In this document: positions 1 through 32,336 of the stretch, piece after piece
Layout of the letters: each line of letters begins with the position of its first letter
Numbering within the stretch: the first letter of the stretch is position 1
From: Deltaproteobacteria bacterium
GTDB lineage: Bacteria; Desulfobacterota; GWC2-55-46; JADFVP01
DNA length: 32,336 bases
Direction: 5' to 3'
NCBI GenBank assembly: GCA_029262515.1
Contig: JAJCZH010000015.1
Location: 1 to 32,336 of the forward strand
The notes under the pieces: model-generated
The model's database searches: none
The model's input: the letters and a program-made list of their open reading frames with translations, nothing else
Told to the model about the DNA's origin: nothing
Made by a program: the position numbers and the translations under genes

Positions 1-129
1 CTTCTCGAAGCAAGGGTATTGACGGAATATTGGAGGCAGAAGTACAATCAGGTCAGGCCTCCCAGTTCTTTAGGCTATAGACCACCGGCACCGGAGACTA
101 TGATGCCGCAGCAGGTTATAAATGGATAG
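1..129 (+). CDS. IS3-family transposase (OrfB), C-terminal end only
   Basis: The frame is open from the first base and ends with TAG at 127-129, giving 42 residues. It contains RPPSSLGYRPPAPE, which matches the conserved tail of IS3-family OrfB integrases (usually RPHSSLGYRPPAPE), preceded by EYWRQKYNQV, which fits the helix before that tail. Family knowledge: OrfB carries the DDE catalytic core that cuts and joins the insertion-sequence ends. The catalytic part lies left of the window, so I cannot tell whether the gene is complete. The His-to-Pro change in the motif is unusual and may be an early sign of decay. The element's right end follows at 170. Confidence 0.85.
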   Translation, partial: LLEARVLTEYWRQKYNQVRPPSSLGYRPPAPETMMPQQVING

Positions 130-170
130 AAATTCACTTTAAAGATTGACCGACAAATAGGGGCAGGTCA
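1..170 (+). mobile_element. Right end of an IS3-family insertion sequence
   Basis: The transposase tail is followed by 41 bases ending in AATAGGGGCAGGTCA at 156-170. Read on the other strand this is TGACCTGCCCCTATT, a TG-starting inverted-repeat end. It resembles the left end at 3502, TGGACTCCCCCCTATTTTG. Directly after 170 the sequence becomes a truncated TPR gene in mid-domain, so 170/171 is read as the insertion junction. Decayed copies of the same right end lie at 2955-3030 and more weakly at 750-813. No target duplication can be checked because the left end is outside the window. Confidence 0.75.
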
Positions 171-549
171 CCGGGAGGGCCCGCACCACACAATTATTTG
201 TGTATGGCCTACTTTGAGAGAGGATATCGCAGGTGCGATAGATGAGTTTCGCGCTGCACTCGTGAAAAGAGGCGGGGATGAAGATTGAGAAAGCGCTATA
301 GAGGAGTTCCGGATACTCAAGAGAGTGCGGCCGGGATACCTGGGGTCGTACTTTAACCTCGGCATACTATATTGCAAAAAGGGTTCGTTCAAGGAAGCGA
401 GGACGGAATTTCACGAACTCCTGCGCCAGAGTCCCCGAAACCCGGAGGCATTAAGGTACTTAGAAGAGATAGATAAAATATTCGATGGAGTGAAAACCTC
501 AACGGGGTGCGGGTTAATAGAGGAAGGAATAAAACTCGAAGGACTGTGA
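171..549 (+). pseudogene. Broken C-terminus of a TPR membrane protein, paralogue of the gene at 16418-18115
   Basis: The sequence is a frameshifted copy of the TPR region of the intact minus-strand gene at 16418-18115. PGGPAPHNYL at 171-200 matches PGGPSPHNYL there; after a shift near 225, GAIDEFRAAL is identical; SYFNLGILYCKKGSF and EFHELLRQSPRNPEA match SYFNLGVLYFNNGLF and EFHELLRLSPDNPEA. About 25 residues between two TPR units are missing, there is an in-frame stop at 286-288, and all N-terminal membrane segments are absent. The IS end at 170 abuts the first homologous codon, so the IS insertion probably cut the gene. The last open stretch, 325-549, is unlikely to be made as a functional protein. 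Confidence 0.8.
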
Positions 550-665
550 GGTTCGTGGATTCCAGAGATATAGCTGGTAGAATAATAAAGCAGAATTACC
601 TATTTTTTTCGGTACTTTTCACCGCTGTCGCAAGGTGCAGTATTTCAATCGATAGCTTTAGGGTG

Positions 666-694
666 TTGACGAAGTAATGGAAGCGCACATATAA
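666..694 (+). promoter_or_regulatory. Putative sigma-70 promoter for the membrane protein at 862
   Basis: TTGACG at 666-671 and ATATAA at 689-694 are separated by exactly 17 bases, close to consensus for both hexamers. It lies about 165 bases before the ATG at 862, so the leader would be long and would run through the IS remnant. This is inference from sequence only. Confidence 0.4.
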
Positions 695-749
695 CGGCCT
701 TACTTTATAGCTTGCAGGTGTACTGGCTAATGGCATCAGAGGTTACGGC

Positions 750-813
750 GCCTCTACAGGTAATAGGTATAATAAGTTAACTCTAAGATTGGGTTAAGTG
801 TTTGGGCAGCCCA
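750..813 (+). repeat. Degenerate remnant of the IS3-family right end
   Basis: CTACAGGTAATAGGTATAAT at about 755-774 resembles CTACAGGTTATAAGTGTAAG in the remnant ending at 3030. It is followed by AAGATTG and then GGGCAG at the spacing found in the intact end at 143-170. Identity is low, and without the other two copies it would not be recognised. Confidence 0.4.
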
Positions 814-861
814 AGAGCACATTTGATGTTCATTAAAGCGGAAATATTATAATGGTTCAGA

Positions 862-2619
862 ATGGGTATTAAGGAAGGCAGGGTATTAGAGAATTTTGCC
901 GCAAGGCGCAGGTTCCATATAGTCTTTGTGGTGCTTCTGGTAATCCTGGCGGCATACCTTGTTCCAAAGACCATGCCGGAAGAGTCTTGGGACGGGTGGG
1001 GTAAGGGGTATTTCGGGGCCCAGACCATGCTTACAATCGAGCACTGGAGCAAGGACGGGATATTAAACCATAAGCTCCTCTTTCTGCCAATAGGCTACTC
1101 CAAGGCTGTTAAGTACCTTGACGAACCCGAGATGCGCCACCACGCAAGGGGCATAGTCACCGGGGAGCTTATTGGCAGAAGGCTCTACTACACGCATTTT
1201 CCTCCGGGCTATATCTTGCCGTATGCCTTTTTAATGAAAGCCGGTTTTTCCGAGAGACATTGGTTCCGGTTGCTCTCGGTCTGTCTCTCTTTAACGGCCC
1301 TTGCTCTCCTCTATATTTCAATCAATATTATAGCCTCTCCGGCAACGGCCTTTGTAGTATCGCTTTATTACGGGATTTCTACTATGTTTCTTGATTATGC
1401 CGACTCAATAGCCAACCATGCTGTTGACGAAGTACTTCGCTTCGCTATTCTACTCGCGAGTCTAATAGCCATACGCTCCATGCCCGATAAACTCGGCTTC
1501 AAGAGATATACGGTTTTAATATGGCTCCTTTATTTTGTCCTAGCCGTCTCCTCTTACGATTCGACGTTATTCATCTTCATATGGCTTGTCTCCCTCGACA
1601 TCATATTCCGCTCATCATACCGTGAGAATTTCGCAAGGGCGATTGCCTGGAGAAGGTGGTTATTTCTCGGTACGGCGCCTGTTGCCGGTTTTGTTCTTCA
1701 AGCACTTCAAAACATGTGGTACTTGGGGTTTGAGAATATGATATTGGACTTCAAGGGGGTTTTCCTCGTTCGTTCAAGTATATCAGCCTCGGAAGTTACA
1801 GGCGGTGAGGGAATGAGTATCTTGAGTTTTTTGACAGATCATTCCTTTTCGGTTTTCAGGGCTCTAGACAGCATAACAGGCGGTGTGCCTGTTATGGTAA
1901 TAGTACTGCTTACTGGTGCCGTTATCTACCTGAAACGTGCCACTTCGACACGCCTTCCGTCTTTTGCCTTTGTTGTGGCCTTTTTAGTCGCAGGGATCGC
2001 CTTCCCCTTTGTATTTGATAATACGACAAACTTTGAATACGAGGGAAGACAGTTAGCGCCATTTGCCGGGCTCTTAATCGGATCTGCGACCGTGCTCTTA
2101 ATAAGCTCGTTACGGAATCTGCGTCGAGTATTGAGATGTGGTAGGGGAAAGATCCACAGCGCCGTGCTTATTATGGTTCTGCTGCCCGCTCTCTTTTATA
2201 TATGGTCAGTACAGGCCTACAGGACAGTTGAGTATGTAGGTGATTGGCCTAACAACGATGAGGATGTAGAATGGGTGGAGGTTATGAGGACAATAGCTTC
2301 CATGACAACGGCAGATACGGTTATTTTCAGACTTGTGCAGCGCGGCAAAGGCGACTATCCTCAGCCTAACCCCATGACTGAGTTCTATACTAATGCGACT
2401 GTTCTGCACTTTAAAAGACAGGCAGACATTAAACGTGACTGGTTATGGCTGAAATGGCGCTCAGAGGAGCCTTTCGACACGTTATTTGTCACGGAGAACC
2501 TTAGTGCGATAAAGAGCCTTGCCGGGGATCTGAAGTTAGTCGGTAAAATAGAGGCTCTAGGTGGTTTATACATTCTCAAGGTGCCTGCTAACGTGCGCCC
2601 ATCTCTAAAAAGTCCCTGA
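862..2619 (+). CDS. Multispanning membrane protein, GT-C glycosyltransferase-like
   Basis: 585 residues with a short cytoplasmic N-terminus, a first membrane segment at about residues 18-36 and roughly ten further hydrophobic segments, then a soluble C-terminal part from about residue 455. The first long loop contains ESWDGWGKGYFGAQ, followed by HFPPGYILPYAFLMK before the next segments. An acidic first loop and an FPPGY-like motif are typical of GT-C fold enzymes (ArnT/PMT-like), which use lipid-linked sugars in the inner membrane. Against a firm call, no DxD or ED pair is obvious in the loop. There is no strong ribosome-binding site before the ATG at 862. It is the only intact gene in a region of IS fragments and pseudogenes, and a DUF1643 remnant abuts its stop codon, so its C-terminal residues could have been altered at that junction. 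Confidence 0.65.
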   Translation: MGIKEGRVLENFAARRRFHIVFVVLLVILAAYLVPKTMPEESWDGWGKGYFGAQTMLTIEHWSKDGILNHKLLFLPIGYSKAVKYLDEPEMRHHARGIVTGELIGRRLYYTHFPPGYILPYAFLMKAGFSERHWFRLLSVCLSLTALALLYISINIIASPATAFVVSLYYGISTMFLDYADSIANHAVDEVLRFAILLASLIAIRSMPDKLGFKRYTVLIWLLYFVLAVSSYDSTLFIFIWLVSLDIIFRSSYRENFARAIAWRRWLFLGTAPVAGFVLQALQNMWYLGFENMILDFKGVFLVRSSISASEVTGGEGMSILSFLTDHSFSVFRALDSITGGVPVMVIVLLTGAVIYLKRATSTRLPSFAFVVAFLVAGIAFPFVFDNTTNFEYEGRQLAPFAGLLIGSATVLLISSLRNLRRVLRCGRGKIHSAVLIMVLLPALFYIWSVQAYRTVEYVGDWPNNDEDVEWVEVMRTIASMTTADTVIFRLVQRGKGDYPQPNPMTEFYTNATVLHFKRQADIKRDWLWLKWRSEEPFDTLFVTENLSAIKSLAGDLKLVGKIEALGGLYILKVPANVRPSLKSP

Positions 2620-2850
2620 TACGATAGTTCCAGAGAATAACAAGTACCTTAAAGATTTGAATAATGAAGCGAAAATGCTTGTTTGTGCTTGGGGTGACGC
2701 TGGCGGTTACAAAAATAGAGATCGTGATGTTTTAAGGTTGCTAAGAAATACGCATTGCTTAATTAAATTAAAGAGTGGCAGGCCTGACATCCTTTTTACA
2801 GGGATCCAGCGCTTACTCAATACTGCTCTGAGTATTTTGAGCTGGTGTAA
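2612..2850 (+). pseudogene. DUF1643-like gene, N-terminally truncated and frameshifted
   Basis: Reading from 2612 gives VPENNKYLKDL, then LVCAWGDAG, then RDRDVLRLL. This matches the C-terminal half of DUF1643 proteins, which typically read GPENDxxL, VxAWGxxG and GRDxxVLxLL. A one-base loss near 2786 breaks the frame: up to there the text is LKSGRP, and in the shifted frame it continues HPFYRDPALTQY to a TAA at 2848-2850, as expected for the family's GxPxHPLY ending. The N-terminal half (LNPSTAD, NLFAYR) is missing. The fragment starts within 10 bases of the stop of the preceding gene, so a rearrangement joined them. DUF1643 has no settled function. A continuous frame from a TTG at 2657 to 3004 exists, but its tail past 2786 is out of frame with the family. 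Confidence 0.6.
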
Positions 2851-2954
2851 ACCGGAGAAGATAAGCTGTATAGTAGGCATGATATTGACACCTCACTGTC
2901 GTGAGTATAATCATTTCAAATACGCAGCTCTTTTGCTACCGACTACCTGCAATA

Positions 2955-3030
2955 GATATTATCATACCTCTACAGGTTATAAGTGTAAGAAGTTCACCTT
3001 ATGATCGCACCGACTAATAGGGGCAGGTTA
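2955..3030 (+). mobile_element. Solo remnant of the same IS3-family right end
   Basis: ACCGACTAATAGGGGCAGGT at 3009-3028 differs at one of 20 positions from the end at 149-168. The similarity continues left through TTCACCTTA and CAGGTTATAA, covering the last codons of the transposase gene seen at 108-129. No transposase body precedes it. Sequence right of 3030 begins a signal-peptide gene remnant. Confidence 0.65.
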
Positions 3031-3425
3031 ATGAAGAAGTAGAATAAGTCATTTTTTTTTTAATAGTTACGTATTCGATCTCCCTCTTTTCACTGCAAGC
3101 TTTTGCTGAAGAAGTTGAACAACTACACGGACAGTGGGCCTATTACCGTTGAAGATACGATCAAAGACATTACTTCCTCATTGTCTGATAATGATAATAA
3201 GACCTTAGAAATACAGCTAAGAAAGGTCTTATTAGATTTAATTTTGGGTTGGGAATGAGAATTAGAAACTATTATGGCTTGTGGTGAGGAATTCATAAGC
3301 TGATTGAGTCAGCGTATGGTAAGCCGTGCCATCCGGATGATGCTTCAATGATAATCATAGAGACAGTATGGGTGGAAGTGAGGAAATATGAGCCTAGAAG
3401 TCTTGGGGGTGTTTTTTTAAGTTGA
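3031..3425 (+). pseudogene. DUF6794-like exported protein, multiply broken
   Basis: An ATG at 3031 is followed by a stop and a shift, then by a signal-peptide-like stretch (SISLFSLQAFAEE). Further on, in shifted frames, come PITVEDTIKDITSSLS, then MRIRNYYGLW, a stop at 3286-3288, and AYGKPCHPDDASMIIIETVW. The sequence (I/V)RNxxGLW followed by HPDDASMIII...W is the hallmark of the DUF6794 domain as I remember it. At least two frameshifts and two stops mean no protein is made. The gene start touches the IS remnant at 3030, so the original promoter was probably lost when the element inserted or recombined. Confidence 0.6.
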
Positions 3426-3501
3426 GTTTTTCCCGTAATTAATATATATCGCCTTCAATATGCCTTCATAGGTGTAACACGCACCTTGCATAGCACCTAC
3501 T

Positions 3502-3777
3502 TGGACTCCCCCCTATTTTGAGACAGTAAAATATGTCACACTTGGCACACATAGGAGGTGTTGCAAGTGGTAAAGAAACGATATTCAAAAATATTTCGTC
3601 TGGTGTCAGTTGAGCGTATGAAGCGATGCTGCAATATCTCAGTGCTGCCTGAGGAGCTTGGCGTTCACAGAAGGCTTCTTTACACCTGGCGCGATAAGCT
3701 CGATCCGGTCGAGTGTGAGGAGGCTCCTGCACCGGTAAATTCACCAGTAACCATAGAGACTTTTGACTGGTAATAGT
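3502..3777 (+). mobile_element. Left end and orfA remnant of an IS3-family element
   Basis: TGGACTCCCCCCTATTTTG at 3502-3520 resembles the inverted complement of the right end at 156-170. The transposase first reading frame starts 65 bases in, after a clear AGGAGG. The element stops around 3777 without orfB, so only the 5' end is left. It probably belongs to the same IS family as 1-170, though copies cannot be paired by sequence. Confidence 0.6.
3567..3773 (+). pseudogene. IS3-family OrfA (helix-turn-helix), truncated
   Basis: From GTG at 3567 (AGGAGG eight bases upstream) the protein reads VKKRYSKIF, ERMKRCCNISVLPEELGVHR and RRLLYTWRDKLDP. This is the N-terminal DNA-binding helix-turn-helix of IS3-family OrfA (Pfam HTH_Tnp_1 type). 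Family OrfA proteins usually have about 90-110 residues with a leucine zipper at the end; here the frame stops after 68 residues in unrelated sequence, so the zipper and the frameshift window into orfB are lost. It cannot support transposition. Confidence 0.7.
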
Positions 3778-3994
3778 ATACAAACTCACTATTCTTTAGT
3801 GCTGCTACCAAGTCTTTAATTGTATTTGGTTTCTACCATATTTATTCGCTTTTATGGATGGAGTAAGGTTTTATATAAAGCTTTAAACAGTATGTCAGAA
3901 TTAATTGTACTCCTGACACTAGGCACTGTCAACTCTGCGTCAAGGCTGGTTATTTTCCTTAAAGTATAGGTGTGTGTAATAGGCTTTATGTTGT
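3778..3994. other. Intergenic region, no gene seen
   Basis: AT-rich sequence between the IS remnant and the end of the Crp/Fnr transcription unit. I see no terminator hairpin or coding signal. Confidence 0.4.
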
Positions 3995-4129
3995 TTATTT
4001 AGGGAAGTCTACTCCCGATCGGACATGGTTCAGCTTAACGACTGTTCCTAATTGCTCCAGCTCTCTCTGTCGAGACTGCCTGGAGGAAATGAAGAAGTCA
4101 AACTTTTGCAGTATATCTTTCTTGTCCAT
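3995..4129 (-). CDS. 44-residue protein coupled to the Crp/Fnr gene, resembling a cNMP-domain start
   Basis: The ATG at 4127-4129 shares its A with the TGA of the upstream Crp/Fnr gene (TGATG), a classic translational-coupling arrangement. The product starts MDKKDILQKFDFFISS, continues RELEQLGTVVKLNHV and ends after 44 residues at TAA 3995-3997. The opening resembles the first helices of cyclic-nucleotide-binding-type proteins (FxxFxxLSxEELEQLA...VVKL), which suggests the truncated N-terminus of a second Crp-like protein. It could equally be a genuine small protein. No homologous sequence follows downstream, so any truncation is complete. Confidence 0.4.
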   Translation of the reverse strand: MDKKDILQKFDFFISSRQSRQRELEQLGTVVKLNHVRSGVDFPK

Positions 4130-4788
4130 CACTCTTCACCTAACGGTACAAGTATACTAATCTTCTTTCCATCTACTTCGATAATGTCGTCCTCAACGAG
4201 TTTTCTCAGAAGCCTTGAAAAGGTCTCGGGTGAGATTCCGAGAAGCAAAGAAAGCTCCCCTTTCGGTACGGGTAACGTTATCGTCTCACCGTTGCTCTTT
4301 TCATTCAGATGTTCTAGATAATTCAAAAAACGCTTCCTTACATCAGCCAGCGTCAGGTCCTCCACCATCTTTATAAGGTACTGTGTTTTTGCAGTAAGCT
4401 TGGCTATAAGTTTCATAGCCACCTCCGGGTGCCCTTGTATGCAGTCAAAGAGTTTCTTTGCATCAATTGCGAGTAAAACGGACGGTTCTATTGCCATGGC
4501 GGTTACAGGGTAACGGTTATTCAAAAAGAGTATCAACTCTGCAAAAAAATCACCCGGTTCAATAAAGCGGATAATGGCCTCTTTGCCTTCCTCATTAGAC
4601 CTAAAGAGCTTAATACTACCTGAACTTAAATAGTAGAGGTATCGGCCTTCGTCGCCTTCAAGAAAGAGCATCTCGCGCTTGTTGATACTTACCATATGGC
4701 TGATATCACTTATCAAACTCACTATCTCGGTATCTGCATCACCACAAAAATGTCTGGAAAATGATTCAACGACTATTTTTTTCTTCAT
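4129..4788 (-). CDS. Crp/Fnr-family transcription regulator
   Basis: 219 residues, the usual size. The N-terminal effector fold spans about residues 12-130, with FLEGDEGRYLYYLSSGSIKL and IRFIEPGDFFAELILF as the beta-roll strands. A long dimer helix follows, then a winged HTH at about 172-205 (GELSLLLGISPETFSRLLRK). The E-S/T-x-x-R recognition helix (PETFSRLLRKL) is the Fnr/Crp type that binds TTGAC/TTGAT half-sites. There is no N-terminal four-cysteine cluster, so it is not a classical oxygen-sensing Fnr; Dnr/NnrR-like NO sensing is possible but unproven. A matching palindrome lies three bases before its ATG. It is divergent from a cytochrome c' operon and overlaps a small downstream ORF. Confidence 0.9.
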   Translation of the reverse strand: MKKKIVVESFSRHFCGDADTEIVSLISDISHMVSINKREMLFLEGDEGRYLYYLSSGSIKLFRSNEEGKEAIIRFIEPGDFFAELILFLNNRYPVTAMAIEPSVLLAIDAKKLFDCIQGHPEVAMKLIAKLTAKTQYLIKMVEDLTLADVRKRFLNYLEHLNEKSNGETITLPVPKGELSLLLGISPETFSRLLRKLVEDDIIEVDGKKISILVPLGEE

Positions 4789-4790
4789 TT

Positions 4791-4804
4791 TTGACCCCGG
4801 TCAA
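4791..4804. promoter_or_regulatory. Fnr/Crp-type operator TTGAC-N4-GTCAA
   Basis: TTGACCCCGGTCAA is a palindrome with six-base arms and matches the Fnr/Dnr-type pattern TTGAY-N4-RTCAA. It is centred 41.5 bases before the predicted start of the rightward operon, the class II activator position. On the minus strand its GGGG lies about where the regulator's ribosome-binding site must be, so binding could also shut off the regulator's own gene. Confidence 0.7.
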
Positions 4805-4826
4805 ATTGTTCGCGTGGAAAACGGAT

Positions 4827-4839
4827 TATATTAAAGCAC
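4827..4839 (+). promoter_or_regulatory. Predicted -10 box and start of the cytochrome c' operon
   Basis: TATATT at 4827-4832 fits a -10 box, placing transcription start near 4839. There is no -35 box, which is normal for a class II activator-dependent promoter. The operator at 4791-4804 replaces it at the expected distance. The leader to the first ATG is about 65 bases. Confidence 0.5.
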
Positions 4840-4903
4840 ATACAGGAAGTAAAAAAAATCACATATATGTCAATCAAGATAATGACTGTGAAAGGAGATT
4901 AAC

Positions 4904-5281
4904 ATGAAAAACAGGAGTAACTGGGCAAAAACAGCGGGTGTAATCGCATTGGGGATGATGGTGCTCTCCCCGGTAGCATCATATGCGGTTGACCTGGACC
5001 TGCGGACAAGAACACAAGAACGCATAGAGACTAGATCCTCACAGCAGAACGGGGAAGGTTCTCCGAACCGGTACATGAATACCGTAGAGCGTAGGACACA
5101 GGAAAAGAAGATGGCTAACAAGGCCGGGGAGAAGCGCCGCAATGAAGCACGTGAGCGTAACCAAGAAAGGGAGCACAAAGGCAGCAACTACGGCCAAGAT
5201 AGGCATAACAGTGATGGTGTGGGCTCAGGCAGCTTTGAAAGTGGTGGAAGCCACGGACGAAGCCGTGGCCGTGGAAGATAA
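4904..5281 (+). CDS. Small exported Arg-rich low-complexity protein
   Basis: 125 residues with a strong ribosome-binding site (AAAGGAGATTAAC before ATG). Residues 1-29 form a signal peptide ending VASYA, so the mature protein is periplasmic or outside. The mature part is highly charged and rich in R, E, Q and N (RTRTQERIETR, EKRRNEARERNQE), becoming Gly/Ser/Arg-rich at the C-terminus (SHGRSRGRGR). No cysteine or cofactor motif is visible, and I do not recognise the family. It is 21 bases upstream of the cytochrome c' gene and under the same predicted promoter, so it probably works with or near that cytochrome. The composition suggests an intrinsically disordered polycation. Confidence 0.75.
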   Translation: MKNRSNWAKTAGVIALGMMVLSPVASYAVDLDLRTRTQERIETRSSQQNGEGSPNRYMNTVERRTQEKKMANKAGEKRRNEARERNQEREHKGSNYGQDRHNSDGVGSGSFESGGSHGRSRGRGR

Positions 5282-5302
5282 CAGTACGGAAGGAGGTAAC
5301 GT

Positions 5303-5740
5303 ATGGGCCGGTTGAAAAAGGCGGTACTGATAACTATTCTAACGGGTGTAGTCGCCGGCGCGGCCTTACCCGCACGGGCTGAGCTTCAGCTCAAATCCAT
5401 AATGACAGACCTCTCCGCGCGTATGCAGGCGGTCGTGGTAGCGATAGGCGCCGGAGACTTCGCTGAAATAGAGTCCAACGCAAGTGTTATAGCCGATCAC
5501 GATAAGCCTCCAATGACGGAGAGGATGAAGATACTCGGGTTCCTTAAAAGTCGGGCCTCACAGTTTAAGAAAATGGACGGTAAGGTTCACGACAATGCTT
5601 CGGACATGGCCGAGGCGGCCAAGCGTGAGGATATGGAGGGAGTTCTAAAAAGCTTTTCGATCGTGCTTGCCGGATGTGTCGAATGCCACACCGGTTACAG
5701 GGACGACATAGTCGAGCATTTCTATAGCCAAAAAGAGTGA
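5303..5740 (+). CDS. Class II cytochrome c (cytochrome c'-like), periplasmic
   Basis: 145 residues. The start follows GGAAGGAGGTAACGT, a near-perfect ribosome-binding site. A signal peptide ends around ALPARA (residue 26). The single haem-binding motif CVECH lies near the C-terminus (about residues 126-130), as in four-helix-bundle class II cytochromes c; the mature length of about 120 fits. Family members bind NO or CO in the periplasm, and some transfer electrons. The Lys/Arg usually found after CxxCH is replaced by TGYRDD, with an arginine three residues on. Second gene of the Crp/Fnr-controlled pair and followed by a hairpin, so the operon probably ends here. A role in NO or redox stress is inference from family and regulator type. 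Confidence 0.85.
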   Translation: MGRLKKAVLITILTGVVAGAALPARAELQLKSIMTDLSARMQAVVVAIGAGDFAEIESNASVIADHDKPPMTERMKILGFLKSRASQFKKMDGKVHDNASDMAEAAKREDMEGVLKSFSIVLAGCVECHTGYRDDIVEHFYSQKE

Positions 5741-5754
5741 TACCTGCCTTTATG

Positions 5755-5788
5755 CGGCCCACCGGTATATCCTTGCATCGGTGGGCCG
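5755..5788 (+). terminator. Hairpin ending the cytochrome c' operon
   Basis: CGGCCCACCG at 5755-5764 pairs with CGGTGGGCCG at 5779-5788 around a 14-base loop, starting 14 bases after the stop codon. There is no T-run, so it may be a weak or factor-assisted terminator or an mRNA-stabilising hairpin. Confidence 0.55.
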
Positions 5789-5909
5789 TCCTGCCAAACC
5801 GGAAACTCTGTTCAGTCGGTGCAATGGCCTATTAACGGATAAAAGTATCATTCGGGCCTAGGTGTTGAGTTATAGGGTATTTTCAAAAACTACCGCCACG
5901 GAGCTAGTT

Positions 5910-7415
5910 ATGAAATTAAATATATTACGCATCTGTTTTTTTGTGACGCTACTTCTACTAAGTAATTCCAGCAGCGCGCAAGAACTGGGTCTCGACAGTT
6001 TTGTACAATCTATTTTAGAGCACAACCCGGGAGTCCAGAGGATTCTATCCGAGAAAGATATTGCCGTTGGCGAACTGCAGGCCAGCAGAGGTGTTGATGA
6101 TGCGATACTGAGTTCGAGTATGAGCCTGTCGCATGTAGAACCTAACACTCTGTTAGGAGTAGAAGCTACAGAAAGTGACGATGCACGGCTCAACCTCTCT
6201 TATGATCGTCTCTTTTCAACCTCCGGCACTCGCATGTCATTAGCTTACAGCAACCAGTATACCGATCGAAACCCGTCACTGAGCCTGCTCGGCAGTCGTT
6301 ACTACCAGCCGAGCTTTACCGTGCGTTTAACCCAACCATTACTGAAAAATGCAGGTGGTATTCAAGATCGCCTTAACATCAGGCTCAACGAACTCAGTGC
6401 TAAGCTGGCCCGTTTGAACTCTCAGGAGAATCTCGAAAGTTATATATCTCAGCTTGCAGCACTCTATATAGACTGGTATCTGGCGTCACAAGAGCTGGAT
6501 ATATCCAAAGAGGTTTACCAGCAGGTCATTGAGCAGGAGAGCTTGACTCGTACCAAGGTCGAACGGCAGGTGATAGAGCCGCATGAATTGTTGCGTGTGC
6601 AGGAGACTCGTGAAGACTATTATTCACGCTTACAGCAAGCCAAGGGACGTTTTGCGGGTTTGACACACCAGATTCGACACCAGATGAACCTGAATAACAA
6701 TATAGCAGTAGATGAACTGACTCCACGCAACCCGGAAGAGGCTAAATTATTTGCCGCCAAAAAGAGTTTGCCCCGTAAGGCGGATTACCTGGGCACAACA
6801 TCAAACCTTAGAAACATACTCGATTCACTAAAGGCCCAGCAACTTCTCTTGCTAAATGCCAGGAGCAATTCACGGAAACCGGATCTCAATATAAATTTCG
6901 ACTATACACGTCACGGCATCGATAGCAATCATAGTAATGCGCACACCACGGACTTCGACAGTAATGATTATTCCGTGATGCTGGAATACAGGTTCCCGCT
7001 TGGCAACCGTCAGGCAGTCGGGAAATATCAGGCACAGGTCGCCACTAGGCAACAGATAGAGGCCGATACAAGGCAACGTATGATCGATGCGAAAGCCAAC
7101 CTTGGTGACTTGCAGGCACAGGCATCTCAACTGGCTATTGCCCTTGAATCGATAGACCGTAAGATTGAGCTGGCCACAAAAAAGATTTCAAAAGAGTTAC
7201 GCCTCTTTAAAATAGGCAGCCTCGACCTCTTTGAATTATTAAGGGACCAGACAACTCAACTCGAAAGCCGCTTGAATAGGGAGAGACTTTACACACAGCT
7301 GCTCATACTACAGTTGAATATCGGTGAACTGCTCGATCAAAATCTTGGGACTTATTCACTTGTCGCTGATAGAAGAGTTAATGCTAACAACGTGGAAACC
7401 GTGACATATGAATAA
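5910..7415 (+). CDS. TolC-family outer-membrane efflux channel
   Basis: 501 residues from ATG 5910, chosen because a signal peptide (MKLNILRICFFVTLLLLSNS, cleaved near SSAQ) follows directly and GGAG lies nine bases upstream; an in-frame GTG at 5862 would add an implausible extension. The protein has the OEP double repeat: ELGLDSFVQSILEHNPG starts the first, LTQPLLKNAG marks the turn, and YRFPLGNRQA and KIGSLDLFELLRDQ mark the second. Family members form trimeric outer-membrane and periplasmic tunnels for tripartite pumps. It overlaps the RND gene by eight bases, so they are one operon. No HlyD/AcrA-type adaptor gene is present. Codon choice (CGT, CTG, many ATC) differs from most neighbours, which favour AGG and ATA. 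Confidence 0.9.
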   Translation: MKLNILRICFFVTLLLLSNSSSAQELGLDSFVQSILEHNPGVQRILSEKDIAVGELQASRGVDDAILSSSMSLSHVEPNTLLGVEATESDDARLNLSYDRLFSTSGTRMSLAYSNQYTDRNPSLSLLGSRYYQPSFTVRLTQPLLKNAGGIQDRLNIRLNELSAKLARLNSQENLESYISQLAALYIDWYLASQELDISKEVYQQVIEQESLTRTKVERQVIEPHELLRVQETREDYYSRLQQAKGRFAGLTHQIRHQMNLNNNIAVDELTPRNPEEAKLFAAKKSLPRKADYLGTTSNLRNILDSLKAQQLLLLNARSNSRKPDLNINFDYTRHGIDSNHSNAHTTDFDSNDYSVMLEYRFPLGNRQAVGKYQAQVATRQQIEADTRQRMIDAKANLGDLQAQASQLAIALESIDRKIELATKKISKELRLFKIGSLDLFELLRDQTTQLESRLNRERLYTQLLILQLNIGELLDQNLGTYSLVADRRVNANNVETVTYE

Positions 7416-10400
7416 CCTGATCCTCTTTTTCCTACAACGCTCCTTGCTGGTTAAACTGCTATTTCTTGCTGTCTTTCTCTTTGGCATCTATAGCATGTTT
7501 ACTATACAGAAAGAGGGCTTCCCGGCTGTCGATCTGAACAAAGTAACCGTCAACACGGTCTATCCCGGCGCATCGGCACTCGATGTTGAACTCAATGTCA
7601 CCACACAGCTTGAAGAAGAGATTCAGGAGGTCGATGGTCTATACGAAGTCACCTCAACATCACGAGAGAACTTCTCTGCCATCGTAATTCAGGCTGATGA
7701 AGATGCCGGATCCAAAGAGCTGGCCGCAATAGTCACAGACATCAAGCAGGCAGTTGACCAAACTCGGGACTTGCCTCTGGACCTGGAAGAACTACCCCTT
7801 GTTGATGTGATCTCAACTGCCGACACTCCTATCGTATCGATCAACCTCTTCGGTGAACATGGAAAACTGCGCGAGCTTCTGCCAATACTTGAACGTGGCA
7901 TTGAGTCCCTTCCGGGTGTTTCCGGTGTCGACAAGATTGGTTACTTTGATCGTGAGGTTCACATTGAGATAGACCCTGCGAAAGCAAAAGACCTGCGCAT
8001 CAGCCTGTCCGACGTACTTGTAGCTATTCAGTCGCGTAACCTGCGCACGACGGGCGGCACTCTGGAGTCCTACCTGAATGAACAGACCGTTATCAGCCTG
8101 AATAAATTCAATAACCCAAAAGAGGTTGAAGAGGTCATCCTACGTGCCAATATTTCGGGGCAGGTAGTTAGAATCCGGGATATCGCCACAGTAAAGTTGC
8201 GTGAAAAAGACGAAACCTTTATCGTCCGTAATGAAGGCAAACCGGGCATGAACCTGGTTGTTCGTAAAAAGAAAGATGCCGACATTATGACAACACTTGA
8301 TGGTGTCAAGGTGTTCATGACCGAACAGACACTGGCCGAAGGTATCGGGTACACCTTTTCCAATGATCAGTCGGCACGAACACGTTTACGCCTGCAAGTG
8401 TTGGGGGGCAATGCCCTGCTCGGTTTTACTCTGGTAACTATTATTCTCATGCTGGCTCTGAATCGTCAGGCGGCCTTCTGGACAGCCATGAGTGTGCCCT
8501 TCTCGCTTTTCGGTACTTTCATCTTACTACCCTATGTCGGTGTCAGTCTTAATGCTATTTCACTCGCAGGTTTTGTTCTGGTACTGGGCTTGCTCGTGGA
8601 TGATGCCATTGTGGTGGCCGAAAAGATTACTCACTATCGAGAAAAAGGTTTCTCTGCTAAAGAAGCAGCGCTCAAAGGAACGGCGGCTATGTGGCGCCCC
8701 GTCACCGTAGCCAGCATAACCACCATTCTTGCATTTAGTCCCATGTTCTCCCTTGGCGGTATGCCCGGTAAATTCGCATGGGCTATACCGGCTGTGGTTA
8801 TTGTCGCCTTGCTGGTCAGTCTGTTTGAGTGTTACTTTATACTGCCACACCACTTGGCCGCAGGACGGCAGGTGAAGAACAGGAGTAAGGCTGGCTGGAT
8901 ACTTAAAGTGGAAGCTGGTTACGGTTGGTTACTTGAGCATTTACTTCACTGGCGTTATATCGTTGTACTCTTTATGGTCATGATACTCCTGTCCAGTGTT
9001 TACCTGGTCAAGAGTTCTATGAAGTTCCAGGTATTCCCGCAAGATGGCGTTGAAACATTCTATCTGAAACTGGAGATGCAGCGCGGCGCCTCACTGGCTG
9101 CCACGGAAACACGCCTGAAAGCGCTTGAGAATCGTATCAAGAGTTTACCAGAGACCGAACTGGAATCGTTTGCTACTCGTGTCGGAACATTGGCGACCGC
9201 ACCATCCAAAAACCGGGGTGACCATAGCCACTGGGGAATTATCAGTGTTTTTCTTACCGGTGAGGCACACCGCAAACGGAGTGCGGATGAGATTATCACA
9301 GCACTTCGAGAGTCTATTCCTATCGAAGAGAACGAGACTCTGATATTCGAAAAACAGCGTGTGGGCCCGGCCATTGGCATGCCTACAGAGATCCGTATCA
9401 GTACAAATGATGATGAGTTGCGTAAAAATACAGCAAATGAATTAAAAAGTTTTCTTAGGGCCTTGCCTGGTCTTCTTGATATTGAAAGTGACAACAAACC
9501 AGGTAAGGATCAGCTGATTGTTAATATCGACTATAAAAAACTTGCTGAAGTCGGGTTGACGGTAAAGGATGTTGCTGATGCCTTGCGGGTAACCTACGAC
9601 GGGATGCTGGTGAGTTCTACTACCAGTGTTGAGGAGACTATCGAATATCGCGTTATTGTTGACCCTAAATATCGCAATAGTGAAGACATGCTTTTTAAAA
9701 TTCCGGTAAAGAATAACCGTGGTCAGGTTATGAGCCTGAATGATGTCTTATATCTGACGCACGGTCAAGGCCCGTTGGAATTTCAACATGTGAATGGTGT
9801 GCGTACCGAAACTATCAGCGCTGACATAAACCCGGAGATCACAAGTACGTCGATTGTTCAAAAGCAGGTACTGGAACACTTCAAAGAAACTTGGTCAGAA
9901 CAGCCGAGTATGAAGGTCTCGTTTGCCGGCGAAGCACGAGAACAGAAAAAGATCTTTGGTGGTTTCCTGGTTTCAGGCATTGTGGCGCTGGTCTCAATCT
10001 ACCTGGTTGTAGCTTTGTTACTTAACTCACTCGGCCAATCTTTTATCGTGATGTCCACTATACCTTTTGCCATTATAGGCGTTATATGGTCTTTTTATGC
10101 CCACGGGATGCCGTTATCGTTTTTTTCAACAATGGGAACACTCGGTTTAATTGGTGTAGTGGTGAATGACACCATTATTATGGTAACCGAAGTAAACCGT
10201 AAGCTTGTCGAGTACAGGAAGGAGAATCTGGTACGTACCGTTGTTTTAGGCGCAAAAGATCGATTACGGCCCGTTTTGCTAACCACATTCACTACAGTTG
10301 CTGGATTATTGCCTACTGCCTATGGCATCGGTGGCAAAGATGGTTTGATAATGCCCCTTACCATGGCTATGGCTTATGGGTTGCTCTTTGCCACCATGAT

Positions 10401-10506
10401 TACACTGATACTAACTCCCTCCTTACTGGTTATTGGACATGATATTGCACATCTGCTTGGTCGTGGTACAGAGCATAAACGAGGTAGTAGCCCGGCACAA
10501 GATTGA
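7408..10506 (+). CDS. RND-family efflux transporter, inner-membrane subunit
   Basis: 1032 residues, normal for the AcrB superfamily. The first membrane segment is followed by KEGFPAVDLNKVTVNTVYPG, the standard start of the first porter domain. After the first large periplasmic loop come about six membrane segments with the proton-relay motif GLLVDDAIVVAEKI; the two aspartates are residues 397-398. A second periplasmic loop (about 560-850) and a last membrane bundle follow. In the position of AcrB Lys940 the sequence reads GVVVNDTIIMV, so Asn replaces Lys, as in several non-AcrB RND groups. The substrate cannot be deduced. The gene overlaps tolC by eight bases and there is no adaptor gene, so it may borrow one encoded elsewhere. 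Just downstream lies a tRNA 3' remnant. Confidence 0.92.
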   Translation: MNNLILFFLQRSLLVKLLFLAVFLFGIYSMFTIQKEGFPAVDLNKVTVNTVYPGASALDVELNVTTQLEEEIQEVDGLYEVTSTSRENFSAIVIQADEDAGSKELAAIVTDIKQAVDQTRDLPLDLEELPLVDVISTADTPIVSINLFGEHGKLRELLPILERGIESLPGVSGVDKIGYFDREVHIEIDPAKAKDLRISLSDVLVAIQSRNLRTTGGTLESYLNEQTVISLNKFNNPKEVEEVILRANISGQVVRIRDIATVKLREKDETFIVRNEGKPGMNLVVRKKKDADIMTTLDGVKVFMTEQTLAEGIGYTFSNDQSARTRLRLQVLGGNALLGFTLVTIILMLALNRQAAFWTAMSVPFSLFGTFILLPYVGVSLNAISLAGFVLVLGLLVDDAIVVAEKITHYREKGFSAKEAALKGTAAMWRPVTVASITTILAFSPMFSLGGMPGKFAWAIPAVVIVALLVSLFECYFILPHHLAAGRQVKNRSKAGWILKVEAGYGWLLEHLLHWRYIVVLFMVMILLSSVYLVKSSMKFQVFPQDGVETFYLKLEMQRGASLAATETRLKALENRIKSLPETELESFATRVGTLATAPSKNRGDHSHWGIISVFLTGEAHRKRSADEIITALRESIPIEENETLIFEKQRVGPAIGMPTEIRISTNDDELRKNTANELKSFLRALPGLLDIESDNKPGKDQLIVNIDYKKLAEVGLTVKDVADALRVTYDGMLVSSTTSVEETIEYRVIVDPKYRNSEDMLFKIPVKNNRGQVMSLNDVLYLTHGQGPLEFQHVNGVRTETISADINPEITSTSIVQKQVLEHFKETWSEQPSMKVSFAGEAREQKKIFGGFLVSGIVALVSIYLVVALLLNSLGQSFIVMSTIPFAIIGVIWSFYAHGMPLSFFSTMGTLGLIGVVVNDTIIMVTEVNRKLVEYRKENLVRTVVLGAKDRLRPVLLTTFTTVAGLLPTAYGIGGKDGLIMPLTMAMAYGLLFATMITLILTPSLLVIGHDIAHLLGRGTEHKRGSSPAQD

Positions 10507-10589
10507 CAGCTACGGTTTTAGTTTTTATTATTTATAATCTAGTTTTAGACTTATTTCGGTATTAATATTTTTTTGCCGATACTTAGTTA

Positions 10590-10624
10590 GCTGGTCGCAG
10601 GTTCGAGCCCTGCGCGGCCCACCA
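10590..10624 (+). other. 3' end of a tRNA gene (tRNA-Lys-like), probable integration scar
   Basis: A T-stem GCAGG (10597-10601), loop TTCGAGC and CCTGC (10609-10613) are followed by an acceptor strand GCGGCCC, discriminator A and encoded CCA ending at 10624. GGTCGCAGGTTCGA is typical of bacterial tRNA-Lys. Nothing left of about 10588 can form the D-arm, anticodon arm or 5' acceptor strand, so this is not a functional tRNA. A tRNA 3' end directly followed by its terminator is what integrating elements leave at the far boundary when they rebuild the tRNA at the other end; the element would lie to the left. Identity as Lys is moderately sure, and the integration reading is inference. Confidence 0.75.
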
Positions 10625-10631
10625 ACTTGAT

Positions 10632-10686
10632 GGGGCGTAACAAACTGGTTTTTCTTAATTAAACCAGCTTGTTATGCCCCTTTTTT
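10632..10686 (+). terminator. Rho-independent terminator after the tRNA remnant
   Basis: GGGGCGTAACAAACTGGTTT at 10632-10651 pairs almost fully with the stretch 10661-10680 ending GTTATGCCCC, and is followed by TTTTTT. Position eight bases after the CCA end shows that it belonged to the tRNA gene. It may now also end transcripts of the efflux operon, which has no hairpin of its own. Confidence 0.9.
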
Positions 10687-11198
10687 GTGCGCTAAAGTGA
10701 GAGGGTTACAGGTTTTTCTGTAGCCTTTTAATTTTGATTTGTAGCATTTTTGTATAGTTTGTTTTTCGTAAGTGCTCACAAGCACCACTTTCAGTACTTC
10801 GTACCTTGGCCTTTTTTACCGAAAGCTCACCTTAAATTCAACAGTACTTCCTGTAACAAACAACCTTAACGCAACTTCTAATACAATACTTCAAGTAATA
10901 AGCATTAGCCGCCATTAATCGGTATACTTCAGAAAGCCGAATTATTTTCTCTTTCCAACCATCAACTATAGACCTAACAGGACCTCGATGCCACTTACAC
11001 TTCTTTAACTCCGATTTCACTATTTTTTAATCTTAAGTCGATACGTTGTAATTATAATAATTAACAATTGGGTTATTAGCAGTTGGATCGCTAGCAGTCA
11101 CTTGATAAGTTAATAAAATGACTCTCGAACAAAATCGCAATACTCTCTTAGAATTACTTCAAGTGTAGTGCTTGCAGATTGGGAACAGGGTAGAAACT
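10687..11198. other. Intergenic region with a degenerate repeat
   Basis: No convincing gene in about 510 AT-rich bases. At 10820-10855 lies a 36-base segment matching 12178-12213 at 29 positions. A 16-codon ORF at 11118-11168 (MTLEQNRNTLLELLQV) has no clear ribosome-binding site and ends 30 bases before the next gene; I cannot say whether it is translated. Confidence 0.4.
10820..10855 (-). repeat. Degenerate repeat, copy 1 (coding-like on the minus strand)
   Basis: Matches 12178-12213 at 29 of 36 positions. On the minus strand both copies begin TACAGGAAG. One minus-strand frame gives VTGSTVEFKVSFR here and STGRSLEFEVGFR in copy 2, and several differences between them are synonymous, which suggests remnants of a once-coding family. 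I do not recognise it. Confidence 0.4.
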
Positions 11199-12056
11199 AT
11201 GAAGGAAATTATTGATTGGCTTGTTAGTGTTAAAGCTTCGGCTTCGAAGATCTACTATAATGCTGCTTTACGCTTGTATGAGAATGTGGAGGTTGCTGAG
11301 TTTTGTAAGTGCTTAAGCAAAGAAGAAAAAGAGCATTACGATCTTATGATGAATGCTTATGAACTCATCAAAGACAGAAAAGATCACTCTACCACTATTT
11401 CTTTAGCTGAGCATACAAAGCAGGAGGTTGAGGATTTACTGCTGCTGCATGAGAAAAGTATAGCTGATGGTAACTTCACTGAGGAGAGTCTTATAGACTT
11501 ATTGATCAATTTTGAGTTTTCAGAGTGGAATAACCTGTTCGTTCATGTTGTCAATATGCTTGATCTAGAGCACAAGGAGTATGTGCCTATAGTGGCAAAG
11601 ATGCAGCAACATAAAAGGGGTATAGAGCGATTTATTGAGTCTCAACCAGGGTACGCCTTCTACCTTAATGAAATAAAAGAATTGCCAAAGATCTGGGAGG
11701 AAAAAATCCTTGTAGTGGATGATGACGTTGTAACTCTCGACCTGCTGACAACGATTGTTGAGGATGAGGGTATTATAGAGAGAGCGTCTAATGGTGAGGA
11801 AGCCCTTAAGAAGCTCGATGAAAATTATTATGCAGCTATCGTAACCGACTTTGATATGCCCATAATGAACGGTATAGACTTTTATAACGAAGCAGTTGCA
11901 AGGTACTCGAACATCAAGGAAAGATTTCTGTTTTTTAGTGGTTCTGTTGATGAAGAGTGTTATTCCTTTTTGAAAAATAGCGAAACCAAGTTCTTACAAA
12001 AACCCTCACATATAAAAGTTGTAAGGAAGGCGGTAGTAGGCATTATAGCTCGGTAA
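11199..12056 (+). CDS. Ferritin-like domain fused to a CheY-like receiver domain
   Basis: 285 residues from ATG 11199 (AGGG nine bases upstream; an earlier TTG at 11172 has no ribosome site). Residues 1-155 are helical and rubrerythrin/ferritin-like: KASASKIYYNAALRLYE, then EVAEFCKCLSKEEKEHYDLM with the ExxH iron-ligand pattern, a third helix with NFEFSEWNNLF, and a fourth with KMQQHKRGIERFI. The first-helix glutamate is not evident and the last ExxH has lost its glutamate, so a full di-iron site is doubtful. Residues about 168-285 are a complete receiver: acidic VVDDD, phospho-acceptor Asp in VTDFDMPIMNG, Ser in FFSGS and Lys in LQKPS. There is no output domain after it. It may pass a redox or iron signal by protein contact; this is inference. 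No kinase gene is adjacent, and it stands alone. Confidence 0.75.
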   Translation: MKEIIDWLVSVKASASKIYYNAALRLYENVEVAEFCKCLSKEEKEHYDLMMNAYELIKDRKDHSTTISLAEHTKQEVEDLLLLHEKSIADGNFTEESLIDLLINFEFSEWNNLFVHVVNMLDLEHKEYVPIVAKMQQHKRGIERFIESQPGYAFYLNEIKELPKIWEEKILVVDDDVVTLDLLTTIVEDEGIIERASNGEEALKKLDENYYAAIVTDFDMPIMNGIDFYNEAVARYSNIKERFLFFSGSVDEECYSFLKNSETKFLQKPSHIKVVRKAVVGIIAR

Positions 12057-12177
12057 CAAGGTCGTGTATTACTTCACTTCGGTGTCAACTCAGGATTTCT
12101 CCCGATAATAGTCAATTTCAGGTCTACCACCGACATGTATAGCTGTAGGTGTACTACGCAACTTACACCCTTCCTGT

Positions 12178-12213
12178 CGAAAGCCCACTTCAAACTCAAG
12201 ACTTCTTCCTGTA
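12178..12213 (-). repeat. Degenerate repeat, copy 2
   Basis: Second copy of the segment at 10820-10855. On the minus strand a frame runs STGRSLEFEVGFRQEG and stays open to a TGA near 12093. A weaker third copy, with CACAGGAAGATCTTTAG on the minus strand, lies at about 13339-13372. Confidence 0.4.
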
Positions 12214-12246
12214 CTCCGCACTTTGCAAGTACGCTTCCACACGCAA

Positions 12247-12262
12247 TATTTCTACCGGAAAT
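12247..12262. repeat. 16-bp exact direct repeat, copy 1
   Basis: TATTTCTACCGGAAAT occurs here and identically at 13201-13216. The two copies bracket the PEP-CTERM gene and its promoter. The sequence is nearly palindromic (ATTTC...GAAAT), so it may be a protein-binding site or the end of a small element. Confidence 0.45.
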
Positions 12263-12271
12263 AAACAAGAG

Positions 12272-12296
12272 CCCACCGGCCATTAAGACCAGTGGG
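12272..12296 (-). terminator. Terminator of the PEP-CTERM gene
   Basis: On the minus strand CCCACTGGTC and GGCCGGTGGG pair (two G-T wobbles) around a five-base loop, followed by CTCTTGTTTATTT. It lies 26 bases after the stop codon at 12323. Confidence 0.65.
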
Positions 12297-12322
12297 TTTA
12301 GATACACTGCAGTTATGCAGTT

Positions 12323-12898
12323 CTAAGCCTTAAACTTTCTTCTCACAAACCCCAACCCTACAAGGCCACTGCCTAGAAGTACTAGAATTCCAAGTTCGGG
12401 TACCTGTGCTGGAGGGTCCACAAATATAAAGTTATCGATTGTAAATCCATATCCGTGGTCGTGAATAATGGCATAAGAGATCATCTGTGTCCCAGTGGAA
12501 AGACCGAAGAAGCCGTTCAGGGTAGTCGCATTAACAAGCTCGATAAGGTTATCCGAGGCGTCATAGGCTTCTAAGGTTAATAAGGTCTGACCGAAAAAGT
12601 CCACACCGATCATATTAACATTTACGCTGAATGTAGCCCGTATCGCACTGTCGACACTCAGCACCTGATCCGGAGCCAAGAAGCTAATGGCGCCGCCGGA
12701 AAAAGTGACCCCTGAAGTTGCGTATTGCGTATCAACAGCACCAAGTCCCAAGCCATCAAAGTTTATATGCTTTGTGAGTGGACCAGTTGGTATGTCACTC
12801 GATGTAAGAATAGGTACCGCCTCTACCCTCGGCACTAAAATGAATAGTACAAGAAGCGCTGATAACGCTGGCAAGTAGATAAGATGCTTAAAATTCAT
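12323..12898 (-). CDS. PEP-CTERM sorting-signal protein, exported
   Basis: 191 residues. The N-terminal signal peptide (about residues 1-27) ends VPRVEA. The mature domain is a beta-rich, Gly/Thr/Asn-rich sequence (INFDGLGLGAVDTQYATSGV, DFFGQTLLTLEAYDASDN) like many PEP-CTERM proteins with a jelly-roll-like fold. The C-terminus has the full tripartite signal: VPELG (variant of VPEP), a hydrophobic segment ILVLLGSGLVGLGF, and a basic end RRKFKA. The family is handled by a membrane exosortase and associated with exopolysaccharide and floc or biofilm formation; the exosortase gene is not in this window. AGGAG precedes the ATG, and a consensus sigma-54 promoter lies 85 bases upstream. No cysteine or catalytic motif is seen, so it is probably structural. 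Confidence 0.9.
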   Translation of the reverse strand: MNFKHLIYLPALSALLVLFILVPRVEAVPILTSSDIPTGPLTKHINFDGLGLGAVDTQYATSGVTFSGGAISFLAPDQVLSVDSAIRATFSVNVNMIGVDFFGQTLLTLEAYDASDNLIELVNATTLNGFFGLSTGTQMISYAIIHDHGYGFTIDNFIFVDPPAQVPELGILVLLGSGLVGLGFVRRKFKA

Positions 12899-12982
12899 TA
12901 ATATTGGCTCCTAATATCTTTATTGTATATTTTAGTTTAGATCTAGGAAAAAGATATAATGTTGTAATATTACAATAAATAG

Positions 12983-12998
12983 TGCAATTCTTGTGCCA
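12983..12998 (-). promoter_or_regulatory. Sigma-54 promoter of the PEP-CTERM gene
   Basis: On the minus strand TGGCACAAGAATTGCA matches TGGCAC-N5-TTGCA exactly, with GG and GC at the required 10-base spacing. Transcription would start near 12972, giving a leader of about 73 bases. Established knowledge: PEP-CTERM genes in several bacteria need RpoN with the PrsK/PrsR two-component pair. Confidence 0.85.
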
Positions 12999-13070
12999 TT
13001 AATGCTGTCTGGCATAACATACTAATTTATATTCACAAAATATCAACGATAATTTGCAAAAGCTGGAATA

Positions 13071-13091
13071 AGTGTAAAAAGATTTTACACT
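13071..13091. promoter_or_regulatory. Likely enhancer palindrome for the sigma-54 activator
   Basis: AGTGTAAAA (13071-13079) and TTTTACACT (13083-13091) form perfect nine-base arms around AGA. The centre lies about 85 bases upstream of the sigma-54 site, the usual range for an enhancer-binding activator. A second, imperfect match starts AGTGTAAAA at 13161, 90 bases further away. PrsR is the natural candidate, by inference. Confidence 0.6.
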
Positions 13092-13194
13092 CAAATGGGG
13101 GGGTATTGGGGTGTTATGCAAAAAAAACCTTACATATTGAGGGAATAGGGATGAGGTGTGAGTGTAAAAAAAATTGACTACATATTGGAGGATT

Positions 13195-13452
13195 TTACTT
13201 TATTTCTACCGGAAATCGACAATTCAGAGTCTCCCTTAGATCTGAAGACTTGTAGATGTAGTCCGCATATCTCATGCAAAGAAAAGTCCCTATGCGATTA
13301 CGACCTTGTGACTGTATAGTATAAGTATAGCCTCGGTAACACAGGGTAAAATCTACTAAAGATCTTCCTGTGAGATTCAAATTCCGGAAAGTCTTCCAGT
13401 ATACTCTGTTTCTTACAAAGTACTCATAATAACTCATTCCTGTTGTAAGCAT
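13195..13452 (-). CDS. Unrecognised 85-codon ORF, possibly a decayed gene
   Basis: An open frame from ATG 13450-13452 to TAA 13195-13197 gives an aromatic-rich product (MSYYEYFVRNRVYWK, LNLTGRSLVDFTLCYRG). I recognise no family and see no strong ribosome-binding site. TGRSLVDFTLCYR resembles TGRSLEFEVGFR in the degenerate repeat at 12178-12213, so this may be another member of the same decayed family. Its downstream end carries the 16-bp repeat at 13201-13216. Confidence 0.25.
   Translation of the reverse strand: MLTTGMSYYEYFVRNRVYWKTFRNLNLTGRSLVDFTLCYRGYTYTIQSQGRNRIGTFLCMRYADYIYKSSDLRETLNCRFPVEIK
13201..13216. repeat. 16-bp exact direct repeat, copy 2
   Basis: TATTTCTACCGGAAAT, identical to 12247-12262. 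Confidence 0.45.
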
Positions 13453-13754
13453 TTTTATAGCAGATCGCTTACCTCTAATTCAATAGGCGACTAATTGCTC
13501 GATTTCGTGCTTTTTTTTGATTCGGGTATGGAAGGTACACCTATCTCTTAAAGTGAAGTGCTTAAAAGGCGCTATCTATATCTGTTCGGTCTGTCGCCAG
13601 CATTGGTTGGTAAGAAATTTTTCTATTCGTATGGGATGATTAATCTGCTCCTGGTGCGATTAGCCTGAATGTTATTGCAGAGCTCGGCATGTAGTCTGCT
13701 ACAATCTAATAGGAAGTTGATATTTTTTAAGTTCAAGGCAAGGGACTTTTACGG
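13453..13754. other. Intergenic region, no gene seen
   Basis: About 300 bases with scattered stops in every frame. No hairpin or promoter stands out. It probably includes eroded 5' sequence of the DUF748 gene that follows. Confidence 0.35.
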
Positions 13755-14446
13755 AGTTAACCGGAAGACAGAGAAAGATACTCATCTGGGTCGTTGCTTC
13801 TTTCGCTCCATATACCATTATAGGTTTCGGTATCCTGCCGTACACTCTAAAAGCGGTATTGCTTAAAAAACTGCCAGAGGCACTCCATAGAGAGGTTTCG
13901 ATTGCGAGTATCAGGTTCAACCCCTATAACCTCAAGCTGACCATAAGGTGCCTCAGTGTTAAGAAGCGCTGTGAGCCCGTACTTAGGCAAGTACGTCGGT
14001 TATGAGATATCGAAGGGCAAGCTCATCCTCGACCTCGATAATCTCACAGAGGCCTTCTTTCAAAGGCCGAAAAGTTTTCATACATAATAAGGTGCAGCGG
14101 AGGCCGGTACCTTCTCTGGATGAAGTGGTGATTAAAGAGGACGAGTATGCGAAGTATCTATGGATAGCTTATTAAGAAGGCTCAGTTCCCCAAACCGAAG
14201 AACCCTATTGGCCTTATCAAGAAACTTGCAATCGAGGAGTTGGAAAAGCTCATGTTCACAAATCCCATCATTACCGAGGATGGTCGTTATGATCTCGCCA
14301 AGCGTCGGGCCGGGGCAGTAAAGGACTACATACTCGCTATTGATAAATTAGAGCCAGAGCGGTTCTTTATAGACCGGTCGACTAAGCTTGTTCCCGAGCA
14401 GAGGAAGGGCGTAGTGCCGAGCCGGGTTGAGTTCGCCTTTGGGTAG
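13755..14446 (+). pseudogene. DUF748 (AsmA-like envelope protein), internally deleted and frameshifted
   Basis: From about 13766 one frame gives RKILIWVVASFAPYTIIGFG, a membrane anchor, then KKLPEALHREVSIASIRFNP and YNLKLTIRCLSV. This is the start of DUF748 proteins (LgRxvxlgxvrfNPxxLxL). At 13985 another frame gives GKYVGYEISKGKLILDLD, which belongs several hundred residues further on in the family. From 14119 come SLDEVVIKEDEYAKYLW and, after one more shift, FPKPKNPIGLIKKLA and a C-terminal part ending PSRVEFAFG at the TAG 14444-14446. The family is about 900-1200 residues long, so most of the middle is gone. The open stretch 14240-14446 alone looks gene-like but is only this tail. Confidence 0.75.
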
Positions 14447-14782
14447 TCGGCGCACTGTTCATAGCCGTTGGTCGCTTTCTTTGGTAACGGCGGTAGTACC
14501 TGAACTTCGCATCTTATCTCTTTTACTTCTCCTTCTGGCGGCAAGCTGATTATAAAGCTCCGGAGCTCGAAGAGTCCAAGGTAGTAGATATCGAGTAACA
14601 GAGGGTATTGTGACTCTCTTTCGGGTTGACACCGGCAGTACAGGGTGTGACTTTTCTCACATCATTGCCGGGTTTCTGGGTGTAAAAGGACAGTAACTGG
14701 TGTTGCGTACAACCTTAAACGGAATGCTGGTCATTTATACTCTTAGAGCTAAATACCGGTAGTACTATTTGGAGAATGACAA
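14447..14782. other. Intergenic region upstream of the DUF4398/OmpA-like gene
   Basis: About 335 bases without a gene. The region contains the nested-palindrome element at 14630-14690; the rest shows no clear promoter or gene remnant. Confidence 0.45.
14630..14690 (+). promoter_or_regulatory. Nested-palindrome element, copy 1, upstream of an OmpA-family lipoprotein gene
   Basis: The sequence contains CCGGCA (14632-14637) and TGCCGG (14666-14671) enclosing TGTGA (14646-14650), a six-base spacer and TCACA (14657-14661), then GGGTGTAAAAGGA to 14690. The same arrangement, including the spacer CTTTTC, is at 31040-31099 on the minus strand. The inner part equals the E. coli Crp consensus TGTGA-N6-TCACA. 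As RNA it could also form a long hairpin with an asymmetric internal loop. It ends 93 bases before the next start codon. Confidence 0.75.
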
Positions 14783-16306
14783 TTGAAAAAACAAATAATT
14801 TTTCGAGTGATTTTAAAACAGAAGATCATAATTGCTCTTTTTACGGTTTTATTAATGGCGGGATGCGCTGCACAGACACAAAAGTTAAAACCGTCGGCTG
14901 CAATGGAAAAATACCCATCGGTTAATGAATTGAATGTACAGTTACTCAAAGCGCAAATAACGAGCATACGTTACCTTGCGCCGGAAGGTTATCAGGATGC
15001 GCACAGGATATATAAGAGTGCATTGGACAAAGCGATAGCGCAAGACGCAGAGGCAGAAATACTTGCGCAAGATGGTTTGAAACGGTTGCGTATTGCAATA
15101 AAGCAGGCTGCTACCAGTGAAACGCTTATGCATGAAGCGCTGGCTGCAAGAGAGAAGGCACGCAAGGCTGCGGCGCAAACAGTCTATCCTAAGGAATATT
15201 CAGAGCTCGAATCAATATTAATAAAGGCAACCATGGCAATTGAGCATGGAAAAATTGAAAAGGCTAAAGAGTTGCGTGCTGAGTTAATCGGAGAGTATGC
15301 GGCATTGGAGCTCGACTCGCTGCAGGTCAATACTACACGAAAAGCAAAAGAGACGATTTCGAAAGCCGAAGAACAAGAGGCTGACAAGCATGCCGCCAAG
15401 ACACTGAAGCTGGCCAAAGAAGAGCTTGCACTTGCCCTTAATGTATTGAGTGCGGGACGCACTCAAACGAAAAAAGCCCAGGCTCACGCCGATAAGGCGG
15501 TCTACTTTGCAAACAAAAGTATCTATATCACAGAGACGATTAAAAACTTTGAACGCCGTGATTTCAGTAGTGAAGAGCGTGTGCTTTGGTACCAGAAGCA
15601 GTTGGAGTTGATTAACAAGCCTTTTGCTAAGAGGCTCAACCTGGATCAACCCAATCGTCATGTTGTCATGGGAATGCAGGCGGAGATAAATAAAGTGATC
15701 AAGGCAAAGGGCGCAACTAAAGATGCCTCTACTGCCACAACCAGGGATGTTTTGGCACTACAAAAGCGTATAGAAACACTTAAAGCGGAACATGAGTTGG
15801 AGATTGCGAGCCTGAGTAAGAAAATATTTCAGTCAGAAGCTTCGATGAAAAGGCAGTTAGTAAACTTGGAAGAGGCAAACCGGAAGGCACAAGCACGCTT
15901 TGACAAGATTCAGTCGATATTTACGGAAGAAGAGGCTTATGTTTATCGGCAAGGCAATAATGTGCTGCTCGAAACACATGCTTTTGATTTTAAGGTTGGC
16001 GCAAACGAAATAGATTCGAGCAACTTTGACCTGCTTGAAAGAATCATGAAAGCTATAAATGTTTTTGATAATCCCAAAATCATTGTTATAGGGCATACCG
16101 ACTCAACCGGCAGCGCAGAACTTAATATGAAACTCTCACAAAAGCGTGCACAGACAGTAGCCCTGTTTCTGAAAAAAATAGGCAAAATCGATTCAAGAGA
16201 TCTTGATGTAATAGGGTATGGTGAAACGCGCCCGGTAGCATCGAATGAGACAAAAGAGGGCCGCAAGAGAAATCGCCGTATTGAAGTTTCTATTGTCAAT
16301 AATTAA
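14783..16306 (+). CDS. OmpA-family lipoprotein with DUF4398-like helical domain
   Basis: 507 residues from TTG 14783, chosen because GGAG lies eight bases upstream and a signal peptide with lipobox (LLMAGC, Cys at about residue 28) follows. Residues 45-280 are a Lys/Ala/Glu-rich helical region resembling DUF4398 (YQDAHRIYKSALDKAIAQDA, AHADKAVYFANKSIYITETI). About 310-380 form a coiled coil. The last 115 residues are an OmpA C-terminal domain that binds peptidoglycan: GHTDSTGSAELNMKLSQKRA, with the conserved Asp and the Arg in the later R(K)RNRRIEV stretch. It probably ties the outer membrane to the cell wall. It stands alone, with the nested-palindrome element upstream and a terminator behind. 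Confidence 0.88.
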   Translation: MKKQIIFRVILKQKIIIALFTVLLMAGCAAQTQKLKPSAAMEKYPSVNELNVQLLKAQITSIRYLAPEGYQDAHRIYKSALDKAIAQDAEAEILAQDGLKRLRIAIKQAATSETLMHEALAAREKARKAAAQTVYPKEYSELESILIKATMAIEHGKIEKAKELRAELIGEYAALELDSLQVNTTRKAKETISKAEEQEADKHAAKTLKLAKEELALALNVLSAGRTQTKKAQAHADKAVYFANKSIYITETIKNFERRDFSSEERVLWYQKQLELINKPFAKRLNLDQPNRHVVMGMQAEINKVIKAKGATKDASTATTRDVLALQKRIETLKAEHELEIASLSKKIFQSEASMKRQLVNLEEANRKAQARFDKIQSIFTEEEAYVYRQGNNVLLETHAFDFKVGANEIDSSNFDLLERIMKAINVFDNPKIIVIGHTDSTGSAELNMKLSQKRAQTVALFLKKIGKIDSRDLDVIGYGETRPVASNETKEGRKRNRRIEVSIVNN

Positions 16307-16392
16307 CCGCAACCCGAATAATCCGGAGGTGTAAGTCGTACTTTTTTACTGTATTTGTGCTAAGAAGCATCCAAGAGAACATAAGAGAGCAG

Positions 16393-16433
16393 AAGGGATA
16401 GAAGCGTTGCAAAGCTTCTATCCCTTTGTTTTT
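16393..16433. terminator. Terminator between convergent genes
   Basis: AAGGGATAGAAGC (16393-16405) pairs with GCTTCTATCCCTT (16414-16426), followed by a T-rich tail for the plus strand. The stop codon of the minus-strand gene lies in the right arm, so it serves mainly the lipoprotein gene. The stem is almost the same as at 26500-26534. Confidence 0.85.
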
Positions 16434-18115
16434 AAATTGTTGCCTATCTTGTGTAAGTATTTTATTGCCTCCGGGTTATCGGGGCTCAAACGGAGGAGTT
16501 CGTGAAATTCGATCCTCGCTTTATCGAACAATCCGTTATTGAAGTATAGTACGCCGAGATTAAAGTACGAACCCGGGTATTTAGGTCTTGCTTGTTTGAG
16601 TAACAGGAACTGTTCCATCGCTCTATTTTTATCTCCTTCTCCGTCTCTATTTGAAAACGCAAGCGCGAGGTTGTTTCTTGCCGCGTGAAAGTTCGGCTCC
16701 CTTGCGAGCGCAGCACGAAATTCGTCTATCGCGCCGTTATAATCATTCCTGTTGAGATAGGCCATGGCCAAATAGTTGTGGGGTGAGGGGCCACCGGGTG
16801 CTTTTGCAACCTCGTCTTTATACAGCTTGAGGTCATTGGCCCAGAAGGCGTTTCTCTCACTTGTCAGAAAGCCTAGAGAGCAGAGTGTTATTATAATAAG
16901 GCCGTAAAATGCCGTACTTATTGATGGCATGCGCACCGATAAGAACCGCGCAACTTGTAGAGAGAGCGCGGATATTGCAATAAAGAGACCTACCCCCGGC
17001 AAGTAGAACCTATGTTCGAATATGACGTCGCGTATGGGTATGATCGAGCTTTCGATTGAGATCGCCAGAAAAAACCATACGATACCGAAGCCAGCTACCG
17101 TATTAAGCCGGTTTGCGCGTCTGCTGCCTGAACGGAGGAGAAAGAGCGCGAATAGTAGTATTAGAGTTAAAAGCAGTAGTCCGAGTGCGGCCCACGGTTC
17201 TGTTATAGAGTCGTATGATGGCCAGTCGTAGTGGAAGCGCATACCGGAAGGATAGATTACGAGCTTTAGGTAGTGCGTGATAACAGTAAATTGCGTGATC
17301 AGGTATATGTAAGGTGAGAGTGAGCCGGCTTCGGCCAGTTTCATGCGGCGCATCATCTCCGAGACCGAGTCGTTTATTTCGACAAGTCCGGTGGATGGTA
17401 AAAAAAGCTCAACCGGAATTATTATAAGCGTTATGAAGAAGGGAAGAAGCGTAATGTAACGTCTTTTTACCAGGTCGCCGGTCTTTGTAAAGAGTGTCAG
17501 TTCGATCAGGAGCAGCATAAAGGGTATTGTAAAGCTGATCTCCTTTGTCTTCATAGCGAGTACTGTTATGAAAATAGATCCGATATAGTATGCCGTTGCA
17601 CGGCCGGAGCCGGTCCTTAACCTCGATGCAAGGTAGGAGGCTACTGCCCAGAGGTAAAAGAGCGTCGTTAAAGATGTATACCGTTGCGTTATATAACTTA
17701 CGGCCTGTGTCTGTATAGGGTGCAGGCAGAAAAGAAGCGCTGCAAAACCCTGAATCATGAACGCAGTGCGTCGGTCTTGCGCTCTTTGACCGCAAACTCC
17801 AAGTGACTTGAGCATAAGCCCCGACAGTATAAAGACAAGAACGGAATTTATAATATGAATAATAAGGTTCGCCAGGTGAAAAAATAACGGATCCGGACCA
17901 AATACAGCGTAGTTGAGAGCAAAGCTTAAGTCCGTAAAGTATCTGGCTCCAAGAGGGTGTAAGAACGAGGAGAGATTGCGAATCCGTTCGTTGCCAACGA
18001 TATAAATGTTATCGTCGAGAACAAATGGCCCGACGAGTACGTCGGCGTAAACTATAGTGGCAGCGACGATAATGAGCAGGTATAAGCCCGCTTTATTACG
18101 GTCGAAAGCTTTCAA
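16418..18115 (-). CDS. TPR-containing membrane protein, O-mannosyltransferase-like (TMTC/PMT type)
   Basis: 565 residues with about ten membrane segments in the first 410, then TPR units at about 440-560. The first periplasmic loop contains FVLDDNIYIVGNERIRNL; the DD pair there is the expected acidic catalytic site of GT-C enzymes. Later motifs VSYITQRYTSLTTLFYL and AMKTKEISFTIPFMLLLIE are typical of this bacterial TPR/PMT-like family. The TPR text (NGAIDEFRAALAREPNFHAA, KARIEFHELLRLSPDNPEA) is canonical. Such proteins are thought to glycosylate exported proteins; the substrate is unknown. The start is a TTG at 18115 sharing TTGA with the preceding ORF, and AGGCGG lies upstream. A truncated paralogue is at 171-549, so this family has been duplicated in the genome. 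Confidence 0.82.
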   Translation of the reverse strand: MKAFDRNKAGLYLLIIVAATIVYADVLVGPFVLDDNIYIVGNERIRNLSSFLHPLGARYFTDLSFALNYAVFGPDPLFFHLANLIIHIINSVLVFILSGLMLKSLGVCGQRAQDRRTAFMIQGFAALLFCLHPIQTQAVSYITQRYTSLTTLFYLWAVASYLASRLRTGSGRATAYYIGSIFITVLAMKTKEISFTIPFMLLLIELTLFTKTGDLVKRRYITLLPFFITLIIIPVELFLPSTGLVEINDSVSEMMRRMKLAEAGSLSPYIYLITQFTVITHYLKLVIYPSGMRFHYDWPSYDSITEPWAALGLLLLTLILLFALFLLRSGSRRANRLNTVAGFGIVWFFLAISIESSIIPIRDVIFEHRFYLPGVGLFIAISALSLQVARFLSVRMPSISTAFYGLIIITLCSLGFLTSERNAFWANDLKLYKDEVAKAPGGPSPHNYLAMAYLNRNDYNGAIDEFRAALAREPNFHAARNNLALAFSNRDGEGDKNRAMEQFLLLKQARPKYPGSYFNLGVLYFNNGLFDKARIEFHELLRLSPDNPEAIKYLHKIGNNLKTKG

Positions 18116-18351
18116 AGTGTGTACCGCCTGACGCGTAACAGTTTTTTGTGGAGTGAGATCTTTAAATCACAGAATTCGGAAGACGTAGTATCGAGTCTTC
18201 TGTAGACTATATTGCTTTTAGGAAGTTGCCCACACTCCATTACCTGAGTATGAGTACCTATCTTATTGGGCATTAAGCGTGCCCTCCAAATAGCTATGTC
18301 TAGATACTCCTCTATACTTGCAGAGTTATCGCTTGGTAACCTCTTTGACAA
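18112..18351 (-). CDS. Unrecognised 79-codon ORF overlapping the glycosyltransferase-like gene
   Basis: It runs from a TTG at 18351 to a TGA at 18112-18114 that shares TTGA with the next start, an arrangement typical of coupled genes. The product (SIEEYLDIAIWRARLMPNK, SSEFCDLKISLHKKLLRVRR) has no signal peptide and no family that I recognise. There is no ribosome-binding site before its TTG. It may be a leader ORF or the tail of an eroded gene. Confidence 0.25.
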   Translation of the reverse strand: MSKRLPSDNSASIEEYLDIAIWRARLMPNKIGTHTQVMECGQLPKSNIVYRRLDTTSSEFCDLKISLHKKLLRVRRYTL

Positions 18352-18568
18352 ACTACATCTTCTTGGTTCTTTATGTCAAGTGTCGATTTAGAGCCGTATT
18401 TACTCGACTTTTCTTTAGAAAAACGAAAAAATGGTTGTTACTTTTATTTAAACCTCAGGTGCTATGCATTTAAGCTTTTTTGCTCTCTACCCGATATATT
18501 ATTATGGCTTAAATAATTGCAAATATTATGAAAAAGTATTTATTCAAACTCTTGTGCAGGGTGTGTAT

Positions 18569-19573
18569 ATGAAAAAAGCGAGTTTGAGCTGGATAACGCT
18601 GTTACTTGTTACCATCTTCTTTTTAAATGCATGCGACAACCAAACCGAACAGAGCAAAACCGTGGACTCGCCTAAATCAGAGGTCAGGATAGGGCGGGTT
18701 ATCTGCGGCGGGCACCTTTCGCTTGCGATAGTCGAGAAGAAGTTTCAGAAGGAACTCGGTTCATTTACCGTCAACGCGGTTCAGTACCATGATTGGAAGG
18801 TAGTCGTAAAGGAGATGCTAGCTGGTAATTTGAGCGGCACCTTCATACTCTCTCCGCTCGCGATGGATCTTATAAAAAACGGCTTCCCCGGCAAGATCGT
18901 ACTCATGGGCGACCGCAACGGAAACGGGTTCGTGCTTTCCGAAGAGATCGGCTCTATTGAGAGCCTAAAGGGAAGAAAGTCGATAATTGCCGTTCCTCAT
19001 ATCTACTCTCAACATAATGTATTGTTGCATCTCGCGCTAAAGAATAACGGGATTTCGGAAGAGAGTATAAGTACCGTAGGCATGCCGCCTCGCGACATGA
19101 TTAATGCTCTTCGAAGGGGTGAAATAGACGGTTTTGTTGTGGGTGAGCCTGAGGCGAATAAGTCGATTAAACTCGGTGTCGGCCGCATGGCGGCCATCTC
19201 TCCGGAAATCTGGAAAGGTCATATGGACCATGTCTTTCTAGTTACTGATAAGTTTATGAGTGAAGAGCCTGAAAAGGCCAGAATGCTTGTAGCGGCGCTT
19301 TTAAAGGCAGGCCGTTTTATAGAATCGAATCCATCCGAGGCTGCGATAATAGGACAGGATTATACCGGTTCGAGTGCCAATGTCTTTGAAGAAGTGCTTA
19401 CCACGCCGCCGGACTGGATAGATTATAGCGACATGCATCCGACCGTCAGGGACTTCGATGAGTTCTCTTCTGTATTGGTTGAGATGGGGTTATGGGATGA
19501 AATGCCTGCCGACACCTCGATATTTTTTGATGGACGCTTCTTGAAGAACACAACTGTGAGCAGTGTAGAATGA
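18569..19573 (+). CDS. NrtA/SsuA-like periplasmic binding lipoprotein
   Basis: 334 residues from ATG 18569 (AGGG upstream). The signal peptide ends in a lipobox FFLNAC (Cys at about residue 22), so the protein is membrane-anchored in the periplasm. IGRVICGGHLSLAIVEKKFQ, then MLAGNLSGTFILSPLAMDLI and FVVGEPEANKSIKLG, are typical of the NMT1/THI5-like group that includes NrtA, CmpA and SsuA. Possible ligands are nitrate, bicarbonate, sulfonates or amine precursors; the sequence does not decide. Its stop overlaps the next gene's start by four bases (ATGA), and that gene is a membrane c-di-GMP sensor. There are no ABC permease or ATPase genes beside it, so it more likely delivers ligand information to the sensor than to a transporter (inference). 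Confidence 0.85.
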   Translation: MKKASLSWITLLLVTIFFLNACDNQTEQSKTVDSPKSEVRIGRVICGGHLSLAIVEKKFQKELGSFTVNAVQYHDWKVVVKEMLAGNLSGTFILSPLAMDLIKNGFPGKIVLMGDRNGNGFVLSEEIGSIESLKGRKSIIAVPHIYSQHNVLLHLALKNNGISEESISTVGMPPRDMINALRRGEIDGFVVGEPEANKSIKLGVGRMAAISPEIWKGHMDHVFLVTDKFMSEEPEKARMLVAALLKAGRFIESNPSEAAIIGQDYTGSSANVFEEVLTTPPDWIDYSDMHPTVRDFDEFSSVLVEMGLWDEMPADTSIFFDGRFLKNTTVSSVE

Positions 19574-22500
19574 CCGGAAAAAAGAAGACCTCACTGAGAA
19601 CGGCATGGTACGGCATTATATTTCTGGCTACCGTGCTGCCTTTAGTACTGCTCGTCCCATGGGTAGGCAATAAGGCCTATACATGGATGCTCGACTCATC
19701 TCTGGAGCTTCAGATGGAGGAGATACAGAGCGTAAAAGGCACCATAGAGCATGAAATAGAGCACCTCTTTATTCAACTCAGTAGTAAAAACGATGTTTTG
19801 GTCGAGCACCTCAGGCTGGCTGCCGTTAATAAGGATGCAATCGATTACGATCTACTCTCCAGAAGTGTAGACACCTTTTTTGTTACTTCAAAGAGCCTGC
19901 ACTCCATAACCATCTTCAGCAGAGAAGGTCATCCGCTTATTCACACCGATAACCCGGCATTTGAGGAAGTGACATTTCCGGAAGGTTATCAAGACCATGA
20001 TTTTTCCGAACTTTTTTCAAGGCCGGAGTTTGTTGTTCCCATGCATGGCCGCAACTACTTCGGTACTCCTTACAAGAGCGAGGGCAAGGTCTTTTTCACT
20101 ATAACAGTTCCTATCGGACCGAAAGACGCGCCGTTAGGGGTTATACGCGCCTCTGTTGAAGTCGGGGGCGTCTGGACTGAAGTGGAGAGGCATATAGAAG
20201 ACCGCGGCGCCTTAATCTACCTGGTCGATAGTCGCGGCTCTTTGTTGAATGCTTCGCAGAGAATAGGGCAGCCCGAGGGCACGCTTCTTACTGATTTCGA
20301 AATAGTAAGGAAACTTATCACCCGAAATGGGTGGAATAATGGTGAAGTATATTTAGGTTTGAATGGCGAGAATGTCTTCGGTACCGGAGTGCTTCTTGAA
20401 AGGCTTGCCTGGGCGGTTGTTTCCGAAATACCGGTTAAGCATATAAGCGGCCCTGTACTCAAGACGTTAATTCCTCTGGTCGTGTTTGTGTTGATCTTAT
20501 TTCTTGCTTGCGCCGCCTTCGGGTTGTGGCTAGTTAGCAAGGTGTTAAGGCCGATAGGGGAGCTTTCGAGCGCCTTTGCGTCTGTGTCCGATGGCGACTA
20601 TTCGAGAAAGGTAGATGCGTCATCGATTGAGGAGATCGATAGCCTGGCATCTGGTTTCAATAATATGATGTCAACGATTACCCGGCGGAAACAGGAACTG
20701 CAGTGCAGCGAAGAGGCGCTTAAAAAGAGTGAGACGAACCTTGTAAAAGCACAAGAGGTCGCTCACATCGGATCTTGGTGCTTTAACCTGCTTGAAAACA
20801 GGCTTGACTGGAGTGGTGAAAATTTCAAAATATTCGGTGTCCCTAAGGGCACCAAGATAACTCATGAAAAATTTCTAGAAGCAGTACATCCGGAAGATAG
20901 GGAGTATGTTAAAAATAAATGGAGTGCCGCCATTGAAGGAGAACCGTACGATATTGAGCACAGGCTCCTTATTGACAATGAAGTGAAGTGGGTCAGAAGA
21001 AAAGCTGAATTGAGTTTTAATGACTATGGAGAGCCAGTAAGCGCAGTTGGGACTACTCAAGATATAACCGAGCGCAAGAGAAGTGAAGAGGAGTTAAGGG
21101 AGAGTACCGCTAACCTTTCCGAAGCACAGGAGATCGCTCATATCGGCCACTGGAAACTTGACCCCGAGACGAATGAAGTAACAGGCTCCGATGAATTTTT
21201 CAGAATCTTCGGCTTAACGCGAGAGGAAGCTACCCTTGAAGCATTTGTCGAGGTGGTTCATCCTGAGGATCGGGAGCGTGACGTTGCTGCAATAACGAGG
21301 GGTATAGAGCACGGCGAGAACTGGGAAATAGAGCATCGCTTGATATGCAGGGATGGAACAGAAAAGTTCATACATGCTGTCGGAAAGGCCCGGACTGATG
21401 AGTCAGGTAAAACGGTGCTTCTCTTTGGTACTTCCCAGGACATAACCGAGCGCAAGAGGGTTGAAGAGGCCCTTAAGGTCAATGAGGCAAAGTACCGCCT
21501 GATCCATAATATCTCCTTTGACGGCATCTTAGTCGCGGATACCGATAGCCGTATTATAGAGTGCAACAGGAGCGCAGAGAGGATATTCGGGTATGATGCC
21601 GCCGAGCTGGATGGTAGGAGCCTTACCGAACTTATGCCGACGGACTATAGAGAACGGCACTTAAGCGGGGTTCAGCACTACTGCGACACCGGCCAAAGCG
21701 TGATACACGGACAGGTAGTTGAACTGGAGGGGGTAAGAAAAAACGGAGAGGTCTTCCCCATAGAACTGATAGTAACCAGTTTCGACCTCGATGGAAAAAT
21801 GGTCTTTACCGGTACGGTACGTGATATTACGGAGAGGAAAAATTCAGAAGAGTCGATCAAACACCTGGCTTACCACGATACCCTTACCGGGCTTCCGAAC
21901 AGGTCACTCTTTAAAGACCGTCTTGACCAGGTATTGCGTAGACAGGCATGGAGGCAGAAGTCGGCAGCCGTACTTTTTTTGGACCTCGATCGTTTCAAGA
22001 TAATCAATGACACGCTCGGTCACTCCTTTGGTGATGAGCTCTTGAAGGTGGTAGCCAGAAGGCTCGAAGAGTGCCTGAGGGAGGGTGATACCGTGGCGCG
22101 CCTGGGTGGTGATGAGTTCACTATTATCCTTCAGGACCTTGCGAAGGCGGATGACGTGACGTTGGTGCTTGAAAAGATATTGAATACCTTTAAGCAGCCT
22201 ATAGAGATAAGCGGACAGGAGGTTGTTATTGGCACCTCGATAGGCGCGAGTGTATTCCCTGACGACGGATACGATAGCGATACGCTTATCAAAAATGCCG
22301 ATACGGCTATGTATCGCGCTAAATCGGAAGGCAAAAACAATTTTCAATTATACTCTACAACGATGTCGACCAAGGCCAATACTCTCCTTAAGATGGAGCA
22401 CCGGTTGCGCAAGGCGATCGAAAACGGCAGATTAATGCTCCATTACCAGCCGCAACTCGATTTGAGGAACGATGAGCTTGTCGGCATGGAGGCCTTAGTC

Positions 22501-23181
22501 AGGCTTGCCGACCTGGATGACGGCAAGCTTACGTCTCCAGGAGAGTTTATTTCTGTTGCCGAGGAGACCGGGCTCATTATTCCGTTAAGCGAGTGGGTGC
22601 TGAGGACCGCATGCATGCAGAGCAAGGTCTGGTACGATACCGGTCACACGTTAACGGTGGCGGTAAATATTTCCCCGGTAATGTTCAGGCAGAAGAACTT
22701 ACTGTCGATGATTACTGATATTCTGGAGGAGACGGGTCTGAACCCCAAGTATCTTGAAATAGAGATTACGGAAGAGACTATGTTGAAGGATGCCGAAGAT
22801 ACTGTTGAGAAGATGAATGCTTTGAGAGATTTTGGCGTCAGCTTTGCGATTGACGATTTCGGAACCGGCTACTCTTCGCTAAGTTATATCAAGATGCTGC
22901 CGATAAAGATGCTCAAGATAGATAGAGCTTTTATAAACGATATCTTCACAAGCTCGGACGATAAAGCGATAGTTAAAGCCATAATTCAGATGGCACACAA
23001 CATGGATCTTGAGGTGCTGGCCGAAGGCGTGGAGACCAGACAGCAGGCAAAGTTCTTGAGGTCTATCGGGTGCGACAAACTTCAGGGGTATCTCTTTAGT
23101 AAACCTGTTCCACATGACGAGTTCAAAGATTTTCTTGGCAGAATGAGCAGTTTACAAGGGTCTATCAAGGAAGTATTGTAG
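19570..23181 (+). CDS. Membrane sensor with HAMP, three PAS, GGDEF and EAL domains
   Basis: 1203 residues. A membrane segment at about 13-33 and another at about 297-325 enclose a periplasmic domain of Cache type (HSITIFSREGHPLIHTDNPA, YFGTPYKSEGKVFFTITVPI). HAMP follows (RPIGELSSAFASVSDGDYSR), then three PAS domains, each ending in DITERK (about 500, 635, 755). GGDEF is at 846-850 with the inhibitory RxxD site (REGD) five residues before it, so cyclase activity with product inhibition is possible. The EAL domain keeps EALVR (974), EITEET, DDFGTGYSSL, LKID and AEGVET, so phosphodiesterase activity is also possible. Start ATG 19570 shares ATGA with the binding-protein gene. The two probably form a ligand-controlled c-di-GMP switch. 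The net direction of activity cannot be read from sequence. Confidence 0.93.
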   Translation: MTGKKKTSLRTAWYGIIFLATVLPLVLLVPWVGNKAYTWMLDSSLELQMEEIQSVKGTIEHEIEHLFIQLSSKNDVLVEHLRLAAVNKDAIDYDLLSRSVDTFFVTSKSLHSITIFSREGHPLIHTDNPAFEEVTFPEGYQDHDFSELFSRPEFVVPMHGRNYFGTPYKSEGKVFFTITVPIGPKDAPLGVIRASVEVGGVWTEVERHIEDRGALIYLVDSRGSLLNASQRIGQPEGTLLTDFEIVRKLITRNGWNNGEVYLGLNGENVFGTGVLLERLAWAVVSEIPVKHISGPVLKTLIPLVVFVLILFLACAAFGLWLVSKVLRPIGELSSAFASVSDGDYSRKVDASSIEEIDSLASGFNNMMSTITRRKQELQCSEEALKKSETNLVKAQEVAHIGSWCFNLLENRLDWSGENFKIFGVPKGTKITHEKFLEAVHPEDREYVKNKWSAAIEGEPYDIEHRLLIDNEVKWVRRKAELSFNDYGEPVSAVGTTQDITERKRSEEELRESTANLSEAQEIAHIGHWKLDPETNEVTGSDEFFRIFGLTREEATLEAFVEVVHPEDRERDVAAITRGIEHGENWEIEHRLICRDGTEKFIHAVGKARTDESGKTVLLFGTSQDITERKRVEEALKVNEAKYRLIHNISFDGILVADTDSRIIECNRSAERIFGYDAAELDGRSLTELMPTDYRERHLSGVQHYCDTGQSVIHGQVVELEGVRKNGEVFPIELIVTSFDLDGKMVFTGTVRDITERKNSEESIKHLAYHDTLTGLPNRSLFKDRLDQVLRRQAWRQKSAAVLFLDLDRFKIINDTLGHSFGDELLKVVARRLEECLREGDTVARLGGDEFTIILQDLAKADDVTLVLEKILNTFKQPIEISGQEVVIGTSIGASVFPDDGYDSDTLIKNADTAMYRAKSEGKNNFQLYSTTMSTKANTLLKMEHRLRKAIENGRLMLHYQPQLDLRNDELVGMEALVRLADLDDGKLTSPGEFISVAEETGLIIPLSEWVLRTACMQSKVWYDTGHTLTVAVNISPVMFRQKNLLSMITDILEETGLNPKYLEIEITEETMLKDAEDTVEKMNALRDFGVSFAIDDFGTGYSSLSYIKMLPIKMLKIDRAFINDIFTSSDDKAIVKAIIQMAHNMDLEVLAEGVETRQQAKFLRSIGCDKLQGYLFSKPVPHDEFKDFLGRMSSLQGSIKEVL

Positions 23182-23327
23182 GCACGGCTCTTTAGTCAGG
23201 TATGTTCAATAAAGCCCACAGAATCGAATCCGGTATTTCTTAGAATTCTATTGCAGGTTACAGTCCTACCGGTCGCTGTACAAGGTGGGCATGTTTGCCG
23301 GGAAGAGTTCAAGCTAGACCGTAAGGC

Positions 23328-24461
23328 TTAGACCGCTCTATCATATAGTCTTGCGAACTCTTTATGCGTGTCTTTAAACAGCTCCAGCATTTTCGGGTCG
23401 AAGTGTTCCGGTTCCGTCCTTCCGTCCCCTTCTGTTATAACTGTGTACGCCGCATCGTGTTCAAGGCCAAACTTGTACGGCCTTGAGCTTCTTAACGCAT
23501 CGTATTGATCGATAAGATTCATGATCCTGCCTTCGATCGGAATTTCCGTCTCTTTAAGCCCGCTCGGGTATCCGCTGCCGTCCCATCTTTCATGATGAGT
23601 CAAGGCGATTTTGCTGCCCATCTGCAGGAATTCCGATTTCGAGGATTGAAGAATCTTCGCACCAACCGTGGCGTGAGTGCTCATCAGGGTAAACTCCTCG
23701 GAGTTCAGACCTCCTGTCTTGAGCAGAATCTCTGACGGTATGCCAACTTTCCCGATATCATGCAGTGGGCTCGCATACGATATCAGCTCAACCTCTTCTT
23801 CTGACAGTCCCAATTTTTTTGCAACAAAAGAGGCGTAGTTGCTTACTCGTTTAACATGTAATGCCGTTTCCTGGTCTTTGAATTCGGCGATCAGGGTCAA
23901 CCTGTGGATTGTTTCCAGAGTGCTTTCCTTTGCAGCCAGCGTTGAGATTCTTAGCAGTTCGCTCGTCTCTTGAAGTTTAAAAGTCCTTTCTTCTACACGT
24001 AATTCCAAATCCTTGTTGAGTTCTACGAGTTCTCTGTTCTGGCTCTTCGTCAACTCAAGCAGGTTTCTGTTTTCGTTGATCAGTTCGTAACGGTCCAGAG
24101 CCTCCTTTACTGCGAACTTTAAACCGTCGTCGTTCCAGGGTTTGGTAACATAACGGTACACCTCTCCGCTGTTAATAGCCGCTGAAATAGCTTCTATGTC
24201 CGAGTATCCGGTAAGCATGAACCGTATGCTTGCTGGCGTGATCTCTTTTGCCTGCGAGAGGAATTCAACACCGTTCATCTTGAGCATTTTATTGTCGGAG
24301 ATTATAAGGGCTACCGTATTTGCTTTGAGGATCTCAAGACCCTCCATTCCACTCAAAGCGGTAAGTATGTTGTAGTTCTCACGCCTGAAGAGTCTTTTAA
24401 GGGAGGCGAGTATATTAGTATCGTCGTCTACAAGTAGAATGGTATGTCTGTTATTCTCCAT
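23328..24461 (-). CDS. Response regulator with HD-GYP c-di-GMP phosphodiesterase domain (RpfG-like)
   Basis: 377 residues from ATG 24461, chosen because AGGTAACCAC precedes it and the receiver starts at once (RHTILLVDDD); longer versions add an implausible leader. Receiver residues: VDDD, phospho-acceptor Asp in IISDNKMLKMNG (Leu replaces the usual Pro), Thr in MLTGYSD, Lys in YVTKPW. A coiled coil (about 130-185) leads to the HD-GYP domain with HVKRVSNYASFVAKKLGL, SPLHDIGKVGIP and HHERWDGSGYPSGL, all metal and catalytic motifs present. Such proteins break down c-di-GMP on phosphorylation. It faces the GGDEF-EAL gene end to end, giving both synthesis and breakdown functions in one locus. No dedicated kinase gene is adjacent. 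Confidence 0.93.
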   Translation of the reverse strand: MENNRHTILLVDDDTNILASLKRLFRRENYNILTALSGMEGLEILKANTVALIISDNKMLKMNGVEFLSQAKEITPASIRFMLTGYSDIEAISAAINSGEVYRYVTKPWNDDGLKFAVKEALDRYELINENRNLLELTKSQNRELVELNKDLELRVEERTFKLQETSELLRISTLAAKESTLETIHRLTLIAEFKDQETALHVKRVSNYASFVAKKLGLSEEEVELISYASPLHDIGKVGIPSEILLKTGGLNSEEFTLMSTHATVGAKILQSSKSEFLQMGSKIALTHHERWDGSGYPSGLKETEIPIEGRIMNLIDQYDALRSSRPYKFGLEHDAAYTVITEGDGRTEPEHFDPKMLELFKDTHKEFARLYDRAV

Positions 24462-24999
24462 GTGGTTACCTATCTTCATTAGAGGTGAAGTGTAAGGCTC
24501 AACTATAAACTGCATCCCCTTTACACGCAGCTCGACCTGCAATATCTTAACAGAGGACGTAAACCTACTTCCAGGCCATTCCAGATATGTACAGCTAGAC
24601 AAATAAGTAATAAATTATCAAGGAAGTTTTGTATTGTTTCAATACATTATCATTGCTTCAGTTAATTGTCAAGAATATACACCCGGAATTACTGGTTGAT
24701 TTTTGAGATAAAGTAAACGTCACTATTGGTATATATATCCGGCATTATTGTCATATTTTGTGAGTGCGGTTTGCAGGTAAGACTCCAGTTCAACTTAAAC
24801 CTTGTTATTGATGGGCTTTATGTGTTAGTTTAAACGTTAATCAGCGCCATTCGGTCGGCGTGTATCTTAGTGCCACGTAAGTATTGAACCCTTCCGCTTC
24901 AATTTTACCCACACACTACTATTAATTGAGAACCTTCGACCGGTCCCGTATTCACGGGCAAGGTTTTATAACCAAGTTTTCATAATGGAGAAGAAGTAC
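24462..24999. other. Divergent intergenic region between the HD-GYP and DEAD-box genes
   Basis: About 540 bases without a convincing gene. The part nearest the helicase holds a hairpin at 24931-24965. AT-rich stretches around 24640-24740 could hold promoters, but none is clear enough to call. Confidence 0.45.
24931..24965 (+). promoter_or_regulatory. Leader hairpin before the DEAD-box helicase gene
   Basis: AACCTT (24931-24936) pairs with AAGGTT (24960-24965) around an inner stem CCCGT/ACGGG (24945-24949 and 24954-24958) with loop ATTC, followed by TTTTAT. It ends 22 bases before the ribosome-binding GGAG. It could be an attenuator-like element or a helicase target for autoregulation. Confidence 0.5.
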
Positions 25000-26478
25000 A
25001 TGAATTTCGAGACGCTCGGCCTTAAGGCCGAGTTACTAGACGCAGTCCGCTCACAGGGTTACACGGAACCCACACCTATTCAGGCGAGCGCTATACCCGT
25101 GATACTTAACGGCAAAGACGTACTTGGCGGAGCCCAGACCGGCACCGGCAAGACAGCCGCATTTACGTTGCCCATGCTTGACCTCCTGTCAAGGAGCGAC
25201 GCAAAACCGCGCTATCCTCGCGCACTTGTACTTACGCCGACGAGAGAGCTTGCCGCGCAGGTGGCCGAAAGCGTAGCTACTTACGGCACGAACCTGAGGC
25301 TTCGCTCAACGGTTGTCTACGGTGGGGTCGGCATAAACCCGCAGATAGATACCTTGCGGCGCGGAGTGGATATCTTGATAGCTACGCCGGGTCGGTTGCT
25401 CGATCATGCGGGAAGGCCTACGGTAGATCTTTCGAAGGTTGAGATACTGGTGCTCGACGAGGCAGACCGTATGCTCGACATGGGTTTTATTCATGACATA
25501 AAACGCGTGCTCAAGTTCTTACCTACAAGAAGGCAGAACCTTCTCTTTTCGGCAACGTATACCAATGAGGTAAAGAGGCTCGCCGACGGACTTCTGAACC
25601 GCCCTGAGCTTATAGAGGTTGCGCGCAGGAACACTTCCGCAGAGCTTGTAAGCCAGGTTGTGCACCCGGTAGGGCGTACACGCAAGAGAGAGCTTCTGAG
25701 TTATTTAGTAAGAGAGGGCGAGTGGAGCCAGGTGCTCGTCTTTACGCGTACGAAGCACGGCGCAAACCGTCTAGCAAAGCAGCTAGAAACGGACGGGGTG
25801 AGTTCCACGGCCATACACGGCAACAAGAGCCAGGCCGCAAGAACCAAGGCGCTCTCGGATTTTAAAAACGGTAAGGTTAGGGTGCTGGTCGCTACAGACA
25901 TCGCGGCGCGTGGTCTTGATATAGACAAGCTTCCGCATGTGGTAAATTACGACCTGCCCCAGGTTCCCGAGGATTATGTCCATCGTATTGGCAGGACAGG
26001 CCGAGCCGGTGAAAGCGGCAGAGCCGTGAGTCTCGTCTGCCCGGATGAGAGGTCGCAGCTAAAAAGCATTGAGCGACTTCTGTCGAGGCAGATCGAGGTG
26101 GAGGAGATACCCGGTTATAAGAAAGAGAATATAGAGGTGGGCTCGCCGGCGCCTACTTCGCCACGGCGTACCGCAAGGCACGGTCATGGAGGCGGAGCGC
26201 AAAGGACTTCAAGACCTAAAGCCTCCGGTAGATCTCAGGCCTCTGGCTGGTCGAGAGACTCTGCGGCTTCGAGCAACTCAGGCAGGACGAGCGGCACAGG
26301 CAGGTCTAACTCTCAGGCGCGAGGCGCATCTGAGGAAGGGCGGGGCGAAGAGGGCACTGGGCGCAAAAGATATTACAGAGGCAAGCGCACTGAATCTCAG
26401 GCTGGCAGAGGAGCGCGCCGTGGTACTTCAAGTTCTTCACGCTCCGGCCGTTCGAGTGGAGTAAAAAAGGTTAGTTGA
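25000..26478 (+). CDS. DEAD-box ATP-dependent RNA helicase, RhlE-like
   Basis: 492 residues from ATG 25000, preferred over ATG 24985 because GGAG at 24987-24990 is then well placed and MNFETLGL is the usual family start. All motifs are present: GYTEPTPIQ (Q motif), AQTGTGKT (I), PTRELAAQ (Ia), TPGRLLD (Ib), DEADRMLD (II), SAT (III), [16 protein letters not shown] (IV), [11 protein letters not shown] (V), HRIGRTGR (VI). The core ends near residue 375. The tail of about 115 residues is Gly/Ser/Arg-rich and basic, which in the family binds RNA non-specifically. It unwinds short RNA duplexes in ribosome assembly, mRNA decay or cold adaptation. It is a single-gene unit with a hairpin in its leader and a strong terminator after it. 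Confidence 0.93.
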
Positions 26479-26499
26479 ACCCTTTCTTTGTCTGTTAGT

Positions 26500-26534
26500 A
26501 AAAGGGATAGAGGCTAACGCCTCTATCCCTTTTT
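26500..26534 (+). terminator. Rho-independent terminator of the DEAD-box gene
   Basis: AAAAGGGATAGAGGC (26500-26514), loop TAAC, GCCTCTATCCCTTTT (26519-26533) and a T-run. The stem is nearly the same as the one at 16393-16426. Confidence 0.92.
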
Positions 26535-26624
26535 ATATTCTGTTATTGTTCGAAGGTACTGATACTCCTGCTATGCCGGTCTCGCAAATCTAGAGGGTTG
26601 CGTCCTTTATTTGTAGAGATTTTA

Positions 26625-27127
26625 TAACCTCAGGAACCGGTGTTCTATTCCATAGGAAAAACCGTGCGGTCGGTGCTGATTGTACTTCTTACTTCAACGG
26701 CCCGTCAGTTACGTGGTGGGCAGTGCCACCCTACATGACTAATAACACAGTAGACGTTTTTGTCCATGACAGATAGACAGGCACCACCACAAGGGTAAGT
26801 ATTGCCTCGGACGGCACAGAAGGGAACGACTGGAGTGAGCACGCATCAATTAGCGGAGACGGGCGATATGTTGCTTTTCATTCCAAATCAGATAATCTTC
26901 ACACCAATGACACCTATGGGCGAAGTGACGTTTTTGTTCACGATAGAGAGACAGGCACAACCACATTTGTAAGTCTTTCCTCAGAAGATACGCGAGGTAA
27001 CGACTTCAGTCTATGTTCATCGATAAGTACCGATGGACAGTATGTAGCCTTTTATTCGCGTTCATCCAACCTTGTTGCCAATGATACCAATGGCTGGAAT
27101 GATATATTTATTGCGCCAAAAAAGTAA
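26625..27127 (+). pseudogene. Beta-propeller (TolB/PD40-like) protein, C-terminal fragment with stop codon
   Basis: From ATG 26735 one frame reads NNTVDVFVHDR, a TAG at 26774-26776, then TGTTTRVSIASDGTEGNDWS, ISGDGRYVAFHSKSDNL, SDVFVHDRETGTTTFVSLS, ISTDGQYVAFYSRSSNLVAN and DIFIAPKK to TAA 27125-27127. The blade pattern SISxDGRYVAFxSxxxNLVxxDTNGxxDxFVxDRxTGTT is that of large exported WD40-like repeat proteins. Left of 26735 the blade sequence is recognisable only in shifted frames and fades near 26625. Signal peptide and most blades are missing. The part after the stop is still clean, so decay is fairly recent there. Confidence 0.75.
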
Positions 27128-27336
27128 ACACTGCTCATATTGGCTTAAAACCTCTTCAAGGGTAATGACTTAAATAAAGTTAGATTCGGACCCTCTACTG
27201 CATGATAACTTTTGCCAACATATGCCAGAATACCCTATGAAATATCGTGGTCAAAGGCATATATGCCGGGTGTGGGCTACGGTAAGTACTGTTGAATTGA
27301 TGGTAAGATTATCGCAGGGGGCTAGGAGAGTTGTAC

Positions 27337-28734
27337 TCAATAGAGCTGTACGTCCAGAGAACGCCTTGGGAAGCTGTAATTGTGGAAGCGGTCGAGAAAG
27401 TATTCACCCTTGTCTTCAAACGGATACCAGATTAACTCCGAGTCAGTTACCGTTACCTCGTAGTCGCTGTAGAACTGAATGGCCAAACGATCTATTCTTG
27501 CGATAATGAGAAAGATCAGGGGCCGCAGCATCTCCTGCGCCTCGTCAGAGGTAAGCGAAACATTCAAGAGGCTGTTCTGTTCGAGAACCTCTTTATGATC
27601 GTCCGGAAGGTTCTTCTGGAAGGTACCGATCCTTCCGGCGAGTTTCAAGACTGCTTTTGCATTTCTGGCTATAATTGCCGGCACGTAGAGCCTGAGTTGC
27701 CTGCCCCCATCTTCGTCCCTTAAGAGGTGTCTGCCCATCCGCATAAATTCTGCAAGGTCTCCGATGGTTTTAAGCTCCAGACCGGCTGCTTGTGACTTGA
27801 CGCTGATCCCAAAATGCCAGAAGGGGATATAGGCGGTCTTCAGGTTATCTTCGGTCTTTAAGAGCCGTACTTTCTGCGACTTGTAGTCGTCACCTTCGAG
27901 CAGCCACAGGCGCGAACAGTTTGAGCAGTTGAAGACGATATCGAAGTCGCGTGACTCAAGATCATGGCCGCAGTTTTTGCACCTGTGCGTCACAATCTTC
28001 AGACGGTATTCTTCGTTTATTCTGTTGTCCTCCGGTACTGTAACCGGGGGGCCGTTGCCGAGAGGGGTTCCGTTTACGCCGTCAAAGAGAGCTGTTCTGT
28101 CCTTTTTTTCTCCGGCCTGATCTCTATCTTTATATTGAACCGCTACTATCGGGTAGTAGATCAGCAGCAGCTTTTCTCCTACAATATTTGTTTTATGATA
28201 CTTCCAGTCCGGTTCCGCCACACCCCACTCGGCGGCTGTTACTGCCTCTTTTTCAGCCTCTTCTTTGTCAACCGTTACCGGCAGCACAATATCCTCTTCG
28301 CTGAACCGGTCGGAGTCGTAGCCTTCGATATCGAGTACTTCCGAGCGAAGCCCGAGTGAGTGCAGAGACGGGGCAATCGAGCTGTTGGCCTCGAACGTAT
28401 GGGACCATATCCTTGCCTCGATCCCGTTTTTTGTTCCGTTTGAGTGGCAGCAGTAAACCATGCCCCTGACGTACCAGAACGGCTTGTAGATGGTCTTAAC
28501 CCGTTCCTGTTCCGGAACTTTGCCCTTATTTTTTGCAATAGATGATTTGTATATTTCGAGTACTTCACTCTTGTTGAGGCGCGGCGCAATTGTGTATTTC
28601 AGCGTCACGCCGCCTGTCTGGCGCCTCAGTACGGAAGCGCAGAAGGGGCAGGTGAAGGTATAAGCGCCCTCAATATGGCGGATCGAACCGCCGCACTCAG
28701 GGCACTTTACTGTGATTAAGAGAGTCTCTTGCAT
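27337..28734 (-). CDS. Two-zinc-ribbon protein, partner of the SPFH gene
   Basis: 465 residues; GAGGAAGT precedes ATG 28734. The first zinc ribbon is at residues 11-34 (CPECGG ... CPFC), the second at about 253-281 (CKNCG ... CSNC). Between and after them are two similar mixed segments, each with a PFW motif (YKPFWYVRG and YIPFWHFGI), suggesting an internal duplication. No membrane segment or catalytic motif is seen. I do not know a named family for the full length; zinc-ribbon proteins next to SPFH/zinc-ribbon proteins also occur in the Bacillus ydjFGHI locus (YdjG). It lies 13 bases after the SPFH gene, so they form an operon and probably work together, perhaps at the membrane. Confidence 0.7.
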   Translation of the reverse strand: MQETLLITVKCPECGGSIRHIEGAYTFTCPFCASVLRRQTGGVTLKYTIAPRLNKSEVLEIYKSSIAKNKGKVPEQERVKTIYKPFWYVRGMVYCCHSNGTKNGIEARIWSHTFEANSSIAPSLHSLGLRSEVLDIEGYDSDRFSEEDIVLPVTVDKEEAEKEAVTAAEWGVAEPDWKYHKTNIVGEKLLLIYYPIVAVQYKDRDQAGEKKDRTALFDGVNGTPLGNGPPVTVPEDNRINEEYRLKIVTHRCKNCGHDLESRDFDIVFNCSNCSRLWLLEGDDYKSQKVRLLKTEDNLKTAYIPFWHFGISVKSQAAGLELKTIGDLAEFMRMGRHLLRDEDGGRQLRLYVPAIIARNAKAVLKLAGRIGTFQKNLPDDHKEVLEQNSLLNVSLTSDEAQEMLRPLIFLIIARIDRLAIQFYSDYEVTVTDSELIWYPFEDKGEYFLDRFHNYSFPRRSLDVQLY

Positions 28735-28747
28735 ACTTCCTCGTACC

Positions 28748-29860
28748 CTAGCCGGTTCCTTCGCCGCAGTGGGGGCAGAAGCTCGTTCCCGGAGGTAGTT
28801 CTTTGTTACACTTCGCGCACTCGGGGCGAGACTTCAGGTCGAGGCCGCACTTCATGCAGAAGTTTGCATGTACGGTTATTACCTTGGAGCAGTTAGGGCA
28901 GAGGTTCATGACCTCCATCTGGTGGCCGCATTTATAGCAGAAGAGGCTGTTCTCCGGCGTATGCGAGAGGCACTCCGGGCATTGAACTGTAGGGACCGAA
29001 GTCTCGTCGAGGTCCTTCTGGTCTGGCGCGAAGGCACGGCCCATATAACCGGGCATCATCATTCCAACGCCCATTCCGACTCCCATGCCGGTACCCGAAC
29101 TGCCTGCCGTGCCAGGGGTATCCATAGACTTTGCGAGTTTGTACTTGAGGAACTGGTCTAGGTCCTTGACGGCTCCCATTCCGCTCTTCTCGTCTATCAT
29201 CTTCTGTACCTCGTCCGGAGGCGTGATAGAGCGTATATAGAAGTCGAGCAACTCTATGCCGTACTTGCTGAACTCACCCGCGAGCCTGCTCTTGAGCTCG
29301 GCAGCTAGTTCGTCGTACTTCTTCGGAAGGTTTAAGATGGTGTCGAGCTTTTCGCCGAAGAGGTCGTTCATTTTGCAGACGATGATGGAGCGGAGGTAGT
29401 CCTCAACCCTGTCGGTGGTGTAACTCGCCTCGCGCCCTACGAGCCGGTTTATAAAGAGCAAAGGGTTTGTGATCTTAAAGCTGTAAACTCCGAAACCCCT
29501 CAGGCGTACGAGTCCGAGTTCGCTGTCCTTGAAGGCTACGGGCTCTCGCGTACCCCACTTGAGGTTGGTGAAGACCTTGTGGTTGACGTAGTAGACGTCG
29601 GCCTGAAAGATATTCTCGAAACCCCACGGAGCGCTGAAGAGTTTTGTTATTATCGGAATATTGAAGGTCGTAAGGGTATAACGTCCGGGGCCGAAAGTGT
29701 CACAGGCCTTGCCGTCGCGGTAGAAGACCGCCGACTGGGTCTCGCGGACGACGAGCTGGGCTCCGAGTTTTATATCCGCCGAGCCCTGTTCCGGAAAGCG
29801 GTGGATCATGTCATCAGGCGAGGGGTCTGTCCACTCGATAACCTCCAACAGTATGCCCAT
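28748..29860 (-). CDS. SPFH-domain protein with C-terminal zinc ribbons (YdjI-like)
   Basis: 370 residues from ATG 29860, chosen because GGAGGTAGAGAAG precedes it and MGILLEVIEW is the usual family start. Residues 1-240 form the SPFH domain (FPEQGSADIKLGAQLVVRET, TFGPGRYTLTTFNIPII, YGIELLDFYIRSITPPDEVQ). A Gly/Met-rich linker (about 255-275, GMGVGMGVGMMMPG) follows. Four CxxC pairs then make two double zinc ribbons: CPEC/CYKC, CPNC/CMKC and CAKC/CPHC. Family members (Bacillus YdjI) help recruit PspA-type envelope-stress proteins; no pspA-like gene is visible here. It has no transmembrane anchor, so it must reach the membrane via partners. First gene of a two-gene unit. Confidence 0.85.
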   Translation of the reverse strand: MGILLEVIEWTDPSPDDMIHRFPEQGSADIKLGAQLVVRETQSAVFYRDGKACDTFGPGRYTLTTFNIPIITKLFSAPWGFENIFQADVYYVNHKVFTNLKWGTREPVAFKDSELGLVRLRGFGVYSFKITNPLLFINRLVGREASYTTDRVEDYLRSIIVCKMNDLFGEKLDTILNLPKKYDELAAELKSRLAGEFSKYGIELLDFYIRSITPPDEVQKMIDEKSGMGAVKDLDQFLKYKLAKSMDTPGTAGSSGTGMGVGMGVGMMMPGYMGRAFAPDQKDLDETSVPTVQCPECLSHTPENSLFCYKCGHQMEVMNLCPNCSKVITVHANFCMKCGLDLKSRPECAKCNKELPPGTSFCPHCGEGTG

Positions 29861-30033
29861 CTTCTCTACCTCCATCTCAGTGATTGTCTCTGCGGTTAAA
29901 AAGCTGATATCGGTCCCAGGGTACGGCATGCGATATATAAAGTATTGACTCTAAACGCCGAGCAGACCGGGGTTTTGTTTATAAAAGTAAGATCGCTTAA
30001 TTTCGCCGATTCTTTATGAATATCTAGAAATAT

Positions 30034-30069
30034 ACAAAAAAAGCCCGCCTGTTTAAAACAGGCGGGCTT
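30034..30069 (-). terminator. Terminator of the OmpA lipoprotein gene
   Basis: AAGCCCGCCTGTTT (30041-30054) and AAACAGGCGGGCTT (30056-30069) make a 14-base perfect stem. On the minus strand a run of eight or nine T follows (30034-30042). It begins 24 bases after the gene's stop codon at 30093. Confidence 0.93.
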
Positions 30070-30092
30070 TACTCTTGCGTATAGTCGCGCGG

Positions 30093-30965
30093 TTACTTCT
30101 TAAGCTCCTTGAGCACGCGGTCTATATCGATTGGAAGCAGCACGATCTCTATTCTTCTGTTCTGCGCCCTTCCTTCAAACGTAGAGTTGTCAGCGACCGG
30201 CCTGTTGTCCGCATAACCGGTTGCAGATAAAAGTTCTGGGCTTATGCCTACCGTATCTCTTAAGTATCGTACAACCGTGGTTGCGCGTGCGGTTGAGAGT
30301 TCCCAGTTGGTAGGAAACTTTTTCTTTATCCTTGAGCCGATAGGGATGTTATCGGTATGCCCCTCAACCCTTACTTGCCGGTCGACTACGCCCTTTAGAA
30401 TATCGCCAACCCTCTTCAAGACATCGAGCCCGGCCGGTTTGATCTTGTCCTTTCCGGAGTCGAAGAGTATCTTCTCGACAAAGTTTACCGAGAGCTTATC
30501 TACGGCTTGGGTAATCTTTACGTCACCCTGCTCTATTTCCTGGCGCATCTCATGAACAAGGTTGTCATAAGTCTGCCGTACGCTGGCAAGTTCTTGCTCC
30601 TTTGCAGCGCTCAATTCACCGGACTTTAATTTGAGCCGCTCGACTTCGCGCTCGAGGTAGCCTTGCTGCTGTCTCAGGGCCTCTATCTCCGTGTCCATAA
30701 CGGCTTCGGATACCGTGAGCTTCTCATTCGCCTGCACCTTCGACTCAAGCTCTACCGATAGCAGGGATTTTTCGGTCTTCAGTGCCTCAAGTTCGGTATT
30801 GAGCGCTGTCAAACTCTCTTTGGCCTCGATTAATTCATTTGAGGTCTTTTCGAGTTGAGTCTGTTTGGTGTCCGATTCGCCAAGAGCCGTCTCGTACTTC
30901 TTGGTGCTGACGCAGCCGGCAATTAAGATCGTTACCACAACATAAAAGAGTACGTACTTTTTCAT
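30093..30965 (-). CDS. OmpA/MotB-domain lipoprotein with coiled coil
   Basis: 290 residues from ATG 30965, chosen because AGGAG lies eight bases upstream and the signal peptide with lipobox (VTILIAGC, Cys at about 18) follows; a longer frame to 31022 exists. A coiled coil at about 30-140 (ELIEAKESLTALNTELEALK) leads to a C-terminal OmpA domain: FDSGKDKIKPAG, VEGHTDNIPIG, NWELSTARATTVVRYL, ENRRIEIV-type end (AQNRRIEIVLL). It probably anchors the outer membrane to peptidoglycan. The domain version (GHTDNIPI, FPTNWELSTARA) is nearer to MotB/YiaD than to the OmpA domain of the lipoprotein at 14783-16306. Both genes share the same upstream element. Confidence 0.9.
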   Translation of the reverse strand: MKKYVLFYVVVTILIAGCVSTKKYETALGESDTKQTQLEKTSNELIEAKESLTALNTELEALKTEKSLLSVELESKVQANEKLTVSEAVMDTEIEALRQQQGYLEREVERLKLKSGELSAAKEQELASVRQTYDNLVHEMRQEIEQGDVKITQAVDKLSVNFVEKILFDSGKDKIKPAGLDVLKRVGDILKGVVDRQVRVEGHTDNIPIGSRIKKKFPTNWELSTARATTVVRYLRDTVGISPELLSATGYADNRPVADNSTFEGRAQNRRIEIVLLPIDIDRVLKELKK

Positions 30966-31039
30966 GATAATACTCCTGATATTTTCGCCTTCGGCTCTAA
31001 CAATAGAGAGTGGCTGGTTCATTTGAAATTCGAGAGTCT

Positions 31040-31099
31040 TCCTTTTACACCCTGTGCTCCGGCAATGATGTGAGAAAAGTCACACCCTTGTGCTGCCGG
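31040..31099 (-). promoter_or_regulatory. Nested-palindrome element, copy 2, upstream of an OmpA-family lipoprotein gene
   Basis: On the minus strand the element reads CCGGCAGCACAAGGG, TGTGA, CTTTTC, TCACA, TCATTGCCGG and, after a six-base variable stretch, GGGTGTAAAAGGA. It differs from copy 1 (14630-14690) by a few substitutions and one base of length outside the variable stretch. It ends 75 bases before the start codon at 30965. Sequence beyond both ends is unrelated to copy 1, so the conservation is confined to the element. Confidence 0.75.
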
Positions 31100-31260
31100 G
31101 CTGGTTAAAGGCGCATAAGTATTTTGGTAAAGTAGTGTAGTAAAGAAGGCAGGTACTCTATTGTTGATGTTGAGTCAGGCCGTTAGACGGTAGAGTTGAA
31201 AAATGATTGCGAAAAGTATTGACCAGGAAACCAGGTGTCTGGTCGTTGTGTAATTGTTGT

Positions 31261-31287
31261 AAAAAAATCGAGAGCGAAGTCTGCTCT
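31261..31287 (-). terminator. Probable terminator of the DUF3106 operon
   Basis: On the minus strand AGAGC, a seven-base loop, GCTCT, CGA, then seven T. The stem is short, but the T-run and the place, about 50 bases after the last stop codon, fit. Confidence 0.55.
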
Positions 31288-31335
31288 AACTGGGGCACCG
31301 CACGATTTCCATTCAGGCAAGTACACGCTATTATT

Positions 31336-31872
31336 CTATCTTTGCGAGTCACGCCGTTTTCTCGCTGCCCCGTCCCGTCTCTTTTTTAGTATCTCTTTGC
31401 GTTTTTGTTGCGGCAGCTTTTTCCAGCGTTCGCGCAGCCTCTTTCTCTTTTCATCAGGCAGGTTCTTAAACCGTTTACGAGCCCTTAGCAGGCGCTGCTG
31501 CTCTTTTTCCGGAAGTCTCTTGAAGTCCGCAAAACGTTTGCGAATTCTGGAACGCTTTTCAGGGCTCATCTCTTTCCATCTTCTGAACCGCTTCTTAACG
31601 TAGTCGCGTTCTCCGGCTGGAAGGGAGAGCCACCTCTTGGCGCCCCTTTGCAGGTGCAACCGCCTCTCATACGAAAGACTGTCCCAGTCGCCGGCGTGCC
31701 CCTTGAGAATCCGCTGCTCTTGTCGTGTCAGATCCTTCCACTCGATAACCGGCCTATCTGTAGAAAGATCATCCCCGGCCATAGATGCAACAGCAGGGCC
31801 GAGCACCAGTGACACTGTTATCAAGGATATCAAGGTTATCAAGAGTAACAGGGCACTATTTTTCTGCATCAT
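31336..31872 (-). CDS. DUF3106-family exported protein
   Basis: 178 residues from ATG 31872 (GGTG six bases upstream; ATGs at 31887, 31878 and 31869 are alternatives). A signal peptide ends around PAVASMA. The mature part is a run of short helical repeats with W and R-rich spacing: WKDLTRQEQRILKGHAGDWD, AKRWLSLPAGERD, RRWKEMSPEKRSR, FKNLPDEKRKRLRERWKKLP. This pattern of W..LSPEER repeats defines DUF3106. The C-terminus is strongly basic. In proteobacteria such genes often sit in operons of an ECF sigma factor and its anti-sigma protein, which fits the two genes before it. The start overlaps the preceding gene's end, so expression is coupled. Function is unknown; a periplasmic sensor or chaperone-like role is speculation. 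Confidence 0.78.
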   Translation of the reverse strand: MMQKNSALLLLITLISLITVSLVLGPAVASMAGDDLSTDRPVIEWKDLTRQEQRILKGHAGDWDSLSYERRLHLQRGAKRWLSLPAGERDYVKKRFRRWKEMSPEKRSRIRKRFADFKRLPEKEQQRLLRARKRFKNLPDEKRKRLRERWKKLPQQKRKEILKKRRDGAARKRRDSQR

Positions 31873-32137
31873 AATCATCACCGTCATTATCCGACTCCAT
31901 AATCGTATCGAGTTGAACCGGGTCTATCCATTCTTTACCCGGCACCTCCCATTCACCGAGAAATTCGAGAAGTTCGACAGAGGGCTCATCATAATCGGTC
32001 GCTCCTTCTGGTTCCGATTCCGTATAGCATTGTTCCTCATTAGACGGCTCTGCCCCGTTGCCGAAAGCGGCAACAGAACAGAAACAGAACAACAGTATAA
32101 GAGAAACCACATGGGCCTTAACCGAGAAGGTCTTCAT
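31856..32137 (-). CDS. Small acidic exported protein
   Basis: 93 residues. The signal peptide (FSVKAHVVSLILLFCFCSV) is cleaved near AAFGNGA. The mature chain of about 65 residues is very acidic (EPSNEEQCYTESEPEGATDY, ending ESDNDGDDYDAEK) with one WIDP motif and no known domain. Its start overlaps the previous gene by 20 bases and its end overlaps the DUF3106 gene by 17. An acidic small protein beside a very basic one suggests that they may bind each other in the periplasm (inference). Confidence 0.65.
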   Translation of the reverse strand: MKTFSVKAHVVSLILLFCFCSVAAFGNGAEPSNEEQCYTESEPEGATDYDEPSVELLEFLGEWEVPGKEWIDPVQLDTIMESDNDGDDYDAEK

Positions 32138-32336
32138 TTTTCACAAGCCAAGAGTAGAAATCGAGTTCATCCAGAAGTTCGAGCTGTTCGGTTGAGGCGA
32201 GCAGCTCGACATCAGCCGGGTCGCCGTAACGCTGTATCGATACCGGTCCGGTAAGTAATATAACTGCGACTACGTGTACCGCCGCCGAGGCGGCAAAAAA
32301 AGCGACCATAGGTGTGCGGCGACGGTACTGCCGCTT
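32118..32336 (-). CDS. Membrane protein with one hydrophobic segment, C-terminal part (possible anti-sigma factor)
   Basis: The frame is open to the window edge. The visible end reads KRQYRRRTPMVAFFAASAAV, then HVVAVILLTG as one membrane segment, then an acidic periplasmic tail (LLASTEQLELLDELDFYSWL). A basic stretch before a single hydrophobic segment and a short outer tail is the layout of anti-sigma factors of ECF operons, and the company of DUF3106 fits. The zinc-binding or sigma-binding N-terminus is outside the window, so the call is tentative. An ATG at 32309 within the frame is probably not the true start, since it would cut off the basic stretch. Confidence 0.5.
   Translation of the reverse strand, partial: KRQYRRRTPMVAFFAASAAVHVVAVILLTGPVSIQRYGDPADVELLASTEQLELLDELDFYSWLVKNEDLLG

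Follow-up and report, generated by a model that had tools for sequence, protein, structure and literature searches.

The gene and its domain layout

The stretch of DNA analysed here (the window, 32,336 nucleotides) carries on its forward strand an open reading frame with an ATG at position 11199 and a stop codon at 12054-12056, encoding a protein of 285 amino acids; a TTG at 11172 also opens the same frame. These coordinates agree with those of a preliminary description of the region. The following features were assigned:

11199..12056, forward strand: whole gene, ferritin-like domain plus receiver; 285 amino acids, stop codon included; a full-length second copy exists in the same genome
11199..11696, forward strand: rubrerythrin/ferritin-like domain, residues 1-166; assigned through relatives and a structural model, the single sequence being without match
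11232..11234, forward strand: codon 12, AAA (Lys), at the first candidate metal ligand position in helix 1; Glu in 49 of 51 relatives
11325..11336, forward strand: E43xxH46, candidate helix-2 ligand pair; from profile alignment and family conservation
11514..11525, forward strand: E106xxE109, candidate helix-3 ligand pair in the motif EFSEWN; E106 from profile alignment, E109 from its spacing to E106, both from family conservation
11601..11612, forward strand: M135xxH138, position of the helix-4 ExxH, with Glu replaced by an aliphatic residue and His kept; from profile alignment and family conservation
11703..12053, forward strand: CheY-like receiver (REC), residues 169-285; Pfam profile match
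11718..11723, forward strand: D174-D175, acidic pair of the receiver
11847..11849, forward strand: D217, predicted phosphorylation site
11937..11939, forward strand: S247, Ser/Thr switch residue of the receiver
12000..12002, forward strand: K268, conserved lysine of the receiver

A Pfam scan of the window protein returned Response_reg only (residues 170-279, E 3.8e-13). Both the fold profile of PF00072 and the phosphoacceptor residues (D174/D175, D217, S247, K268) are thus present, and the receiver had rightly been described as complete and as lacking an output domain: the scan found nothing behind REC, neither a DNA-binding nor an enzymatic part. Nor did Pfam detect a CheW domain N-terminal to REC in this protein. 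A rubredoxin FeS4 domain is absent from the window protein and from ten relatives scanned in the same way; REC follows the bundle.

Evidence for a ferritin-like fold

Residues 1-166 alone matched no Pfam family (best E 0.24, to an unrelated model), no NCBIfam model and no PDB sequence, so the identity of the domain was judged through its relatives. Among 27 N-terminal domains of the family, 19 matched Pfam Rubrerythrin (PF02915) at E ≤ 1, the best at 1.9e-8, and six weakly matched MbfA of NCBIfam (best 0.0005). Ten relatives were also scanned one at a time, and two of them exceeded the Pfam cut-off of 22.8 bits: L019 with 25.8 and L029 with 33.3. The family profile, compared with PDB, gave as top matches 2fzf, a designed diiron protein and ferritins. 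An hhalign comparison of the 27-sequence profile with five rubrerythrin-type proteins of the same genome covered 148 columns (E 4.4e-5, probability 69%); in its register positions 12, 43, 46, 106 and 138 lie on conserved rubrerythrin-type ligands and position 135 falls on the Glu of the helix-4 ExxH.

AlphaFold, applied to the full protein as a single sequence, gave a pLDDT of 41.5; the N-terminal domain was therefore modelled with three sequences instead, a small number with which a pLDDT of 81.7 and a pTM of 0.79 were reached. Helices in this model span residues 2-25, 30-57, 71-89, 95-106, 110-122, 126-148 and 153-161. The top VIA-align match was 1vjx, a ferritin-like diiron-carboxylate protein (Z 12.7, rmsd 2.7, 139 aligned residues), followed by YciF (Z 11.5) and ferritins; for helical bundles a Z below about 13 may reflect no more than a common arrangement, which makes the best value here borderline, and a fold missing from the VIA-align list is not thereby excluded. 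Residues 6-181 of NP_951600.1 from G. sulfurreducens (PDB 3ezu), a multidomain GGDEF protein, also align to the model (Z 10.4, rmsd 3.2, 139 residues), with a Z within the range explained by the common helical arrangement; its output is GGDEF where the window protein has a receiver. Foldseek matches were weak, with E-values of 0.07 or worse.

A ferritin-like helical bundle is thus seen in the predicted model, and family profiles and the ligand register agree with it in upholding the ferritin-like nature that the preliminary description had given to the N-terminal part. That description had named a non-ferritin bundle as the prediction that would speak against it; a ferritin-like one was obtained. 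A DHp or HPt fold was considered as well and rejected on the Pfam Rubrerythrin matches, the PDB profile matches and the alignment to rubrerythrin-type proteins.

Distribution and architecture of the family

The same genome encodes a second full-length copy (C3:86055-86915, L002), which is 35% identical to the window protein and retains all six candidate metal ligands treated below. When residues 1-166 were used as query against 395 genomes of the phylum, 24 of these contained a match at E ≤ 0.01. With the 27-sequence profile at E ≤ 1e-12, 20 of the 395 were matched: 13 of the 14 sampled genomes of the order, none of three from the rest of the class and seven of the remaining 378 (7/381 outside the order). 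Across the whole order, 35 of 48 genomes had a match at this threshold and 40 of 48 at E ≤ 1e-4, the weak matches looking like ordinary rubrerythrins.

Of 53 distinct open reading frames matched by the N-terminal profile at E ≤ 1e-10, 51 continue in frame into REC; the figure calls for caution in that the window domain and its relatives had served as queries in gathering the set. Of the two frames without REC, L010 encodes 137 aa and lies on a contig of 3.3 kb, and L033 (149 aa, E 1.5e-11) is a weak and probably ordinary rubrerythrin-like match. By these sequences, a domain of the window type appears nearly always joined to REC, and the order of bundle and receiver noted earlier is not due to chance. 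Identical proteins (L009 and L014) were counted once. L010 was left out of the 27- and 28-row alignments, and L010 and L033 out of the tree and the conservation ranking; a degenerate tandem copy (L017:2480-3340) was excluded from the 27-row alignment and included in the 28-row alignment and in all counts over 51 members.

Viral contigs yielded no protein combining a ferritin-like domain with REC, the ten matched loci aligning in the REC part only. Full-text searches of a literature collection that mostly omits subscription papers listed no paper recognisable, by its title, opening abstract lines or passages, as a description of such a fusion. Both domains are known singly; what would be new is a ligand set at once altered and conserved, in a family of this size (about 50 proteins).

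A conserved but altered candidate metal site

Conservation was ranked over the 166 domain positions of the 51 REC-bearing members. E106 and Y19 are found in all 51, H138, E109 and E43 in 50, and N111, H46 and E12 in 49; the six candidate ligands E12, E43, H46, E106, E109 and H138 thus all belong to the top eight positions. Position 135, which we take to be the site of the second bridging glutamate of rubrerythrin, carries I, M, V or L in all but one of the 51 members. The full diiron ligand set of rubrerythrin, including the helix-4 ExxH, is accordingly not found in the family. Judged from its sequences, the family retains six of the seven predicted rubrerythrin-type ligands in an altered arrangement. 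It shares with the rubrerythrin/ferritin-like superfamily (PF02915) the bundle fold and the E, ExxH, ExxE and His positions, and some members reach the Pfam cut-off; it differs from rubrerythrin in being fused to a receiver, in having no rubredoxin and in the aliphatic residue that replaces the bridging Glu of helix 4.

The window copy departs further. It has five candidate ligands (E43, H46, E106, E109, H138) and carries K12 in place of E12, a substitution unique among the 51; the only other exception at position 12 is an Asp in a degenerate copy. Since GAA to AAA is a change of one base, a sequencing error at codon 12 is possible. A precedent for Lys replacing a metal ligand is the metal-free R2 of class Ie ribonucleotide reductase, as described in a published account (PMC11846895). 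From its sequence the window copy may lack a normal metal site, and normal two-metal binding has probably been lost.

The ligands originally listed for this domain, one ExxH (E43/H46) and a Glu in helix 3, are indeed there, but they are not the only ones left, since E109 and H138 are kept too. Other iron ligands had been called missing, which holds for K12 and M135; the change at M135 is common to the family and K12 is this copy's own. The accompanying proposal of a domain derived from ferritin without its iron site misfits a family in which six of seven ligands are nearly invariant, and may fit the K12 copy.

Variation in the receiver and a tandem pair

D217 is present in 49 of 51 members. 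The exceptions, L015 (Cys) and L017 (Ala), both have the six metal ligands, so phosphorylation is not universal in the family. A clade of three loci (L142, L143, L144) has a divergent receiver with weak REC scores behind a standard ferritin-like domain; D217 is retained there, and Ser and Arg probably stand at the positions of the acidic pair.

Tandem copies occur at three loci (L077, L082, L115). At L082, in genome G147, the genes L017:1501-2382 and L017:2480-3340 lie in tandem, the first 88 bp before the second. The first keeps the six metal ligands and has Ala at D217; the second has lost most ligands (D12, R43, S46, R109, R138) and retains D217. These complementary losses, a single case read from sequence, suggest that metal binding and phosphorylation are functions which can be separated and which may operate in trans.

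Gene neighbourhood and origin of the window gene

Most family genes stand alone without a conserved neighbour, and no general gene partner emerged from the 40 of 41 loci in which the gene was picked (L090 being the locus missed). Upstream of the window gene, an outer-membrane efflux protein and an RND pump are encoded; none of the genes that adjoin it within the window is for a kinase. In one clade (L084, L091, L102, L106, L108) a conserved gene of about 186 codons follows directly downstream on the same strand; by eye, its product is apparently exported. A hybrid histidine kinase, recognised by eye from the sequence, comes after this gene at L102 and L106 and a REC-HD-GYP gene occurs at L084, L091 and L102, so that kinase and/or REC-HD-GYP genes follow in four of the five loci. 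CheW is present in all 48 genomes of the order, and co-occurrence is therefore uninformative on a role in chemotaxis.

Some further genes may be mentioned. An MsrA-like gene (methionine sulfoxide reductase, by eye) lies near the family gene in six of 41 loci (L083, L092, L105, L112, L113, L114), among them that of the second copy in the genome of the window; this would fit a link to oxidative stress. Within the window, at 18464-23181, the gene for an NMT1-like substrate-binding protein overlaps the start of that for a HAMP-PAS-GGDEF-EAL protein of 1203 aa, in which Cache is weakly matched; the two are possibly a ligand-sensing c-di-GMP pair. On the opposite strand to this pair, 23328-24602 is occupied by a REC-HD-GYP gene.

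At 38.5% GC the window gene is richer in AT than the window as a whole (46.5% GC), and its protein is closest to L127 of G096 from another family of the phylum (46.5% identity). In the tree, copies from two other genomes of the same genus are placed elsewhere, and the window row stands at an unresolved fork. The gene is flanked by a diverged direct repeat (10794-10918 and 12151-12286, 63% over 136 columns, E 2e-7). Matches to the segment 12120-12300 occur on other contigs of the genome as well (16 more at E ≤ 0.1) and mark it as a dispersed intergenic repeat. The window gene was likely gained horizontally or relocated. Around 10590-10680 there is a stretch that by eye resembles the 3' portion of a tRNA with a terminal CCA, and a strong hairpin comes next (10632-10680); ARAGORN found no tRNA in the window. 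Similar stretches lie at C16:195-238 (91%) and C16:21446-21570 (70%), and the segment is possibly the remnant of an integration site.

Proposed function

By sequence, the architecture, the near-invariance of six positions and the completeness of the receiver are established. We read the protein, with about even confidence, as an orphan signalling protein in which the rubrerythrin-like domain serves as a metal- or redox-responsive input to the C-terminal CheY-like receiver. The six residues would bind either a single metal ion or a pair, with iron the likeliest metal, and oxidation by O2 or peroxide, or a change in metal occupancy, would alter the bundle. The last helix of the domain, residues 153-161 of the model, could relay this change to the receiver, whose phosphorylation or docking to a partner would then be altered; the phosphate would come from a kinase acting in trans. 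The window copy, with K12, would be a metal-independent variant or would work beside the intact second copy on C3. The link from redox or iron state to phosphorelay that had been suggested for this gene is a plausible proposal.

Known systems offer partial parallels. CheY-like response regulators (PF00072) have the same complete receiver, which here stands C-terminally behind a ferritin-like domain, without a DNA-binding or enzymatic output. In CheV, a CheW-REC protein, the CheW part is regulated by the C-terminal receiver; CheV too joins such a receiver to a non-kinase N-terminal domain, which in our family is ferritin-like and not CheW. Two reports (PMC12607906, PMC10101095) propose an O2 or redox input role for bacteriohemerythrin domains that are joined to PAS, kinase or diguanylate cyclase parts. 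In those accounts, as in our reading, a non-haem diiron four-helix domain is the proposed sensor. Hemerythrin, with its His-rich ligand set, belongs to another fold family, and its partner is kinase-like or a cyclase, whereas here it is a receiver alone.

The input role is favoured over its main rival, in which the ferritin-like domain is the output, i.e. a rubrerythrin-like enzyme for peroxide or O2 reduction or for iron binding that is switched by receiver phosphorylation, as in CheV. The near-invariant ligands and the lack of any other output domain agree with this alternative, and C-terminal receivers often regulate the part that precedes them. Without the helix-4 Glu, absent family-wide, and without a rubredoxin domain, classical rubrerythrin peroxidase chemistry is nevertheless improbable, and two members retain the ligands but lack D217; we consider an output role unlikely. 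Less probable again is a purely structural domain for dimerisation or docking, metal-free in the window copy, the protein then being a CheY-type regulator with a helical adaptor. K12 would suit such a domain, as would the degenerate copy of G147 that persists with an intact receiver after the loss of most ligands, but for the family as a whole it conflicts with six ligand positions near-invariant in 51 divergent proteins. It is very improbable that residues 1-166 form a different helical domain, such as DHp, HPt or a generic four-helix bundle, whose resemblance to ferritin is superficial: although the single window sequence matches no family and Z values of helical bundles may mislead, relatives match Pfam Rubrerythrin down to 1.9e-8, the conserved positions fit the rubrerythrin ligand pattern across four helices and the PDB profile matches are headed by ferritin-like and designed diiron proteins.

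Returning to the input role, a bolder version of it, which we put forward tentatively and do not yet expect to hold, would see these proteins as a novel class of sensors for metal or redox state. They would be response regulators with their own ferritin-like domain and a six-ligand site, in which an aliphatic residue replaces the bridging carboxylate of helix 4, so that a single protein unites phosphorylation with metal or oxygen state. On this view the window copy would be a Lys-substituted, metal-free form beside an intact paralogue.

Ferritin-like proteins are known mainly for catalysis and for storing iron. If the fold does serve in signalling, it would be a counterpart to the hemerythrin sensors, and two-component signalling would gain a non-haem metal input. 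The ligand set, altered yet conserved, offers a direct test of a ferritin-like site without the bridging carboxylate, and the natural exceptions, the K12 window copy and the complementary G147 pair, provide ready-made comparisons.

Follow-up and report, generated by a model that had tools for sequence, protein, structure and literature searches.

The Locus and Its Shared Element

The window, by which we mean the whole stretch of 32,336 nucleotides that was analyzed, carries two genes whose products are lipoproteins with an OmpA domain. Gene A (14783..16306, plus strand, TTG start) encodes a protein of 507 residues with the OmpA domain at its C-terminus (Pfam OmpA, E 4.6e-19), and gene B lies on the minus strand at 30093..30965 (Pfam OmpA, E 1.7e-17). 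The longest open reading frame for gene B begins upstream, at 31022; however, we consider ATG 30965 to be the most likely start, because the orthologue in a sister species of the same genus (genome G002) begins at the equivalent ATG.

Each gene is preceded by a copy of the same element, copy A at 14632..14690 (plus strand) and copy B at 31040..31099 (minus strand). By whole-genome blast the copies are 88% identical (E 6.6e-15) and are oriented alike relative to their own genes, with no third copy found in the whole 2.5 Mb genome. An initial sequence-only reading had described a near-identical core, outer arms CCGGCA/TGCCGG and a second conserved block, GGGTGTAAAAGGA, and all of these are present in both copies. 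The outer arms are visible in the sequence at 14632-14637 (CCGGCA) and 14666-14671 (TGCCGG) on the plus strand in copy A, and at 31059-31064 (TGCCGG) and 31094-31099 (CCGGCA) on the minus strand in copy B. The 18-mer GGTGTGACTTTTCTCACA, which forms the core of the element, occurs twice with 0 mismatches, compared with 0.02 occurrences expected in shuffles. The second block (14678-14690, plus strand, in copy A) ends 92–93 bases before the start codon of gene A (TTG 14783) and 74–75 bases before that of gene B (ATG 30965), which agrees with the 93 and 75 bases reported initially. Directly upstream of copy A is a decayed DUF748 gene (13770-14446, plus strand), of which an N-terminal and a C-terminal piece can be recognized (Pfam E 5.9e-15 and 2.8e-8); it carries frameshifts and has lost its middle part.

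The Sister-Species Copy and the Probable History of the Element

When 97 genomes of the phylum were searched, by blast and by pattern, the strict element was confined to this genome and to G002. In the contigs of GTDB 220 the sole genuine match was likewise the G002 contig JADFVP010000090.1 ("Proteobacteria bacterium isolate C1.bin.21"); three further contig matches were dismissed as chance, being without GTGACTTT upstream. In G002 the gene that follows the element is orthologous to gene B (73% identical at the protein level), and no such element was found upstream of the gene B orthologues in genomes G009, G017, and G018. The search of genome and relatives that had been proposed at the outset returned two copies here and one in G002, all before OmpA-domain genes. 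GTGACTTTnCnCACATCATTGCyGG and GGGTGTAAAAGGA are conserved throughout A, B, and the G002 copy, and the outer arm of copy A is kept in the sister species in part only.

The flanks of the two copies had been described as unrelated. This is correct for the upstream flanks of A and B compared with one another (z -0.5; downstream there is slight likeness, z 1.9), but the upstream flank of A matches that of the sister-species copy, with 70% identity over 203 bases (14525-14724), while the upstream flank of B has no homology to it. The G002 leader downstream of the element aligns with both A (z 5.7) and B (z 3.2). The simplest history for these three sequences would be that a single promoter region was duplicated, giving rise to the two copies, with a breakpoint immediately 5′ of copy B. 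An intergenic repeat beginning TATTTCTACCGGAAAT is present at 12187-12268 and 13201-13222, around a PEP-CTERM gene; the sister contig has two similar stretches, of which one lies immediately before the copy of the element there.

The flanks of A and of the sister copy show that the region was duplicated or rearranged, as might also be expected of a mobile intergenic repeat, REP-like or otherwise, that plays no part in regulation. Such a repeat is expected in many scattered copies, often between convergent genes, and these were looked for and not found: there are two copies in 2.5 Mb, both upstream of genes, and none in the other relatives searched, in viral contigs or in phages, while all three known copies have the same orientation before OmpA-domain genes. 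On copy number, a mobile nature is highly improbable.

A Candidate CRP-Type Site and Its Motif Across the Order

At the center of each copy is a candidate activator site of the CRP type, TGTGACTTTTCTCACA, located at 14646..14661 (plus strand, center 14653.5) in copy A and 31069..31084 (minus strand, center 31076.5) in copy B. Both half-sites are those of the Escherichia coli CRP consensus, and A and B each match TGTGA-N6-TCACA exactly. The exact matches that this genome has at other places extend to a common longer form, TGTGAC-N4-GTCACA, to which the TGTGAC-TTTT-CTCACA of A and B conforms at 11 of 12 bases. The G002 copy matches at 9 of 12; two of its three departures are in the classical half-sites, and the spacer CTTT is kept.

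It is the extended motif that is enriched. Allowing at most one mismatch, TGTGAC-N4-GTCACA was found at 12 sites in this genome compared with 1 for the reversed control (four of the 12 being one repeat near contig ends), whereas TGTGA-N6-TCACA with one mismatch had no excess (35 vs. 32). In the 29 genomes of the order, 99 sites compared with 40 controls were identified at the same threshold, as a sum over the per-genome table to which the contig-end repeats contribute a few; some of the genomes, such as G004, G010, and G019, have none. That repeat, TGTGACAAGTGTGACA, lies ~90–110 bases from the contig ends (C16:91, C20:93, C30:39785, and C36:36686 in this genome; C32, C86, and C119 in G011) and is a repeat that breaks assemblies in two genomes; on C16 of this genome it is followed by tRNAs.

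In G002 as in this genome, one motif site precedes an alginate-export-type porin gene. The half-sites of this site are identical in the two genomes while the N4 and the 30–40 bases around the site differ, making this a phylogenetic footprint of a CRP-type site within the genus, before another outer-membrane gene.

Spacing Between the Site and a Candidate −10 Hexamer

The second conserved block contains a proposed −10 hexamer, TAAAAG, at 14683..14688 (plus strand) in copy A and 31042..31047 (minus strand) in copy B. Its offset from the site center is 29 in A, 29 in B, and 30 in the G002 copy; the porin promoter of this genome carries TATCCT at 29 and that of G002 TATCAT at 30; and TAAAAG at exactly 29 was also found in G016, G022, and G027 before a related protein (ACT-like domain). 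The spacing was noticed at a handful of loci and then tested on the listed sites of the order (72 sites, of which 27 lie inside long open reading frames and 45 do not, the split between intergenic and coding being approximate as reading frames were called by a simple length rule). For the order's intergenic sites the mean −10 score, calculated from approximate E. coli base frequencies, peaks at offset 29 with z 4.7, and with z 4.2 after removal of the loci that had suggested the idea. Among the matches listed, a −10-like hexamer (TA plus at least 4 of 6 matches) at offset 29 or 30 is present in 22 of the 45 site-orientations toward a gene that were left after removing framing loci and near-duplicates, compared with 2.2 expected, with the proviso that orientations of sites within one divergent intergenic region are not independent. 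Sites inside open reading frames, again among the matches listed, have no such peak (2 of 60 vs. 1.1 expected).

An offset of 29 from center to hexamer puts the site center at approximately −41.5 and thus at the class II position, class II CRP sites being centered at −41.5 (PMC2859248). In cyanobacterial CRP promoters the −10 box follows the site by ~22 bases (PMC2633013). TAAAAG itself is a weak hexamer (4 of 6, score 2.9) without the final T of TATAAT, and there are higher-scoring hexamers further downstream, such as TATACT at offset 82 in A.

These downstream hexamers form part of a different account, in which the CRP-type site acts together with an equally essential second protein, bound to the outer palindrome or to ATCATTGC and GGGTGTRA half-sites, at a downstream promoter. 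What speaks for a composite operator of this kind is conservation beyond the CRP site: ATCATTGC, the outer arms and part of the spacer are more conserved or symmetrical than such a site needs. In one variant, a leader promoter such as TATACT/TATTGT would turn the CRP site into a class I site lying well upstream; TATACT in A and a TATTGT-like hexamer in B would place the site center at ~ −95 and ~ −84, respectively, one helical turn apart. We have kept the class I arrangement only as a part of the composite operator. The downstream hexamers, however, are at varying places in the three copies while TAAAAG is constant, and the order-wide peak is at offset 29–30 only, so that we regard a composite operator as unlikely.

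A Predicted Class II Promoter

The 60-base element is most probably a duplicated class II CRP-type promoter, and one member of a wider set of such promoters that this uncultivated order possesses. A dimer of a CRP-family protein would bind TGTGAC-N4-(G/C)TCACA, overlapping the place of a −35 element and centered at ~ −41.5, and RNA polymerase would use the weak TAAAAG within GGGTGTAAAAGGA, 21 bases past the site, with transcription predicted to begin near 14695 for gene A and near 31035 for gene B. Sequence statistics show the motif, its enrichment, the fixed distance that separates it from the −10 throughout the order, and its placement before genes. The suggestion that the two genes share a regulator recognizing a Crp-like core is thereby supported and can be sharpened to a class II promoter, with GGGTGTAAAAGGA as the −10 region at the spacing found across the order. 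A CRP site does not account for the conserved ATCATTGC or for the outer arms CCGGCA/TGCCGG.

The proposed arrangement shares with the class II CRP promoters of E. coli a palindromic site of the TGTGA-N6-TCACA type that replaces the −35 element, with its center at ~ −41.5, followed by a −10 (PMC2859248). It differs from them in the preference for TGTGAC-N4-GTCACA, the weak TAAAAG, and the additional outer palindrome, and in that the activator, its ligand, and the starts are predictions (PMC2859248). The SyCRP1 promoters of cyanobacteria also have TGTGA-N6-TCACA and then a −10 box, ~22 bases away there and 21 here (PMC2633013); however, they belong to another phylum, their box is TAN3T rather than TAAAAG, and the targets here are envelope and secreted proteins (PMC2633013).

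The conservation of spacer and arms had also suggested an RNA hairpin in the 5′ leader, which would be transcribed from an upstream promoter and would control translation or stability. The stem would be CCGGCA...GGTGTGA-CTTTTC-TCACATC...TGCCGG, with a CUUUU loop that could perhaps pair with AAAAG in the second block. Copies A and B do fold (−21.5 kcal/mol, z -2.3, and −20.4 kcal/mol, z -1.8, respectively), and in the sister copy one outer pair has become A-U in place of G-C, through changes at both positions, and another has become U-G. The fold is nevertheless not preserved in the sister species, where it is no better than in shuffles (z 0.64) and the probability of the outer pairs is at most 0.21, and over the three sequences three pairs are broken vs. 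one compensated, a result that 173 of 500 shuffles equal. Neither an upstream promoter common to A and B nor an Rfam match was found. On the class II reading the hairpin would not be transcribed from this promoter, and we consider a leader hairpin, weakly supported at best, to be quite unlikely.

Comparison with the PEP-CTERM Enhancer

The PEP-CTERM gene of the window (12323-13090, minus strand) has a textbook control region consisting of a palindromic enhancer, GTGTAAAAAGATTTTACAC, at 13072-13090 and a sigma-54 promoter, TGGCACAAGAATTGCA, at 12983-12998 (minus strand), ~74 bases from the enhancer. A second such enhancer is located before another PEP-CTERM gene (C2:110211), and the full palindrome GTGTAAA-N5-TTTACAC occurs in this genome at C15:13072 and C2:110211 only. 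The PEP-CTERM box with its sigma-54 promoter and the PrsK/PrsR system were described by Haft et al. 2006 (PMC1569441).

Because the OmpA element has the half-site GTGTAAAA in common with the enhancer at 13072-13090, the initial reading had hinted at common control, in which case GTGTAAAA would serve PrsR as an enhancer for a sigma-54 promoter of the OmpA genes. The resemblance is real, in that the PEP-CTERM box contains a GTGTAAA half-site (PMC1569441) and, within this window, stands close to an envelope gene, but the likeness spans only half of the palindrome at 13072-13090: both PEP-CTERM sites are full palindromes, while the OmpA elements have GTGTAAAA only and are without the second half TTTACA and the −24/−12 promoter of that box (PMC1569441). 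Moreover, TGGCACAAGAATTGCA lies downstream of the window's PEP-CTERM site, in agreement with Haft et al. 2006 (PMC1569441), whereas a search of the stretch leading from the element to the start codon found no GG-N10-GC promoter in copy A, copy B, or the sister copy. Since the PEP-CTERM enhancers are of the form GTGTAAA-N5-TTTACAC with sigma-54 promoters, and the OmpA elements have neither, the proposed link fails and control of the OmpA genes in common with the PEP-CTERM genes is very improbable.

The Candidate Activator

Four proteins with an HTH_Crp_2 domain were identified in this genome, and the one encoded on contig C23 is alone among them in having the residues R, E, and R at recognition-helix positions 1, 2, and 6 (SSREVVSR); it also carries a cyclic-nucleotide-binding domain. 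An R-E-R triad in the recognition helix has been taken as predicting binding to TGTGA-N6-TCACA (PMC5701242). We infer that the C23 protein binds the elements of the OmpA genes; it would be the activator proposed above, activating rather than repressing, and may be controlled by cAMP or another signal. The HcpR1 of Desulfovibrio is a CRP-family protein that likewise combines an R-E-R helix with a TGTGA-N6-TCACA site, although HcpR regulates nitrosative-stress genes, none of which were found adjoining the sites here (PMC5701242).

The window also contains a CRP-family gene (4129-4788), which was considered as the source of the regulator. Its helix, SPETFSR, is without the first Arg, making it a less likely candidate than the C23 protein, and is closer to the helices of FNR-type proteins.

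Predicted Targets and Their Significance

Genes that lie downstream of a site with a −10-like hexamer at offset 29 or 30 encode, among others, a TPR-type protein (seven genomes: G005, G008, G012, G014, G016, G022, and G027), the porin, pilin-like proteins with an N-methylation motif, an ABC transporter, an iron-sulphur/FAD oxidoreductase, and fibronectin-type secreted proteins. Many of the predicted targets listed are envelope or secreted proteins. The small TPR-type protein (L223, L197, L229, L240, L244, L251, and L253) is the most widely kept target of the motif. In two sister species a CRP-type site precedes mreB, with TACCAT/TACTAT as the hexamer at offset 30 (L259 in G002, contig C238; L260 in G001, contig C7), and no site with at most one mismatch was seen upstream of mreB in this genome.

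What had been an odd 60-base repeat becomes, on the reading we prefer, a promoter for which an activator, a −10 hexamer, and start sites can be predicted, and the fixed-spacing motif (TGTGAC-N4-GTCACA, 21 bases, TAnnnn) predicts a regulon in a bacterial group without genetics. Somewhat against the odds, a single CRP-type activator might run a conserved class II regulon for envelope and shape across this uncultivated order. If so, its members would be the OmpA lipoproteins and the porin within the genus, mreB in two sister species, and, outside the family, pilin-like and TPR proteins together with fibronectin-type secreted proteins, a role that would be unlike the one in carbon metabolism best known from E. 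coli.
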